Positions 1 to 64,000 of a stretch of DNA of 64,000 nt are shown here, piece by piece. Origin of the DNA: Rhodothermales bacterium (GTDB lineage Bacteria; Bacteroidota; Rhodothermia; Rhodothermales; Bin80); NCBI GenBank assembly GCA_951812585.1, contig OX638318.1:2292380-2356379 (forward strand), read 5' to 3'. The translations under genes were made by a program, and so were the position numbers. The first letter of the stretch is position 1. Each line of letters starts with the position of its first letter. Under the pieces are notes generated by a model. It was not told where the DNA came from. It made no database searches and saw only the letters and a program-made list of their open reading frames with translations.

Positions 1-1
1 C

Positions 2-565
2 CCGGCGCGCGACATGCAGGACACGCTCTTCCTGCAGGCGTCGGAGGATGGTGCAGGCGGCGTGATGCTGCGCACGCACACCTCGCCGGTGCAGATTCGG
101 TCTATGCTAGCGGGGCGGCCGCCATTCAGGCTTATTGCACCCGGCCGCGTTTATCGCAACGAGACGATCACGTACAAATCCTACTGCCTCTTCCACCAGG
201 TGGAGGGATTGGTGGTGGACGAAGGCATTACGATGGCGGACCTGAAGCATGTGCTTTACACGTTCGTGCGGGCGTTCTTTGGAGACGATGTGAAGGTGCG
301 CTTCCGTCCCAGCTTCTTTCCGTTCACGGAGCCTAGTGCGGAGCTGGATGTCTGGTGGGATCTTCCAAGCGGCGGGCGTTGGATGGAAATCCTTGGCTCC
401 GGCATGGTACATCCCAATGTTCTGGAAGCCGTGGGCATCGACTCGGAGCGATACACGGGCTATGCATTTGGCATGGGCGTGGAGCGTCCGGCCATGCTGC
501 ATTACGGCATAGAAGACATTCGCATCCTCTACGAAAACGATATCCGTTTCCTCTCGCAGTTTTGA
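2..565 (+). CDS. pheS: Phenylalanine-tRNA ligase alpha subunit, C-terminal part
   Basis: This is the 3' part of the catalytic alpha subunit of the alpha2beta2 phenylalanyl-tRNA synthetase, which charges tRNA-Phe in the cytoplasm. The frame is open from the window edge. It begins PARDMQDT, the conserved start of class II motif 2 in PheS. It continues through the motif 2 strand-loop ([13 protein letters not shown]), the Phe-binding [10 protein letters not shown] stretch and motif 3 ([14 protein letters not shown]). The stop at 563-565 gives a normal C-terminus ending in a short hydrophobic tail. pheT follows 23 bp downstream in the same direction, the usual pheST operon. The N-terminal coiled-coil and motif 1 lie outside the window. 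Confidence 0.97.
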
Positions 566-588
566 CACGCGGCGTGCGCGCGTGAAGC

Positions 589-3054
589 ATGAAGCTCTCC
601 TGCCACTGGCTTTCCGAATACGTTGACCATCGCCTGGATGCCAGCGCGCTCAGCCATACGCTCACGATGTGTGGCCTGGAAGTTGAAGAAGAAGATGTCC
701 TCCGTGCTGCTGCCGATGGCATTCAGGTGGGTCATGTCCTGCATGTGGCGCGTCACCCGAATGCAGACCGACTGACCGTTTGCCAGGTTGATCTGGGCCA
801 GAAGGACCCGCTGCAGATCATTTGCGGCGCTCCGAACGTGGCCGCAGGGCAGAACGTTGCGGTAGCGACCATCGGGGCCACGCTGCTTCTGCCGGGCAGA
901 TCCAAGCCGCTCAAGATCAAGCGGGCCAAGATGCGCGGTGAAGTGTCTATGGGCATGATCTGCGCGGAAGACGAGCTGGGACTTTCGGACGATCACAGCG
1001 GCATCATGGTGCTGGACGCGGACGCGAAGGTCGGCGAGCCATTTGGCACCTATCTCGAACGCCGAGGCATCAGTGTGCAGGACACGGTGCTGGACATTGT
1101 CATCACCCCCAACCGACCCGACGCCACCTGTCATATAGGTGTGGCGCGGGACATCAGCGCGCGCTGCGATGTGCCGCTTCACCCGCCCGTCGTGGTGATA
1201 CCCGAAGCCGGGGGCGAGGCATCACGCCAGATAAAGGTTTCCATCGCGTGCCCTGACAAGTGTCGCCGCTATGTGGCGATGGTGGTGCGCGGCGTTTCCA
1301 TGGGTGATTCACCGCTCTGGCTGCGGCGGCGCCTGGAAGCGATTGGGCTCCGACCCATCAACAATGTGGTGGACATTACCAACTTTGTCATGCATGAGTG
1401 CGGGCAGCCGCTGCATGCATTTGACTATGACAAAGTTGCAGATCGTACCATCGTGGTGCGCGAATCCCGGGCGCAAGAAACGATTACGACGCTCGACGGC
1501 AAATCGCGCACACTGCCGCCGGGAACGGTGCTCATCTGCGACGGGCAGCGGTCCGTCGCCATCGGGGGCATCATGGGCGGCGAGAACTCGGAGGTAAGCC
1601 GCGCCACCACTAGTGTGCTGATTGAGAGCGCATATTTCGATCCAACGGCTACGCGCCGGGCGGCGCGCGCTTTGGGACTCAGCACGGATGCATCCTACCG
1701 CTTTGAGCGCGGCGTCGATGCAGAAGGTCAGGCCTGGGCAGCCGCGCGGGCGGCGGTGCTCATGGAAGCACTCACCGGCGGCACCGTCGTAGAGGGCATG
1801 GTGGATGCCCATCCGAACCCCGTCGTTATGCCCTCGCTCACCTTGCGCCATGCACGCATCCCCAAGATTCTCGGGATCGACATCGCACATGGCGAGGTGG
1901 AGCGAATCCTGAAGGCACTGGGCTTTGCGCCATCCACGGCCGGCCCGGATGCCTGGCAATGTGCCGTGCCACCGCACCGCCCCGATGTGACGTGTGAGAT
2001 AGACCTCATCGAGGAGGTTGCGCGGATCCATGGGTTCGACAAGATTTCCTTGCCGAAAGTGGCCAAACTGCCGGGCATGGCGCCGCGCCAACGGCCTGAA
2101 GAGATATTGCGTCGTGCGGTTTATGGCCTCTTGGGCGGGCGCGGATTTCGCGAGGTCTATACCAATAGCCTGCTTTCGAGAGCGGAGGCTGAGCAGTTCT
2201 GTGATCCCGTGCTGGCTGCGCGCGGCTCCGTCGTAGAGACGCTTAATGCGGTGTCGCAGTCGATGACGACGCTCCGGCCGAGCCTCGTGCCAGGCATCCT
2301 GCAGGTGATGGGTCACAACCAGAACCATGGTCAGGACACGCTCCGCTTCTATGAGTTCGGGCATGTCTTTCACAAGGTCAGCAAAGCGGTGTCGTATGTC
2401 CCCGGCTTCTCGGAATATGACGCCTTGATTCTGGCGATCAGCGGGCCCATAGGCCCGCTCGAGTGGGCCGAAAAGGTGCGCACGGGCGACTTCTTTGACC
2501 TCAAGGGAGATGTCGAAACGCTGCTGGAATCGCTCCGGGTACCCGGCATTCGCGTTGAGCCTTTTGATTCCCCCACGTCCCTGACCGAGTATCATGCGGT
2601 CATCTATTCGGAAAGCGTCGAGATTGGACGGATGGCGCGCCTGAGCGATGCGGTTGGCCGGGCTTACGACATCAAGTCGCCGATCTACTTCGCCGAGTTC
2701 AATTGGACCCGGCTGGTGCTTTATGCACGGAGCCATGTGGCCAGGCGTTACCAGCCGATCAGTCGCTTTCCGGCGGTCACGCGCGACATTTCGCTGCTGG
2801 TAGATCGCACCGTGACGGCCGGCGAAATGCTGAGCAGCATTCGTGCAGCCGGCAGCAGGCTCCTGCAGGAGGTGACCATCTTTGATCTGTATGCAGGAGA
2901 TGGTGTGGACCGCGGCAAGCAGAGCATTGCTTTCTCGCTTCGCTTCGGCGCGCAACGTACGCTCCGCGACCGCGAGGTTGATGCAGCCATCCACAAGATC
3001 GTACACGCGCTTCATGAGCAGCATGGCGCGCAGTTGCGGGGACCCGGCGCATAA
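589..3054 (+). CDS. pheT: Phenylalanine-tRNA ligase beta subunit
   Basis: The 821-residue beta subunit pairs with PheS. It handles tRNA binding and editing of mischarged Tyr-tRNA-Phe. Visible domains in order are an N-terminal MKLSCHWLSEYVD segment, an EMAP-type tRNA-binding OB fold (about residues 40-150, with GHVLHVARHPNADRL), B3/B4 editing domains (about 210-390), a B5 domain (about 410-480), the catalytically inert synthetase-like core, and a C-terminal FDX-ACB anticodon-binding domain (about 720-818, starting near RFPAVTRDISLLVD). Length and domain order match the bacterial family. It is the distal gene of the pheST operon. Confidence 0.97.
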   Translation: MKLSCHWLSEYVDHRLDASALSHTLTMCGLEVEEEDVLRAAADGIQVGHVLHVARHPNADRLTVCQVDLGQKDPLQIICGAPNVAAGQNVAVATIGATLLLPGRSKPLKIKRAKMRGEVSMGMICAEDELGLSDDHSGIMVLDADAKVGEPFGTYLERRGISVQDTVLDIVITPNRPDATCHIGVARDISARCDVPLHPPVVVIPEAGGEASRQIKVSIACPDKCRRYVAMVVRGVSMGDSPLWLRRRLEAIGLRPINNVVDITNFVMHECGQPLHAFDYDKVADRTIVVRESRAQETITTLDGKSRTLPPGTVLICDGQRSVAIGGIMGGENSEVSRATTSVLIESAYFDPTATRRAARALGLSTDASYRFERGVDAEGQAWAAARAAVLMEALTGGTVVEGMVDAHPNPVVMPSLTLRHARIPKILGIDIAHGEVERILKALGFAPSTAGPDAWQCAVPPHRPDVTCEIDLIEEVARIHGFDKISLPKVAKLPGMAPRQRPEEILRRAVYGLLGGRGFREVYTNSLLSRAEAEQFCDPVLAARGSVVETLNAVSQSMTTLRPSLVPGILQVMGHNQNHGQDTLRFYEFGHVFHKVSKAVSYVPGFSEYDALILAISGPIGPLEWAEKVRTGDFFDLKGDVETLLESLRVPGIRVEPFDSPTSLTEYHAVIYSESVEIGRMARLSDAVGRAYDIKSPIYFAEFNWTRLVLYARSHVARRYQPISRFPAVTRDISLLVDRTVTAGEMLSSIRAAGSRLLQEVTIFDLYAGDGVDRGKQSIAFSLRFGAQRTLRDREVDAAIHKIVHALHEQHGAQLRGPGA

Positions 3055-3111
3055 GTAGGGCGTAGTACATCATAAAGTATTACCTTAACTCCGCCTGACT
3101 CAGACCGGGAG

Positions 3112-3441
3112 ATGAGCAGCGAATCGGAAAAACCGCCTGCAGAGAAAAAGTCGCAAGGCCGAACACCCAAGGCCGATCTGCCCGACTTTCCGCACATTCG
3201 TAGCGCGGAGGCGCTCCAAGAGCTTCGCCATCGCGTCAAGAAGGCTGCAAAGGAGCTGCGTCGACTCCGGCGGGAAAACGCTGCGCTGGCAGCCCGCATC
3301 CAGGAGCTGGAGGCCAGGCCCACCAAGATAGATCCCCATACAGCGATGCTCGCATTTGAAGAGGAGCCGAAGCTGCTGCGCTCCACGGTGCAGAGTTTCA
3401 TCAAGGCCATTGACAACTGCTTGGCGGAAGAGGTGAAGTAG
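3112..3441 (+). CDS. Small coiled-coil protein upstream of zapA
   Basis: The product has 109 residues: a polar, lysine-rich N-terminal 30, then a heptad-like charged stretch (about residues 30-72, ELRHRVKKAAKELRRLRREN) that should form a coiled coil, then a short acidic tail. It has no signal peptide or membrane segment. Its stop is one base before the zapA start, so the two are almost certainly co-translated. Position and shape suggest a ZapA partner or divisome accessory in the cytoplasm, but I recognise no named family. The role is inferred from context only. Confidence 0.75.
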   Translation: MSSESEKPPAEKKSQGRTPKADLPDFPHIRSAEALQELRHRVKKAAKELRRLRRENAALAARIQELEARPTKIDPHTAMLAFEEEPKLLRSTVQSFIKAIDNCLAEEVK

Positions 3442-3442
3442 C

Positions 3443-3727
3443 ATGCAGAAGTCCATCAGCGTGCGCATCCTGGGCAGGGATTATCCGCTTAGGGTTCATG
3501 AGAAGGACGAGGCGACCATGCGCGCCGTAGCCAACACTGTGGATCGGCGGATGCAGGCCTTCAAGTCGAAGCATCCGGAGCAGCCTGATCTGGTGGCCGC
3601 TGTCATTTCCGCGCTGGGTTTGGCGGAAGAAGTCATCGCAACACGCAACACTTCCAACAAGGTGCTCCAGGCCATCGATCTCGAGCTGCGGCTTTTGGAT
3701 CGAGAGTTGATCGCGGCGCTGCCCTGA
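3443..3727 (+). CDS. zapA: Cell division protein ZapA
   Basis: The 94-residue protein has the ZapA layout: an N-terminal beta-beta-alpha unit (SISVRILGRDYPLRV, then EATMRAVANTVDRRMQAF) followed by a C-terminal helix that forms the tetramer coiled coil. ZapA cross-links FtsZ protofilaments at the Z-ring. Length is typical of the family. It is translationally linked to the coiled-coil gene upstream (1-bp gap) and lies directly before a 6S-like RNA, a neighbourhood known from several bacterial groups. Confidence 0.88.
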   Translation: MQKSISVRILGRDYPLRVHEKDEATMRAVANTVDRRMQAFKSKHPEQPDLVAAVISALGLAEEVIATRNTSNKVLQAIDLELRLLDRELIAALP

Positions 3728-3764
3728 TACGGGAACCGTTCAAGAGTCCACAAGGTACGCTTGG

Positions 3765-3985
3765 CCGTTGGGTGTCTGGCATCCGCAGTGGTATTGGCTG
3801 TGTTGAACCGACAATGGTATTAAAGGGAGCTGCTCTCCAGACCTGGACGACAGGCCTCAGCCCCGCTTGGGGGTCCCTGCATGGCAGAACCGAGGAAGTC
3901 GGAAGGGCTTGGGTCAGTGCCCATCATGTAACCTGGGGTTCTATTACCCGCCACTGCGGATGCGAGGCATGCTGCCTCGCACCTT
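3765..3985 (+). ncRNA. ssrS: 6S RNA-like non-coding RNA
   Basis: The gap between zapA and rny has no convincing reading frame but contains a long-range perfect 13-bp stem. GCATCCGCAGTGG at 3779-3791 pairs with CCACTGCGGATGC at 3951-3963, closing a region of 185 nt. Inside are smaller hairpins and an open central part, the general shape of 6S RNA, which mimics an open promoter and binds the sigma70 holoenzyme. A 9-bp perfect hairpin (TGCGAGGCA, loop TGC, TGCCTCGCA; 3961-3981) follows at once and may be the terminator, though it lacks a T-tract. Size and the zapA neighbour fit 6S RNA. Exact ends are estimates. SRP or RNase P RNA were considered but their signature motifs are absent. Confidence 0.65.
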
Positions 3986-4042
3986 AGGGGTTGTACGCAC
4001 CCGCCGGGGTGTATTTGATGAAGCGTATGTATGAGGTAAAAC

Positions 4043-5731
4043 GTGGACGGTATTGTAACTACCGTCCTGCTGTTAGTCGTCGCCTTCGGGCTGGGCATAG
4101 GCGTGCAACGGTGGCTCTTGCGGAAAGAGGCCAATGCAATCCTGGAAGAGGCCCGGCAAGCGGCTGCCCGCCATCGCGTGCAGGCCGAAGAAGAGGCGCA
4201 GTTGCACCGCAACAAAATCACTGAATCCCGGGCTGCCCTTGACACGGAACGCAAAGCTTTCAAACTTGAACAGGAAGACACGCGCCGCAACTTGAGGCGT
4301 CGCAGACAACGGGTTGAAGTCCGTGAGCGGAAGAACCACAGCAGGACCCAGAAACTAAAAAGGCGCAGCACAGCGCTTTTCAAGGCCACTGCTGCGCTGG
4401 AGGCGCTTCAGAAGGAGGCCGCACAGGTCAACAGGGTGGCGGAGCTCCTCCGCGCCAACGCCGATACATTGCTGCAAGAGGCTACGACGCAGCGAAGCAC
4501 ATTGGCGGATCAGGAAGCGGACCTGGCGTCCCGTCGGGAGGCGGTGGAGGCAAGTCAGACTGCGCTGCAAGCCCAGATTGAACAGCAGATCAGGCGGCTT
4601 GAGGAGATTGGTGGCTTGACGGCCGAAACGGCGCGCGAAGCGCTGAAGGCCGAGCTGATCGATGTTGCAAAGCTGAGAGCCTCTGCGCACATCAAGCGCA
4701 TCGAGGCGGAAGCCAGGCGTACGGCTCGTCAGGCTGCACAAAAAGTTGTATTGACTGCCATTCAGCGCACTGCAGCCAGTGAATCCGTTGAGAGAACCGT
4801 ATCGGTCGTGCACTTGGAATCCGATGAGTATAAGGGGCGCATTATAGGGCGGGAAGGTCGCAACATAAGGGCCTTCGAGGCGGCCAGCGGCACCGAGGTG
4901 ATTGTAGACGATACGCCGGGGGCGGTTGTGCTTTCGTGCTTTGATCCGGTGCGGCGAGAAATTGCCCGGCGGGCGATGCAGTCCTTGGTTCAAGATGGTT
5001 GCATCCACCCGACGAACATTGAGAAATTCGTCAACGCTTCGGCCAAGACCATGGAAGAGGAACTGATGGAGGTTGGGGAGCGCGCGCTCATTGATCTGAA
5101 TATTCACGGTATCCATTCCGAGCTGATTCGTCTGGTGGGACGGATGAAGTTCAGATCCAGCTACGGCCAGAACCTCCTGGCGCACTCAGTGGAAACGGCC
5201 CGCATTGCGTCGCTGATCGCGGTAGAGGTAGGACTTGATCCGACCCTTGCCCGGCGGGCCGGCCTCCTGCACGATATCGGGAAGGTAGTCACGGACGCCT
5301 CGGACCAGCCGCATGCGCTGGTCGGCGCAAAACTCTGCAAGCGATATCGTGAAGATCCTGCCGTATGCAATGCGGTAGGCGCGCATCATGACGAGATTGA
5401 AATGACCGCGTTGATTTCGCCTATCGTGCAGGCGGCCGACGCGATCAGCGGCGCCCGGCCTGGCGCTCGCCGCGCTACGCTTGAAGAGTACATTCGCCGG
5501 CTGGAGCAGCTGGAAGATCTCGCAGCTTCCTTTGAGGGGGTAGAGCGCGTCTTTGCCTTCCAGGCGGGCCGTGAGATCCGGGTCATGGTGGATCAGAATC
5601 GCGTCGCCGACGCGCGGGCCCAGGAGCTTGCCCGGGACATCTCCCAGCGCATTGAAGACGAGATGCGCTATCCCGGTCAGATCAAGGTCACGGTGATTCG
5701 CGAGTTGCGCGCGACCGCCGTTGCCCGATAG
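4043..5731 (+). CDS. rny: Ribonuclease Y
   Basis: The product is a 562-residue membrane-anchored endoribonuclease that initiates mRNA decay. It has an N-terminal transmembrane helix (about residues 5-22), a long charged coiled coil (about 25-240), a KH RNA-binding domain (YKGRIIGREGRNIRAF near residue 267), and an HD phosphohydrolase domain with HSVETARIA and LLHDIGKV (near residues 380-412). The C-terminus ends in the usual VTVIRE segment. The start is GTG, preceded by GAGG at a suitable distance. Length is slightly above the usual 520 because of the long coiled coil. Confidence 0.95.
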   Translation: MDGIVTTVLLLVVAFGLGIGVQRWLLRKEANAILEEARQAAARHRVQAEEEAQLHRNKITESRAALDTERKAFKLEQEDTRRNLRRRRQRVEVRERKNHSRTQKLKRRSTALFKATAALEALQKEAAQVNRVAELLRANADTLLQEATTQRSTLADQEADLASRREAVEASQTALQAQIEQQIRRLEEIGGLTAETAREALKAELIDVAKLRASAHIKRIEAEARRTARQAAQKVVLTAIQRTAASESVERTVSVVHLESDEYKGRIIGREGRNIRAFEAASGTEVIVDDTPGAVVLSCFDPVRREIARRAMQSLVQDGCIHPTNIEKFVNASAKTMEEELMEVGERALIDLNIHGIHSELIRLVGRMKFRSSYGQNLLAHSVETARIASLIAVEVGLDPTLARRAGLLHDIGKVVTDASDQPHALVGAKLCKRYREDPAVCNAVGAHHDEIEMTALISPIVQAADAISGARPGARRATLEEYIRRLEQLEDLAASFEGVERVFAFQAGREIRVMVDQNRVADARAQELARDISQRIEDEMRYPGQIKVTVIRELRATAVAR

Positions 5732-5748
5732 GTGCTACCCACAAGGTC

Positions 5749-6954
5749 ATGATGCGCTGTTGGCTTTTACTGTCTTTGCTAATGCTTGGCGCTTGCACTG
5801 ATAGAGCCGCGCGGCGATTGGAACGTGCGGCACAGCTGTCCCAAGAGATGATCATCGTGGACGGCCACATTGATGTTCCGTACCGGCTGGGTAACTATCC
5901 GGAGGATGTCAGCGGCCCCACGGTTGGCGGAGACTTTGACTACCCGCGCGCCATACGGGGTGGGCTCAATGCCCCGTTCATGTCCATCTACATTCCGAGC
6001 GAGCGGCAGGGAATACCCGGCGCAGCGCGGCACCTTGCCGATTCCCTCATTGACATGGTGTACGCCATAGCCGCGCATGCTCCTGCACAGTTTGCCGTGG
6101 CGACCTCTGTCAAGGATGTTCTTAGCCACAAGGAGGCCGGCCTGGTGTCGCTGCCGATGGGCATCGAGAACGGCGCTCCGATCGACAGCCTGGCGGACCT
6201 TCAACATTTTTACGACCGCGGCATCCGGTACATCACGCTGACGCATGCACGAGTGAATCAGATATGCGATTCTTCCTACGATTCCACGCGCACATGGCAA
6301 GGATTGAGTCCGTTCGGAGAGCGGGTTGTGGACGAAATGAACCGGTTGGGCATCATCGTAGACATCTCGCATGTCACCGATAGCACTATCCGGCAGGTGC
6401 TTCGCCACTCGAAAGCGCCGGTCTGGGCGTCCCATTCTTCGGCGCGGCACTTCACGCCCGGCTGGGAACGCAACATGAGCGACGAGCTCATTGAGGCGCT
6501 GGCCGCCCAGGGCGGCGTCATCATGATCAGTTTCGGCTCGACTTTCTTGCGCAGCGGGTTTCGTGCAGCGCAACAAGACATGCGCGACAGGATAGAATCG
6601 CAGATGCAGGAGCTGGGTCTGGAGCGTTATGAAGCCGAGGGCGTGCGCTACTTCGAGTCGGAGCGCAAGGCGAATTCCATCGGTACGGTGCGCGATGTAG
6701 CCGACCACATCGACCATGTGGTGCATCTGGTAGGCATCGACCATGTGGGGCTTGGATCCGACTTTGATGGTGTCACCGCGCTACCTTCGGACCTGCAGGA
6801 TGTCTCCATGTACCCGCGCCTTGTTGCTGAGCTGCTCAGACGTGGTTATTCGGATGAGGACCTGGCCAAGATCCTGGGCGGCAATGCGCTGCGCGTGTGG
6901 GAGGACGTAGAACGGATAGCTGCTGAACTTCAGGCAGCTCCTGCCGCACCATAG
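5749..6954 (+). CDS. Membrane dipeptidase (peptidase family M19), lipoprotein
   Basis: The 401-residue zinc dipeptidase resembles renal dipeptidase. It begins with a short lipoprotein signal ending in the lipobox LGAC (Cys near residue 16), so it is probably anchored to a membrane on the periplasmic side. The first metal pair HxD is in VDGHIDVPY. The bridging Glu is in LPMGIENGAP. Further His ligands are in YITLTHARVNQ and VDISHVTD. The C-terminal HVGLGSDFDG is a hallmark of the family. It follows rny by 17 bp and is probably co-transcribed with it. The likely role is hydrolysis of periplasmic dipeptides; substrate is not inferable. Confidence 0.9.
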   Translation: MMRCWLLLSLLMLGACTDRAARRLERAAQLSQEMIIVDGHIDVPYRLGNYPEDVSGPTVGGDFDYPRAIRGGLNAPFMSIYIPSERQGIPGAARHLADSLIDMVYAIAAHAPAQFAVATSVKDVLSHKEAGLVSLPMGIENGAPIDSLADLQHFYDRGIRYITLTHARVNQICDSSYDSTRTWQGLSPFGERVVDEMNRLGIIVDISHVTDSTIRQVLRHSKAPVWASHSSARHFTPGWERNMSDELIEALAAQGGVIMISFGSTFLRSGFRAAQQDMRDRIESQMQELGLERYEAEGVRYFESERKANSIGTVRDVADHIDHVVHLVGIDHVGLGSDFDGVTALPSDLQDVSMYPRLVAELLRRGYSDEDLAKILGGNALRVWEDVERIAAELQAAPAAP

Positions 6955-6976
6955 CCCTGGCCGAATGCTGCACCGT

Positions 6977-6992
6977 CCAGCCCTGGGGCTGG
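6977..6992. terminator. Inverted repeat between convergent genes
   Basis: The perfect repeat CCAGCCC/GGGCTGG lies in the 57-bp gap between the convergent dipeptidase and glyS genes. A bidirectional terminator is plausible by position, but there is no T-tract on either side. Confidence 0.3.
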
Positions 6993-7011
6993 TTGCCCTC
7001 CAGCCCGGAGG

Positions 7012-8439
7012 TCAAGGGCTTGTCAGCACGGCGGTTACATAGGCCAGAGCGTGCTCCTGGTCGATGCGCTCCTGCTGTAGCGTGTCGCGACTCCGCACTG
7101 TGATAGTGCCGTCCTCGAGTGTTTGCCTGTCCACGGTGAAGCACAGCGGTGTGCCCACTTCGTCCATGCGGCGGTAGCGCTTGCCGATAGAGCCGCGGTC
7201 GTCGTACAAGACGTTGAACATCCCGCGCATTGAATCCGCAATCCTGCGCGCGCGATCGGCCATTTCGCCTCTTCGGATCAGCGGAAACACCGCGGCCGTG
7301 ATGGGCGCAAGCGACGGCTCAAAGCCCATTACCGTGCGTGGAGTACCATCGACTACTTCTTCGCGATATGCTTCGCAAAGGAGCATCAAAATAGTGCGGT
7401 CAAGCCCAGCCGAGGTTTCCACGACAAAGGGCACATAGCGGTCGCCAGTCTGCGGATTGAAGACCTGCATCTTCTTGCCAGCGTATTCCTGGTGCCGCGT
7501 AAGGTCGTAGTCTGTTCTGGAGTGTATCCCCTCGATTTCCTGCCACCCGATAGGAAACCGATACTGGATGTCTACAGCTGCATCCGCATAGTGCGCAGGC
7601 TTGTCGTGCACATGCCATCGTAGGTTCGCTTTACGGATGCCATTGCTGCAATGCCACTGAAAGCGCTTTTCGCGCCATTCCTCGTACGCCTCGCGCTGCG
7701 TGCCCGGCTCCACGAAATACTGCATCTCCATCTGCTCGAACTCTCGCATGCGGAAGATGAATTGGCGGGCCACAATCTCATTCCGGAACGCCTTGCCCAC
7801 CTGCGCAATGCCGAACGGTACCTTCAGGCGGGCTGTGTCGGCTACGTTGAACGTATTGACAAAGATGCCTTGCGCCGTTTCCGGTCGCAGATAGATGCGC
7901 GTGTCGTTGGAGGCCACAGCACCCACGTGCGTCTCGAACATCAGGTTGAACTGCCGCACATCCGACCAGTCGAAAGCACCGGAATCAGGGGATGGGATCT
8001 CTTCGTCCATGATGATCGCATGCAGCGCTTTCGCAGGGTTGTCGGCATGCAGGGCGTCCACCAGACGTGCGTGCACGGCATCTGCCTGTGCCACCTTGCC
8101 GCGTTTGCGGAGCTTTGCAATGTAGCCCTCGATGAGCTGGTCGGCCTTGTACCGCCGCTTGGACACCTTGTCGTCTATAAGTGGATCATGAAAGGCATCC
8201 ACATGGCCAGAGGCTTTCCATACCCTCGGATGCATGAGGATGGATGCGTCCAAGCCTACGATGTTGTCGTGGGCGAAGACCATTGCACGCCACCAGCGCG
8301 CACTGACGGACCGCTTAAGCTCCGCGCCCAGGGGACCGTAGTCGTAGGTTGCTCCCAGGCCACCATAGATTTCCGAGGACGGGAACACGAAGCCGCGCCG
8401 CTTGCAGAGCGAGACGATCTTGTCAAACTGCTTTGACAT
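7012..8439 (-). CDS. glyS: Glycine-tRNA ligase (homodimeric class II)
   Basis: The protein of about 475 residues is the alpha2-type glycyl-tRNA synthetase, which charges tRNA-Gly. It opens with MSKQFDKIVSLCKRRGFVFPSSEIYGG, typical of the family. It carries class II motif 2 (FRNEIVARQFIFRMREFEQMEMQ), a GDRYVPFVVETSAGLDRTIL motif 3 region, and a C-terminal anticodon-binding domain. A GTG seven codons upstream (8460) is also possible, but MSKQ matches the family start better. It is convergent with the dipeptidase gene. Confidence 0.95.
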   Translation of the reverse strand: MSKQFDKIVSLCKRRGFVFPSSEIYGGLGATYDYGPLGAELKRSVSARWWRAMVFAHDNIVGLDASILMHPRVWKASGHVDAFHDPLIDDKVSKRRYKADQLIEGYIAKLRKRGKVAQADAVHARLVDALHADNPAKALHAIIMDEEIPSPDSGAFDWSDVRQFNLMFETHVGAVASNDTRIYLRPETAQGIFVNTFNVADTARLKVPFGIAQVGKAFRNEIVARQFIFRMREFEQMEMQYFVEPGTQREAYEEWREKRFQWHCSNGIRKANLRWHVHDKPAHYADAAVDIQYRFPIGWQEIEGIHSRTDYDLTRHQEYAGKKMQVFNPQTGDRYVPFVVETSAGLDRTILMLLCEAYREEVVDGTPRTVMGFEPSLAPITAAVFPLIRRGEMADRARRIADSMRGMFNVLYDDRGSIGKRYRRMDEVGTPLCFTVDRQTLEDGTITVRSRDTLQQERIDQEHALAYVTAVLTSP

Positions 8440-9116
8440 AGGATTTCTTGGGGTATACACCTTCTCGAAAAATGGCCGGCCCGCATAGGCAAACAGTTAG
8501 CGGTGCGTATCCTCGGTGCGCCCGAAGGGCCCAAGGGGGCTGCTCTACAGGGGTCCGTACCATGACATGCACGGTGTGGGCTGCCCTGGGCCTGCCACGG
8601 CTGGCACCTTTGCGACCGGCGGCAGCGGGCGCATGCTGGCGAGGGCCGCCGCGGCCTGACAGATTCACCGGAGAGCGGACAGGGGCCACGGTGGTTTCTA
8701 CCAAGGTGGCTGATACCCGGCCAATCGGGAAGCCTGCTTGCGGGCTGGCGGTCACTTCAGTCTCATACATCGGTGCCCCACGGGTGCCGATGGGTCCCTG
8801 CGGCTTCTGTATTCGTTGTGGGCTATGCGCGCGGCTACTGCCGATGTGCGTTGCCACAACCCTTCTCTATGCATTGGACGCTTTCCATACCCTGGATGAT
8901 CGCCTGATGCAGCGCTGCGGTGCGGCCATGCTGCAACGGAGTAGCCACAGAGCCATCGTACACATGGCACCCACGCTGATTAGTATTGCCGCCTCCGTCA
9001 AAGTGAATAAGCTGGGCTGATGCCGCCATCAACAAATGGCAGCCGCGTATACGCAGGAAGCAATCGGTAGTGCCGCAGCGCCCAACCCGCTGTCCCCAGT
9101 ACGGGTCCGCAGCGAC
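8440..9116. other. Intergenic region without a confident gene
   Basis: This is about 680 bases between glyS and rho, both on the minus strand. Open frames exist on both strands but their products are rich in Arg, Cys and Pro, have low-complexity composition and resemble no protein I know. A GC-rich hairpin is visible at about 8769-8791 (ATCGGTGCC pairing with GGTGCCGAT through two G-U pairs). I looked for RNase P RNA, tmRNA and cobalamin-riboswitch signatures and found none. A structured RNA remains possible but unsupported. Confidence 0.4.
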
Positions 9117-10229
9117 CTACAGGCGACTCAACAGGCCTGTGATCATCTCCTTATTCGTCGGAAACATGGTCATGTGGCGCGTCAGCGCCTGCATGGCATC
9201 AATGGGGCGACGCGAGTTGAGCGCGCGAAAAAGGCGATGGTACTGATGTGTCTCATCGCCCAGAAGGAGCTCCTCATGGCGTGTACTGGTCTTGCGCAAG
9301 TTGATGGCGGGCCAAATCCGCTTGTGGGCCATCTCGCGGTCCAGCACGATTTCTGCGTTGCCCGTGCCCTTGAATTCCTCAAAGATGACTTCATCCATGC
9401 GGCTGCCGGTCTCAATAAGTGCCGTGGCAATGATGGTGAGCGAGCCGCCGTACTCGATGTTGCGGGCTGCTCCGAAGAGACGCCGAGGGATTTTCATGGC
9501 ACCCGAATCGAGTCCGCCCGACATGGTGCGGCCCGTGCCTTCGCCCCACAGGTTGAAGGTCCGCCCCAGACGGGTCAGAGAGTCCAGTAGCAGTACAACA
9601 TCGCGTCCCAGCTCGACCAGCCGCTTGGCATACTCCATAGCCAGCACGGATACGCGGAAATGACTCATCTCTTCACGGTCGCTGGAAGAGGCGAAGATCA
9701 TTGCATTGGTGGATCGCCTAAAGTCTGTCACCTCTTCAGGGCGTTCATCCACCAGGAGCGCGACCTGGGACACCTCGTGGTGGTTTTGGGTCAATGAAGC
9801 TGCAATCTCCTTCAAAATGATGGTCTTGCCTGTTCGCGGTGGGGCTGCAATCAGCGCACGCTGTCCTTTGCCAATCGGGCACGCCAGATCCAGCACCCTC
9901 ATCGTAATATCATGCGGTCCCTTCACCAGGTTCAATCGCTCTTCCGGATAGATTATGTGTCCGGTTGTGAACTCATCTGTTCGGGCCCATTCCGCGGGCG
10001 ATACGCCCATAATGGAATGCACACGGTGCACCTGCAGATCGCCCTTGCGGCCGGGACGCAGCGTGCCTTCCAGAATGCTGCCATCTCTCAGGTACAGCCG
10101 ACGAATCAAGGGAGGCGGACAGAACGGATCGCCATCGCCCTTCGGAATGTCGTGGCGAATCTGCCGAATGAAGCCGAATTTCTTGTCGCCAATAAACTCA
10201 AGGATTCCGCGAAAGGATTGATCAGCCAT
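9117..10229 (-). CDS. rho: Transcription termination factor Rho
   Basis: The product is a 370-residue hexameric RNA helicase that ends transcription of untranslated RNA. It has a cold-shock-type primary RNA-binding domain (about residues 5-85, GILEFIGDKKFGFIRQ), Walker A APPRTGKT (about 130), Walker B VVLLLDSLTR (about 210), the SLTRLGRTFN loop, and FGAARNIEYGGSLTIIATALIETGSRMDEVIFEEFKGTGN, followed by the R-loop region. It is short compared with E. coli Rho (419): the N-terminal helical bundle is missing and the protein starts almost directly at the OB fold. Many Bacteroidota Rho proteins are instead longer through an N-terminal insertion. Confidence 0.95.
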   Translation of the reverse strand: MADQSFRGILEFIGDKKFGFIRQIRHDIPKGDGDPFCPPPLIRRLYLRDGSILEGTLRPGRKGDLQVHRVHSIMGVSPAEWARTDEFTTGHIIYPEERLNLVKGPHDITMRVLDLACPIGKGQRALIAAPPRTGKTIILKEIAASLTQNHHEVSQVALLVDERPEEVTDFRRSTNAMIFASSSDREEMSHFRVSVLAMEYAKRLVELGRDVVLLLDSLTRLGRTFNLWGEGTGRTMSGGLDSGAMKIPRRLFGAARNIEYGGSLTIIATALIETGSRMDEVIFEEFKGTGNAEIVLDREMAHKRIWPAINLRKTSTRHEELLLGDETHQYHRLFRALNSRRPIDAMQALTRHMTMFPTNKEMITGLLSRL

Positions 10230-10337
10230 ATTCGCGCTTTGTATTGATAACTTGGGATCTAACCAGGCAGCCTGTCATCACGGTGCACGGTCGCACCCGA
10301 GAGCGATGGCAAGATACACGGTTCACCCCAATGGTGC

Positions 10338-10934
10338 ATGAGCGAAGATATTGAAGCAGCGCTTCGGCGCGCGGGCTATACACGCATTGCCGGCATTGAC
10401 GAGGCAGGACGCGGTGCCCTGGCAGGGCCCGTGGTGGCCGCCGCCGTCATGCTGCCGCCCGTCCCTCCGCTGCGGGGCATCGACGACAGCAAGAAACTCC
10501 GACCGGCTGTCCGGGAAGAGCTCTACGACGCCATCCGCGCGCATGCGCGTGCGGTTGCCATCAGCATGCGCGCGCCCGCGGCTATCGACCAGGTCAACAT
10601 CCTTCAGGCTACCCTGGAAGCCATGCGCCAAGCAGCGGAAGGCCTGTGCGTGCCGCCAGATTTTGTTCTCATTGATGGCAATCATGCCTTTGGCGACAGT
10701 CCATGGCCTGTACGTACGGTAACGCGCGGCGACGCGCGCTGCCAGTCTATTGCGGCCGCGTCCATCATTGCTAAGGTTTCTCGTGATCGCATCATGCGCA
10801 CGCTGCATGTTGAATATCCGGATTACGGCTGGGACACCAACGTAGGCTACCCGACCCGGGCACATTACGCGAGCCTCGCGGCTTGCGGGCCGACGCCGCA
10901 TCATCGCAAATCGTTCAGGCTTTGCGCCCGGTAG
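10338..10934 (+). CDS. rnhB: Ribonuclease HII
   Basis: The 198-residue endonuclease cuts the RNA strand of RNA-DNA hybrids and removes single ribonucleotides from DNA. Catalytic carboxylates are visible in IAGIDEAGRGALAGP (Asp-Glu near residues 20-21), in VLIDGNHAFG (Asp near 113) and in the ASIIAKVSRDRIM segment. Length is normal. The 3' end overlaps the 3' end of convergent aroK by 34 bp. Confidence 0.95.
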   Translation: MSEDIEAALRRAGYTRIAGIDEAGRGALAGPVVAAAVMLPPVPPLRGIDDSKKLRPAVREELYDAIRAHARAVAISMRAPAAIDQVNILQATLEAMRQAAEGLCVPPDFVLIDGNHAFGDSPWPVRTVTRGDARCQSIAAASIIAKVSRDRIMRTLHVEYPDYGWDTNVGYPTRAHYASLAACGPTPHHRKSFRLCAR

Positions 10935-11464
10935 TCCTTGATGGCCTGGACTGCAGAGCAAACCAGGTCGGGGTTCCGCGCTGCGGCCTGCACGGTTATG
11001 TGTGCACGCCGATAGTAGGGCATACGCGATGCCAGCAGCAGCGCAATCCTTTTGCTCAGCGCTGCGCTGGCAAGCGCCTGGCCTTGGGGGCCTTGCAGCA
11101 GCGGTCGCGTTGTCCGATCGGCGGACAAGCGGCGCTGCAGCTCATGCACCGGCACCTCCAGATACACCACGATGCCATGCGCGCGCGCCCACGCAAGGTT
11201 TTCTTCCTGCACCAGCGCGCCGCCGCCAACGGCATAAACAAAACCCGCCCTGGTTTCGCGCAATTCGGCGCTTTCCAGAGCACGAAATTGCGCTTCTCCA
11301 CCCTGCGCAAAGATGGCAGCAATGCTCTGGCCGGCGCGCAGTGCGACAAGGTCGTCAAGGTCCGCAAAGCGCAGCTGCAGCGCGGCGGCCAGCGGCGGCC
11401 CAAGCGTACTCTTGCCAGATCCCATGAACCCGGTCAGGAAGATCCGGATACTGCGCAGCTCCAT
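10901..11464 (-). CDS. aroK: Shikimate kinase
   Basis: The 187-residue enzyme phosphorylates shikimate at the 3-hydroxyl in aromatic amino acid synthesis. It shows the P-loop GFMGSGKST (about residues 12-20), the shikimate-binding DLDDL motif (about 36-40), AIFAQGGEAQFRALE (the conserved FRxxE), and the GGG motif in YAVGGGALV. The lid Arg lies in the RTTRPLL segment. Another aromatic-pathway gene, aroB, lies far away at 34.0 kb. The gene is convergent with rnhB and shares its last 34 bp. Confidence 0.93.
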   Translation of the reverse strand: MELRSIRIFLTGFMGSGKSTLGPPLAAALQLRFADLDDLVALRAGQSIAAIFAQGGEAQFRALESAELRETRAGFVYAVGGGALVQEENLAWARAHGIVVYLEVPVHELQRRLSADRTTRPLLQGPQGQALASAALSKRIALLLASRMPYYRRAHITVQAAARNPDLVCSAVQAIKDYRAQSLNDLR

Positions 11465-11467
11465 CGA

Positions 11468-12397
11468 CTACAGTCGATGCTTGACGTGTATTCCGAAGGT
11501 GATCGCCGAAAAGTCGCTCGTCGACATGTCTCCGCTGACCGGCTCGCTGCCATTCCGTCGAATGTTGGGCGCATGATTACGAAGCGGGTCCCACACCAGA
11601 TCCTGGTTACTGTCAAAGTTGAGATGCGTCGCATAGCGTGCTTTCAAGCCGATGGACATGCGGTCCGTTACGTGCCGATCTATGCCAACGAGAATCTGAA
11701 TGACTGGTGTATTGGACTTAAGGGTTGACACAGCACTGCTGACGGTACCCGCGAGATTCTGGCGAATTTCATCGGCATTAGGTTGGTCCAATCCCGTCTT
11801 TATTTCGTCTACGTTCTTGTTGCGGGCCCACAGGCTGGAGTAGCCGGCGCGGGCTGCGGCGAGGCCTACACCCACGCCCGCATACAGGCCGATGTCGCGA
11901 AAGGCAAGCATGCGATCAACGTAGGCGTTAACGTAGCCTCCGCGTGACGTAAAGGAGTCCAGTCGTTCGCGCGCCAAAAAGACTTCCTGGGTCAGCTTGT
12001 CCTGATCAGCGCCGGTGGCGTCGCCGCCGGATAAGATCACGGCGTCATCATGGCGTGCGTGCCATACGGCGAGCTCCACTTCCAAGCGAAGCCAGGGCTT
12101 CATCTGGTAACCGACAGACATATTGCCCAGCAGGCCTGTTGCGCTCTCGAACGGTATTGTCCACCCGTCGCTCGCGCCTCGGTCTGGATCTGTGCACCCG
12201 GGAACGCTGGCATACTGCGGATTGATGTACTCATCACAAACGCTGGACCGGTCGTTGCTGGTGCCGTCGAACGTCACTCCTGGCGACAGGCCGGCGCCCA
12301 CTTCTGATCCGACATACCACTGCGCATGCGCCGCGCCTGCTGTGATCAGCATCAGTGAAAGAACGGAAAACAATATGGTCGTCACGATGTTTTTCAT
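11468..12397 (-). CDS. Predicted outer-membrane beta-barrel protein
   Basis: The product has about 309 residues and a clear Sec signal peptide (MKNIVTTILFSVLSLMLITAGAAHA, cleaved before QWYVG). After that come alternating amphipathic strands typical of OmpA/OmpW-like barrels (YVGSEVGAGLSPGVTF, GNMSVGYQMKPWLRLEVELA, IGLYAGVGVGLAAARAGY, FSAITFGIHVKHRL). The final residues form a C-terminal beta signal-like strand. Two Cys in an early extracellular loop may pair. The start at 12397 was chosen for the signal peptide; an upstream in-frame start would add 11 residues. It lies 3 bp from aroK, so co-transcription is likely. Specific function is unknown. Confidence 0.8.
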   Translation of the reverse strand: MKNIVTTILFSVLSLMLITAGAAHAQWYVGSEVGAGLSPGVTFDGTSNDRSSVCDEYINPQYASVPGCTDPDRGASDGWTIPFESATGLLGNMSVGYQMKPWLRLEVELAVWHARHDDAVILSGGDATGADQDKLTQEVFLARERLDSFTSRGGYVNAYVDRMLAFRDIGLYAGVGVGLAAARAGYSSLWARNKNVDEIKTGLDQPNADEIRQNLAGTVSSAVSTLKSNTPVIQILVGIDRHVTDRMSIGLKARYATHLNFDSNQDLVWDPLRNHAPNIRRNGSEPVSGDMSTSDFSAITFGIHVKHRL

Positions 12398-12710
12398 GAA
12401 TCCAAGATGTTGAAGGTGATTTTGTTGCACATTTGTGCCAAGCCTTCAGTGCACACAGCTTTACAGCAAATGGATACCCCGGAGGAACGCTGAGTGTCAT
12501 GGGTTCGCTGCCTTCCGCGCCACAGCAGCCTCAATGTGTCGGCTGGGTGATGTTGCACATTTTCGTGTTAAAAAGGTTCCGAAGCTCTGGCGCGAAGGGG
12601 TCGCATACAAGCGCTCCACCCAGGGCAACGGTGCGTCCACCCACGGCGACGTTTCGGGACACGGTGTGCACCGCTGGCGTTAACGTGCGGGCATCAGTCA
12701 GGCGCATCCT
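12398..12710. other. Intergenic region with a 12-bp direct repeat
   Basis: This is about 310 bases between the divergent barrel gene and truA, with no credible gene. TGTTGCACATTT occurs twice in direct orientation, at 12423-12434 and 12551-12562. It could be a regulator-binding box for either divergent promoter, or coincidence. Confidence 0.35.
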
Positions 12711-13451
12711 GTGACCTACCGACTACTTATTGAGTACGATGGTGCCCCGTACTGCGGATGGCAGCGCCAAAAGGGGCTGCCATCGGTACAAGCCGCCTTG
12801 GAGGAGGCCTTGGCCATCGTGCTCAGGAAGCCCACGCCGCTCGTCGGCGCTGGGCGTACCGATAGCGGCGTTCATGCGCGCGGGCAAGTGGCGCACTTTC
12901 GCACCGAAGCCCCGCTGGACGAGCGGCGCGTGGCGCGCGCGCTTAATGGCTTGACGCCCGCCTCCATCGCAGTGCATGGGCTAAGCATTGCGCCCGACAA
13001 CTTCCATGCGCGATACGACGCGATCAGTCGTCGCTATCATTACTATGTCAGTGTCAAGCCGAGCGCCCTTGGACGTGGCTACAGGTACGACCTGCCCTAT
13101 GCCGTCGACTTTGATGCCATGAACGAGGCGGCGGCCTGTTTCCTGGGCGAGCACGACTTCACATCCTTCTGCTTGCACCGGTCCGCTGCCGTCAACAAGA
13201 TATGCGTGGTCACTTGCGCTCGCTGGACACAAGGCGGACGGCCGCAACACTGGACATTTGCGGTGGTCGCCAACCGCTTCCTGCATGGTATGGTGCGGGC
13301 CATGGTCGGCACCCTTATAGACATCGGGCGCGGCAAACAGCCCGCGGCGCACCTTTATAGCGTTTTGGCCTCTAGGGATCGGCGCGCGGCCGGACCCGCG
13401 GCACCGCCGCATGGACTGGTCCTCGAGTGCATCGAGTACGCCGCGCATTAG
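12711..13451 (+). CDS. truA: tRNA pseudouridine synthase A
   Basis: The 246-residue enzyme isomerises uridines 38-40 of the tRNA anticodon arm. It begins MTYRLLIEYDGAPYCGWQRQ from a GTG start. The catalytic Asp is in GAGRTDSGVHARGQVAHF (near residue 52). The SRRYHYYV and ANRFLHGMVRAMVGTLIDIG segments complete the family fingerprint. Length is normal. Confidence 0.96.
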   Translation: MTYRLLIEYDGAPYCGWQRQKGLPSVQAALEEALAIVLRKPTPLVGAGRTDSGVHARGQVAHFRTEAPLDERRVARALNGLTPASIAVHGLSIAPDNFHARYDAISRRYHYYVSVKPSALGRGYRYDLPYAVDFDAMNEAAACFLGEHDFTSFCLHRSAAVNKICVVTCARWTQGGRPQHWTFAVVANRFLHGMVRAMVGTLIDIGRGKQPAAHLYSVLASRDRRAAGPAAPPHGLVLECIEYAAH

Positions 13452-13754
13452 CACAGGTACACCCCTGCGGCGGAGTTCAGCCGGCGACCGAGGCGATGGT
13501 CACGGCAACCTGATCCGCTCCGGCGCAAGCCGCAAGCAGCGCATGCCTGCGCGGGTCGTGCACGCGAATGCGCTTGGCCATTATGCCTATGCCCGGCGGC
13601 CTGTCTGCTGGTTGCACTCGGTACAGGAATAGCAGGTGGTGGGACGCGCTCGCGGCGACCGGCCGCAGTGCGGCAGGGACAGTGAACGTATTGCTGGGGC
13701 TTTGCGTAAGAATACGTGCGCTCCGCGTATACAAAGCTCCGCGTATTGCAAGCC
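13452..13754. other. Intergenic region, no confident gene
   Basis: This is about 300 bases between truA and the Kelch lipoprotein. An open frame on the minus strand (13477-13905) runs into the next gene antisense and has no recognisable product. Nothing else stands out. Confidence 0.3.
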
Positions 13755-15059
13755 ATGTCACGCGTTCTACTCGGCCTTTTGCTTTTGGCGGCCTGCGAAC
13801 GTCCATTTGTGGATGTCTCTCAGCCGGATGTCGTGATCTTGTCTCCAGATCTGGCGGAGGTCTTGCAGGAGCCCCGCTTTGTGCTGAAGGTGCGTGCAGG
13901 GTCATTTCGCAACATTGAAACGGTCGCTGTTAACGGCGTGGTGATGGAGTATTCAAGTCCTGATCGATCCTGGTCGGTCCCGATAATCGCGCGCCGGGGA
14001 CTCAATCAGCTCATCATCGAAGCAACGGACATCGAGGGTGTGTCCAAACTGGATACGTTCTATGCCTTGCATCTGCCTTCCCAGTTCGTAGCCAACAGCC
14101 CGGTGCTTCCGGCGGGGCGAGGCGGCCATACCACCACGCGGACGTGGAATCAGGATTTGCTCGTGATCGGCGGTGCGTCCAGAGTCGGTGGTCCGGCCGA
14201 GTCCACGCTCTACGTCATGGCGTACCCCGGGGGCACCTTCACGGCTTCGACCGTACGCCTCCTGGAAGCTCGAACCGGACATACGGCCACGCTTCTGGCC
14301 GATGGTCGGGTGCTGATCATGGGCGGCAGCCGCTCAGACAACGTTACCCGCGTCGCCGATCTGTTGGAAGCACCGGAGGTTTATGACCCGGTCGCGCAGA
14401 CCTTTACCCGCTGGACGGTCCTAGGCGAGCCCATTCGGAGGACCTTGCATACGGCGGTGTACCGCCGCACCAGCGATGGTGAATTCGTAGACCTCTACGG
14501 AGGTCTCGGCGACACCCGCTACGGGAACGATCCATACCTGGGCGTGCGCCAGGACCTGAGGACTTTTCAGGTCCTGCAGGATACGCTTGTGGCCTTGAAT
14601 TCGTTGGCGACGGCTCCCTATCCGGAAGAGGCGATCTACGGACATACGACCAACCGTATTCAGGTAGGACCGTACTACGTGTTCGGCAGTCACTTTGAAC
14701 CGAACTTCCAGCGAGAGGCGAGCTTCAGTCTTGACTTCGGCGCAGCGCAAGGTCTGCAGCTGGATGACGCCCCGCCGCTGCATGTGCCGCGCACGCGCCA
14801 CGCGGCCGCCCCTTTGTTGTCCAACCTTTTACTGATCACCGGCGGACGGCAGCATTCTCCTACGGACATTGTCGCCACGGCCGAGCTCTTTTCCCAGGCC
14901 GCGGGCGGCGTATTTCGGATCAGCGGTCGGTCGCCCACCTGGCCGCGCTTTGGGCATACCGCCACAGCGATTGAGCCGGGCGAAGTGCTGATCATCGGAG
15001 GTTTCGGCCCAGGCGGAACCGCGCGGGCTGCTTCCGAGTTTTTCGTTGTTTTACCGTGA
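13755..15059 (+). CDS. Kelch-repeat lipoprotein
   Basis: The 434-residue exported protein starts MSRVLLGLLLLAACERP, a short signal with lipobox LAAC. An Ig-like beta domain follows (about residues 25-110), then Kelch-type beta-propeller repeats recognisable by RTGHTATLLADGRVLIMGGS, RHAAAPLLSNLLLITGGRQ and RFGHTATAIEPGEVLIIGGFG. Such propellers usually bind glycans or proteins at the cell surface. An in-frame start 13 codons upstream (13716) would hide the signal peptide, so I prefer 13755. The ligand is unknown. Confidence 0.85.
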   Translation: MSRVLLGLLLLAACERPFVDVSQPDVVILSPDLAEVLQEPRFVLKVRAGSFRNIETVAVNGVVMEYSSPDRSWSVPIIARRGLNQLIIEATDIEGVSKLDTFYALHLPSQFVANSPVLPAGRGGHTTTRTWNQDLLVIGGASRVGGPAESTLYVMAYPGGTFTASTVRLLEARTGHTATLLADGRVLIMGGSRSDNVTRVADLLEAPEVYDPVAQTFTRWTVLGEPIRRTLHTAVYRRTSDGEFVDLYGGLGDTRYGNDPYLGVRQDLRTFQVLQDTLVALNSLATAPYPEEAIYGHTTNRIQVGPYYVFGSHFEPNFQREASFSLDFGAAQGLQLDDAPPLHVPRTRHAAAPLLSNLLLITGGRQHSPTDIVATAELFSQAAGGVFRISGRSPTWPRFGHTATAIEPGEVLIIGGFGPGGTARAASEFFVVLP

Positions 15060-15078
15060 AGCACGCGCAACTGATCTA

Positions 15079-15270
15079 ATGGACCTGAACACGATACTTC
15101 GCGCGCTAGTGATAGCGATTGTTCTGGTTATCGGCGCGATGGTTGTCGCGGCCTTGGTGCCGCTTGTCGCTTTCCTGCTCAAGATTGCCTTCTATGTGCT
15201 CGCCATCCTGGTGATCTTGGCCGTCGTCTTGCGGCTTGTTGCACTGTTCCAGCGGCGCAGCCGGTGGTGA
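15079..15270 (+). CDS. Small two-helix membrane protein
   Basis: The product has about 63 residues and is almost entirely hydrophobic: two adjacent transmembrane helices (about residues 8-30 and 33-55) followed by a basic tail QRRSRW, which predicts a cytoplasmic C-terminus. Its stop overlaps the tadA start, indicating translational coupling. It has no family that I recognise. The start at ATG 15079 gives a clean membrane protein. Confidence 0.6.
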   Translation: MDLNTILRALVIAIVLVIGAMVVAALVPLVAFLLKIAFYVLAILVILAVVLRLVALFQRRSRW

Positions 15271-15761
15271 GCCTCCCGGCGCTGCTGGCTCCCGACCGGC
15301 GCTGGATGCAGGCCGCGTTGCGCGAAGCAGAGCAGGCGTTGGCCAAGGACGAGGTCCCAGTTGGTGCCGTCGTCGTCAAGCGGGATCAGATCATCGGCCG
15401 GGGCCACAATCTTGTTGAATCGCTGTCCGATCCTACGGCGCATGCGGAGATAATCGCCATCACGGCCGCCTGCGAGACGATTCATTCCAAATCGCTCAAG
15501 GGTTGCTGCCTCTATGTGACACTGGAGCCCTGTCCGATGTGTGCGGGTGCGATCACGCTGTCTCGTCTTGATCGGCTGGTATTCGGCGCGTTTGACGAGA
15601 AGGCAGGCAGCGCTTCGTCGTTGTACAATATCGTGCAGGACGCGCGGCTGAACCATCGCGTCGCGGTGGTGTCGGGCGTCGAAGCGAGTAATGCGGCCGC
15701 GCTGCTGCGCACGTTCTTTGCGCCGAAGCGGCGCGGTTGGTCCAACAGCCCGCCTCCATGA
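15264..15761 (+). CDS. tadA: tRNA-specific adenosine deaminase
   Basis: The 165-residue zinc deaminase converts A34 of tRNA-Arg(ACG) to inosine. The zinc-binding and proton-transfer motif is HAE in PTAHAEIIAI (near residue 54). The second zinc motif is PCPMCAGAI (Cys near 84 and 87). It starts with tandem GTG codons (15264 or 15267) that overlap the stop of the small membrane protein. The 3' end overlaps the antisense aminotransferase frame by about 209 bp. Confidence 0.93.
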   Translation: MVSLPALLAPDRRWMQAALREAEQALAKDEVPVGAVVVKRDQIIGRGHNLVESLSDPTAHAEIIAITAACETIHSKSLKGCCLYVTLEPCPMCAGAITLSRLDRLVFGAFDEKAGSASSLYNIVQDARLNHRVAVVSGVEASNAAALLRTFFAPKRRGWSNSPPP

Positions 15762-17028
15762 TTGCGAGTGCAGTATCTGCCTGGTCTTTCTCCAGAATCA
15801 GGGCGGGCGCAAGCCGAACGGCGCGCTGCCCGCAGCCAAGCACCAGCAGCTCGCGTGCAAAGCACGCCAGTTCAAAAGCCGCCGCCGCGGCCTGTGTCTC
15901 GAACACCAGCGCCCGCATGAGGCCGCGCCCTCTGACTTCTGTAATCTGAGCGTGCTGAACCAGAAGCGCCTGCAGCTCGTCACCGAGGTATGTGCCCATC
16001 GCGCGAGCCTTGTCCAGGAGTCCGCCCAGGATCAGATCCAGCGTTGCATTGGCCGCGGCGCAGGCGATGGGGTTGCCGCCGAAGGTGCTGCCATGACTGC
16101 CCCGAGGCCAAGACATGACGCGGGCCTTGGCCAGTGTGGCGCTGATCGGCAGTCCAGATCCCAGTCCCTGGGCCAGCGTGATGATGTTGGGAGTCACGCC
16201 CCATTGCTCTATCGCAAAGAACGTTCCCGTGCGCCCCATGCCCGTCTGGATCTCGTCGGCAATAAGCAGAATGCCGTATTCGTCGCAGAGCTTACGAAGC
16301 TGCGCAAAAAACAAGGGTCCCGGGACCCGATGGCCGCCTTCACCTTGGATGGGCTCAACGATCACCGCCGCTACTTCCGCGGGATCCACCAGGCGCGTAA
16401 ACAGGTCGCCACGCCACGATTCGACGCAGTGCACCCCGCAGGTGGAAGGGTCGAGGTTGTATGTACAATCGCTGCAATCGCCGTACGGCATGTGGATGAC
16501 GCCGGGCAGATGCGGGCCGAAACCAGTTCGTTGAACGACCTTGCTGGCGGTTACGCTCATCGCCCCGTACGTCCGGCCATGAAACGCCCCGTAGAACGCA
16601 ATGATGTACGGTCGTTTCGTATGAAAGCGGGCAAGCTTCAGCGCTGCTTCCACCGCTTCAGCGCCCGAGTTGCCCAAGTATACACGCCAGGACTCTGCGC
16701 CGGGCGCAATGGCAGACAAGCGGCGGCACAGCGCCGTATAGGCTGCATAGTAGAAGTCCGTGCCGCAGATATGCAGCAGCTCGGCGGCCTGCTCCTGGAT
16801 GGCCTGCACCACCTGGGGATGGCAGTGCCCCGTAAGGGTGACCGCGATGCCGGACATGAAGTCCAGAAAGCGGTTTCCGTCAACGTCCTCTACCTCCATG
16901 CCTGCAGCGCGGCGTACGACGAGCGGGTATTCCTTGATGAGCGAGGGTGAATGAACCTTGTGATGCTGTGCGATTTCCGCCTTTGCGAGCGGGCCGGGTG
17001 GCGGCGTGACAATGTGCGGCGCGGGCAT
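15553..17028 (-). CDS. Class III aminotransferase lacking the PLP lysine
   Basis: The fold-type I, class III aminotransferase is related to 4-aminobutyrate, acetylornithine and archaeal ornithine aminotransferases. Family motifs are present: FLDFMSGIAVTLTGHCHP, the cofactor-binding FYGAFHGRTYGAMSVT, ADEIQTGMGRTG and GSHGSTFGGNPIACAA. The Lys that should form the internal aldimine, in the usual TLAKGLG motif, is Gln here (codon CAG, plus-strand 16168-16170). The homologous part ends near MEAGCWTN. The last 65 or so residues read antisense through tadA and look like random extension past a lost stop. The protein is either inactive, diverged to another role, or decaying. An alternative start lies at 17049. 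Confidence 0.75.
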   Translation of the reverse strand: MPAPHIVTPPPGPLAKAEIAQHHKVHSPSLIKEYPLVVRRAAGMEVEDVDGNRFLDFMSGIAVTLTGHCHPQVVQAIQEQAAELLHICGTDFYYAAYTALCRRLSAIAPGAESWRVYLGNSGAEAVEAALKLARFHTKRPYIIAFYGAFHGRTYGAMSVTASKVVQRTGFGPHLPGVIHMPYGDCSDCTYNLDPSTCGVHCVESWRGDLFTRLVDPAEVAAVIVEPIQGEGGHRVPGPLFFAQLRKLCDEYGILLIADEIQTGMGRTGTFFAIEQWGVTPNIITLAQGLGSGLPISATLAKARVMSWPRGSHGSTFGGNPIACAAANATLDLILGGLLDKARAMGTYLGDELQALLVQHAQITEVRGRGLMRALVFETQAAAAAFELACFARELLVLGCGQRAVRLAPALILEKDQADTALAIMEAGCWTNRAASAQRTCAAARPHYSLRRPTPPRRDGSAARPARYCTTTKRCLPSRQTRRIPADQDETA

Positions 17029-17126
17029 GGGGCAATTGCGGTTGTGCATGATAGGGGCAGACAGGCGGCTCGAAACACGGCGTTTCGCATGCGGGTTTCA
17101 CGGAGGTGTCAAGGCGGCATCAGTGC

Positions 17127-18131
17127 ATGGTAGATGTAGTAATCATTGGGGCAGGACCGGTCGGACTGACCTGCGGCATCGAGGCGATGCGCGCTGGCCT
17201 GGAGGCAGTCATCGTAGAGAAGGGAGCCTTGACCAATTCGCTCATGGGGTATCCGCTTCACATGGAGTTCTTCTCTACTCCCGAGCTACTGGAGGTTGGC
17301 GGACATCCGTTCACCACCTTGCGATACAAGCCTACGCGCAGCGAGGCATTGGAGTACTATCGTCGCGTGGCGCTGCAGGAGGAGCTTCACATTCGGTTGT
17401 ACGAGCGTGTTCAAGGCGTAGCAGGTCAGGATGGCGCTTTCGAGGTGTTCACGTCCAAGGGTACGATTGCGTGCCGCAAAGTTGTGGCTGCAACGGGATT
17501 CTTTGACATCCCGAACATGCTCAACGTGCCGGGCGAAGCGCTAAGCAAGGTCACGCACTATTATCGCGAACCATATCCGTATACGCGTCAGAAGGTCGCA
17601 GTGATCGGCGGCAAGAACTCTGCAGCCAAGGCCGCACTGGAGTGCTATCGTCACGGCGCAGAGGTCACGCTCATCCATCGCGGCGCGGCCCTGTCGGATC
17701 GCATCAAGTACTGGATCAAGCCCGACTTGGACAACCGCATCAAGGAGGGCAGCATCCGGGTCTTGCTTCGCACCTCGGTAAGAGCCATCGAGCAGCAGCG
17801 CTTGCTGCTCGATGGCCCGGAGGGGCCCTTTGCATTAGACAACGACTTTGTGCTTGCCATGACGGGTTACCGTCCGGATTATGGGTTCCTGAAGGCGCTC
17901 GGCATTGGGACTGAGGACGACGCGTACAAGACGCCCATTTACGACAAGGAATCATTCGAAACCAATCGCGAAGGGCTATACCTGGCGGGTACCGTTTGCG
18001 GCGGCCTCAAGACGAGCCGCTGGTTCATTGAGAACGGGCGGTTTCACGCGGCGCAGATTATGCGGCACATCACTACAGGCAAAGTCGCGCCTTTGAGGCT
18101 CGCCGAGCGTCACTGGAAGACGCTCGAATAG
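17127..18131 (+). CDS. ypdA: YpdA-type bacillithiol disulfide reductase
   Basis: The 334-residue FAD/NADPH pyridine nucleotide-disulfide oxidoreductase is related to thioredoxin reductase but has no CxxC active site, like YpdA/Bdr. Motifs are the FAD-binding DVVIIGAGPVGLTCGIEA, the family-typical MEFFSTPELLEVGGHPFTTL and TRSEALEYYRRVA, an NADPH-binding VAVIGGKNSAAKAALEC, and the C-terminal FAD-binding GLYLAGTVCGG. YpdA keeps bacillithiol and bacilliredoxins reduced. A BrxA-type bacilliredoxin occurs in this same window at 49797. I chose ATG 17127; GTG 17106 would add seven residues. Confidence 0.87.
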   Translation: MVDVVIIGAGPVGLTCGIEAMRAGLEAVIVEKGALTNSLMGYPLHMEFFSTPELLEVGGHPFTTLRYKPTRSEALEYYRRVALQEELHIRLYERVQGVAGQDGAFEVFTSKGTIACRKVVAATGFFDIPNMLNVPGEALSKVTHYYREPYPYTRQKVAVIGGKNSAAKAALECYRHGAEVTLIHRGAALSDRIKYWIKPDLDNRIKEGSIRVLLRTSVRAIEQQRLLLDGPEGPFALDNDFVLAMTGYRPDYGFLKALGIGTEDDAYKTPIYDKESFETNREGLYLAGTVCGGLKTSRWFIENGRFHAAQIMRHITTGKVAPLRLAERHWKTLE

Positions 18132-18374
18132 TGCCGCTGCCCAGCATGCACGGGAATTCAGGTGTGCGTGCGCGGATCCCAGCGCCCCAGCGAAGCCGCC
18201 CATTGGCTATTTCTGAGGCAGTACGCAGCGGTAGCCCGAGCCCAACTAATTCTGACACTATGCTTCCTGCTCCCACAGGATGCAGGAGTGCAAGAACATT
18301 CGCCCGTTGAACCTGTCCACAAACTGTTGAGCCGCTGTGCCGACAGGGTACGGCCGCGCGCAGCACAGCGCGGG

Positions 18375-20501
18375 CTACCGCGCTACAACGACCTTGCGTG
18401 CCGCGATGCCGTGCGGTGTCTCCGCGCGCAAAAGGTACACGCCCGAACTGAGATGAGCGACCGGTACAACCAGGCGGGCCTCGCCCGCGCGCAGCCTGTG
18501 GTCTTGGGCGTGCACCTGTCGCCCCAAGACATCATAAAGCGTCAGTCGCAAAGCGCTGTTCTGTGCTCCGGCAAGAGCGATATGCAATCGGCTGGAAGCG
18601 GGGTTGGGCCACGCGGCAGTCAGCACGGGACCCCGCGTCGCGCTGAAGCGGGGCTCCAGCGCTGTGGGCGTGGTGTCGTAGAGCCCAAAAGCAATGGCAT
18701 TGCGCGTGTCCTGCAGGCCCGCAAAGCGCTCCCATCTGCTGTATTCCGACTCGCGGTAGTCCACATCCACATCGTCTGCGGTCCCCAGCACGCTGTCTGC
18801 TCCAATACCCATGAGGGCGATCGGGTCGTGGCCTGTATTCATGAGGTCCGCGCCGTAGTCGGAAGGTCCAGTATGAAAGTTGGCAAAGAGGTGCCCCGCC
18901 TCATGCGACACAATCGTGCCGATAGCCCGACCGATCACATCCCCAATGCCCAGCGGAGCGGCGTACTGAACAGAGGATGGCGAATCTTCGTGGTCGGGGT
19001 TCGTCAGAAGGTCCAGCAGCACAATGGCCGTTTCCTCCAGCGCAAAGTTGCCTACATCGATGGATTCGGAAATCCCGATGGTTCGGCGTCCGAGCGCCTG
19101 CTGCGTGCCGCCCACGATGATGCGGCTTACGTAAGGATCTCCCCAGACATCAGCATGATCGCGGCTGTTGCGCAGATCGATGTTGAAATGGGGATTGCGA
19201 GCGGTACTAAGGTCTGCGGCCAGGTTTTCGTGGATCGTCGCCATGGCTGCATCGATGACGGCGTCTTCTTCCGCTTCCAGCTGCTGTGCCTGCAGCATCT
19301 CACGTAGCGAGGCCAACTGCGCGTTGGGGTTGCCTCTGATGTTCGTAGCATCATACAGCGCGCCATCGAAGTCCACAAAGAGCACCTGCTGTGCCATGGC
19401 CAAAGCCAGCGGCCCACGATGCACGCTGAGGTGTATGGTGTAGTCCCCTGCGCCGCGTGTGGTACCGATAGCATAGCGGCCCGGCGTGGCAGCAACGATT
19501 GCAATGTTGGCGTTGCCTCCCAGGGACAGCGGCGTCTGCGACGGATACAGTGCGCTCCAGTTCACGCGGGTGGCTTTGCGCAGCGTGCCGTCGTCATCGA
19601 AGAGCGCAAGGCTGCGTGCCTCGTCTTCTGCGCTAGCACTCAGGACATTCCCTGCCTCCAGGTCAAAGCTGTAGTAGTCGACATCCTGGGCATCCAGTCC
19701 AAGCGTCAGCGTGTAAGGCCCCTCGCTGCCCGCTTTGGGACCGGAACCAGGGTCAAAGGGATCGCCCGGCCAGTCTGAATTGCCGCCGCGCACTAGGATC
19801 CAATACTCGCCTGTTTCTTCTGGGCGCGTCTCCAGAAAGCTGTCTGGATCGCCTTCAACGCCATCGTCGTCATACACGAGGAGGTTTCCGCTGGCGTTGT
19901 ACAGACCCACCTTGGTATCCAACCGCGGCGTTGGACTCGCGGGCGTCTTGATCTGTGCGGTCAAAAGCTGCCCTGCGTTGATCAGGCCGATGTAGTAGAA
20001 GTCGTAATCCGCCGTTGCACTGCCCGACGAACCGTGGGGGCCGTCGCCTATTTCCGCGCTCACCTTGAGGCGTTCTCCGGTCTTGATTTCCGCATTGGTA
20101 GCCAGCGGGATAGAGCCGTTGTCGTCGGACGGCATTTCTACCAGCGTACCGAGGTCTGTGTTGATTGAATCGTACAGCACACCGCGAATCACCACGGCTG
20201 TCGACCTATCGAGGCCGAAGAAGTCGATGAATTCTGCGCTATTCTGGGTGTCGTTCCACCGCCGGTCGTCGGCAGGCTCCTGTTCCCGCACCACCGGCAT
20301 CACCTGCACGCTGGTGGCCCGCTTGGCTGCACGCATGCGGCTCTGGGCTGCGATGGTCTTGTTCCAGTAGGCCCAGTCCACCGGCGTGCCTTTAGGCAGC
20401 AGGCTAAGGGCCGGGTTGGACGCTTCCAGGGGCTGTGCACTGAGCGGAACCGTGCAGCACACTGCCGCCAGGGCAAGCCATGCTACTGCACGAGATTCCA
20501 C
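18375..20501 (-). CDS. Secreted metzincin-like protein with T9SS sorting domain
   Basis: The product has 708 residues. A Sec signal (MESRAVAWLALAAVCCTVPLSAQ) leads into beta-rich domains that resemble pre-peptidase C-terminal (PPC) modules (about 100-350; SATADYDFYYIGLINAGQLL and VDYYSFDLEAG). A zinc-protease motif SHEAGHLFANFH follows (about residue 510). It fits the metzincin HExxHxxGxxH pattern except Ala for Gly, and is followed by DLMNTG as a possible Met-turn. The last 80 residues (AWPNPASSRLHI, LTLYDVLGRQVHAQ, SSGVYLLRA) form a type A T9SS sorting domain. It is probably surface or secreted. Its start overlaps the end of the upstream cytochrome gene, indicating one operon. Confidence 0.82.
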   Translation of the reverse strand: MESRAVAWLALAAVCCTVPLSAQPLEASNPALSLLPKGTPVDWAYWNKTIAAQSRMRAAKRATSVQVMPVVREQEPADDRRWNDTQNSAEFIDFFGLDRSTAVVIRGVLYDSINTDLGTLVEMPSDDNGSIPLATNAEIKTGERLKVSAEIGDGPHGSSGSATADYDFYYIGLINAGQLLTAQIKTPASPTPRLDTKVGLYNASGNLLVYDDDGVEGDPDSFLETRPEETGEYWILVRGGNSDWPGDPFDPGSGPKAGSEGPYTLTLGLDAQDVDYYSFDLEAGNVLSASAEDEARSLALFDDDGTLRKATRVNWSALYPSQTPLSLGGNANIAIVAATPGRYAIGTTRGAGDYTIHLSVHRGPLALAMAQQVLFVDFDGALYDATNIRGNPNAQLASLREMLQAQQLEAEEDAVIDAAMATIHENLAADLSTARNPHFNIDLRNSRDHADVWGDPYVSRIIVGGTQQALGRRTIGISESIDVGNFALEETAIVLLDLLTNPDHEDSPSSVQYAAPLGIGDVIGRAIGTIVSHEAGHLFANFHTGPSDYGADLMNTGHDPIALMGIGADSVLGTADDVDVDYRESEYSRWERFAGLQDTRNAIAFGLYDTTPTALEPRFSATRGPVLTAAWPNPASSRLHIALAGAQNSALRLTLYDVLGRQVHAQDHRLRAGEARLVVPVAHLSSGVYLLRAETPHGIAARKVVVAR

Positions 20502-22360
20502 AGCTGGAGATATTGTATGTTGGACCGGTCAAGCTGCACCAGGTGCTCCACCAGTGGGCGCGCTTCCGTCCTGCGGTCGGTGTTGTACAGCAAGGAAGCC
20601 AGATTGGCCAGGGCAGGCTCCAGGTCAGGGCTGAGTGCGATGGCTGCTAAGAGGTCTGATTCTGCTTGCGCAAAGTCCCGCAAGAGGACATGGATGTAGC
20701 CGCGATCGCTGTACGCTTCCGCCAGCTGATCATTGGCGGCCAAGACTTCATCCAACATGGTGATGGCCTCGCTGAGCCGTCCTGCATGGCCATAGGCCGA
20801 TGCCAGGCGCATCTTGAAGCGCAGGTTCGCAGGCGCCTCATGCACCGCCTGCTCAAGATAAGGCACTGCAGCACCGGGGCTCTCTACCTTTAGATATGCA
20901 TCCCCAATGCGGTAAGCCGTCCACGCATCAGGCACGTCGTCCAGGCTGCGCGCGATGCGCGTGATCGCGGGAAAGTTCTGACCCAGGTAATGCATCCGAA
21001 TCAAGGGGGCCGCCACTGCTGTGAGCGATGAAGCGGCCTGCGCCGTACGAAGATACACGGCCGCAGAATCCAGAAATCCCGGGTGATTGGTCACTTCCTC
21101 ATAGTAGGTGAGGTATCCTTGTGCGATCTCCGCTGCCGTCGGGGAAGGATCGATGAGACTGGCCATGCGCACGAAGCGTGCATCGGGCGTTTCGGCCGCC
21201 AGGATGGTGCCGCGCGATGTATCAGGAGTGCGGATAAAGTGGTCGGTGATCCGTACATGGGGAATATCCGATGAGCCTGATACGGGCATATGGCACGTGA
21301 CGCAGCTGTCTGTTAGCGGTTCCGGGTGCTCCACTGTGGCCGATTCATGACAGTCCAGGCAGACCGCATCGTAATGGTCTTGGCCGAGGGTTTCTATGGG
21401 CACATGAGGATCGTGGCAGGTGATGCAGGTCAGGGGTTTTTCAGGTGGGGACTGGCGAAAGCACGCACTTTGGGTGAGTCGGTCAGGATGGGAGGCCATC
21501 ACGAACTGCTGCAGGCTGTCGGCAAACCGCGGCCAGAACACGTTTTCAATGGAGGCTAGTGCCATGCCGGGCCTGAAGTCTGCAAACGTTTTGCCTTCCT
21601 TCGGCACAGCCGCGCCCTGCACATGGCATCCCTGGCAGATGTTGAACTGCAAGTTCACCGGAAGCTTGGCAGGATTGACAATGGTGTAGTCGATCTCTTT
21701 GGAGACATCCACTGCGCCGCCTGTGCGCATGGCTTCAATGTGAACAGAACCGGGCCCATGGCACCGCTCGCAATCAATGCCGTGCGGAACGGTGTCGTAC
21801 TTGTTGTATGAACCGTCCACAAAGTCCGGCATACCATTATGGCAGTTTATGCACTTGGACACGATGGGGCGATCAAAGCGCATGTTGTTTGGTCCAGTAA
21901 AGCCCGGTGGCAAGTCCCAGGTGCTGTCCTGCACATACCAGGTCAGCGGCATCTGATAGAGGTAGCCGCCCACATCCATGATGTGGGAATTGGTATGGTG
22001 CCCGGACCCGACGATGTAGGCAATCTTTTCAATGCGTCGGTGCACGGTGTCGGTGCCAGCGAGACGGTACTCCATGATGTAGAGTGAGTCTCCGCGCGCG
22101 ACGGCCTGGTAGTAAAGGTCGTTGTAATCGTCGTAGACCGGTGCCGGATTGTCAAAGTCAGCCGCGCTGTTGGCCAGCGTTGCCATCTCCCAGGAGCGTC
22201 CCATCTGCGCCTGCGTAAAGGTCGCCGCCTTGTCTGCATGGCAGCTTGCACACGCGTCTATGCCCACGTACTCGGCAGCGAAGTTGAGGTACTCAGTATT
22301 GTGGTCCGCCCCTGCGCATCCTGCTGCAGCAATAACCAGAAAGTAAGACGCCAGTCTCAT
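20483..22360 (-). CDS. Heptaheme c-type cytochrome with TPR domain, lipoprotein
   Basis: The product has about 625 residues. It starts MRLASYFLVIAAAGCAG, a lipoprotein signal (AAGC). Seven CxxCH heme-attachment motifs follow: CASCH, CINCH, CERCH, CQGCH, CITCH, CLDCH and CVTCH. After the heme region (about to residue 370) the chain is alpha-helical with TPR-like repeats (for example AYSDRGYIHVLLRDFAQAESDLLAAIAL). It should sit on the periplasmic or outer face and carry electrons; partner and substrate are not evident. It is a paralogue of the next gene, with the same heme order and spacing motifs (CERCHGPGSVHI). The start at 22360 was chosen for the lipobox. Confidence 0.85.
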   Translation of the reverse strand: MRLASYFLVIAAAGCAGADHNTEYLNFAAEYVGIDACASCHADKAATFTQAQMGRSWEMATLANSAADFDNPAPVYDDYNDLYYQAVARGDSLYIMEYRLAGTDTVHRRIEKIAYIVGSGHHTNSHIMDVGGYLYQMPLTWYVQDSTWDLPPGFTGPNNMRFDRPIVSKCINCHNGMPDFVDGSYNKYDTVPHGIDCERCHGPGSVHIEAMRTGGAVDVSKEIDYTIVNPAKLPVNLQFNICQGCHVQGAAVPKEGKTFADFRPGMALASIENVFWPRFADSLQQFVMASHPDRLTQSACFRQSPPEKPLTCITCHDPHVPIETLGQDHYDAVCLDCHESATVEHPEPLTDSCVTCHMPVSGSSDIPHVRITDHFIRTPDTSRGTILAAETPDARFVRMASLIDPSPTAAEIAQGYLTYYEEVTNHPGFLDSAAVYLRTAQAASSLTAVAAPLIRMHYLGQNFPAITRIARSLDDVPDAWTAYRIGDAYLKVESPGAAVPYLEQAVHEAPANLRFKMRLASAYGHAGRLSEAITMLDEVLAANDQLAEAYSDRGYIHVLLRDFAQAESDLLAAIALSPDLEPALANLASLLYNTDRRTEARPLVEHLVQLDRSNIQYLQLWNLVQ

Positions 22361-22447
22361 GGAGCACCGGTAGGGCGGGGTGGACGCACCGCAACGCGCA
22401 GCCAAGCGCATGCCGGGCACAAGATACGGCCCATCGCTTCTTGTTGC

Positions 22448-24544
22448 TTACAGCGCTTCCAGGATTTGCAGCGCCGCGGCGTTGTCGGGCTCGAGCGCCA
22501 GTGCTTGTTCAGCGTACCGGCGCGCCGCCGCGTACTCACCCGTGCGCGCGTAGGCCAGAGCCAGGTTGATCATGCCCCCGACATACGTGGGTGCGAGCGC
22601 CACCGCCGCCTGCAAGCGATCTATGGCTGCAGACGCGTAGCCGTTGTTGAGATACCATGTGCCCAGGTTGGCCTGCGCCACCGCGCTGTTGGGCTCTGCG
22701 CGCACTGCCCGCTCGAATAGACGCCGGGCGTCGGCGTTGCGACCGGGCATGGTGGCAAAAAGCAGTCCCAGGTTGCCGAGCGCATCCACATCGTCCGGTT
22801 CAAGCTCCAAGGCGCGGCTTAGCGACGCCTCCGCAGGGCCAAACGCGCCATCCTGCATATAGGCTGTGCCCAGGTGCGTATGCGCCAGCGCAAGCCAGGG
22901 CTCTTCGGAGGTGGCCAGGCGAAACTGTTCCAAGGCCTCCTGAACGGAACCCTCCCGCAGCATGTACAGCCCGTAGTTGATCCGAATGTCCGTGCGTGCC
23001 GGCTGCAGCGCCAGCGCACGATCGTAGAGTGCGACAATCTCTTCCTGTGGCGCGCCCACCTGCTCCAGTGCTTGTGCGAGCCCATTCAGTCGTTCGGGCA
23101 CGGTGCGGCGCGCCACGGCGGTTCGGAGCGGTGCAACGGCCGCTTCAGGCCTGCCAAGACTGGTCAGCGTAGTGCCAAGCAGGAAGCTCAGCTCGCCCGA
23201 GGAGTCCTGCGCATGAATGGGCATGGCCAGGGCGACGCCCTGCTCAAGGAGCGTGGAGTCAGCTTGCTGCGTGCCATGAACGAGGTAGGCTTGCGCCTTG
23301 TACTGCGCCGCCTCGGGCCCTTCAGCGTCGCGCGCAAAGTAGGGCGACAACGGGTCGGGCCCATGTGCAGGCAGCATTGCGGGCATTTCTGGGCCGACCA
23401 CTCGGATCCAGTGGTCCGTGAACGATGAATGCGGTGCACCTTCCGCGGGCACCTTTGGCATGTGGCACGCAATGCAGCTGTCGCCTGCGCCATGGTCAGC
23501 GGCCGTTTCTTCCGTGTGGCATCCCGCACAGGTCACATCAAAATAGGCGGATCCCTTGCCGCGAAAGCCTTCGTGCGGGTTATGGCATGTGGTGCAGGTC
23601 ATGGATGCGGCGGCAAAACATGCACTCAGCTGGAGGCGCTGGGCATGCGAAATCACATCAATGGTGCCCTGCGTATCGTCTGCCGGGGCTGAGAACAGTG
23701 CTACGTAGTCAGAAAGCCGCTCGGATGGTCTGAAGTCAAAGGCTTCCTGCCCCGCGCGCAATAGCGACACGGTGGTATGCAGGTGGCACTGCTGACAGAC
23801 ATCCATCTGCAGCGCACTGGAGAGATGTGCGGGATTTACAATGGTCTGGTCCACATCGTCGGATGGCTGCGGAGAGGCCAGGCGCGCGGCTATATGCACA
23901 CTGCCCGGACCGTGGCAGCGCTCGCATCCAATGCCCTCCGGCAAGCGGTCGTACTTGCCGTTTACGAACGGGACCGTGCTCGGATAGCTGTTGTGGCAGG
24001 CCATGCAGCGGTCGGGCACCAGGCGGCTGAAGCGTTTGTTGTAGATCTGGTATCCAGGGCTGAAGTCCCACCGGGCTTCTTGGGCATACCATGTCAGGGG
24101 CATCTCATAGAGGCGGTCGCTGGACGCGGCGAGGTATGTGCGCGCAGTATTGCCGCTGCCCACGACGTACTGCATCTCGCGTACCAGTGCATGCGTCTTG
24201 ACGCCGCGGGCGTCCAGGCGGTACTCCTCCTGGAAGAAGCTGCTGTCATGCGTAAAGACACGATAGTAGAACCCCGAGCCTTCATGGTAGAGGGGCGCAG
24301 CCCGGAAGTCCTCTATGGCGGTTTCGGGTGTAAGCGCGTAGAATGAACGGGCCATTCCGTGCTCCTGGTAGCCGCGCCACTCTTCCTGGTGGCAGTCAAA
24401 GCAGGCCGCATCGCCGACGTAGTCCGCCGCGAGGTTGGTGAAGGCGATGGGCGTCTGTTCGGGCGCGGCGTCCGGCGCGCGGCAGCCCATCCCTGCCAGA
24501 AGGGGCAGCCAGAGGATCCTGATTCCATACCGCAAGGCCTGCAT
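22448..24544 (-). CDS. Heptaheme c-type cytochrome with TPR domain, lipoprotein (paralogue)
   Basis: The product has about 698 residues. The signal MQALRYGIRILWLPLLAGMGC ends in a lipobox Cys. Seven CxxCH motifs occur in the same order as in the downstream paralogue: CFDCH, CMACH, CERCH, CQQCH, CTTCH, CAGCH and CIACH. A longer set of TPRs fills the C-terminal half (LDEALGNLGLLFA-type repeats, ending ALALEPDNAAALQILEAL). It is the first gene of a minus-strand operon of two cytochromes and the T9SS protein, and lies divergent from ggt (88-bp gap). The pair probably arose by tandem duplication. Confidence 0.85.
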   Translation of the reverse strand: MQALRYGIRILWLPLLAGMGCRAPDAAPEQTPIAFTNLAADYVGDAACFDCHQEEWRGYQEHGMARSFYALTPETAIEDFRAAPLYHEGSGFYYRVFTHDSSFFQEEYRLDARGVKTHALVREMQYVVGSGNTARTYLAASSDRLYEMPLTWYAQEARWDFSPGYQIYNKRFSRLVPDRCMACHNSYPSTVPFVNGKYDRLPEGIGCERCHGPGSVHIAARLASPQPSDDVDQTIVNPAHLSSALQMDVCQQCHLHTTVSLLRAGQEAFDFRPSERLSDYVALFSAPADDTQGTIDVISHAQRLQLSACFAAASMTCTTCHNPHEGFRGKGSAYFDVTCAGCHTEETAADHGAGDSCIACHMPKVPAEGAPHSSFTDHWIRVVGPEMPAMLPAHGPDPLSPYFARDAEGPEAAQYKAQAYLVHGTQQADSTLLEQGVALAMPIHAQDSSGELSFLLGTTLTSLGRPEAAVAPLRTAVARRTVPERLNGLAQALEQVGAPQEEIVALYDRALALQPARTDIRINYGLYMLREGSVQEALEQFRLATSEEPWLALAHTHLGTAYMQDGAFGPAEASLSRALELEPDDVDALGNLGLLFATMPGRNADARRLFERAVRAEPNSAVAQANLGTWYLNNGYASAAIDRLQAAVALAPTYVGGMINLALAYARTGEYAAARRYAEQALALEPDNAAALQILEAL

Positions 24545-24631
24545 CGTGTTCAGCCTTTGGTCGTAACGCGTAACTTTTGGCACTCCCTCGGATCTGATAC
24601 CTTCCAAGCTGTAGATCAAACTAACGAGTCT

Positions 24632-26335
24632 ATGCGATTATTTCTTGCGATTGTCCTTGCTGTCTTCTTGTGCCTGGGTGATGCCTTCGCCCAGAGCGGG
24701 CGGATTCCCGTGGCTGCGGAACACGGCATGGTCGTTTCTAGCCACCACCTGGCTTCCGAAGCCGGCATGCATGTTCTGGCCCAAGGTGGCAATGCGGTGG
24801 ATGCGGCAGTGGCTACGGCGTTTGTGCTCGCGGTTACGCTTCCTTCCGCTGGCAATATCGGCGGCGGCGGCTTTCTGGTCTACCATGGCGCAGACGGGCA
24901 TACCACTACCTTCAACTTCCGCGAGAAGGCCCCGCTCGCGGCCACGCCCACCATGTTCCTCGGCGAGGATGGCGAGATCCAAGACAACAGCAACCATGAA
25001 GGGATGCTGTCGGTAGGCGTGCCTGGCACCGTTGCGGGCCTAGTGCTGGCCCATGCGCGTCTGGGCTCATTGCCATGGGCGGATCTGGTGGCGCCTGCCG
25101 TTGTGCTGGCGGAGGAAGGGTTTCCTTCCACGCGCGCCATGCAGGGTTTCCTGCAGATGTTGACCAGGGCAGACGATCCGCTCTACCACGCCACCAGGGC
25201 GGCCTTCTTGAAGGATGGTGCGACAGTCTATGCTCCTGGAGAGCTGTGGAAGCAGCCAGATCTGGCCGCGTCCCTTAAGCGCATTCAGCGTGAGGGTCAT
25301 GATGGCTTCTACTATGGAGAAACGGCGCGCCTGCTTGCAGACTTTTCTGCGGAGCACGGCGGCCTGATTACGTTGGACGACCTGGCGGCCTACCAGGCAG
25401 AAGAGCAGGCTCCGGTACACGGCACCTACCGGGGCTACGACATCTACTCCATGGGGCCTCCCAGCAGCGGCGGGGTTGCGCTGATCGAGATGCTCAACAT
25501 CTTGGAGGACTATGACCTGGAAGCCATGGGGCACAATTCCGCGCAGTACCTGCATGTGCTTACCGAGTCCATGCGCCGTGCGTTTGCGGATCGCGCGGAG
25601 CACCTGGGTGATCCGCGTTTCAATCCTGATATGCCGGTTGCGCGGCTGCTTTCGAAGTCCTACGCGGAGCGCCTACGCACCAGCATTGATCCAGGGCGCG
25701 CTTCTGAGAGCGATTCCTCGCGGTTTGCAGCGCTATACGCAGCGCAGGAGGAAAGCGAGGAAACGACGCATTTGTCGGTGATGGACCGGATGGGCAACGC
25801 TGTGTCGCTCACCTACACGTTGGAGCACAGCTACGGTTCGCGCATCGTGGCTAAGGGCACCGGCTTTCTGCTCAACAACGAGATGGGTGATTTCAACCCT
25901 GTTCCAGGTCGCACCACCTCTCGCGGTCTTATTGGCACGCCGCCCAACAGGGTGGCACCAGAGAAGCGGATGCTCTCCAGCATGACGCCCACCATTGTTG
26001 CCAAGGATGGCAAGCCGGTGCTTATTGTGGGTACGCCCGGTGGACGGACCATCATCAATACGGTGTTGCAGGTCATTCTCAATGTGATCGACCACGGCAT
26101 GAATATCGGGGAGGCCGTAGAGGCACCGCGCATTCATCACCAGTGGCTGCCGAATGTCACGAGTTTTGAGCGGCTTGGGATTTCACCGGATACGAGGCAT
26201 TTGTACGAGGCGCTGGGCCATACGGTGCGGCTTCGCGGTACGCAGGGGCGCGCCCATTGCATTGCGGCGCAGGGCGACCTGTTGTACGGTGCTGCGGATT
26301 CGCGCAGCTACGACGGGCGCGCCATCGGTTTTTGA
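24632..26335 (+). CDS. ggt: Gamma-glutamyltransferase
   Basis: The 567-residue precursor is an N-terminal nucleophile hydrolase that cleaves glutathione-type gamma-glutamyl bonds in the periplasm. It has a Sec signal (MRLFLAIVLAVFLCLGDAFAQ), then ASEAGMHVLAQGGNAVDAAVA and the GNIGGGGFLVY motif. The autoprocessing site and catalytic Thr are in EETTHLSVMD (about residue 376), followed by GRTTSRGLIGTPPN and the SSMTPTIV motif. Length is typical. It is divergent from the cytochrome operon. Confidence 0.94.
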   Translation: MRLFLAIVLAVFLCLGDAFAQSGRIPVAAEHGMVVSSHHLASEAGMHVLAQGGNAVDAAVATAFVLAVTLPSAGNIGGGGFLVYHGADGHTTTFNFREKAPLAATPTMFLGEDGEIQDNSNHEGMLSVGVPGTVAGLVLAHARLGSLPWADLVAPAVVLAEEGFPSTRAMQGFLQMLTRADDPLYHATRAAFLKDGATVYAPGELWKQPDLAASLKRIQREGHDGFYYGETARLLADFSAEHGGLITLDDLAAYQAEEQAPVHGTYRGYDIYSMGPPSSGGVALIEMLNILEDYDLEAMGHNSAQYLHVLTESMRRAFADRAEHLGDPRFNPDMPVARLLSKSYAERLRTSIDPGRASESDSSRFAALYAAQEESEETTHLSVMDRMGNAVSLTYTLEHSYGSRIVAKGTGFLLNNEMGDFNPVPGRTTSRGLIGTPPNRVAPEKRMLSSMTPTIVAKDGKPVLIVGTPGGRTIINTVLQVILNVIDHGMNIGEAVEAPRIHHQWLPNVTSFERLGISPDTRHLYEALGHTVRLRGTQGRAHCIAAQGDLLYGAADSRSYDGRAIGF

Positions 26336-26725
26336 CCCTCTCGAATTGGCGGTAAGTTTGTAAGCGATCGAAGCGAAAACGGCATAGGTCACAGCAGCGG
26401 ATGCAGGAACGCCATAAAAAGCCGTCAGCGCAAGTATGGTGACATAGTGATACGACCCGGCGCCGCCTGGTGTGGGAACGATAACGCCTAAGACATCCAC
26501 AAACATGATCACAGTCGCGTCTAGCCCAGAGAGGTCGTAGAGGCTGGAGAGTCCAAGCATTTCTAGCGGGACATAGGCCATTAGTACGTAAAGAACCCAG
26601 ATCCCTATCGTAGAAAAGGTCAGCACAAGGCGGCGGGGAGACCGGTAGATGGTTGCCATGCCGTCCACGAAAGAGGCCCACAGCGGTCTTACGTACCGCG
26701 TGGCAATACGCTCCCAGCGATGCAA
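26183..26725 (-). pseudogene. C-terminal fragment of a flippase-like (LPG-synthase TM) membrane protein
   Basis: The open frame reads about 125 residues typical of the C-terminal half of the UPF0104/lysylphosphatidylglycerol-synthase membrane domain. It shows FVDGMATIYRSPRRLVLTF, a transmembrane stretch IGIWVLYVLMAYVPLEML, and the signature VLGVIVPTPGGAGSYHYV, then another membrane segment ending near IAYKLTANS. Everything N-terminal is missing: upstream sequence beyond 26725 is another gene fragment in the opposite direction. At its 3' end the frame runs antisense into ggt (26183-26335), so the original stop seems lost too. I regard it as a remnant. Confidence 0.7.
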
Positions 26726-27043
26726 TTTCGGATCAGTACGCGGCTACACGGCTTGAGCTAACCGACGGCACGATCGTGACGGGTCGGATCATCAGCGAAG
26801 AGGACGGCAGTATTGCGCTGAGCCAGAATCCGTACAACGCCAGCTAAACCATTCCTATCGAATCGTCAGAGGTCGTGCGGCGTGGGCTGTCGCCCGTTTC
26901 CACCATGCCGTCCCGGTTATTGAATCGACTGAACGGAGAAGAGGTGCTTGATCTTCTGGCCTACCCTCATTGCCGGCGGAGACAAAGTGCACAAGTGCTT
27001 CGAAGGCGAGAAAGGATGCAACACCAGAGAGGACTCCGGCTAG
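26722..27043 (+). pseudogene. C-terminal fragment of a PVC-type heme-binding protein, with stop and frameshift
   Basis: The frame reads ISDQYAATRLELTDGTIVTG and EDGSIALSQNPYNAS, then TAA (26845-26847). It continues in frame as TIPIESSEVV, LSPVSTMPSRLLNRLNGEEV and LDLLAY. An extra C then shifts the frame, after which LIAGGDKVHKCFEGEKG continues to TAG at 27041-27043. This matches the C-terminus of the large 'putative heme-binding domain' dehydrogenase/cytochrome proteins common in Planctomycetes and some Bacteroidota (VISDQY..., SPVSxMPxGLLN, EEVLDLLAYL). The N-terminal bulk is absent. It abuts the opposite-facing flippase fragment at about 26725. Confidence 0.7.
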
Positions 27044-27383
27044 TTGCTATGCCGGCGACTCCAAATTGGCCGAAGACTTGGTGCGGGTTTGTCTTCTTAT
27101 GCAACAGCTTTCGGAGTGCTCGTGCAGAAGCGCGCCCAAGAACGCGTTTTGTCATGCGCGCAGCCAGTTAAGCGGGCGTGGAATGCAGATTCCGCAGCAA
27201 GGTTTGCCGGATGGTTCATCGTAGTGCCACGATGCACGTAAGATTGAGCCGGATCCCCCGTCTCAACCGCAAGATTTGCATAACGGGGCTGGCGCTGCCC
27301 GAGGCAGTTCACCGCGCGGAAGGAATCCGACAGCTAGTGCGCCGTCCGAATTTAGTCCCACTGCATACGGATTTGGCTTCGGT
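27044..27383. other. Region without a recognisable gene
   Basis: This is about 340 bases after the broken heme-protein fragment. Small open frames exist but give no recognisable product. It is probably continued decay of the broken region. Confidence 0.4.
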
Positions 27384-28136
27384 CTACTGCAGCCGCTTCA
27401 TCATCGCGCGGGCCATCTCTTCGTACTCCTCTCGCGACACGACCTTACCTCCGGTGGGTTTTTGGAAAACTGGAGCGAATTCAGGTGAAGTCGCTAATTC
27501 CACGCGTTTGGCTTCAAAGCTTACGAGTTGCTGGCTCTCGCCGTAATACGTGTTCCCAGCCAAAACGAGGCCAGGCGGTCCCGCTACTTGTAGCAGACCG
27601 CTTGAGGCCACAGGTATCTCCGGCGCAAACCAGACTTCGCTGGTGAGGGTATCGTGCGATGCCGTGGCCTTTAGCGTGCGATATCCGAGGATTAGCCGCT
27701 CTTCCTCGGATATGCTCCAGGACACTTCGTCAAGATCGTCTGTTATGAGGAATTTCTCGAGCATGCCAGGTGCTTCCATCACGTACGTGCCCGCTTCGTA
27801 GTCTACGTAGGTTTGCCCTGTCCCCATGTTGCCCCCGCTAACAATATTCTGCGCCATCCCTGAGGGGTCAAGCGCGGCCATGAGGCTGTCCATATAAGAC
27901 TGATCCAGCCCGAGAAGCGAAGCAGTCTCGTTAAACTGCAGGACCATTCGCGTCGGTGTCATTTGGATTTTCTCCATTAACGCAATCATGTCCTCCATAC
28001 CCGGCATGTCCCTGAATTCGTCAGGTATCGTGCGCGCCATATCATAGGACACGTCATAGTACACCGTGCCCTGCTGCGCGGCGGCCAGTGTGGGAGTCAA
28101 TAGCAGGAGAATGGCACCAATAGAGCTACGAATCAT
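27384..28136 (-). CDS. GLPGLI family protein
   Basis: The 250-residue exported protein has a signal MIRSSIGAILLLLTPTLAAAQ. Beta-rich sequence follows, containing TVYYDVSYDM near the N-terminus and the family-defining GPPGLVLAG (a variant of GLPGLIL). Members are confined mainly to Bacteroidota and have unknown function. The last 25 residues are acidic/basic helical (SREEYEEMARAMMKRL). The start at 28136 was chosen for the signal peptide. Confidence 0.85.
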   Translation of the reverse strand: MIRSSIGAILLLLTPTLAAAQQGTVYYDVSYDMARTIPDEFRDMPGMEDMIALMEKIQMTPTRMVLQFNETASLLGLDQSYMDSLMAALDPSGMAQNIVSGGNMGTGQTYVDYEAGTYVMEAPGMLEKFLITDDLDEVSWSISEEERLILGYRTLKATASHDTLTSEVWFAPEIPVASSGLLQVAGPPGLVLAGNTYYGESQQLVSFEAKRVELATSPEFAPVFQKPTGGKVVSREEYEEMARAMMKRLQ

Positions 28137-28337
28137 GGGTTCAGCGAAACGGCGGATTGAATTGAATTTCGGTAGCAGTTGCCGACACAGCTGATACCGT
28201 TTTGCACGGCGGGCTGTTCCGGGCACACAGTGAATGCGGATTGAAGAGCAGACTACTATCGATGCCTTGGGGATCACTATTCCATCAGGTTGGTGGTGCG
28301 GAAACTGACTTTCATGGCGGTTTGTAAGGCACGTTCC

Positions 28338-28520
28338 ATGTACGAGCTAAACAAGCAGCCCACGAGCTCATTCATTGTAGTAGCAGCGATACTTCTCATA
28401 GGCGTTGCCAGCAACTGGTTACACAGACACGTTCTACCGAAGCGCTCTCAGGCCACTAAGCTGTGGATTATGACAGCAAGCGGATTACTGCTGATCGCCT
28501 TGCTCTTGTTTGCCCCATAA
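28338..28520 (+). CDS. Small two-helix membrane protein, unknown
   Basis: The product has 60 residues from ATG 28338: a short polar start, a first helix (FIVVAAILLIGVASNWL), a basic connector (HRHVLPKRSQATK) and a second helix (WIMTASGLLLIALLLF). The charge pattern suggests a hairpin in the inner membrane. No family is recognised. Being short and isolated, it is not certain to be a gene. Confidence 0.45.
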   Translation: MYELNKQPTSSFIVVAAILLIGVASNWLHRHVLPKRSQATKLWIMTASGLLLIALLLFAP

Positions 28521-29020
28521 GGGGTATCGTGATCACCGAGTGCAAACCTGAGTCTATCGCCACGCGCAGCTTGTACAGCACGGTTCTTCAGCGCCCCAAA
28601 CCAAGGCAAGGCTAGTTTCACTTGGCGTTCGCTGGCGTGTACAGCCGACTGGGCTCATACCTCACGCAGCTTCCTCCGCATGGGTTGTGATTTGATCCTC
28701 TGATCCATTAGTCGCCGGTTGGACATGAGCTCCAGCCTAGACGCCGTATAAGCGGCCCGTTGTAGAGGATCACATCCGCATTCAAGCGGTTCGCGACGTT
28801 GCCAGCGGCCTCACGGACAACTGTACTAACCTCCATAAGCTGCGTAAACCCCGAGAGCATCTGCGGGCCGTCAGCACTGTTCGCAGCACCCATCACAAGG
28901 GTGCTTGGTCCGCGGCACGACTAGAGCACCGGCCAAATTAATAACAGCTATCTAAATCCAGATTCGTCAAGCACCTGCGTTGCCAGAAAGTTCCAACTCA
29001 GCTCATGAGCTTCGCGTCTT
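28521..29020. other. Intergenic region with a possible gene fragment
   Basis: This is about 500 bases. On the minus strand, 28708-28926 encodes a stop-to-stop stretch of some 70 residues (including STLVMGAANSADG and NRLNADVILYNGPLIRRLG) that looks protein-like. I cannot name a family, and no upstream part is present. It may be a remnant. The rest shows nothing recognisable. Confidence 0.3.
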
Positions 29021-30811
29021 TTAACGCCGTGCATGCGCAACAACAGGCTTGACTGTGCGCTTCGAACCCTGGTCCACGAGCACGAAGTAGAGGCCGCGCC
29101 GTAAGACCCGCCCCTTCTGATCCGTGCCATCCCAGGCGTAGCGGTGCGTACCGGGGTTCATGGGCTGGTTTTGGATGAGCGTCTGCAGTTCCTGTCCTAA
29201 TGCGTCCAGTATGCGGATCGACACCGCGGCCCCGGCTTCAAGGTTGAATTCGACTTGCGCATTGGCGACGGGCAGGTGCGCTGCGCCTTGTTGCACGACA
29301 TTGCGCACCGCCGGGGCGCGTGCATGCACAACCACTGGTGCGCTCGCGGCGCTCTCCACGGAATTGCGGCTTACGCTGCGAACAAAGTAGAAGTACGGAT
29401 AGGGCCCTGGCTCAGGATAGTCCGCCAGCGTTGCCTCGCCCGTCACGGCCAACAGATTGGCCGCGTCCTGGGTGACAAGGTCGACATCGGGCGGCCTGGA
29501 TGATGCTATGCGGTACACCGCATAGCGTGTGGTCCCCGAGGCTGGAGGGGTCCATGTCAGGGTCACTTCCGTAGGGCCTGTCCAGGTATGCATGAGGCCC
29601 GTGGGCGGTGGCGGGGGCGCCTGATCCTTGTACGGCATGGAGGGCGTGAGTGCGGGGTGCCTGTATAAATCTTCTCGCAGCCACGCAAAGATGCCCTGCG
29701 AATAATACTTGCTGAGATTCTGCGCGCGGAAAATCACGCTGCCCTGGATGTTTTCGTGGTCCCTGTTGAACTGGATCTGCCTCGGAATTTCGTCCGCAGA
29801 GAACAGCCTCCCCGAAAACGTCTCAGGATCTGTCCGCGTAAGCGCATGGCCGATGTAGAGCTGCCGTCCACTGCGCTGTTCAGCCCACCAGCGAGCGAGC
29901 TTGTCGTAGTCCTGATCTCCATCGAATGGCCAATAGAGCTGCGGCACCAGGTAATCTATGGTGCCAGCCTGCAGCCAGGCCAGAGGATCGGCAAAGATGG
30001 CGTCGTAGGCGTCAAATCCGACGATGCCCTCGGGCACATTGTTCGTATAGATGCCAAAGGGGCTGATCCCCCATTTGATGTACGGATCATAAGCGCGCAA
30101 GCTGTCCGCAATCTGGGCCACCAGCAGGTCTACGTTGTTCCGCCGCCAGTCTTTAAGGCTGGTGAAGCCGCGGTGCTCGGCGGCGAATGTGGCGGTGTCC
30201 TGCGTCGTGATTTCGTTGGGCGGATACGGATAGAAGTAGTCGTCGATGTGTATCCCGTCCACATCGTAGCGGCGGACAACGTCCATGATCACGCGCACAA
30301 TGTAGTCACGCACTGCATCCTTGCCTGGATCCATCAGGATCAGCGGCCCGGCGCGGTACAGGAGATCCGGCTGAGCATTGGTGAGATGGCCGGGCGCTGT
30401 CGGATATCCGGCGCTGATGTTGGTCCGGTACGGGTTGAACCAGGCGTGCAGCTCCATGCCACGCTTGTGTGATTCCGCTATGGCCACCGCAAGCGGGTCG
30501 TAGTACGGACCAGGCGGCGTCCCCTGGTTGCCGGTCAGCCAGTACGACCAAGGTTCAACGTTGGACGCATACATCGCATCAGCTTCGGAGCGCACCTGAA
30601 AAAACACGGCATTGACGCCCACAGCCTGCAGCCTGTCCAACATCTGCACCAGGTCGGCCTGCTGCACATAGGGGTGGGCCTCACGATCCGGCCAGTCCAG
30701 GCTCCGCACGGTAGCGATCCATGCACCCCGAAACTCATGCTTCGGCTGCGCCGATGCAGCAGCGGCCAACGGCAAGAGCCCAATGACAATGATCTGGATG
30801 CCCCTGTGCAT
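29021..30811 (-). CDS. GHL10 (DUF187/YngK-like) glycoside-hydrolase-type secreted protein
   Basis: The product has about 596 residues. A signal MHRGIQIIVIGLLPLAAAASA precedes the GHL10 TIM-barrel: EFRGAWIATVRSLDWP, VGVNAVFFQVRSEADAMY, HKRGMELHAWFNPYRT, and YDVDGIHIDDYFYPYP with candidate acidic catalytic residues. A fibronectin-like domain follows (about 440-530; GPTEVTLTWTPPASGTTRYAVYRI). The C-terminal FlgD-Ig/T9SS-like segment has VSIRILDALGQELQTL and RRGLYFVLVDQGSK. Family members are linked to glycan or peptidoglycan processing. Exact substrate is unknown. The start was chosen at 30811 for the signal peptide. Confidence 0.87.
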   Translation of the reverse strand: MHRGIQIIVIGLLPLAAAASAQPKHEFRGAWIATVRSLDWPDREAHPYVQQADLVQMLDRLQAVGVNAVFFQVRSEADAMYASNVEPWSYWLTGNQGTPPGPYYDPLAVAIAESHKRGMELHAWFNPYRTNISAGYPTAPGHLTNAQPDLLYRAGPLILMDPGKDAVRDYIVRVIMDVVRRYDVDGIHIDDYFYPYPPNEITTQDTATFAAEHRGFTSLKDWRRNNVDLLVAQIADSLRAYDPYIKWGISPFGIYTNNVPEGIVGFDAYDAIFADPLAWLQAGTIDYLVPQLYWPFDGDQDYDKLARWWAEQRSGRQLYIGHALTRTDPETFSGRLFSADEIPRQIQFNRDHENIQGSVIFRAQNLSKYYSQGIFAWLREDLYRHPALTPSMPYKDQAPPPPPTGLMHTWTGPTEVTLTWTPPASGTTRYAVYRIASSRPPDVDLVTQDAANLLAVTGEATLADYPEPGPYPYFYFVRSVSRNSVESAASAPVVVHARAPAVRNVVQQGAAHLPVANAQVEFNLEAGAAVSIRILDALGQELQTLIQNQPMNPGTHRYAWDGTDQKGRVLRRGLYFVLVDQGSKRTVKPVVAHARR

Positions 30812-31069
30812 GATCCCCGAGTAGGCTTGCCCCAGCCAGAATAACGAACCGCTGCGACTAGTGTGGCAAGCCTGCTTCCGGGCAGGTGGGCGGTGGTCCG
30901 GGATGGATTCAGTGCCGATTCTGCGTAGCACACGCGCACGGATGGTGATGGTGCATACGAGCCCCAGTGTGCCAGGAAGCCGAAACGGCCTCGGAGAACG
31001 GCCGTGAAGTCGTACTTTGGCGGCCACCGTCCTACCGAGCCTCCCGGTTTCCAACAGATACGCGCGCTT

Positions 31070-32452
31070 ATGCTGGACCAGTCCAACGCCTCCCAACCGT
31101 CACTGAAGAAGGTACTCACCTGGGTTGATGCCATGGGGATTCTCGTCGGCATCACCATTGGCTCGGGCATCTTTGCTACGCCGCAGCGTATTGCGATGCT
31201 GGTGGAATCGTTTCCCGTAGTGCTTGGGCTGTGGGTAGGCGTTGCGGCTTTTGCGCTGATTGGCGGGCTGATCTACGCGGAGCTCGGCACGCGCATGCCG
31301 GTGACCGGTGGAGAGTATGTGTATATCACCAAAGCCTTTGGACCGTTTGCAGGGTTCATGTTTGGCTGGGCGCAGCTCTTCATCATTCGGACGAGTCCGG
31401 CTGCCGGCCTGTCGATCATAGCCGTGGACTACCTGGAACACTTCGTTGCACTGACACCCACGCAGCAGACACTCGCGGCGCTGGGCATCATCGTGGTCAT
31501 CGGATGCATCAACTATCTGGGTGTCAAACCGGCCAGCGTTTTCCAAAACGTCACCTCGGTGCTGAAAGTCGCCGGACTGATCGCCATCATCGTGCTAGGC
31601 GTGCTGCTGGTTGGACCAGCGGAAGGCCAGCTTCAGACCGCCGCGCCTGTGACGCTGGAAACAGGGATGCTGGCCAACCTGGTGGCTGCACTGTACCTGG
31701 TCATGTTCACCTCGATTGGTTGGGAGCGCGTGGGCTATGTGGCAGGTGAGATGAAGAACCCGCGGCGCGCACTCCCGCGCGGCATCTTGCTCGGACTCGC
31801 GGTCGTAGGCGTCGTGTACCTTCTGGCCAACACGGTGTATTTCCGCACGCTGGGAATAGAAGGCTTACGTGCTGCCGAGCGGGTAGCAACCGCGACGATG
31901 ACGGTTGCCATCGGTCCTGTAGGTGCCGCCATCATTGCAGTCATCGTGGTGATTTCGTGCACCGGGAGCATCAACGGTACTATGCTGTCGTCTACGCGTG
32001 TCTATTACACGATGGCGAAGGACGGGCTGTTTTTCCGGTGGTTCCAACATGTGCACCCGAAATACCGTACGCCTGCACTGGCAATCCTTGCGCACTGCGT
32101 ATGGGGTGCCGTGATTCTACTGGCGCGCGGGGGCTTTGAGGACATTGTGGCAGGCATGATCTTCGCCGTGCTGATCTTTTACGGCGTAACAGCCTCGGCC
32201 TTCTTTGTGCTGAGACACCGTCGCGTAGGCGAAGCGATGGCATTCAAGATGCCGGGCTATCCCATCCTGCCCGCCGTCTACCTTGCCATCACGATTGCGC
32301 TGGTCGTCCTCCGCGCCTGGTATGAGCCGCAGGCATCGCTTATTGACCTTGCCTTTGTGGCCACGGGATTGCCGTTTGCCATTTACTGGGTCTGGGGCAA
32401 GGGCCGGCGCAGTCGCAGGGCTGCGGCGGCCGCAGGGCCCGCCGGCTCCTGA
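31070..32452 (+). CDS. APC-superfamily amino acid permease
   Basis: The 460-residue inner-membrane transporter has 12 hydrophobic segments and resembles the LAT family (AdiC/Bat1-like exchangers). The substrate-binding GITIGSGIFATP in helix 1 and GWERVGYVAGEMKNPRRALPRGI in helix 6 match the family. The C-terminus is basic (GKGRRSRRAAAA), indicating a cytoplasmic end. Start ATG 31070 is preferred; an upstream ATG at 31004 would overlap the divergent GHL10 leader. The amino acid carried cannot be told from sequence alone. Confidence 0.9.
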   Translation: MLDQSNASQPSLKKVLTWVDAMGILVGITIGSGIFATPQRIAMLVESFPVVLGLWVGVAAFALIGGLIYAELGTRMPVTGGEYVYITKAFGPFAGFMFGWAQLFIIRTSPAAGLSIIAVDYLEHFVALTPTQQTLAALGIIVVIGCINYLGVKPASVFQNVTSVLKVAGLIAIIVLGVLLVGPAEGQLQTAAPVTLETGMLANLVAALYLVMFTSIGWERVGYVAGEMKNPRRALPRGILLGLAVVGVVYLLANTVYFRTLGIEGLRAAERVATATMTVAIGPVGAAIIAVIVVISCTGSINGTMLSSTRVYYTMAKDGLFFRWFQHVHPKYRTPALAILAHCVWGAVILLARGGFEDIVAGMIFAVLIFYGVTASAFFVLRHRRVGEAMAFKMPGYPILPAVYLAITIALVVLRAWYEPQASLIDLAFVATGLPFAIYWVWGKGRRSRRAAAAAGPAGS

Positions 32453-32594
32453 AGCGCGCAGCGCTACGTGCAGCATGACACGCTCCCTGTAGCTTCAGCG
32501 ACCGGCGCATCGCTGCAAGCGCCCAGCCCTGACGATTGCAACCAGCAGTGATTGGTCCGGTGGCCTAGGCACCGCGCGGCGCGCGGACGATTCG

Positions 32595-33941
32595 TTACGG
32601 GCTGCGCTGCCATGGGACCTTGCCGGCCTCCTGGATGTAGCGCCGCAGCGCTGCTGCCAGCCTTCGGAATACGTCGGGGTGATCAGCACTGACATCGTTT
32701 TGCTCTTGGGGATCCTCTTCCAGGTTGAAGAGCTCCAGCGGGGCGAACGGACTGTTCTGAACCAGCTTCCATGCTCCATGCCGGACCGCTTCGACGGTCT
32801 TGCCGTTGTACCGAAGGTTGCCCTCGCGCCTGGAAAAGAACAAGAGGCGATCTTCCCAGGACTGCACATAGCCCCGCAGCGTGGGCATAAAGCTGTGACC
32901 TTCAACATAGTGCGTAATAGGGACGCCGGCAGCCTCTAGCAGCGTCGGATACAAGTCCATGGTCAATGCCACGTAGTCAGACTCGCTGCCCGCTTCAATG
33001 CGTTCGGGCCAGGCCACAACGGCCGGCACGCGAATGCCCCCTTCGTACAGGTCCTGTTTGCCATCCCGAAGGCCGCCGTTGTTTGCCCCCACATTGAGCT
33101 GGCCGCCATTGTCGCTGGCGAACGCGACGAGCGTGTTTTCGGCGTAGCCGCTTTCGCGGAGGGCCATCAGGACCTGCCCAATGCCGTGGTCCATGTGTTC
33201 AATAAGCGCAACGAGCCTGGCACGACGATCGTCCATGTCCGGCTCCCGCGCCTTAACGCGGGCAACCCAGGATTCCGGCGGCTGTATGGGCGTGTGCGGC
33301 GCGTTGTAGGCCAAGTACAAAAACCAGGGCGCGGAAGACACCGTTCGGCTCCGGATGTAGTCGGACGCCCAGGCAGAAAACAGATCGGTGGCATGCCCTT
33401 CGGGATCAATGACTTCATCATTGCGCCGCATGTAGTTGAGCCCGTGCCTCCGGTGGTCGTAATAATCGTCCATCATATCGCCCAGGAAGCCGTGGAAGAA
33501 GTCGAAACCGCGATCGGTCGGTCGGTCTGGAGCAGTCAGGCCCAGATGCCACTTCCCCACCATGGCGGTGTGGTAGCCACCAAGTCGCAGCATTGCAGGA
33601 AGGAGCGCAACGTTGGGCGAGAGGGCACCCCAGTTGTCCCGGGCCCGCGTGCGGATGACGCCTGGCACTCCTGCCATAGGCGGATACCGCCCCGTAAGCA
33701 GCGCCGCACGCGTAGGCGAGCACACGGAGGAATTTGCGTAGAATCGCGTAAACCGCATGCCTTGAGTGGCCAAGCTGTCGATCACAGGGGTCTCCATGTC
33801 GGCGGCTCCATAGCTGGACAGGTCTCCGTACCCCAGGTCATCCACCAGGATGAGCAGAATGTTGGGCGGTCGGTTCTGCCCATCTGCGGCGGACGGCGCA
33901 CTCAGCAGAACGAGGCACAGGATGGTGATCAATCGGCGCAT
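32595..33941 (-). CDS. Secreted sulfatase (formylglycine-dependent)
   Basis: The product has 448 residues with the signal MRRLITILCLVLLSAPSAADG. Type I sulfatase features are the metal site PNILLILVDDLGYGD, the modification motif CSPTR within SVCSPTRAALLTGRYP (Cys becomes formylglycine), KWHLG in GKWHLGLTAP, and SDNGG in FASDNGGQLN. It probably hydrolyses sulfated glycans. Activation needs a maturase (FGE or anSME), which is not in the window. The start at 33941 was chosen for the signal peptide. Confidence 0.92.
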   Translation of the reverse strand: MRRLITILCLVLLSAPSAADGQNRPPNILLILVDDLGYGDLSSYGAADMETPVIDSLATQGMRFTRFYANSSVCSPTRAALLTGRYPPMAGVPGVIRTRARDNWGALSPNVALLPAMLRLGGYHTAMVGKWHLGLTAPDRPTDRGFDFFHGFLGDMMDDYYDHRRHGLNYMRRNDEVIDPEGHATDLFSAWASDYIRSRTVSSAPWFLYLAYNAPHTPIQPPESWVARVKAREPDMDDRRARLVALIEHMDHGIGQVLMALRESGYAENTLVAFASDNGGQLNVGANNGGLRDGKQDLYEGGIRVPAVVAWPERIEAGSESDYVALTMDLYPTLLEAAGVPITHYVEGHSFMPTLRGYVQSWEDRLLFFSRREGNLRYNGKTVEAVRHGAWKLVQNSPFAPLELFNLEEDPQEQNDVSADHPDVFRRLAAALRRYIQEAGKVPWQRSP

Positions 33942-34015
33942 AGCAACGTGCAGTGTTGGAACGCCCCAATATACTGGACGCTGAACGAGGGGGTCACTGT
34001 ACCGTTTAACACCCC

Positions 34016-35107
34016 ATGCCCCGTTCTGGCGATGCTGTTCGCGTAGACTTCGGCTCCGGGCGCTGCTACGATATGCGCTTCGCACCTCTAGCGGCCCTGG
34101 ATGCGCTATTGACAGATGCGGGTCTCAGGCGCGGCCGCTGCGTAGTTGTGACAGACGGCAACGTGTCAGGCCGGTGGCTAGGCCCCGCCACAGGAGCCCT
34201 CGGCGATTGGGATCCGGTCATCATCGTGCTGCCGGCGGGCGAGGAAACAAAGTCGGCTGCGGCGCTGCACAAGATCTACGACGCAGTGCTGCCCGCCGGC
34301 ATTGATCGGCAGACCCCAGTCATCGCCCTGGGCGGCGGCGTTGTTGGAGACCTTGCCGGATTTGCAGCCGCGACGCTGCTGCGGGGCTTGCCGCTTGTCC
34401 ATGTACCTACCAGCCTTATTGCCCAGGTCGACAGCGCCATAGGCGGCAAGGTTGGCATCAATCACGCCGTTGGAAAAAACCTCATAGGTACCTTTTGCCA
34501 GCCGCGGCTCGTTTGCGTGGACACGGCGGTCTTGCAGACGTTGCCTGCACTGGAATGGAACAGCGGCCTGGCGGAAGTTGTCAAGCACGCACTCATCGCC
34601 GATCCTACGTTCATGGCGTTCCTGGACGTTGCCTGGGAGCACATTCTGGCCAGGGACGCTCCCACGATCCGCAGGATGGTACATTGGGCCGCATCGATCA
34701 AGGCAGCTGTCGTTGGGCAAGACGAAAGGGAGCAGGGCCGCCGCGCGATCCTCAACTTTGGGCACACATTTGGACATGCCATAGAACGCGTGGCCGGGTA
34801 CGGTGCGTACACGCACGGCGAAGCTGTGGCGCTGGGCATGCGGGCGGCGCTTACCCTGTCCAGTCGGCTGCACCCGGACTACTGCACCCGGCAGGTGATG
34901 GCTCTGGTAAAAAGAATTCCCGTACGCTTTTCGCTGTCGTCGCAAGGAATTTGCGTGGATGCGCTGATGGACGCGATGCGGTATGACAAGAAGGTGCAGC
35001 GCGGCGTGATGCGCTTTGTCGTGCTGTGCGGAGATGGCCAGGCCTATGTCACGGACCAGGTGAGCCGCGACGATCTGAGCGCGGCCTGGGCAGCGGCATT
35101 CCGCTAG
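34016..35107 (+). CDS. aroB: 3-dehydroquinate synthase
   Basis: The 363-residue NAD- and metal-dependent enzyme catalyses the second step of the shikimate pathway. NAD-binding GGGVVGDLAGFAAATLLRG, the VPTSLIAQVDSAIGGKVGIN motif, the metal-ligand Glu in LAEVVKHALI and His in FGHTFGHAIE are all present. Length is normal. Its stop overlaps the end of the convergent UPF0210 gene by 4 bp. Confidence 0.96.
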   Translation: MPRSGDAVRVDFGSGRCYDMRFAPLAALDALLTDAGLRRGRCVVVTDGNVSGRWLGPATGALGDWDPVIIVLPAGEETKSAAALHKIYDAVLPAGIDRQTPVIALGGGVVGDLAGFAAATLLRGLPLVHVPTSLIAQVDSAIGGKVGINHAVGKNLIGTFCQPRLVCVDTAVLQTLPALEWNSGLAEVVKHALIADPTFMAFLDVAWEHILARDAPTIRRMVHWAASIKAAVVGQDEREQGRRAILNFGHTFGHAIERVAGYGAYTHGEAVALGMRAALTLSSRLHPDYCTRQVMALVKRIPVRFSLSSQGICVDALMDAMRYDKKVQRGVMRFVVLCGDGQAYVTDQVSRDDLSAAWAAAFR

Positions 35108-36486
35108 TTGCGCAGGCTATGGAGCGGAGGCGGGATGCTGCCGCCGCGGCAGACGAACGTTTTGCCACTGACCGCGCTGACGGGGAGGACCGGTGCGCGT
35201 CCCAGGAGGCCGCCCCACTCGACGTGGTCGCCGGCGGTCTTGCCGTGCACGGGGATCAGCCGACACGCGGTGGTCTTGCCATTCATCATGCCGATAGCGA
35301 ACTCGTCCAGCATGATGCCCGCCAGGGTTTCTTTCGGTGTGTTGCCCGGCACGGCGATCATGTCCAAACCTACAGAGCAGACCGCGGTCATGGCTTCCAG
35401 CTTTTCCAGCGACAGGTGCCCGCGCTCGACCGCCCGGCGCAGGTACTGATCTTCGGCCACTGGCACGAAGGCACCGCTGAGACCACCGACCCGGCTGGCG
35501 GCCATGACGCCGCCCTTCTTCACGGACTCTGTCAAAAGCGCCAAGGCGGCCGTGGTGCCCGGCGCACCGATATCGTCCAGCCCCATTGCCTGCAGGACAG
35601 CGCCGACGGAGTCTTCTTCCTCAGGAGTTGGAGCCAAGGACAGATCCACCACACCAAACGAGACTGGTACCCCTGCCTCGCGGCTTAGCTGCTCCGCTAC
35701 ATGCCGGCCAATGAGCTCTCCGGCGCGGGTGATCTTGAAGGACACGCGCTTGATGGCTTCGGAAACCGCGTTGAAGCTGGCTTCCGGCCCGGTTTCCCGC
35801 ACGGCCCTCAGGACTACACCCGGGCCGCTGATGCCCACATGCACAACGGCATCTGGTCCGTTCGCATCGTGAAAGGCTCCTGCGATGAATGGATTCGTTG
35901 CTACCGCATTGCAGAAGGCCACCAGACGGGTGCAGCCGATGGAGTCCTGTTCGGAGGTTAGCCGCGCGGTTTTGAGCAGCACTTCCGCCAGCCGCAAAAC
36001 GGCATCACCATTGATGCCGGCCTGTGTGGACGCGCAGTTGACGGACGCGCAGACATGCCGCGTGGCGGCAAGAGCCTCGGGCAGTGCCGCCAGGTACCGC
36101 TCGTCGCCGCGTGTCATGCCCCGCTCGATGAGCGCGGAAAAGCCAGCCAGAAAGTCCACGCCCACATCCGCTGCGGCGGCATCGAGTATCGTGGCCAGGC
36201 GCACATAGTCCGCCTCCTGCAGGCCGCCCGCCACCAACGTGACGGGGGTCACCGAAATGCGCTTGTTGGCGATACGGACGCCGTAGCGCTGCTCGACGCC
36301 TTCTGCAATGGCTACGTAGCGTCCTGCAAGGCGGCGCACCTTGTCGTATACACGCGCGCAAACGGTTTGGGGCAGGGTGCTGGCGCAATCCAGCAGCGAG
36401 AGCCCCAGCGTGACGGCCCGAATGTCAAAGTATTCGGATTCGGTCATGCGGACCGTATCCAACACCTCATGCAGCTCAAAGGCCAT
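35104..36486 (-). CDS. UPF0210 (DUF711/PFL-like) family protein
   Basis: The 460-residue cytoplasmic protein belongs to the UPF0210/DUF711 family, structurally related to pyruvate formate-lyase-type enzymes. Conserved stretches include FDIRAVTLGLSLLDC, GVRIANKRISVTPV, DVGVDFLAGFSALIERG, VNCASTQAGINGDAV and SVGLDMIAVPGNTPKET. The reaction is not established. The upstream gene encodes the ACT-domain partner UPF0237, 5 bp away, a widely conserved pair. Confidence 0.92.
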   Translation of the reverse strand: MAFELHEVLDTVRMTESEYFDIRAVTLGLSLLDCASTLPQTVCARVYDKVRRLAGRYVAIAEGVEQRYGVRIANKRISVTPVTLVAGGLQEADYVRLATILDAAAADVGVDFLAGFSALIERGMTRGDERYLAALPEALAATRHVCASVNCASTQAGINGDAVLRLAEVLLKTARLTSEQDSIGCTRLVAFCNAVATNPFIAGAFHDANGPDAVVHVGISGPGVVLRAVRETGPEASFNAVSEAIKRVSFKITRAGELIGRHVAEQLSREAGVPVSFGVVDLSLAPTPEEEDSVGAVLQAMGLDDIGAPGTTAALALLTESVKKGGVMAASRVGGLSGAFVPVAEDQYLRRAVERGHLSLEKLEAMTAVCSVGLDMIAVPGNTPKETLAGIMLDEFAIGMMNGKTTACRLIPVHGKTAGDHVEWGGLLGRAPVLPVSAVSGKTFVCRGGSIPPPLHSLRN

Positions 36487-36491
36487 AGCTG

Positions 36492-36884
36492 CTACGGACG
36501 ATGGATGCGTGCAAAAAGCTCTTGATGCTGCGCAATAATGCGCACACCTACGCGCTCGCCGGTCCGGGTCAGTGCGGACTGAAGCTCTGCCAGAGACTGG
36601 CGCGCCCCCGACAGGTCCGCAATCATGATCATGGTGAAGTAAGAACCCAGGACCTGCTGCGTAACGTCTGTGATGTTGCAGCCCGCCTCAAAGACCACCT
36701 GGGTGATCGCAGCGAGGATGCCCGGCTTGTCGTAGCCGTAAACGGTGATGATCACCTGATCGCCGGAGGAGCGATTGTCGCGGTTCGCCTCCAGGATGGC
36801 GGCGGCAATCTTTTCTACCCGCTCCTCCGACGCATCGGCACCCAGCGCATCGGCGACATGGTCAACCAGGCGTCGGATGTCCAT
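36492..36884 (-). CDS. ACT domain protein (UPF0237)
   Basis: The 130-residue protein has a C-terminal ACT domain (about residues 43-128; VIITVYGYDKPGILAAITQV, DVTQQVLGSYFTMIMIADLS). Family members are normally about 90 residues, so the N-terminal 40 residues (MDIRRLVDHVADALGADASE...) are an extension of helical character. ACT domains bind small ligands, usually amino acids. Tight linkage to the UPF0210 gene suggests it regulates that enzyme. Confidence 0.9.
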   Translation of the reverse strand: MDIRRLVDHVADALGADASEERVEKIAAAILEANRDNRSSGDQVIITVYGYDKPGILAAITQVVFEAGCNITDVTQQVLGSYFTMIMIADLSGARQSLAELQSALTRTGERVGVRIIAQHQELFARIHRP

Positions 36885-36890
36885 AGGCTC

Positions 36891-38399
36891 CTATTCGGAC
36901 TTCTTCAGCGCCGTGCGAAACATTACGTATCCAGAATCTCCCTGGGGACGCATGACCGTCAAACGCATGGCTTTGCCGCTCTCTACCTTGTCATAGATCC
37001 GCTTCAGGTCGCGTACGGTCTGTATCGCCTCGCCATTGGCTTCTACGATCACATCAAACTGCATGAGCAGCGCATCTTGTGCAGCATCACTGCTCGGATC
37101 CACGCCCACCACCATGATGCCTTCAAAGTTAGGGGTTTCCTGCAGATCAAACTGTTGCGCTGCCCGGGCTGCATCGAAGCGCTCCAGCGTAAGTCCAAGC
37201 TCCTTGAAGCTGTCGTCTGCCTCCTCTGCCGGTCCGCGGAGGGGAACATCCCCATCGAGGTCCTCTGGACGTTCGTCCAAGCGCACGGTAAACGCCAGGG
37301 ATTCGTTGTCGCGCGTGATATCCATGGTGATTTCGTCCCCAGGCAGATGATTGCTTATGATGGTGCGCAGGTGGGAGAAATCTTCCAGCTCCTTGCCGTT
37401 GATGGCCGTAATGATGTCGCCAGGCTTAAATCCTGCGCGCTCCGCCACAGCGTTTGGCAGCACCGCGGTTACCTGCGCCGAGCCTGGGGGAATCCCCATG
37501 GCCTCAACCAAGGGCTGCGGCACGCGGTCAAAACCTACGCCCAAGAAGCCGCGCTTGATGGTGCCCGTGCTCTTGAGCTGCTGAATGGCATTGGTAACCG
37601 TGTTGACCGGCACGGCGAATCCAATGCCATTGTACACCCCAGTGCGGGATGCGATGAGCGTGTTGATGCCAATAAGGCGTCCTTGAAGATCCACCAAGGG
37701 CCCGCCCGAATTGCCGGGATTGATGGCGGCGTCGGTCTGGATCAGCATCGACCCGGCGTTGAGGTTGCTTACACGGCCCAGCCCGCTTACGATGCCTGCC
37801 GTAACGGTGTTGTTGAGGTCTTCCGACAGCGGAGAGCCGAAAGCCATGACCCATTGACCGACGCGTATGTCGTCCGCATCGCCGTAGGGGACCGTGGGCA
37901 GATCGTCCGCTTCGATCTTGAGCAGGGCCAGGTCAAAGAATGCGTCGCCGCCCACGAACTCTGCTTCCAGCACATGCCCTCCGTAGAGCGTGACATCAAG
38001 ATCTACGGCATTGGCGACTACATGGTAGTTGGTGACGATATAGCCATCGGAGCTGATCACGACGCCAGACCCAATGCCTTGCCGCTGCGGGTTGGGTAGT
38101 TCGTAAAACTGCTCGAAGGGTGTACCGCTGAAGGGATTGGTCTGCGCTTGTGCGGGACCACGGGTTTTGATCTGCACCACGGCCGGATTGACCGCGGCCG
38201 CCACATCGATAAAGGCTTGTTCAAGATCCAGCCGTGGCGTTATACCCACTGCGCTGACGGGTGCGGCGTAACTATTGGCTGTGATTTGCTCGCCGTTGCC
38301 TGTGAGGTTGGCCCCGGCCGTTGCAAACAGGACGCCCAAAACAAAGGCGCACGCCGCGAGTGCACCCAGTGAGATCCAAACAGTTTTTTTCATGGCCAT
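36891..38399 (-). CDS. degP: DegP/HtrA-type periplasmic serine protease
   Basis: The 502-residue protease/chaperone has an N-terminal signal anchor (about residues 5-27). The trypsin-like domain carries the catalytic triad His in VTNYHVV, Asp in FFDLALLKI and Ser in NPGNSGGPLV. Two PDZ domains follow (about 290-385 and 400-500; PGDIITAINGKELEDFSHL and FDVIVEANGEAIQTV). It degrades misfolded envelope proteins. It is followed 7 bp later by the ACT-domain gene. Assignment to DegP versus DegQ or DegS is not resolvable here. Confidence 0.93.
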   Translation of the reverse strand: MAMKKTVWISLGALAACAFVLGVLFATAGANLTGNGEQITANSYAAPVSAVGITPRLDLEQAFIDVAAAVNPAVVQIKTRGPAQAQTNPFSGTPFEQFYELPNPQRQGIGSGVVISSDGYIVTNYHVVANAVDLDVTLYGGHVLEAEFVGGDAFFDLALLKIEADDLPTVPYGDADDIRVGQWVMAFGSPLSEDLNNTVTAGIVSGLGRVSNLNAGSMLIQTDAAINPGNSGGPLVDLQGRLIGINTLIASRTGVYNGIGFAVPVNTVTNAIQQLKSTGTIKRGFLGVGFDRVPQPLVEAMGIPPGSAQVTAVLPNAVAERAGFKPGDIITAINGKELEDFSHLRTIISNHLPGDEITMDITRDNESLAFTVRLDERPEDLDGDVPLRGPAEEADDSFKELGLTLERFDAARAAQQFDLQETPNFEGIMVVGVDPSSDAAQDALLMQFDVIVEANGEAIQTVRDLKRIYDKVESGKAMRLTVMRPQGDSGYVMFRTALKKSE

Positions 38400-38469
38400 T
38401 CGGGTGTTTGACTATTGGTGTTGATGTGGCAAAAAACGCGCCAAGCAGTTGCCTTCGTATCTTTTGTAT

Positions 38470-39858
38470 CTACCGTCCCGGAAATCCCGGGCGCGTCATG
38501 TCGCGCACATCCAAGACGGCGTCCAGTGCGGCGTCGGTCAAAAGGTTTTGCTCCTTCACTACGGTGCGCACCGGTACGCGCCGTGTGGCGGCTTCCTTGG
38601 CCACCTTGGCCGCCGCATCATAGCCTATGGCCGCGTTGAGCGCAGTGGCGATAGACGGATTGAGTTCCAACAGCTCCCTGCAGCGGCTCCGGTCGGCCTC
38701 GATGCCGACCAGGCAACGGTCATGAAATGCGCGGCAGGCCCCCGCCAGAATGCTGATGCTGTCCAGCAGGCACGTCGCCATGATCGGCATCATCACATTC
38801 AGTTCCAGGTTGCCGTGTTGCGCGCTGATGGTCATCGTTGTGTGGTTGCCCATAACCCGCGCGCACACCATCATCATCGCCTCGCACAGCACGGGATTGA
38901 CCTTGCCCGGCATGATCGACGAGCCTGGCTGAACGGCCGGGAGCTTGATTTCAGCGAGGCCGCTGGTTGGGCCGCTTGATAGAAAGCGTATGTCGTTAGC
39001 GATCTTCATAAGGGAGACCGCCAAGGTGTTGAGGACACCGCTGGCCATCACCGCCCCGTCCTTGGCGGCCTGCGCCTCGAAGTGGTCCGCGGCTTCATGC
39101 AGCGTAAGGCCTGTGGCCTCGTTGACAAAGGCCAAGACGCGCGCGGGAAACTCCTCATGGCGATTGATGCCGCTGCCTGTAGCGGTTCCGCCCAGGGCTA
39201 CCTCCGACAATTCTTGCAGCGCGGCGTGCACGCGCCGCATGCTGTGCGCCACCTGCGATGCGTAGCCACCAAACTCCTGTCCCAGCCGAATGGGTGTCGC
39301 ATCCATCAGGTGCGTGCGCGCGCTCTTGATGACATCGTCAAATGCAGCCTGCTTCTCTGCCAAGGTCGCACGGAGCTGCTCAAGAGCGGGGAGCAGGTCG
39401 TCGCGCAGGGCTAGCGAGGCTGCCAGGTGCATCGCAGTGGGTATCACATCGTTGGACGACTGGCACATGTTCACTTGATCGTTCGGATGCACCGGTTGTC
39501 CTCCGAGTTCTTCCGAAGCCAGGCGGGCGATCACCTCGTTGGCGTTCATGTTCGTTGAGGTGCCGCTCCCGGTCTGGTAGACGTCTATGGGAAACTCTTC
39601 CAGCAGCTCTCCCCGGACGAGGCGAGCTGCCGCCCCCATGATGGCGCATGCCGCCGTGCCGTCCACTAAGCCCAGGTACGCGTTTGCTTTGGCGGCACCC
39701 TGTTTGATATAGCCAAGCGCCTGAATAAACCGCGCGGGCATTCGCTGTCCGCTGATGGGAAAGTTTTCCACCGCGCGCTGGGTCTGCGCCCCATACAGGG
39801 CGGTGGCCGGCACTGCGACTGTCCCGAGTGAGTCGTGCTCTGTTCGCGTCGCTGCCAT
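38470..39858 (-). CDS. fumC: Fumarate hydratase class II
   Basis: The 462-residue TCA-cycle enzyme belongs to the fumarase/aspartase superfamily. It has the GSGTSTNMNANEVIA motif, HPNDQVNMCQSSND, the catalytic His region SARTHLMDATPIRLGQEF, GGTATGSGIN and the signature GSSIMPGKVNPV. Length is normal for homotetrameric FumC. Fumarase is preferred over aspartase on overall motif content. Confidence 0.95.
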   Translation of the reverse strand: MAATRTEHDSLGTVAVPATALYGAQTQRAVENFPISGQRMPARFIQALGYIKQGAAKANAYLGLVDGTAACAIMGAAARLVRGELLEEFPIDVYQTGSGTSTNMNANEVIARLASEELGGQPVHPNDQVNMCQSSNDVIPTAMHLAASLALRDDLLPALEQLRATLAEKQAAFDDVIKSARTHLMDATPIRLGQEFGGYASQVAHSMRRVHAALQELSEVALGGTATGSGINRHEEFPARVLAFVNEATGLTLHEAADHFEAQAAKDGAVMASGVLNTLAVSLMKIANDIRFLSSGPTSGLAEIKLPAVQPGSSIMPGKVNPVLCEAMMMVCARVMGNHTTMTISAQHGNLELNVMMPIMATCLLDSISILAGACRAFHDRCLVGIEADRSRCRELLELNPSIATALNAAIGYDAAAKVAKEAATRRVPVRTVVKEQNLLTDAALDAVLDVRDMTRPGFPGR

Positions 39859-39929
39859 ACCACCTTCATGTGGACTATCTTGCCGCCATTGTAGTATAGT
39901 ACGCCTTTTCCTGAACTAGGTTAACCTGC

Positions 39930-40808
39930 ATGGAACGCGTACAGTCTGCCAGCGGCATGCGTCGCAGGGCCGATGCGCTGCGTTGCGGCGGGCGTAGACT
40001 GGTCCTGGTGCCAACGATGGGTGGCCTGCACCGCGGGCACCTTGCACTGATACGGGCCGCCCAAAAGCAGGGCGACCATGTCACGGTGTCCATTTTTGTC
40101 AACCCGACGCAATTTGCGCCGGGCGAGGATTATGCAGACTATCCGACAGACCTGGATCGCGACTGCATGCTCCTGGAAGAGACAGGCGCGGTTGACACAG
40201 TCTTCGCACCGACGGTAGACGAATTGTACCCGACAGGTGCCGCGCGGCAAGCCATGTGGGTGCAAAGCGAGTTGCTCACACGGCACCTCTGTGGGCCGCA
40301 CCGGCAAGGGCATTTTAGAGGTGTCCTGACGGTAGTCACGAAGCTATTCAGCTGTTGCAGACCACATGTCGCCCTCTTCGGTTTGAAGGATGCGCAGCAG
40401 TATATATTGCTTAAGCGACTCGTCGCGGAGCTGCTTTTGGATGTGGTCATCCTGGGACACGAAACCGTACGCGAGCCGGATGGCCTGGCGCTTTCGTCGC
40501 GCAATGCCTATTTGAGTCGCACGGATCGTGCGCAGGCCGTGGTGCTGTCCCGGAGCGTGACTGCGGCCCGGCGGGCCATCTTGAATGGTGAACGCAGGGT
40601 CACTGTGATTGAGGCCCTGATGCAGCGCATCATCCGCCAGGCACCCTCGGCGCGCCTGGAATACGCCGAGGTGGTGAGCACTGCAGATCTGCAGCCGCTG
40701 GAAGCCCTGCTTCCGGGCACTGAGGTGCTAGCGGCCGTTGCAGCCCGCTTTGGCAAGGCGCGCCTGATCGATAACCAGTTCGTGACCGTCCCCGCAGCGC
40801 GTGCATGA
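39930..40808 (+). CDS. panC: Pantothenate synthetase
   Basis: The 292-residue enzyme joins pantoate and beta-alanine using ATP, the last step of vitamin B5 synthesis. HIGH-like VPTMGGLHRGHLALI (the usual form is PTMGALHEGH, so two residues differ), SIFVNPTQFAPGEDYADYPT, HFRGVLTVVTKLF, FGLKDAQQ and LALSSRNAYLS are all present. It is divergent from fumC across a 71-bp gap that should carry both promoters. Confidence 0.95.
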   Translation: MERVQSASGMRRRADALRCGGRRLVLVPTMGGLHRGHLALIRAAQKQGDHVTVSIFVNPTQFAPGEDYADYPTDLDRDCMLLEETGAVDTVFAPTVDELYPTGAARQAMWVQSELLTRHLCGPHRQGHFRGVLTVVTKLFSCCRPHVALFGLKDAQQYILLKRLVAELLLDVVILGHETVREPDGLALSSRNAYLSRTDRAQAVVLSRSVTAARRAILNGERRVTVIEALMQRIIRQAPSARLEYAEVVSTADLQPLEALLPGTEVLAAVAARFGKARLIDNQFVTVPAARA

Positions 40809-41181
40809 TCGCGTGCTGCACCACATGCGCTCCGGTCCCGCCGCCGCTTGCAGCCGCGCCGAAGCGCGGGACGTACGGGACTGTGCAATATGAAAGGGCC
40901 ACGCATAAGGCAGGACGGGACCCTTCACTTGTGCCGCACGCATGGGCTATCTTGACTCGAAGGCGTGTGGGAGCCTGACGATTCAACTGCGACAGACGCG
41001 CTGCTTCGTGCTATGCAAAGACAGCTTCGTCTGGCGCAAACGCTCATTTGTTGCCGAGCCGGACTTGCCGGGCGTTGGCGCTGTGCACAACCCGTTCTGG
41101 TGCGGGCCATTGGGCACTGATGCATGGTCAAACCACCATTGGCATGAATCCGCACATGCGCAGTCCAGACGATCACCGTTG
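40809..41181. other. Intergenic region, nothing recognised
   Basis: This is about 370 bases between panC and the WG-repeat gene. An in-frame extension of the WG gene to 40942 is open but has atypical sequence before the signal peptide. I see no RNA gene or repeat. Confidence 0.35.
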
Positions 41182-42246
41182 ATGTTACGCTACCGTAACC
41201 TTAAAGCCATGGCGTGCGGCTATTTGTGGAAGGCAGCGTCGAGCATTTTGTGCACAGCATTGCTGCTTTTGTTGTGCTTCCCGGCTGTGGCGCAGGACGT
41301 GCTGTTTCCGTTTGCGGATCGGAGCCGGTACGGCTTCATCAACGCGGACGGAGATGTGGTCATTCCGCCGGGTTATGGCGGCGGGCAGATGACGAGCGAA
41401 GGGCTGACGGCCGTGCGCTTTGGCGGTGCCTGGGGATTCATCAACGGCCACGACTCAGTGGTGGTGGACTTTCGCTACGAATCGGTATTTCCCTTTTCTG
41501 AAGGCCGCGCGCGCGTGGAGAATCGAGGCTCCTGGCAATTCATTGATCTGCACGGGCAACCGATCTCGAATAAGCAGTACAGCAACGCTCTGGGCTTCTC
41601 GCACGGCCTTGCACCTGTGCAGGGCAAGCCGGGAACCATTGCGGGACTGGAACCGAAGTGGGGCTACATCGCGCCCGATGGCGAGGTCGCTATCAAGGAG
41701 CGGTTTATCCGTGCGCTGCCGTTTTCGGAAGGTCTGGCAGCGGTGGCTGTGGTGAAGAAGGTGCTCATTGTCAGCGTCAGTACGCGCTGGGGTTTCATCG
41801 ATAAGGACGGCGACTGGTTCATTGAACCACGGTTCCTGTCGGCCCGGGGCTTCTCCAGTGGACTCGCCCTCGTTCGCGCCAAAGACGCCTGGGGCTACAT
41901 TGATACCAGCGGTACGTTCGCTTTTGTGCCCGACTATGACCAGATGTTTTCGTTTTCCGAGGGTCTCGCACGCGTAGCCAAGGGTGGGGCCTGGGGCTTT
42001 ATCGACACCACCGGTGCGGAAGTCATCCGTACGGCCTTCGAAGGTGCGGACGACTTCTCGGAAGGACTAGCCCTCGTAAAGAGCGGTGGTAAGTGGGGCT
42101 ATATCGACGCAGAGGGGCGCATGGCCATTCCGGCGCAATATGAGCATGCCCGCCCATTCGCCAATGGACTGGCATACGTATTGCTGGACGGTCAGCCCGG
42201 ATACATCAACGCCAGCGGCGCGTTTGTATGGCGGCAGTCTCGATAA
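41182..42246 (+). CDS. Secreted WG-repeat protein
   Basis: The product has about 354 residues. A signal peptide (KAASSILCTALLLLLCFPAVAQ) is followed by about nine tandem WG/KWG repeats of 35-45 residues. Each has a core like WGFIDTTGAEVI with a following FSEGLA segment (for example AWGYIDTSG, KWGYIDAEG, QPGYINASG). Such repeats form a beta-structured solenoid or propeller; the function is unknown. ATG 41182 is chosen, and ATG 41209 just before the hydrophobic core is an alternative. Confidence 0.85.
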   Translation: MLRYRNLKAMACGYLWKAASSILCTALLLLLCFPAVAQDVLFPFADRSRYGFINADGDVVIPPGYGGGQMTSEGLTAVRFGGAWGFINGHDSVVVDFRYESVFPFSEGRARVENRGSWQFIDLHGQPISNKQYSNALGFSHGLAPVQGKPGTIAGLEPKWGYIAPDGEVAIKERFIRALPFSEGLAAVAVVKKVLIVSVSTRWGFIDKDGDWFIEPRFLSARGFSSGLALVRAKDAWGYIDTSGTFAFVPDYDQMFSFSEGLARVAKGGAWGFIDTTGAEVIRTAFEGADDFSEGLALVKSGGKWGYIDAEGRMAIPAQYEHARPFANGLAYVLLDGQPGYINASGAFVWRQSR

Positions 42247-42338
42247 GCCGCGCGCGGAGTGCCAGACGGGGCATACGCCGCCAAGGATGGGCGCGCCAGC
42301 TGCGCGCCGACAATCAGGACTGCGCCGGTCATACGGCG

Positions 42339-43304
42339 CTAAGCTGGATCGCGCTTGTCGTATGCCGCAATGATCTCCTTGACCAAGCGGTGGCGGACCA
42401 CATCGCCCTTGTTGAAATACACGAACTGGATGCCATCAATGCCATCAAGGATCTCTTGCGCCTCAATGAGTCCGCTCTGGCTTCGACTCGCCAGGTCAAT
42501 CTGCGTCACGTCGCCCGTAACAATTGCACGACTGGCGATGCCCAGCCGCGTAAGGAACATCTTCATCTGCATGGCGGTGGCGTTCTGAGCTTCGTCAAGA
42601 ATGACGAAAGCGCCATTGAGCGTGCGCCCGCGCATGAAGCCCAATGGCACAATCTCAATGACGCGATTCTCCATGTAGGTAGCGAGCTTGTCGGCTGGCA
42701 GTAGCGCCTCCAACGCGTCATAAAGCGGACGCAGGTACGGATCAATCTTGTCACGAAAATCGCCCGGCAAAAACCCCAGTCGCTCCCCGGCCTCGACCGC
42801 AGGACGGCACAGAATGATGCGCTGGACCTTCTTGTGCTTAAGCGCAGACACAGCCAGCGCCACCGCCAGAAACGTCTTGCCAGTCCCGGCAGGGCCGACA
42901 GCAAATACGATATCACTGTGGCGCACAGCATGCACAAAACGACTCTGGCCGCGCGTCTTCGTGCGTATCATGCCGCCCGAGAGGGTGTACAACACGACTT
43001 CGCCGATCGCGCCCAGGTCGGTGCTGGGTGTGGTCGTCACCACGGAAAGCACCGAGTCCACATCGGTATCGGTGAGTCCACCGCTGCGACCTGCGATCTG
43101 CGCAAGTTCGTCAAAGGTGCGCTCGATCATGCGCACGGCCGGCGCAGGCCCGCGCAGCTTCACGGTATTGCCGCGGGTAGAAAACTGCGTGCCAGGAAAA
43201 GCGGCCTCTACGCGTCGCAGATGTGCGTCATGGGAGCCAAAAAGAAGCAGAGGGCTGACCTTGTCTAGCGTAAGTGTTTTCTCTGTCAAGAGTGCTCCAA
43301 ACAA
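42339..43304 (-). CDS. phoH: PhoH-like ATPase
   Basis: The 321-residue cytoplasmic P-loop ATPase of the PhoH/PhoL type has an N-terminal KH-like domain (about residues 15-75) and then the ATPase core with Walker A GPAGTGKT (near residue 138), the RPAVEAGERLGFLPGD motif, Walker B FVILDEAQN and TGDVTQIDL. PhoH proteins are linked to RNA metabolism and ribosome assembly. Its start overlaps the leader region of divergent dapF. Confidence 0.93.
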   Translation of the reverse strand: MFGALLTEKTLTLDKVSPLLLFGSHDAHLRRVEAAFPGTQFSTRGNTVKLRGPAPAVRMIERTFDELAQIAGRSGGLTDTDVDSVLSVVTTTPSTDLGAIGEVVLYTLSGGMIRTKTRGQSRFVHAVRHSDIVFAVGPAGTGKTFLAVALAVSALKHKKVQRIILCRPAVEAGERLGFLPGDFRDKIDPYLRPLYDALEALLPADKLATYMENRVIEIVPLGFMRGRTLNGAFVILDEAQNATAMQMKMFLTRLGIASRAIVTGDVTQIDLASRSQSGLIEAQEILDGIDGIQFVYFNKGDVVRHRLVKEIIAAYDKRDPA

Positions 43305-43357
43305 ATCCGCGGGTTTTTTGTCTAACGGCTAACCCTCCCAATAGTGCCTGTAAGGCC

Positions 43358-44182
43358 ATGAAACGAAGGCTGGTGGTGGAGTTCACCAAGATGAGTGGCA
43401 ACGGCAATGACTTCATTGTCATAGACAACCGGTTCTACCACTTCACGGCGGATGAAATTGCTGCGTGGGCACCGCGCGTATGCCAACGTCACCATGGCGT
43501 CGGTGCGGACGGCATCTTGGCACTGGAGGCATCAGCGAATGGCAGCACGGCCTTCAAGATGCTGTACTACAATGCCGATGGCACCGAAGGGACGATGTGC
43601 GCCAATGGGGCGCGCTGCCTGGCCCGCTATGCTGTAGGCTGCGGCCTGTCCCCGGGCCGGCTGCGCTTCGACACGGCGTCGGGGCCCTGTGCCGCCATTG
43701 TGCCGGAAGATCCTACGGCGGATGTCCGCCTCTTTGTGGGTCAGCCGCGCCACTGGATTCCGCAGCATCGCGTCGCACAGGCGCTGCCAGAAGGCATAAG
43801 CGGCTTGCACTACCTCTGGACCGGAACCGAGCATGTCGTATGCTTGGTGGACGATGTGGAAAAAACGCCGGTGCCGCGCTGGGGACGAGCGATTCGCCGC
43901 GACGAAGCCTTGGCACCCGCCGGAGCCAACGTCAACTTTGTGAGCGTGACCGGTGCCGCCCGCCTTGCGGTGCGGACTTATGAGAAGGGCGTGGAGGCCG
44001 AAACCCTGGCCTGCGGCACCGGGGCGCTGGCTTCTGCCTTGGCGGTGCGCTACCTTGGGTATCAGCAGGCGGATGAGGTCATCATTCGGATGCCTGGGGG
44101 CGAACTCAAGGCGGGCCTTGCCGAACCGCTCTTTCTTGAAGGGCCGGCCGCAACCATCTTTCGCGGCTCGTTTGAGCTCTGA
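43358..44182 (+). CDS. dapF: Diaminopimelate epimerase
   Basis: The 274-residue cofactor-independent epimerase interconverts LL- and meso-diaminopimelate for lysine and peptidoglycan synthesis. FTKMSGNGNDFIVID opens the protein, the first catalytic Cys is in GTMCANGARC, and the second in AETLACGTGA. Start ATG 43358 gives the standard N-terminus; the frame is open further upstream but overlaps phoH antisense. Confidence 0.95.
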   Translation: MKRRLVVEFTKMSGNGNDFIVIDNRFYHFTADEIAAWAPRVCQRHHGVGADGILALEASANGSTAFKMLYYNADGTEGTMCANGARCLARYAVGCGLSPGRLRFDTASGPCAAIVPEDPTADVRLFVGQPRHWIPQHRVAQALPEGISGLHYLWTGTEHVVCLVDDVEKTPVPRWGRAIRRDEALAPAGANVNFVSVTGAARLAVRTYEKGVEAETLACGTGALASALAVRYLGYQQADEVIIRMPGGELKAGLAEPLFLEGPAATIFRGSFEL

Positions 44183-44185
44183 CCG

Positions 44186-46297
44186 CTACTGCTGAAGCGG
44201 CAGCAAGTCCGTCCGCAGGTCTTCGATGTCCGCTGTCTCTCGCAGAAAGGCGATCCACTGATCTACGATCAGATTCTCCTTTTCGGCTAGCAGCTCTGCG
44301 CGGCGTGAAGTCATCGCGTCCTCATCCAGCGGAGCCGGGCTGCTCTTTGCCGTGGTGCGCACGACGAATACCGCATTGGCCCCCTCAATGACGCCTGAAT
44401 CCTCTCCTTCCTCAAGCCCAAACACCGTGCCCACGAAGAGGAGATCGCGTCCGAGCCCGGGCACCACCGGATCGTGGAAAGCCAGTCGATCAATGGCCGA
44501 AGGCTGTTGCGCTAAGGCTTGCACCAATCCATCAAAGCCGCCTTGTGCATAGGCTTCGCTCATCCGCTCGCGCTGGTAAGCCTTCTTCTTCGCCAACAGC
44601 GCCTGCGGGCGAAGAACAGCTTCGACCTCTTCCAGCGGCTGCGTGCCTTCCTCCTGGATGGACACGACATGCGCCATGATCGCCAGCTCGTTCAGCTCAA
44701 TGATCGGGCTGATGCTGCCTTCTTTTGCGCCCTCGAGAAACTTGGCCAAGGCGCGGCTGGTGCCGATGCCGGGAATAGCAATCTGATCCGCTTCCATGTT
44801 CATCGACTGCAGCGCGATATTGCGGCGCGCAGCCTCGCCGGCAAAGTCGTTGGTTTCCTCGCCGAAGTAGCTCAGATCCTCCAGCGATTCGGTGAGCGCA
44901 TTCAGCGTAGCCACCGATGCATCCAGCATGACCCCCAGCCGGGCTAACTGAACCTCTACCTGTGCGCGCGCTGTGGTTTCGATCAGGTGGAAGCCGAACT
45001 GGGTCTGCACCGGGCCGACGACCCGGCCTGTGCGGCCGCCGAATGCCGCCTCCTGGAAGGCTTCGACCATGGTGCCCTCACCGAACCAGCCAAGGTCTCC
45101 ACCCCGGGCACCGCTGCCCGGATCATCAGAATACTCGGCGGCCAGATCGCCTATGGATTCGCCGCTCGACAGCCGCTGCTGCACCTCGCGAATAGTTGTG
45201 CGCGCGGCCGCCTCTTCTTCGGCATCCCCTTCGGTGGCTCGCACCAGGATGTGGCGCGCCCGGACGTTGGTCTCCTCTGTCGGACGGGTATCGACCACCT
45301 TGACCAGCTGCACCATGCCATCTATGACCATGGGCCCCACGATAAGGCCAGGAACAATGGGTTCGCTGCCCTCAAACACGGTCTCTGCAAGCGCTGCATC
45401 CAGGTCGGAAGGGCCTAGGAATGCTTCAGACCACGGCGCTTCGGATCCGATACTGGCCAAGTACGACGAGTCGTCCTCGGCGGAAGCAAAGCTGCCCTGC
45501 AGTCGTGCGACTTCATTGAATACTGCGGCCGTGTCCTCCTGCGATGGCAGTTTGGAAAGCGAAGCCAGTTCAATGGAGTACACGCGCCTGCGATGGAAGT
45601 CCTCCTCGTGATCGTTGTAGTAGCGCTGAATATCCCGGCCAGACAGGGCAACCACTGAATCCGGCACATCCGCGTACCGCAGGTAGAAGAACGTGGCACT
45701 AGCGCCCTGCGCCTCCAGGTGCCAATCCTCTCTGACATCAGCATCGGAGACACGCACCGTGGCGTTGATCGCTTCGTCAAACTTCGCGCGGCGGCGGTCC
45801 TGCCGGATGTACTCCTCTATCTGAATCCAGGTGCCTTCCTGTTCTGGTGAATCGATGACGCTCTGTAGCAGGCTGCGGTCCACGGCGCCGGATTGGTCCG
45901 CGAAATTAGCCAGTATAATGCCGTGCGGTCTGTCGCCGATGATGAGGTCCTGAATCTCACGGTTGCTGACCGTGATGCCCAAGCGGTCCATTTCATGCTT
46001 GCGGAGCCGGTCGTTGACCAGTGTGTTGTATGCCCGCTCACGCTCAAACTCCAGCCGCTCCGGCTCCACCGCCGTGTTGGTCATCTGACGGATCTGCTCC
46101 AGCTGAAATTCCAGCTGCTGGCTGTACTCCTCTCGCGTGACCACATCCCCATCTACGACAATGACCTTGCCGAGCGGGTCGGTCCCGATGGTGTCAAAGA
46201 CGCCGGAGTCCTGCAGGACCCACAGCCCTCCAAATGACAGCACGAGAATCCACAGGATGATGCCTGTGTTCTCGCGCATGCGGTTCATCGTGCCCAT
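44186..46297 (-). CDS. ppiD: PpiD-type peptidyl-prolyl isomerase/chaperone
   Basis: The 703-residue protein has a single N-terminal transmembrane helix (IILWILVLSFGGLWVL), a SurA/PpiD N-terminal chaperone domain (about 45-290), a parvulin PpiC domain (about 345-445; RARHILVRATEGD, DDPGSGARGGDLGWFGEGTM, QTQFGFHLIE), and a second helical region. It assists folding of exported proteins at the periplasmic side of the inner membrane. Met 4 is an alternative start. Confidence 0.9.
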   Translation of the reverse strand: MGTMNRMRENTGIILWILVLSFGGLWVLQDSGVFDTIGTDPLGKVIVVDGDVVTREEYSQQLEFQLEQIRQMTNTAVEPERLEFERERAYNTLVNDRLRKHEMDRLGITVSNREIQDLIIGDRPHGIILANFADQSGAVDRSLLQSVIDSPEQEGTWIQIEEYIRQDRRRAKFDEAINATVRVSDADVREDWHLEAQGASATFFYLRYADVPDSVVALSGRDIQRYYNDHEEDFHRRRVYSIELASLSKLPSQEDTAAVFNEVARLQGSFASAEDDSSYLASIGSEAPWSEAFLGPSDLDAALAETVFEGSEPIVPGLIVGPMVIDGMVQLVKVVDTRPTEETNVRARHILVRATEGDAEEEAAARTTIREVQQRLSSGESIGDLAAEYSDDPGSGARGGDLGWFGEGTMVEAFQEAAFGGRTGRVVGPVQTQFGFHLIETTARAQVEVQLARLGVMLDASVATLNALTESLEDLSYFGEETNDFAGEAARRNIALQSMNMEADQIAIPGIGTSRALAKFLEGAKEGSISPIIELNELAIMAHVVSIQEEGTQPLEEVEAVLRPQALLAKKKAYQRERMSEAYAQGGFDGLVQALAQQPSAIDRLAFHDPVVPGLGRDLLFVGTVFGLEEGEDSGVIEGANAVFVVRTTAKSSPAPLDEDAMTSRRAELLAEKENLIVDQWIAFLRETADIEDLRTDLLPLQQ

Positions 46298-46321
46298 GTG
46301 CCTACCAGGTTGGGTGCTGCG

Positions 46322-46573
46322 TCAACAATCTACATGCACTAGCTTCCGATTGGCTCGCGTCGTGGAGAACCGCACGGTGCCGCTGGTTGTGGCGTACAGG
46401 GTGTCATCGCCTCCTCGCCCTACGTTATTGCCCGGGTGCACCTTGGTGCCCCGCTGCCGGACGATGATGCCGCCTGCCTTGATCGCCTGCCCGCCGAAGA
46501 CCTTGATGCCCAGCATCTTCGGGTTGGAATCCCGCCCGTTCTTGGTCGAACCGACGCCTTTCTTGTGTGCCAT
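46322..46573 (-). CDS. rpmA: Large ribosomal subunit protein bL27
   Basis: The 83-residue protein starts [19 protein letters not shown], the flexible tail that reaches toward the peptidyl-transferase centre, followed by the small beta fold ([22 protein letters not shown]). It follows rplU by 14 bp, the usual L21-L27 operon. Confidence 0.97.
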
Positions 46574-46587
46574 GACTATCGTGTGAA

Positions 46588-46905
46588 TTATGCGACAGAA
46601 ACAGCGTCCACACGGATTTGCGTGTACCGCTGCCGATGGCCGCGCTTGACCTTATAGCGCTTGCGACGCTTCTTCTTGAAGACGATGATCTTGTCTCCAC
46701 GGACATGTCCCAGAACCGTCGCAGTCACGGTGGCACGGTCCACGGTCGGCGTGCCTACGCTGACATCTTCACCGTTTGCCACGAGCAGCACGCGGTCCAG
46801 GACAATCGTGTCCTCGGCACTTTGCTGCGCCATAAACGGTACAAAAAGCGTGTCCGATTCGCGGACCTTGAACTGCTTACCCTGAATATCTACAATGGCG
46901 TACAT
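46588..46905 (-). CDS. rplU: Large ribosomal subunit protein bL21
   Basis: The 105-residue protein starts [14 protein letters not shown] and contains the basic [20 protein letters not shown] segment that binds 23S rRNA. The open frame extends far upstream (to 47424), but that part is antisense to the FAH gene, so ATG 46905 is the start. Confidence 0.97.
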
Positions 46906-47010
46906 GTCATGTGCTCTTCTTAGGGGCACCACTTGGGCGCGAGAGTGACAGCCCGAAGAAACGCACGGCGAGCGGGAAAGATCCGCGAGCTCCGATCCTG
47001 ACTTTCGGCT

Positions 47011-47670
47011 ATGACCACCCCCTTTGAGCCCTCGATACCCTTCGGCAAGCTGATCTGTATCGGCAAGAATTATGCAAAGCACGCGGCGGAGATGAAGAGC
47101 GCCGTGCCGACTGAGCCCGTAGTGTTTTTGAAGCCGCGCACCGCCATCATCAGGGATGGCGACGCGGTCGTGTTGCCGCCCCTGTCTGTGGAGGTGCACC
47201 ACGAAGTGGAGCTCGTGGCGCTTATAGGACGTCGAGGCAAGGATATCCCGGAGGCTGAAGCCCTTTCCTATGTGTCCGGCTACGCCGTGGGACTGGACAT
47301 GACGGCGCGCGACCTGCAGGCCAAAGCCAAGCGCCATGGTCATCCCTGGTCGGTGGCCAAGGGCTTTGACACGTTTGCGCCGCTGGGTTCGTTTGTGCCG
47401 GCGGCGGCCGTGGCGGATGTGCAAGAGGTGATGCTGACGCTAAAGGTCAATGGCGCAGTGCGGCAGAAAGCATCTACCAGGGAGATGGTGTTCACCGTAG
47501 CCAACCTGATCGCATACTGCTCTGAGATCTTTACGCTGGAACCTGGCGACTGCCTGTTTACAGGCACGCCCGAAGGGGTAGCAGCGGTCCAGCCCGGTGA
47601 TCGCCTGGAATGCACCGGCAGCGGACTTCAGGCGCTGACCGTGACCGTCAGGGCACAAGGGCAGACGTAG
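47011..47670 (+). CDS. Fumarylacetoacetate hydrolase family protein
   Basis: The 219-residue metal-dependent hydrolase or isomerase of the FAH fold shows [22 protein letters not shown], the metal ligands in [14 protein letters not shown] (ExE), [13 protein letters not shown] with the third ligand Asp, and [16 protein letters not shown]. Relatives act as oxaloacetate tautomerases or acylpyruvate hydrolases. The substrate is not defined. Its last 23 bp overlap convergent ltaE. Confidence 0.92.
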
Positions 47671-48682
47671 GTGCCAGCACGCGCCGCACGGCCACGAGTG
47701 TGCGGTCAATCTCCGCCATGGTAACATCCCGGTGCGTGGTGGCGCGGATGGTGCGCGGTCCAAAGGGCACCATGGCAATGCCTTCCGCGCGAAGCGCCTC
47801 CAAAAAGGACAGGGCTGCACCGGCCTTAAGGTCAAAGAGGACGATGTTCGTCTGGGGTGGTCGGACCGTTACGCGGCTGAGTGCGGCCAACCCGTCGGCA
47901 AGGCGGCGCGCTTTGGCGTGATCCTCATGGAGCGAGCGCCGATGATGCTTGAGTGCATAGAGTCCCGCTGCGGCCAGGATACCCGCTTGGCGCATCCCGC
48001 CGCCCAGCATCTTGCGCACCCGATGGGCTTCCCTGACCTTTTCTTCGGATGCAGCAAAGACACTGCCCACAGGCGCGCCTAGTCCTTTGGACAGGCACAC
48101 CGTGACCGTATCAAAAGGGGCGGCGTAATCCTTTTCCGGAATGCCGGTGGCAGCTGTGGCATTCCAAAGCCGCGCGCCGTCCAGGTGGCACGCGAGTCCC
48201 GCAGCCCGGGCGGTCCGCGTCAGGGCTCCAAGGCGCTCCAGGGGATAGATGGCACCGCCTGCTGCATTGAGCGTGTTCTCCAGGCACAACAGGCGCGTGC
48301 GCGACTCCCAGTAGTATCCGTGGCGGACTGCTGCCTGCACCTGCGCGCATGTGAGCAGTCCTGCATCCCCGTCCAGAGCATTAAGGACCACCCCGGCGAG
48401 GGCACCTGCGGCCCCGGACTCGTAGTTGAAGATGTGGCTGGATCGTTCAAGCAGCACCTCATCGCCCGGCTGGGTCTGCACGTAGAGGCCCAGCTGATTT
48501 CCCATCATGCCGCTGGTTACCAGCAGCGCGGCTTCCTTGCCCAAAAGCGCAGCAATCGTTTCCTGGAGCTTGTTTACCGAAGGATCCTCGCCAAAGACAT
48601 CGTCTCCGACCTCGGCGTGGTACATTGCTTTGCGCATGCCCGCGCACGGCCGCGTGACCGTGTCGCTCCGCAAGTCAATCAT
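47648..48682 (-). CDS. ltaE: L-threonine (low-specificity) aldolase
   Basis: The 344-residue PLP enzyme splits threonine to glycine and acetaldehyde. [12 protein letters not shown] opens the protein, [17 protein letters not shown] follows, and the PLP-binding Lys is present in [14 protein letters not shown]. Its start overlaps the greA stop (ATGA), so the two are translationally coupled. Confidence 0.93.
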
Positions 48683-49152
48683 CTGTCACGCGAAATCCCG
48701 AGGACCTCAAACTCCATGATGCCGCGGGGCACCTGGATGCGCACGACATCCCCCACGGCGCTGCCGAGCAGCCCCTTGCCTATGGGACTTTCTACCGAGA
48801 TGCGTCCCTTGGCAAGGTCGGCTTCCTGCGAGGCAACCAGCTTGAAGGACTGTGCACGCCCCGCCTTCTTGTTGTGCACGCGCACGGTAGACAAGATCCT
48901 GGCGCGTGACGTATCCACCTGCGACTCGTTCACCACGCGCGCTTCCCCCAGCGTGTGCTCCATATGCGCTATGCGCGCTTCCAGCTGTCCCTGTGCGTCC
49001 TTGGCGGCGTGGTACTCTGCGTTTTCCTTGAGGTCGCCGTGGGCGCGGGCTTCTCCGATGGCGCGTGCGGCCTGCGCGCGCCCCACCGTGCGCGCATGGT
49101 GGAGGTCCCGGCGCAGCTTGTCGAATGCTTCCTGTGTCAGATAGATGGGCAT
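48679..49152 (-). CDS. greA: Transcription elongation factor GreA
   Basis: The 157-residue factor rescues backtracked RNA polymerase. It has an N-terminal antiparallel coiled coil with the tip motif [20 protein letters not shown], whose acidic residues enter the polymerase secondary channel, and a C-terminal FKBP-like domain ([21 protein letters not shown]). It is coupled to ltaE by a 4-bp overlap. Confidence 0.95.
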
Positions 49153-49158
49153 AGCAGT

Positions 49159-49686
49159 CTACCAGCCGGTGCGATTGCGACGGCGAGGCTGTTCATTGCG
49201 TGATTCTTGTGCAGAAACGCCGGGCAGGCTCAGTCTGCGGGTGGCGACCAGCGTGTCGTGCCACGCTGCATCGTCAATCTGGGCAACCGTTACTCCGTTT
49301 TCAACGGAGACATGTGAAAATTCACGGCTTCCCAGATAGATTCCAACATGCATAAGGCCGCTCGGCAGGCGGAAGATCAGGAGATCTCCCGCCGCCAGGT
49401 TGTCCGGCTCCACCGCCTCGCCGGCGGAGGCTATGCCCGATGGCGTGCGCGCTAGGTTTATGCCGTAGAGATCGTCGTAAAGGCGTCTGACGAATGCTAC
49501 CGGGTCCACGCCACTCATATCAGTGCCTCCGGGCGCATACGGTGCGCCCATCCATGTGTCAGCCGCTGCACGCAGGTCCGCTTCCAGCGACGTTGGTTCC
49601 GTGGCTCTTGTCCCGGCAGAACTCCCGCAGCTGCCGGCCAGTATGGCCAGCGCACAAAGGCCAAGGCTCGTCCATGTATACTGCAT
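49159..49686 (-). CDS. NlpC/P60-fold lipoprotein lacking the catalytic Cys
   Basis: The product has 175 residues, with signal and lipobox in LGLCALAILAGSC. The NlpC/P60 domain is recognised from DTWMGAPYAPGGTDMSGVD, DNLAAGDLLIF and MHVGIYLGSREFSHVS. Active members have DCSGF at the nucleophile site; here the sequence is DPVAF, with Pro in place of Cys (codon on the minus strand, plus 49501-49503). The His of HVGIYLG remains. It is probably a non-hydrolytic peptidoglycan-binding relative, or a decayed enzyme. Start ATG 49686 fits the signal. Confidence 0.8.
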   Translation of the reverse strand: MQYTWTSLGLCALAILAGSCGSSAGTRATEPTSLEADLRAAADTWMGAPYAPGGTDMSGVDPVAFVRRLYDDLYGINLARTPSGIASAGEAVEPDNLAAGDLLIFRLPSGLMHVGIYLGSREFSHVSVENGVTVAQIDDAAWHDTLVATRRLSLPGVSAQESRNEQPRRRNRTGW

Positions 49687-49796
49687 GATTATGTAGGTCC
49701 GATGCAGCCGCAACTTACGGTTAAACGCAGGCCATTGCATAGTGGATCAAGGCGACCCTGACGAGCGTACCACCCGCAACCCTAAGCTACGCAACC

Positions 49797-50300
49797 ATGC
49801 CATATCCAGAAATGCTCCTGCAGCCCATGCGCCAGGAGCTTACCCGTTTGGGCGTCGAAGAGCTGCGGACTACTGGTGAAGTGGACGACGCGTTTGCAGG
49901 CACCGCAGGCCAGACCATGGTGCTGGTCGTCAACTCCGTCTGTGGATGCGCTGCGGCAATGGCGCGCCCTGCCATTGCACTGGCGCGGCAGCACAGCACG
50001 CAGCCGGATCGATACACAACGGTCTTCGCAGGGCAAGATCTTGATGCGACTGCGCGTGCTCGATACCACATGACAGGGATTCCGCCTTCATCGCCGTTCA
50101 TCGCGCTGATCAAGGATGGTGAAGTGGCCTATATCATTGAGCGGCGCCATATTGAAGGGCGAAGCGCGCAAGCGATCGCGGCCGACCTTGCGAAGGCGTT
50201 TGATCGGTTTTGCGGCACGGACACCATGCCCGACATGCCCGAGAGTCCCGAATTGGAGTCGCCGGCAAGCTACTTCAGCACATTCCGGTCTATTCGTTAG
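49797..50300 (+). CDS. brxA: BrxA/BrxB-type bacilliredoxin
   Basis: The 167-residue thioredoxin-fold protein of the YphP/YqiW family has the hallmark CGC active site in VVNSVCGCAAAMARP (near residue 52), the DATARARYHMTGIPPSSPF segment, and the usual opening MPYPEMLLQPMRQEL. Bacilliredoxins remove bacillithiol from protein cysteines. A YpdA reductase, the other half of this cycle, lies at 17127. Confidence 0.9.
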   Translation: MPYPEMLLQPMRQELTRLGVEELRTTGEVDDAFAGTAGQTMVLVVNSVCGCAAAMARPAIALARQHSTQPDRYTTVFAGQDLDATARARYHMTGIPPSSPFIALIKDGEVAYIIERRHIEGRSAQAIAADLAKAFDRFCGTDTMPDMPESPELESPASYFSTFRSIR

Positions 50301-50327
50301 GGCAACGTCCCATCCAGGAGGCCCAGG

Positions 50328-50732
50328 CTATGGCCCGAGGGGCCACCGGTCGCCGAACCGTCTGTCGCCGAGTTGCCTGCGATGTGCAGTTCTGTGGGTA
50401 TGCTCAATCTGATCCGCTGCCCAAGGGCTGAGGCGCGCTCCATGGATCGGCGGTTGCCGCCGGGCACAGCCAGGCAGCGCTTCAGGCCGGATCTCTGGGT
50501 CGCAAGGCGACGATGGAGCGACATGCCGCATCACCCGGTGGTCATCCAGCGTGATGACCACCGGCGCGGCGTACAGGGCGGGCGGGGCCCCTGTAGGGCA
50601 TTCAATCAGGAGCACCGGCACTTGCGCGGCGCTGAAGGCGCGCACTTCTTGAGCAGCGAATGCCAGGTGAATACCCCGCCCCGCGGTAAGGCAAAACAAC
50701 AGGATTACAAGGACGCTTAACCTGAACTTCAT
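50328..50732 (-). CDS. Secreted-protein gene split by the IS element, now starting inside the IS end
   Basis: The frame reads MKFR then LSVLVILLFCLTAGRG, a signal/transmembrane segment, and about 110 further residues without a recognised domain; the last 40 are Arg/His-rich and may be past a frameshift. The ATG and the first 11 bases come from the IS terminal repeat (50722-50732). In the uninterrupted sequence the same frame continues at 59037, beyond the other end of the composite element, as MTMRSQPPPPQSNLSRALS. The current reading frame is therefore a chimera whose original N-terminus has been replaced. Function unknown. Confidence 0.55.
   Translation of the reverse strand: MKFRLSVLVILLFCLTAGRGIHLAFAAQEVRAFSAAQVPVLLIECPTGAPPALYAAPVVITLDDHRVMRHVAPSSPCDPEIRPEALPGCARRQPPIHGARLSPWAADQIEHTHRTAHRRQLGDRRFGDRWPLGP
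50716..50721. repeat. Left target-site duplication of composite element
   Basis: CTTAAC directly precedes the left IS end. The identical 6 bp directly follows the right end of IS copy 2 (58982-58987). No such duplication flanks copy 1 on its own, because its right end is followed by ACTAGA. Confidence 0.85.
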
Positions 50733-50927
50733 AGTAGTCGGGCGCAGCCTCACCCTCGCGGCGCAGTCAGTAGCCCATTTTGGCACCTTTTTCAGTCGTT
50801 ATTGGGCCGATTTGGGCACAAATGGCTCTGAAAGTCGGGTTTTCGCCGTGATTTGAGGTGATTGTCACCCTGCTGGGTTCGTTACCTGACTGCCCATGTA
50901 TCGTTAGATCACGGTGAACCACGAAAC

Positions 50928-50951
50928 GGCATTATTTGCGGGAATAATGCC
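50928..50951. terminator. Perfect hairpin in the IS left end
   Basis: GGCATTATT and AATAATGCC form a 9-bp perfect stem with a 6-nt loop, followed by a T-rich stretch (ATTATTTTCGCCTTTTCTTG). By position it would block outside transcription from entering the transposase gene, a known self-protection device of insertion sequences. This role is inferred. Confidence 0.5.
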
Positions 50952-51028
50952 ATTATTTTCGCCTTTTCTTGCATATATCGCGCCCATTGCGTCCCTTAAG
51001 GGCATACGAAATCACGTCATATCTGCCC

Positions 51029-52770
51029 CTGTACATAGCACGTATTCCGCACCGGAACTCGAGCCCCACGTGGCTGCTGCGACAGTCCACCTGGAAGAAC
51101 GGCAAGAGCGTGAAAACCACCCTCAGCAACCTGACCAAGGTGCCGCACGAGTTCAGAATGCAAATCCGAGCGCTGTGCAGGGGTGGGTGGCATTGTTGTG
51201 CGCGACGTGCTGGGGTATTTCAGGGAAGTGTACCTGAGCGCGCAAAGCGCGCCACACGGACCTGTGGCCGCTACGCTGGGGACCCTGCGCAAGCTGAAAC
51301 GCGATCAGCTCATCAGCGCGCGCACCCCGCGGGTGCGTACCATCGTGCTGGCCCTCCTTGTCCGTCGCATCCTTAACCCCGGCAGCAAGTATACCACCGC
51401 CAGCGCGCTTCGGGCGGAAGACCAGCCCCGCAGCCTGGGAGGGGAGCTCGCACTGGAGCACGTGCACGAGAACGCGATCTACCAGGCCATGGATTGGCTC
51501 TACAAGCGCAAGGACGCCATTGAACAGGAGCTCGCAGCCCGTCATCTGAAGGAGGGATCGGTCGTGCTCTGTGACGTCCCATCCCCGTACGTAGTGGGCC
51601 ACGGCGCCGATCTGGCTGCATTCGGCTACGCCAGAGACAAGAAGAAGGGCACCAAGCAGATCCACTTCGGTCTGCTCTGCGACAAGGCCGGCCGGTGGGG
51701 GTGGAGGTATTTTCGGGCAATACGGCCGATCCCGCCACGCTTACTGCGCAGCTGCAGAAGCGCAAGGAGCGTTTTGGCCTGCGCCGGGTCACGATTGTAG
51801 GAGATCGCGGACTGCTGACGCCTGCGCGGCTCACCGAAGCAGTGCAGCCGGCCGGCTATGACTGGATCACCGGCCTGCGCCAGGGCGCCCTCCGTCGCCT
51901 GGTGCAGAAAGAGGACTGCCCGTTGACGCTGTTTGACGAGAGGGATCTCGCGGAGATCACCAGCGACGACTATCCCGGCGAGCGGCTCATTGTGTGCCGC
52001 AACCCGCTGATGGCCGCGCGTGCAAGGAATAAACGCGCGGCATGGCTCCAGGCTACGGAAAAGAAGCTGGACGCACTGATGGCGGCCACCGTGCGCAAGC
52101 GGAGGCCGCTCCGGGGCACGGACAAGATTGCCCTGCGCGCAGGCGCCCTCCTGGGCCGCTACAAAATGCAGAAGCACATCACTACGGTCATCTCTGACGA
52201 AGCCTTCAGCTACCCGCGCGACGAAGCATCCATAGCGCTGGAAGCCCGTCTGGACGGCATGTACGCGATTCGCACCAATGTGACCGAGGACGCGCTCGCA
52301 TCCGACGAGGCCGTCGCTTCCTACAAGCAGCGGGCGGTAGTGGCAAAGGCCTTCCGCAGTCTCAAGACCGTTGATCTGAAGGGGCGCCCCATCTACCACG
52401 ATCGGGCCCGCCGCATCCAGTGCCCCTCTTCCTGTGTATGCTGGCCTATTACGTACAGTGGCACATGAAAGACAAGCTGGCCCCCATGCTGTTCGCAGAG
52501 GAGGATCTGGCGGCGGCCAAGGCGGCCCGTGCCAGCGTGGTGGCGCCGGCGGAACCCTCCCCGGAAGCACAAAGCAAGGCACGAACCAAAAAGACCAGCG
52601 ACGGCGCTCGCGCCACCAGCTTCCAGTCGCTGCTGCGCCACCTGGCTCAGCTGGGCAAGTGCAAGCTGGTAGAGAAGAACAAGCCTGAGGAGACGATCAG
52701 GCTGGTGCTGCAGACGCTAAGCCCCAAGCAAAAGAAGGCCTTTAGGCTGCTCGGCGTAAGCCACCACTAG
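51029..52770 (+). pseudogene. IS1634-family transposase, copy 1, inactivated
   Basis: The N-terminus reads YIARIPHRNSSPTWLLRQS, the family start, but from a CTG rather than ATG. The frame shifts near 51180, where MQIRALCRGG passes into VVRDVLGYFREV of another frame. Compared with copy 2 there is a 4-bp deletion (one CCGG unit) near 51694 and a single-C deletion near 52425. The catalytic Glu of DDE is Ala (VVAKAFRSLK against VVEKAFRSLK in copy 2). The remaining domains (NPGSKYTTASALRA, VVLCDVPSPYVVG, VGDRGLL, HMKDKLAPMLF) are clear. It cannot make an active transposase. Confidence 0.85.
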
Positions 52771-52856
52771 GCGGGCCGACAGCGCAGCCAGCCAGCGGCA
52801 CTAGTCGCAAATTCCACAAAATCCAAGCGCCTTATTGGTCCCCTTGCCGGGTACAA

Positions 52857-52871
52857 TACTATGAAGTTCAG
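52857..52871. repeat. Right terminal inverted repeat of IS copy 1
   Basis: TACTATGAAGTTCAG is the inverse of the left end at 50722-50736 and identical to the right end of copy 2 at 58967-58981. It includes an outward-facing ATG AAG TTC. Confidence 0.85.
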
Positions 52872-53229
52872 ACTAGAAACAACAAACAAGGAAAAACCGC
52901 TCCCGCCCACCCTGTTTGTTGTTGTTCCGACGGAAAAATCACATCCTTTTTGCTCCCCCAGCGTCGGCGCTGGCGCCGCCCAAATGGACACGAACGAGGC
53001 TGCGCATACGACAGCTGCGCGACTGAAAACACTATTAGCACCACACCCCGCCACACGACTAACGGCGTCATTTGTGGCGATTCTGAGGTACAGGGCTGAA
53101 AACGGCGCCATACGGCCTGTAGGAGCCGCGTAGAGCCGCTCTGACGCGGGTTCGTAGTTATTATTACCCAAAACGGGGCGTTGTATGCTACAGACTCCCC
53201 CCCCCCCGGCATACAGGTGGACCAGCCGC
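52872..53229. other. Left part of cargo; possible IS-started reading frame and a C11 tract
   Basis: About 360 bases. Starting at the ATG inside the IS right end (52861), a 90-codon frame runs to 53133 (MKFRLETTNKEKPLPPTLF...). Its product has no recognised domain, so it may be fortuitous. A run of 11 C lies at 53197-53207, a likely slippage and assembly weak point. Confidence 0.4.
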
Positions 53230-54369
53230 CTAGTACGGAAACTCGTAGCGCAATATGTACGGATGGCGATGTGACGATACATACAGGTGGCGGTCATAGA
53301 CCATTGCCCTGTTGGATGTCTTGAGGATGTTGTCGTTGTCCGATGTATCCATGGTTGTGCTCAGAAGAACCGTGCCCACATGCTTGTAGCGATCGCTACC
53401 ACTAATCCGGATGAAGTACCACCGTCCGCTGTTAGGGCTGACCGGAACAGCTATGTACTCGTTATTCAGCACATGAAAAACCGAAATTAAAAAGCGTAAT
53501 CCCACCCCCGGCATACCAGGCCGCTCCATTTTGTAATTGCCTGCATGCTCCTTAATTGAAGTGCCATGGAATCTTATGGTATGAACATGCTGATGATTGT
53601 CGTCGAATACAAAGACATAGGGCAAGCCTACGTAGACTGCAAATACAAATTGATCCTCTGGCGTAGCCCCAACCGCAACGAGATTCATCGGTGGTTGTGT
53701 GATGCCCAGCGAAGGTAGAAATGGTTTGGTCGCTTCATAGGGCGCCTCTGTTTCCCGCGGGCAAACCCGAAACTCATGCGTCATTGGACACGGAGCATAT
53801 AGGTACGTGGCACTTGCTGACAGGCCCGCGCCACGAAGCATGCTGGAACCCAGACGGGCTGGCGTTGTGGCCACATATTCAAGGCGGGTGGATAAGACCT
53901 GTAGGCGAGATCTTTCGCTGGCAAACAAGTGCGGCTCAACATAAACCAGGCTGGAGAGTCCATCGAACTCGAGAGGAGCCTTTCCCTCTCGGCCGACCCT
54001 CCTGCGCAGCAAGCCGTCCAGTCCACTCACAAAAATGGCGTTTGCCTGAGCGTCAGCAACGTAAAGGCTGTCCTGCACAATGGTAAACCTGAAGAAGTTG
54101 CCTAGCACCAGGGAGTCCCGCATCTGCCCCAACTCCAGATTGGGATGCCACACCTGTTCGGGTAAGGCATCCACATCTATCACCGTCTGGGGTACAGCGG
54201 CCAGCAGTGAGTCGATGATCTCCGACTCTATGATTCGCACGAAATCGGGAGATTGACGACAGCCCCCCGCCGAAGCGAGGAGCATCGCCAACAGTATTAC
54301 TCTTGTGTCGAAGAGCTTGGCCACCGTACGCGAATCTTCGCAGCTAGCTGAACTTGGGTAACGTGCCAT
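53230..54369 (-). CDS. 6-bladed beta-propeller lipoprotein
   Basis: The product has 379 residues. An N-terminal stretch (VILLAMLLASAGGC) ends in a lipobox-like Cys near residue 37. A beta-rich chain follows, of the 6-bladed propeller type seen in Bacteroidota next to small secreted peptides. Indicators are FFRFTIVQDSLYVADAQANAIFVSG, LRRRVGREGKAPLEFDGLSS and YVFVFDDNHQHVHTIRF. The true start may be an internal Met before LLASAGGC. It is preceded 28 bp upstream by a small Cys-containing secreted peptide in the same direction. It lies inside the composite element. Confidence 0.75.
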   Translation of the reverse strand: MARYPSSASCEDSRTVAKLFDTRVILLAMLLASAGGCRQSPDFVRIIESEIIDSLLAAVPQTVIDVDALPEQVWHPNLELGQMRDSLVLGNFFRFTIVQDSLYVADAQANAIFVSGLDGLLRRRVGREGKAPLEFDGLSSLVYVEPHLFASERSRLQVLSTRLEYVATTPARLGSSMLRGAGLSASATYLYAPCPMTHEFRVCPRETEAPYEATKPFLPSLGITQPPMNLVAVGATPEDQFVFAVYVGLPYVFVFDDNHQHVHTIRFHGTSIKEHAGNYKMERPGMPGVGLRFLISVFHVLNNEYIAVPVSPNSGRWYFIRISGSDRYKHVGTVLLSTTMDTSDNDNILKTSNRAMVYDRHLYVSSHRHPYILRYEFPY

Positions 54370-54397
54370 GCTCTTGTAGTGCTACCGACAAACCTTA

Positions 54398-54646
54398 TCA
54401 GCCACCTCCGAACTCGACACCGCAGATGGTACCCGTCCATGTACCGGATCCGGACCATGCCCCCTCTTCTTCGCCATCACAGTTTATGGTCAACGTCCAG
54501 CCGTCCTCGGATTGATCTAGTTCTGTAACACAATCCCCGTTGTCGCATCTAAAGAAGTACTCAGGAGCTGCAGCCACCGCTACATACGCTATAGCGCCGG
54601 TCAAGGCCAGGGCGAGTGGTAAAACGATCTTTTTGAGAGATCTCAT
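54398..54646 (-). CDS. Small Cys-containing secreted peptide
   Basis: The 82-residue product has a signal (MRSLKKIVLPLALALTGAIA, then YVAVAAAPEYFF). The mature part has four Cys (FRCDNGDCVTE, TINCDGE, TICGVE) and ends EFGGG. The acidic, Trp/Gly-rich core (WTLTINCDGEEEGAWSGSGT) looks like a compact beta fold. Gene order (small peptide, then propeller lipoprotein) resembles the NVEALA peptide/beta-propeller pairs of Bacteroidales, although the NVEALA motif itself is absent. A surface or signalling role is only a guess. Confidence 0.65.
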   Translation of the reverse strand: MRSLKKIVLPLALALTGAIAYVAVAAAPEYFFRCDNGDCVTELDQSEDGWTLTINCDGEEEGAWSGSGTWTGTICGVEFGGG

Positions 54647-54650
54647 AGTG

Positions 54651-55456
54651 CTACCTCCGTAAAATTAGTGAGGCCCCAAAGATAGCTGATGTTCTCCCAA
54701 ATACAAGTGGCTTCGTCAAATATTCGTATTGCCCGGAAAGTGTGCTGCCGGGCCCGCCTCGAGCTCCATCGGGCCACTGGCTACGTGAGGTACTTCGCGA
54801 CGGCGCCTCCGGCCGGCCACTCCGGGCGTTTGCTGATTGTCCCACTGGCCGCTTCCCCTCGCGCGCGCGAGGGAGTCGCACCACCACTTCAGTGGTGTTT
54901 GTGTCTAAGGCAGCCTTAAGGCTGATGTGTATGTTGTATTTAATTAAACTTAGCTTGAAAAAAGTAGCTTCTGAACCAGCTGCCGTTTTGATTATGATAG
55001 CTTCTTCTACCGCCACTAAAGATTCAACTATATTAGACACCGTTTGACGGACATCATTTTGATCTTCTGGGACATTATATGAGATTTGATAACCTTGATC
55101 TTTGTTTTGAGAAAGAATGTTTAGTACCAATTCTTGGTTGTTATCTAAAACAAAGATCTCTAGGGTCCTGGGTAGGTTATCGGGGTTGGTGTTGGTGATA
55201 ACCAGCTCTTGGTCTTGATTAAATAGTGGTTCGGTATCTTTTTGCAAGAATTGCAAGAGTTGTGAAGGGCTAGCGTCATTTGGTCCAGTGGTATTGATTT
55301 CATCAGCTGGTAGTTTAGAGGTTGGTTCTGAAGAGATGTAGTAGTTGGGGGTGTTTGATTTGTTAACTAGTAGCAGGTAGATGGTGATAACAAGGATAAC
55401 AAATAGACCAAGGAGGAAAGTTAGTAATTTAACCGAAGATTTTTTTTAGTTGACAT
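54651..55456 (-). pseudogene. AT-rich membrane-anchored protein of foreign type, frameshifted and 3'-fused
   Basis: From ATG 55456 the frame begins MSTKK. After a run of eight A (plus-strand T 55440-55447) the continuing sequence is in another frame: SSVKLLTFLLGLFVILVITI, a transmembrane anchor, then an Asn/Thr/Gln-rich extracellular part (SKLPADEINTTGPNDASPSQ, DQGYQISYNVPEDQNDV). One base more in the A-run would restore it. The AT-rich protein ends near DTNTTEVVV; after the palindromic repeat at 54855-54877 the frame runs on through GC-rich DNA and is probably not natural. Composition resembles Patescibacteria-type proteins. Function unknown. Confidence 0.5.
54855..54877. repeat. Palindromic direct repeat, left copy
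   Basis: CCCCTCGCGCGCGCGAGGGAGTC. The core CCCTCGCGCGCGCGAGGG is a perfect palindrome. The same 23 bp occur in the same orientation at 57008-57030, bracketing the AT-rich island. Confidence 0.8.
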
Positions 55457-55805
55457 ATGACTTAAAATTATACTTTTATAATACCACACATGTCTAGATT
55501 TACCTGTGGATTATCCCAGTTTAAGCAAGTACAAAAAAGAGCCCAACCCTATGGTAGCGGTTGAGCTCTGGAGCTATCCCCTAGGGGTAGCTCACGGGTC
55601 GCGGTCCGAAACGATCTTCGAACCACTTGCATCTCTCTGACTGTCAGGAGAAACACAGGTCGGGCACGTTTGCTGGCTCGTTTACCCTGATCCACATCTC
55701 ATAGAAAACGGCTATGGCTTCGTGTGGGCGATCCTGATAATAACTAGAGTTGTCTATCCGCGGCACAATAAGCCCCGCGGTTGTGTCAGCGTCAGTGGCT
55801 GCCTC
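55457..55805. other. AT-rich intergenic region with terminator and hairpin
   Basis: About 350 bases between two minus-strand genes of the island. It includes the terminator at 55533-55569 and a second stem AGCTATCCCCTAGGGGTAGCT at 55573-55593. The AT-rich 55457-55500 stretch probably holds the promoter for the downstream gene (TATAATA-like on the plus strand). No gene seen. Confidence 0.45.
55533..55569 (-). terminator. Rho-independent terminator
   Basis: Read on the minus strand, AGAGCTCAACC pairs with GGTTGGGCTCT (loop of 10, one internal mismatch) and is followed by TTTTTT. It lies downstream of the 55806-56885 gene and should end its transcript. Confidence 0.75.
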
Positions 55806-56885
55806 CTAATCTAGTCCGTCTTGGGTAAGAACCCAATCGCGGCCAATCTGAGAACAACGACCGCTCTCAATGGTTTCATCCTGATGAGCGTGGAAGAGTT
55901 CGTGCTCTAGTATACGGAGCATCAGTCTTCGGTCAGATTTCTTGCGAACAATGATCTGTCTACATCCATACGCCCCCCCAACACCATCTGGCAGCAAACC
56001 CGTCGGGTCTCCCCAGTTTAGCACTAGTCCCGCTGGTAGACTCAGTCTAGCAAAGCTGCCAGCCGACTCTGATGGCCACTCGTGTGGCAAACGAACGCCA
56101 CCTCCGTCGTAGACTTCCTCCTCTTGGGTAATAAATCCCGTCTTCTGGACTTCAACAGACAATGGTTGAAAGCCGGTTAGAGTGGCCTTGCCTTGAGGGT
56201 CTGTGATGGCTGTCTGTCCTTCCGGATCACATCTTTCGAGACAGGTCACCGTCACTCCTTCAATGCCTACCCATTCGGGGGACCCTCCTACTGGGTATAC
56301 CGTAATGGTGATGGCTTCTGTCTCCGGCTTAAGAGCGACAGTGTCTCCGTTTGAGACTTCTCGCTCTGTTGTCACGTATCCGTATTTTTCAACCCGGATA
56401 GTTATTGCTGGCTGGATGCCACCCAAGACAGCTTCGCCACTGGCGTTGGTTGTCTCAACCTGCTGGCCTTCACAGCCTTTGAGACAGGTTAGCTTGGCTC
56501 CCCCTAGCGGGTCGGTGCTGAGGCTGTCCACCACCATAATGGTAATGGACTCCACCTTTGGTTTCTCTGTCTGGAGAACAATAATGTCTCCATTGTATAC
56601 CTTTTTTTCAACACTTTCGTATTCGGATTTTTCAACCCGAATGGTCAGGGGTTCGAAGCCGGTCAGAGTTACCCGACCGAGTTCGTCTGTCGTCTCGATC
56701 TGTTCTCTGGTGCAATCCTCGAGACAGGTTACTTTCGCCCCTTCTAGGGGCGATGAGTTGGTTGCCATCACCGTGATGGCAACCTCTTTAGGTGTTGCTG
56801 GTTCTGGAGCGATAGGATTACTATCGTAACTAACCAACAACGTGGCAGCTAACAATGCAGCGGCCGAAGCTTTAAGATTTACCAT
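55806..56885 (-). CDS. Exported triple CarboxypepD_reg-like protein with C-terminal HExxH
   Basis: The product has 359 residues. The N-terminal signal (LKASAAALLAATLLVS) would be a lipobox except that Tyr (TAC) stands where Cys is expected. Three homologous beta domains follow (about 35-105, 112-185, 190-275). Each has a Cys pair (VTCLEDC, LTCLKGC, VTCLERC) and a TLTGFEPLTIRVEKSEYE-type strand, resembling carboxypeptidase-regulatory/PEGA domains. The C-terminal 80 residues contain LEHELFHAHQDE, an HExxH zinc-peptidase motif. Base composition is distinctly lower in GC than the host genes. Overall architecture is unfamiliar to me. Confidence 0.7.
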   Translation of the reverse strand: MVNLKASAAALLAATLLVSYDSNPIAPEPATPKEVAITVMATNSSPLEGAKVTCLEDCTREQIETTDELGRVTLTGFEPLTIRVEKSEYESVEKKVYNGDIIVLQTEKPKVESITIMVVDSLSTDPLGGAKLTCLKGCEGQQVETTNASGEAVLGGIQPAITIRVEKYGYVTTEREVSNGDTVALKPETEAITITVYPVGGSPEWVGIEGVTVTCLERCDPEGQTAITDPQGKATLTGFQPLSVEVQKTGFITQEEEVYDGGGVRLPHEWPSESAGSFARLSLPAGLVLNWGDPTGLLPDGVGGAYGCRQIIVRKKSDRRLMLRILEHELFHAHQDETIESGRCSQIGRDWVLTQDGLD

Positions 56886-57007
56886 CGTTTCCTCCGTTGT
56901 GTTGTGGTTGTGAAAGAACTGACTCTGCTACTGCAGAGACGCTTATATTATAAACATAAATAGTCTGATTTGTCAATGTGTGGTGTTGAAAAACACCGAA
57001 AACGCTC

Positions 57008-57030
57008 CCCCTCGCGCGCGCGAGGGAGTC
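57008..57030. repeat. Palindromic direct repeat, right copy
   Basis: This is identical to 54855-54877 over 23 bp (CCCCTCGCGCGCGCGAGGGAGTC) and in the same orientation. It marks the right edge of the AT-rich island. Confidence 0.8.
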
Positions 57031-57395
57031 CCTGCCGTTCGTAATCCCGCTGCGGGAGCGGGTCCGGGTGAAATGAGGCCGGGGGGGGGGCGCTCGCACG
57101 CCCCCCGGAAACCGCGCATGTCGGACCGCCTGTCTGAAGTCTCGCTTCAATGAGGCCGGGGCTCTGCAGCCCCGGAAGCCGGCGGTGTTGCGATGCTGTT
57201 TATCCCCGCAAGAGCGGGGGAGTCGCCGCTCGGCCGGCCGCCTCTCATTCGCGGCTGGATCAGAATACACCGGCGCGTCGAAAGAAGGTCCGCGCCGGAC
57301 TGATTCACTACGGAAGCCGATGTACACGGTTGTACGACTCTTCAGGCGGGGGCACCCTCAGGGAACCCCCGCCTTCATCCACCGTAATCGGGAGC
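57031..57395. repeat. Cluster of GC-rich hairpin repeats (CRISPR/REP-like), no array
   Basis: Several short inverted repeats are packed into 365 bp. AATGAGGCCGGGG...CCCCGGAA occurs twice, at 57072-57110 and 57149-57177. TTTATCCCCGC-AAGA-GCGGGGGAGTC at 57199-57224 is very like a reversed type I-E CRISPR repeat. AGGCGGGGG/CCCCCGCCT form a stem at 57344-57374. The 3' motif GGGAGTC is shared with the palindromic repeats. A G10 run lies at 57081-57090. Spacing is irregular, so this is not a CRISPR array. Relics of arrays or REP-type elements are possible. Confidence 0.55.
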
Positions 57396-58881
57396 AAGCT
57401 AAAACGCGATCAGCTCATCAGCGCGCGCACCCCGCGGGTGCGTACCATCGTGCTGGCCCTCCTTGTCCGTCGCATCCTCAACCCCGGCAGCAAGTATGCC
57501 AGCGCCAGTGCGCTTCGGGCGGAAGCCCAGCCCCGCAGCCTGGGAGGGGAGCTCGCACTGGCGCACGTGCACGAGAACGCGATCTACCAGGCCATGGATT
57601 GGCTCTACAAGCGCAAGGACGCCATTGAACAGGAGCTCGCAGCCCGTCATCTGAAGGAGGGATCGGTCGTGCTCTGTGACGTCCCATCCCCGTACGTAGT
57701 GGGCCACGGCGCCGATCTGGCTGCATTCGGCTACTGCAGAGACAAGAAGAAGGGCACCAAGCAGATCCACTTCGGTCTGCTCTGCGACAAGGCCGGCCGG
57801 CCGGTGGGGGTGGAGGTGTTTTCGGGCAATACGGCCGATCCCGCTACGCTTACTGCGCAGCTGCAGAAGCGAAAGGAGCGTTTTGGCCTGCGCCGGGTCA
57901 CGATTGTAGGAGACCGCGGACTGCTGACGCATGCGCGGCTCACCGAAGCAGTGCAGCCGGCCGGCTATGACTGGATCACCGGCCTGCGCCAGGGCGCCCT
58001 CCGTCGCCTGGTGCAGAAAGAGGACCGCCCGCTGACGCTGTTTGACGAGAGGGATCTCGCGGAGATCACCAGCGACGACTATCCCGGCGAGCGGCGCATC
58101 GTGTGCCGCAACCCACTGATGGCCGCGCGTGCAAAGAATAAACGCGCGGCATGGCTCCAGGCTACGGAAAAGAAGCTGGACACACTGGTGGCGGCCGCCG
58201 TGCGCAAGCGGAGACCGCTACGGGGCACGGACAAGATTGCCCTGCGCGCAGGCGCCCTCCTGGGCCGCTACAAAATGCAGAAGCACATCACTACGGTCAT
58301 CTCTGACGAAGCCTTCAGCTACCCGCGCGACGAAGCATCCATAGCGCTGGAAGCCCGTCTGGACGGCATGTACGCGATTCGCACCAATGTGACCGAGGAC
58401 GCGCTCGCATCCGACGAGGCCGTCGCTTCCTACAAGCAGCGGGCGGTAGTGGAAAAGGCCTTCCGCAGCCTCAAGACCGTTGATCTGAAGGGGCGCCCCA
58501 TCTACCACGATCGGGCCCGCCGCATCCAGTGCCCCCTCTTCCTGTGTATGCTGGCCTATTACGTACAGTGGCACATGAAAGACAAGCTGGCCCCCATGCT
58601 GTTCGCGGAGGAGGATCTGGCGGCGGCCAAGGCGGGCCGTGCCAGCGTGGTGGTGCCGGCGAAGCCCTCCCCGGAGGCGCAAAGCAAGGCACGAACCAAA
58701 AAGACCAGCGACGGCGCTCGCGCCACCAGCTTCCAGTCGCTGCTGAGCCACCTGGCTCAGCTGGGCAAGTGCAAGCTGGTAGAGAAGAACAAGCCTGAGG
58801 AGGCGGTCAGGCTGGTGCTGCAGACGCTAAGTCCCAAGCAAAAGAAGGCCTTCAGGCTGCTCGGCGTAAGCCACCACTAGG
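57396..58881 (+). pseudogene. IS1634-family transposase, copy 2, 5'-truncated
   Basis: The frame is open without interruption from before the homology start (57396) to TAG at 58878-58880. It contains LKRDQLISARTPRVRTIV, VVLCDVPSPYVVG (first Asp), TIVGDRGLLT (second Asp), VVEKAFRSLKTVDLKG (Glu) and LCMLAYYVQWHMKDKLA. The first roughly 90 residues present in copy 1 (YIARIPHRN... to LGTL) are replaced by unrelated sequence. An ATG at 57150 lies in frame but its extension is not homologous. DDE is intact but the N-terminal DNA-binding part and left IS end are missing, so activity is unlikely. Confidence 0.8.
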
Positions 58882-58981
58882 CGGGCCGACAGCGCAGCCA
58901 GCCAGCGGCACTAGTCGCAAATTCCACAAAATCCAAGCGCCTTCTAGGCCCTCTCGCCGGGCAAAGTACTATGAAGTTCAG
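57396..58981 (+). mobile_element. IS1634-like insertion sequence, copy 2 (left end missing)
   Basis: It is homologous to copy 1 from 51291 onward with few substitutions, including the 100-bp non-coding tail. It ends in TACTATGAAGTTCAG (58967-58981), followed by the target duplication CTTAAC. Confidence 0.82.
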
Positions 58982-58987
58982 CTTAAC
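58982..58987. repeat. Right target-site duplication of composite element
   Basis: CTTAAC, identical to 50716-50721. Confidence 0.85.
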
Positions 58988-59037
58988 GCTCGGCTCAAGT
59001 TGGACTGCGGAGGGGGCGGTTGGCTACGCATAGTCAT
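58988..59037 (-). pseudogene. Severed 5' end of the IS-interrupted secreted-protein gene
   Basis: On the minus strand, ATG at 59037 starts MTMRSQPPPPQSNLSRA. The frame crosses the CTTAAC duplication and, once the composite element is removed, continues exactly in frame into the LSVLVILLFC signal segment at 50715 and below. The current genomic frame instead enters IS copy 2. A second Met two codons in is an alternative start. Confidence 0.65.
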
Positions 59038-59242
59038 GGCTGGGGATAGGTGTTCAGGAGGGGCGCATCTGTAGCGCCGTCGCGTGTTCTTGCACCTTAC
59101 GCACCAATAGCACTGCGCGGGGTGCAAGAGCGGCCATGACGCGCGTCAGCAGGGGTCGCATGCAACGCTTGGTGAAAGAAGGCATGGCAGGCAGCGTGGT
59201 GCGTGTAGCTGTTAGAACGCATAGCCGCAGCCCTTATTGCGG

Positions 59243-60007
59243 CTAATCCATGCGCACCGTGATCCCTTCTTTGTGCAAGAAGCGCTTGGCCTGCACGATC
59301 GTGTACTCTCGAAAATGAAATATTGACGCTGCCAGCACCGCATCGGCACGCCCGATCAGGAGCGCGTCCAGCAGGTGGGCCAGGGTGCCGGCACCGCCTG
59401 AGGCGATGACAGGGATGGTCAGCACATCACTCAGCGCGCGGAGCAGCGCCAGGTCGTACCCGTCTTTGGTGCCGTCGCGGTCCATGGACGTGAGAAGGAT
59501 CTCCCCCGCGCCGCGCTTCTGCGCTTCCTTTGACCATTCAACAGCATCCAGGCCCGTCGGCGTGCGACCGCCGCGCACATACACCTCCCAATGCCCGCGC
59601 GTTGTGCGTTTGGCATCAATGGCGATCACCATGCACTGCGATCCAAAAGCGCGGGCACCCGCCGTGATCAGTGTTGGGTCTTTGATTGCCGCGGAATTGA
59701 TGGCCACCTTGTCCGCTCCGGCATGCAGCATGCGGCGCATATCGTCAACGGTGCGGAGCCCGCCACCAACGGTCAGGGGTATGAAGACCTGGTCCGCTGT
59801 CTGGCGCACTACGTCATGCATGATGCTGCGCTTTTCATGCGTCGCCGTGATATCGAGGAACACAAGCTCGTCCGCACCTTCCGCGTCATAGAACTGTGCC
59901 TGCTCCACCGGATCGCCCGCATCCACCAGGTCCAGGAAGTTGACCCCCTTCACCACACGACCCCGGTCCACATCGAGGCAAGGAATAATGCGCTTTGCGA
60001 GGGCCAT
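59243..60007 (-). CDS. hisF: Imidazole glycerol phosphate synthase, cyclase subunit
   Basis: The TIM-barrel cyclase has 254 residues. It starts [21 protein letters not shown] with the catalytic Asp of CLDVD. The second catalytic Asp is in [15 protein letters not shown], and phosphate sites are in [13 protein letters not shown] and PVIASGGAG. It works with HisH (60770-61384) to make IGP and AICAR. It is the last gene of the minus-strand his operon. A 7-bp hairpin (AGCCGCA/TGCGGCT, 59223-59244) sits at the stop codon. Confidence 0.96.
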
Positions 60008-60014
60008 GGCGCGG

Positions 60015-60767
60015 TCAGGAATGCGCGTCGGCGTGCGCCTGCCACAGACTCTGGCACGGAAACCGCTGCTCGTAGAGTGCCCGGCCCACAATCACTGAGT
60101 CTACGCGCCAGGCGTGCAGCCCGCTGAGGGCGATCAGGTCCTGATATGTGCCGACGCCGCCGGACGCTGTGATAAAGGCCGTATGCAGGCGGCTGCCCAG
60201 GGCGCGGTACGCCTCCACATTCGGTCCCTGCATCGTGCCATCACGGGCAATATCGGTGTAGACAATGCGCCGTACGCCGCGCTGCTCCATGTCCAAGGCG
60301 AGGTCTATCGCATCCAGCCCGCTGCTTTCGGTCCAACCCTGCACGCGTACTTCGCCGCCTTTTGCGTCAATGCCGACCACAATTCGTTCTGCCGTGAAGC
60401 GCCGGATGGCCTCGGTGATCAGGGCCGGATCGCGTGCTGCCGTGGTGCCGAGTATGACGCGCCGGGCGCCCAGCGACAGTACGGCCTGAATGTCGTCCAG
60501 GGTACGGATGCCGCCGCCCACCTGCACAGGGATGTCCAGTGCTTCGCAGATGCGCGCAATCTCCGCACGGTTGTGGACGCGATCCCTGGATCCGCCGCGG
60601 GCGGCATCGAGGTCGACTACATGCAACCACGCAGCATGCTGGCGCTGCCAGCGGCGGGCCGTAGTAGTCGCATTGCGGGCGTATATAGTTTCGTGGTCGT
60701 AGCGCCCCTGGTGCAGGCGCACGCACTGCCCGCCTCGCAGGTCGATGGCAGGAATGACCAGGAGCAT
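60015..60767 (-). CDS. hisA: ProFAR isomerase
   Basis: The 250-residue TIM-barrel isomerase starts [18 protein letters not shown] with the first catalytic Asp (AID). [13 protein letters not shown] and the second catalytic Asp in [16 protein letters not shown] follow. It lies 2 bp from hisH and 7 bp before hisF. Upstream open sequence is antisense to nothing conserved and was excluded. Confidence 0.96.
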
Positions 60768-60769
60768 CC

Positions 60770-61384
60770 TCAGGCCAGGCTGGCGAAGTTTTTCAGGATT
60801 TGCAATCCGCTGCGCTGGCTTTTCTCCGGGTGGAACTGCACGCCGAACACATTGCCGCGGCCTACCACGGACGGGAAAGTAATGCCGTACGATGTAGTCG
60901 CGATCACGTCTCGCTGATGCGCCGGTGCTGCGTGGTATGAATGCACAAAATAGCACCAGGGTGTCGGTCCTACATGTGCCAAAAGGGGGGACGGATGCTC
61001 CAGCTTCAGCTGATTCCAGCCAATCTGCGGCACCTTCAGGCGCACCGCGTTCGAAAACGCGAACCGTTCCACGCGCCCGGGCAGGATGCCGAGTCCAGCA
61101 TGTTCTCCATCTTCCAGTCCCACATCAAACAGCATCTGCATCCCGACGCAGACGCCCAGGAAGGGCGCGCCGCGCGCCACCGCGTTCCGTATGGGGCCGG
61201 CCAGCCCCTGCCGGCGCACCTCTCCAATACATGCGCCGAACGCACCTACACCAGGCAGGACGAGGCGCTCGGCACGGGCAATATCCTGTGGTCGGTCTGT
61301 CCGGAGCACCGAGGCCCCGACATGCTCAAAAGCCTTCTCAATAGATCGAAGGTTGCCGATCCCGTAGTCGATTACCGTAATCAT
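60770..61384 (-). CDS. hisH: Imidazole glycerol phosphate synthase, glutamine amidotransferase subunit
   Basis: The 204-residue class I glutaminase starts MITVIDYGIGNLRSIEKAFE. The nucleophile is in FLGVCVGMQMLFD. The catalytic His-Glu pair is in GVQFHPEKSQRSG. It supplies ammonia to HisF through the barrel. Confidence 0.96.
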   Translation of the reverse strand: MITVIDYGIGNLRSIEKAFEHVGASVLRTDRPQDIARAERLVLPGVGAFGACIGEVRRQGLAGPIRNAVARGAPFLGVCVGMQMLFDVGLEDGEHAGLGILPGRVERFAFSNAVRLKVPQIGWNQLKLEHPSPLLAHVGPTPWCYFVHSYHAAPAHQRDVIATTSYGITFPSVVGRGNVFGVQFHPEKSQRSGLQILKNFASLA

Positions 61385-61392
61385 GGCAGTTG

Positions 61393-62214
61393 CTACGCGC
61401 GACTGAGCTCCTTGGAGCGCTGTGTGGCCGTAGCGACCGCATTGATTATCATCGTGCGCAATCCGTGCGACTCGAGCTCGGCAATGGCGGCGATGGCAGT
61501 ACCGCCGGGCGTGGTGACCTCGTCCCGCAGTATGGCGGGGTGCTTTCCCGTCTGCGCCACCAGCGTCGCCGCGCCGAGCACCGTCTGCGTCGATAGGCGA
61601 AAGGCAATGGAGCGCATAAGGCCCTGCTTGACGCCTGCATCGGTCAGTGCCTCAATAAGCATGAAGACATAAGCGGGACCACTTCCAGACAGGCCAGTGA
61701 CCGCGTCCATGAGCGTCTCTGGCACCTCTTCTACCTTGCCTACGGCCTCAAACATCCGGCGCACTACGTTCATGTGCGCTGCCTTGGCTTGGGTGCCTCT
61801 GGCAATCGCGGTGGCCCCCTTGTCCACCAGCATCGGGGTGTTGGGCATCGCGCGCACGACCGCAATAAGGTTTCCCAGTGCCTTTAGAATCGCTTCGGTG
61901 GTCAGGCCCGCGACCACAGTAACGATCAGCGTGTCGGGACGCACATGCGGGGCAATCTCCGTTAGGACCTCCGCGGCATTCATGGGCTTGACCGCCAGCA
62001 CGACGAGGGAGGCCTCCCGCACGGCGGCTACGTTATCAGTGCCGCAATGAATTCCTGGAAAGTCGCGCTGAAGTCGCTGGACGGCCGAAGCCAGGCGGCG
62101 CGTTGCCCTGACTTGGTGCGGCTGGATGTGATTGCCACGCACAAGCCCGCCGAGGAGGGCACGCCCGATATTGCCAGCGCCGATTACTGCGATGACTTGC
62201 GATGAAAGGGTCAT
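61393..62214 (-). CDS. proC: Pyrroline-5-carboxylate reductase
   Basis: The 273-residue enzyme makes the last step of proline synthesis. It has a Rossmann start VIAVIGAGNIGRALLGGL, RAMPNTPMLVDKGATAI, and the C-terminal signature GLSGSGPAYVFMLIEALTDAGV with DEVTTPGGTAIAAIAELE. It sits inside the his operon between hisB and hisH, an uncommon place for a proline gene. Confidence 0.95.
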   Translation of the reverse strand: MTLSSQVIAVIGAGNIGRALLGGLVRGNHIQPHQVRATRRLASAVQRLQRDFPGIHCGTDNVAAVREASLVVLAVKPMNAAEVLTEIAPHVRPDTLIVTVVAGLTTEAILKALGNLIAVVRAMPNTPMLVDKGATAIARGTQAKAAHMNVVRRMFEAVGKVEEVPETLMDAVTGLSGSGPAYVFMLIEALTDAGVKQGLMRSIAFRLSTQTVLGAATLVAQTGKHPAILRDEVTTPGGTAIAAIAELESHGLRTMIINAVATATQRSKELSRA

Positions 62215-62248
62215 GAGGTAGGTAAGGGGGCCAAAAAAGGGCGCCGGG

Positions 62249-62848
62249 TCAGATCACACCCTTCGTGGAAGGCACGCGCGCGCCGGACGGATCGCGGCGC
62301 ACCGCCGCGCGCAAAGCCCGGGCTGCCGACTTGAAGATGGCTTCCACCTGATGATGTGCGTTCGTGCCGTACAAGACGCTGATGTGAAGCGTGCACGCGG
62401 CGTGCTCCGCGAAGCTGTACCAGAAGTGCCGAACGAGCTCGGTTGGCAAGTCGCCGACTCTATCGCGTTGGAAGGTGCAGTCAAAGTAGAGCGCAAAGCG
62501 TCCAGACAGATCGACGACTGTACGCGCCAGCGACTCGTCCATCGGTACATATGCGGACCCGTAGCGGTTGATATAATGCTTGTCTCCCAGCGCCTGGTGC
62601 AACGCCTGCCCCAGCGTGATGCCGATGTCCTCAACGCTATGATGCTCGTCTATGTGCAGATCGCCCTTGCAGGTTACCTCCAGGTCGAATCGGCCATGCT
62701 TGGCGAACAGGTCCAGCATATGGTCGAAGAAGCCGATGCCGGTGGCGTTGCTGTACTGGCCGTTGCCATCAAGATTGATGCGAACCGAAACATCGGTCTC
62801 GCGCGTCGTGCGGTGCCGCATACCAATGCGTTCAACCGGGTCAGTCAT
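62249..62848 (-). CDS. hisB: Imidazoleglycerol-phosphate dehydratase
   Basis: The product has 199 residues and is the monofunctional dehydratase (no phosphatase domain). Manganese-binding repeats are GIGFFDHMLDLFAKHG with DLHIDEHHSVEDIGITLG, and FAEHAACTLHI with NAHHQVEAIFKSAARAL. The start is placed at Met 62848 (MTDPVERIGMRHR); an upstream Met at 62899 is possible. It is the first gene of the his/pro cluster and divergent from metG. Confidence 0.95.
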   Translation of the reverse strand: MTDPVERIGMRHRTTRETDVSVRINLDGNGQYSNATGIGFFDHMLDLFAKHGRFDLEVTCKGDLHIDEHHSVEDIGITLGQALHQALGDKHYINRYGSAYVPMDESLARTVVDLSGRFALYFDCTFQRDRVGDLPTELVRHFWYSFAEHAACTLHISVLYGTNAHHQVEAIFKSAARALRAAVRRDPSGARVPSTKGVI

Positions 62849-62989
62849 AGCATCTGCAACTTGTTCTGCGCCAAAGATAGCAAAGGCGTGCGGGGTCAAG
62901 ATCGGGTGAATGCCCCAGACAACGGATCAGAGACGCGGGCATGCGGTTCAAACAAGTTAAAATCTTGAGAAACTGACACAACGGCGCGC

Positions 62990-64000
62990 GTGCGCGAGAA
63001 GGAATTCAAGCGAATACTGGTCACCTCTGCGCTGCCGTACGCAAACGGTCCGATACACATCGGACATCTAGCCGGGGCCTATTTGCCGGCAGACTTATAC
63101 TGCCGCTACCAGCGCCTGATGGGACGCGATGTGGTCTACGTTTGCGGGTCGGATGAATATGGGGTGGCGATCGTGGTGCGCGCCTTGGGCGAAGGCACCA
63201 AACCGCAGGCGATCATTGACCGATACCATCCGCTGATTAAGCGGAGCTTTGCCGCCTTCGGTATGAGCTTCGACCACTACGGCCGCACTTCGAGCCCGGT
63301 GCATACGGACACCAGCCAGGATTTTTTTCGGCGTCTGGCCAGCCGCAATATCTTTGTGCTCAAGACCGATGCGCAGCTCTACGATCCGGCGGCGGGCGTA
63401 TTCCTGGCAGATCGCTTCGTCAAAGGGACCTGCCCGTTGTGCGGATACGAAGAGGCTTACGGCGATCAGTGCGAGCATTGCGGCACCTCACTAAGCCCGT
63501 CGGAGATCATAAATCCGCGCAGCATGCTGTCGGATGCTGTGCCCGAACGCAAGGAAACCACGCACTGGTACCTGCCGCTCGGCGACTGGCAAGCGCGGCT
63601 GGAAGCGTATGTCGCCGCCCACCCCGAATGGAAGCCCAACGTGTTGGGCCAGATTGGTGCCTGGTTCAATGATGGGTTGCGCGATCGGGCGATTACGCGC
63701 GATGTGCCGTGGGGCGTGCCGGTGCCGCCGGATGTGGCCGAAGCCGCGGGCGTGGAGGCCCATGGCAAGGTCATCTACGTTTGGTTTGATGCACCGATCG
63801 GGTACATCTCAGCCACACGCGAGTGGGCGGCGCGCCAGGGAGACCCGTCGCTGTGGGAACGGTACTGGAAGGACTCCGCGTCGAAGCTCATACACTTTAT
63901 CGGCAAGGACAACATCGTCTTTCATACGCTGATGTTTCCGACGATGCTGATGGGGTATGGCGACTATGTTGTGCCCTCAGAGGTGCCCGCGAACGAGTTT
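62990..64000 (+). CDS. metG: Methionine-tRNA ligase, N-terminal part
   Basis: The first 337 codons of the class I methionyl-tRNA synthetase are in the window. A GTG start (VREKEFKRILVTSALPYANG) leads into the HIGH motif in GPIHIGHLAGAYLPAD. The zinc knuckle follows (CPLCGYEEAYGDQCEHCG, about residues 148-165). The catalytic WFDAPIGYISA and HFIGKDNIVFHTL segments come next. The gene runs past the window edge, so the KMSKS motif and anticodon domain are not seen. It is divergent from hisB. Confidence 0.95.
   Translation, partial: MREKEFKRILVTSALPYANGPIHIGHLAGAYLPADLYCRYQRLMGRDVVYVCGSDEYGVAIVVRALGEGTKPQAIIDRYHPLIKRSFAAFGMSFDHYGRTSSPVHTDTSQDFFRRLASRNIFVLKTDAQLYDPAAGVFLADRFVKGTCPLCGYEEAYGDQCEHCGTSLSPSEIINPRSMLSDAVPERKETTHWYLPLGDWQARLEAYVAAHPEWKPNVLGQIGAWFNDGLRDRAITRDVPWGVPVPPDVAEAAGVEAHGKVIYVWFDAPIGYISATREWAARQGDPSLWERYWKDSASKLIHFIGKDNIVFHTLMFPTMLMGYGDYVVPSEVPANEF

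Follow-up and report, generated by a model that had tools for sequence, protein, structure and literature searches.

The stretch of DNA analyzed here, a 64,000-nucleotide window (C1:2292380-2356379 of a single-contig 3.2-Mb genome; positions without a prefix are those of the window), carries an 8260-bp unit at 50722-58981, within a small ORF beside hisF that is probably a gene relic. We class the unit as a degenerate composite transposon from a known family; as an insertion it is well marked but ordinary. We consider it probable that this IS1634-family composite-type transposon inserted as a whole and was degraded later. Its boundaries and IS copies were read from the sequence as follows.

50716-50721, no strand: left copy of the target duplication, CTTAAC
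50722-50736, plus strand: outer left terminal inverted end, CTGAACTTCATAGTA
50722-52871, plus strand: complete IS copy 1 (2150 bp), both ends present
52857-52871, plus strand: inner right terminal end of copy 1, perfect, followed by ACTAGA (52872-52877)
57394-58981, plus strand: IS copy 2, 1588 bp, corresponding to IS positions 568-2150
58967-58981, plus strand: outer right terminal inverted end, TACTATGAAGTTCAG
58982-58987, no strand: right copy of the target duplication, CTTAAC

The two outer ends, CTGAACTTCATAGTA and TACTATGAAGTTCAG, are exact reverse complements and form perfect 15-bp inverted ends, with CTTAAC directly outside both. The inverted repeats and the perfect duplication of the original prediction were thus borne out, with correct coordinates. 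The duplication lies outside the whole unit, and none is present at the inner ends. Copy 1 was predicted to have no target duplication of its own on the right, and the hexamer found there is indeed ACTAGA, not CTTAAC.

Both IS copies that bound the passenger are of one kind, and copy 2 is partial. When aligned, as had been proposed, they were 97% identical over 1588 bp, with 1.58 kb in common. They lie in direct orientation, as predicted, but are unequal: copy 2 lacks its first 567 bp and with them the left end, while copy 1 is frameshifted and, as judged below, gene-converted. The transposase frame of copy 2 is otherwise open up to a stop at 58880; that of copy 1 is broken, relative to copy 2, by a 4-bp and a 1-bp deletion, both of which also occur in another genomic copy of the IS, L002. 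About 10 of the differing positions lie in the final 69 bp, beyond the clear conversion tract, and the right end of copy 1 is of a different subtype from that of copy 2. The transposase matched the IS1634 family model NF033559 (curated cut-off, 100 bits) with 286.7 bits (E 4e-85) for copy 2 and 156.8 bits (E 9e-46) for a fragment of copy 1, in agreement with the predicted IS1634-like nature of the element. The ends, CTGAACTT, and the 6-bp duplications (CTTAAC for the unit, TCCTGA for L002) also accord with this family. No intact transposase of the unit's IS was found in the genome: copy 1, L002 and a further full-length copy, L003, are frameshifted, and copy 2 lacks the 5' part. A more distant IS1634 member (C1:521170-522708) contains one in-frame stop. 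Since neither copy of the pair encodes an intact transposase, the composite is degenerate and not autonomous.

There are 17 matches to copy 1 in the genome. L002 (C1:282537-284681) is a simple insertion; as it too duplicates 6 bp, a 6-bp repeat is the element's own footprint. When 5 left ends were compared with 9 right ends, identical 6-bp flanks occurred in only two pairings, one between the outer ends of the unit (copy 1 left, copy 2 right) and one between the two ends of L002; the number of identical pairs expected by chance is about 0.01 (45 pairs / 4096). The hexamers at 12 IS ends follow the pattern N-Y-T-A-R-N, which CTTAAC and ACTAGA both fit, and the IS seems to prefer YTAR targets. 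An uninterrupted ACTAGA was found in a paralogous stretch (L178, C1:1428140-1428361), which reads ...CATGAC-ACTAGA-AACAAC.... With CTTAAC on the left and ACTAGA on the right, the ends of copy 1 derive from separate insertion targets; copy 1 is therefore not a simple insertion, and the earlier assignment of the duplication to the whole unit is supported.

L003 (C1:1896050-1898195) has unmatched flanks, CTACAA and ATTAGA, and hence it too has lost or exchanged one side. It was considered as part of a second composite and rejected: its flanks share no hexamer and no other end pairs with it. Three 149-bp left ends of the unit's IS, 4.4 and 6.8 kb apart in identical contexts and each flanked by TCTAAT, lie within C1:2846000-2865000 (L182); their arrangement points to a triplicated block.

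Copy 1 is itself a mosaic, most of which is identical to L002.

51108-52802, plus strand: 1695-bp stretch of copy 1 identical to L002 in sequence, a putative gene-conversion tract

The identity covers IS positions 387-2081, including the frame-breaking 4-bp and 1-bp deletions, whereas the first 386 bp differ by about 14%, at 57 alignment columns. Differences between L002 and L003 are spread evenly throughout (~3-5%); between copy 1 and L003, the divergence is ~14% in the left part and ~3% beyond it. This pattern is read most simply as gene conversion with L002 as donor and copy 1 as recipient, and homologous exchange between IS copies at the locus is strongly indicated by these comparisons.

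The locus is empty in relatives. In a genome of the same family (G005), brxA (bacilliredoxin) is preceded by greA and an NlpC/P60 gene and followed by a 153-aa minus-strand ORF, whose N-terminal part has a membrane segment, and then by hisF. The brxA-hisF spacing is 758 bp there, versus 764 bp in the window after 8266 bp, the unit plus one CTTAAC (50722-58987), are removed. In a genome of the same genus (G001), contig C192 starts within the C terminus of brxA and carries hisF at 397-1152; the two genes are side by side, ~0.3 kb apart, with no IS and no passenger. Because brxA and hisF are neighbors in both genomes, the unit is an addition. The closest hisF matches among named records are mostly from Rhodothermia. 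The search for an uninterrupted homologue in relatives found the flanks adjacent, as the prediction needed, but no sequence similarity to the G005 ORF at the same place. Homology between that ORF and the split one was rejected (no BLASTP match; shuffled z about -1), though position and length agree. When the rebuilt site was compared base by base with G001 and G005, alignment was obtained for the genes but not for the intergenic stretch, which is too diverged, so that the exact base of insertion cannot be placed in either genome.

The ORF that the unit interrupts lies on the minus strand, in two parts.

50328-50721, minus strand: 3' part of the interrupted ORF, a signal segment and a region like the N terminus of a secreted amidohydrolase (probable relic)
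58988-59037, minus strand: 5' part of the interrupted ORF, MTMRSQPPPPQSNLSRA

Removal of 50722-58987 joins MTMRSQPPPPQSNLSRA in frame to LSVLVILLFC, as predicted, and yields a 147-aa ORF that reads MTMRSQPPPPQSNLSRALSVLVILLFC.... The middle of this ORF is similar to a secreted amidohydrolase at the N-terminal end, as far as the HxH metal motif region (36% with the G001 protein over 66 residues); for each of four relatives, the score was reached by 0/2000 shuffles. An intact 541-aa amidohydrolase homologue is encoded elsewhere in the genome (C1:894205-895806). Judged by this likeness, the interrupted ORF is probably a relic or short derivative of the N terminus of a secreted amidohydrolase. The unit did enter a pre-existing ORF, while the secreted-protein gene that the original prediction described as split is probably a short relic. 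That prediction also held frame continuity across the join to be hard to explain without an insertion. This was not supported: an open frame arises in this region in 70% of trials for 17 codons and in 37% for 53 codons, and because 17 codons stay open by chance so often, the in-frame join is weak evidence. The case for insertion is carried by the target duplication and synteny, not by the frame. On the minus strand, the outer left IS end provides the split ORF with an in-frame ATG (50732-50730), and the remnant ORF that includes the IS end spans 50328-50786/50798. As the IS end reads TACTATGAAGTTCAG outward, the remnant would keep this ATG (50732) and a predicted signal-like N terminus, MKFRLSVLVILLFC.

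Between the IS copies lies a passenger with a G+C content of ~36-58% for most of its length, versus ~62% outside.

52872-57393, no strand: passenger between the IS copies, 4522 bp
53230-54369, minus strand: 379-aa propeller-like ORF, with weak sub-threshold similarity to 6-bladed beta-propeller proteins
54398-54646, minus strand: 82-aa small secreted-type protein, duplicated together with the propeller-like gene
55806-56885, minus strand: 359-aa protein with three carboxypeptidase-regulatory-like (PF13620) repeats

The propeller-like gene and the 82-aa peptide gene have a 93% DNA paralogue at C1:1429582-1431192; apart from this match to a part of it, the passenger is absent from the rest of the genome. 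The 359-aa protein was not found among 38 related genomes, and searches for the unit at another site or in another strain gave none. A plasmid origin was considered and dropped, there being no plasmid match; neither phage protein families nor replication genes were recognized in the passenger.

Considering these data together, a single transposition of the whole unit is the likely event. The transposon would have run from the copy 1 left end through 4.5 kb of passenger to the copy 2 right end; a transposase acting on the two outer ends would have carried it, in one step, into the small ORF (the secreted amidohydrolase relic) between brxA and hisF, with duplication of 6 bp of a YTAR-type target, CTTAAC. 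Transposase would have been supplied at the time of insertion, perhaps by copy 1 before conversion by the frameshifted L002 disarmed it. The perfect 15-bp outer ends and the 6-bp duplication around the whole unit speak for this course of events, and Tn6097 (below) is a precedent. Against it, the present structure is not self-mobile (copy 2 lacks a left end and copy 1 an intact transposase), the passenger was found between IS copies nowhere else, and the empty site cannot be aligned base by base in relatives. The unit now looks immobile unless transposase acts in trans. An elaboration that we regard as rather doubtful is that conversion from L002 after landing, by disarming the copy 1 transposase, fixed the foreign passenger in place, and that, in addition, what is left of the split gene is exported and has gained a new start codon and N terminus (MKFR...) from the IS end.

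Direct copies with 1.58 kb in common are also a signature of Campbell-type integration. A single IS could have inserted at CTTAAC and later recombined with a circle or other molecule bearing the passenger and a 5'-truncated IS; a crossover in the shared 1.58 kb would leave a full and a truncated IS, in direct orientation on either side of the passenger and flanked by the old duplication. This two-step course, which we hold to be possible though unlikely, predicts the direct orientation and the duplicated 568-2150 segment that are found, and it gains from the different subtypes of the two right ends and from the IS-IS exchange so strongly indicated at the locus by the 1695-bp identity of copy 1 and L002. 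However, it requires an extrachromosomal passenger molecule, of which there is no trace, and no other truncated IS copy in the genome adjoins the passenger; any stretch in which a crossover could be recognized has been overwritten by the conversion tract. A replicative cointegrate, in which the IS of a donor replicon entered CTTAAC to give two direct copies around donor DNA, followed by loss of the copy 2 left end and of some donor DNA, would account for the direct orientation and for the donor target ACTAGA inside. We find it highly improbable: twin copies should be near identical, whereas these differ by 3%, with those ~10 positions in the last 69 bp lying outside the clear conversion tract; no replication genes are recognized in the passenger; and IS4-type transposases usually act by cut-and-paste. 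The odds are slimmer still that two chimeric joins inside the IS placed the passenger there during assembly. IS copies are classic places for misjoins and the base composition of the passenger, with its 36% G+C stretch, is unusual, but the genome is a single 3.2-Mb contig, dozens of sites distinguish the two copies, the rest of the genome has nothing of the passenger save for the partial 93% paralogue, and both joins would have had to leave a proper duplication outside.

Whole-unit transposition has been proven for Tn6097 of Paracoccus ferrooxidans, a 17.8-kb element with two identical, convergent copies of ISPfe2 (IS1634 family) that was captured transposing with 6-bp repeats (PMC3281130). 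In both elements, IS1634-family copies surround unrelated DNA with 6-bp repeats outside the whole, and in both a single IS makes 6-bp repeats as well. Unlike those of Tn6097, the copies here are direct and share 97% identity; one has been truncated and the other frameshifted, and transposition is deduced from the sequence. Members of the IS1634 family (formerly IS1549) have ends of the form C-----YT and 5-6 bp AT-rich duplications, though long variable repeats of 8-514 bp have been reported for IS1634 and IS1549 themselves (PMC2266710). The IS studied here resembles the family in its NF033559 match, its length of 2150 bp, its ends and its 6-bp duplication, and differs from IS1634 and IS1549 in that the unit and L002 both have repeats of 6 bp. 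With degenerate or pseudo-composite IS structures the unit shares a passenger between unequal IS copies, one of them partial, but here a clean duplication is kept around the outside. Although the principle is textbook, the unit shows clearly, in a lineage related to Rhodothermia that has been little studied, how an IS pair brings unrelated DNA into a conserved gene neighborhood and is afterwards worn down by truncation and gene conversion, and it yields a testable reconstruction of the empty site.

Some further features of the passenger were observed. The stretch at 54900-55560, with ~36-40% G+C in surroundings of 62%, contains an open minus-strand frame in which no family was recognized, and its origin may be foreign. 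At 54850-54877 and again at 57003-57030 lies a 28-bp palindromic repeat (CCCTCGCGCGCGCGAGGGAGTC core), present nowhere else in the genome by similarity search. A lone CRISPR-type direct repeat (57144-57180, minus strand; Rfam CRISPR-DR16, 41.1 bits, cut-off 35), with two matches at a distance of 72 bp in a related genome (G029), is surrounded by a run of hairpins at ~57003-57375 (fold z -3.3, minus strand).
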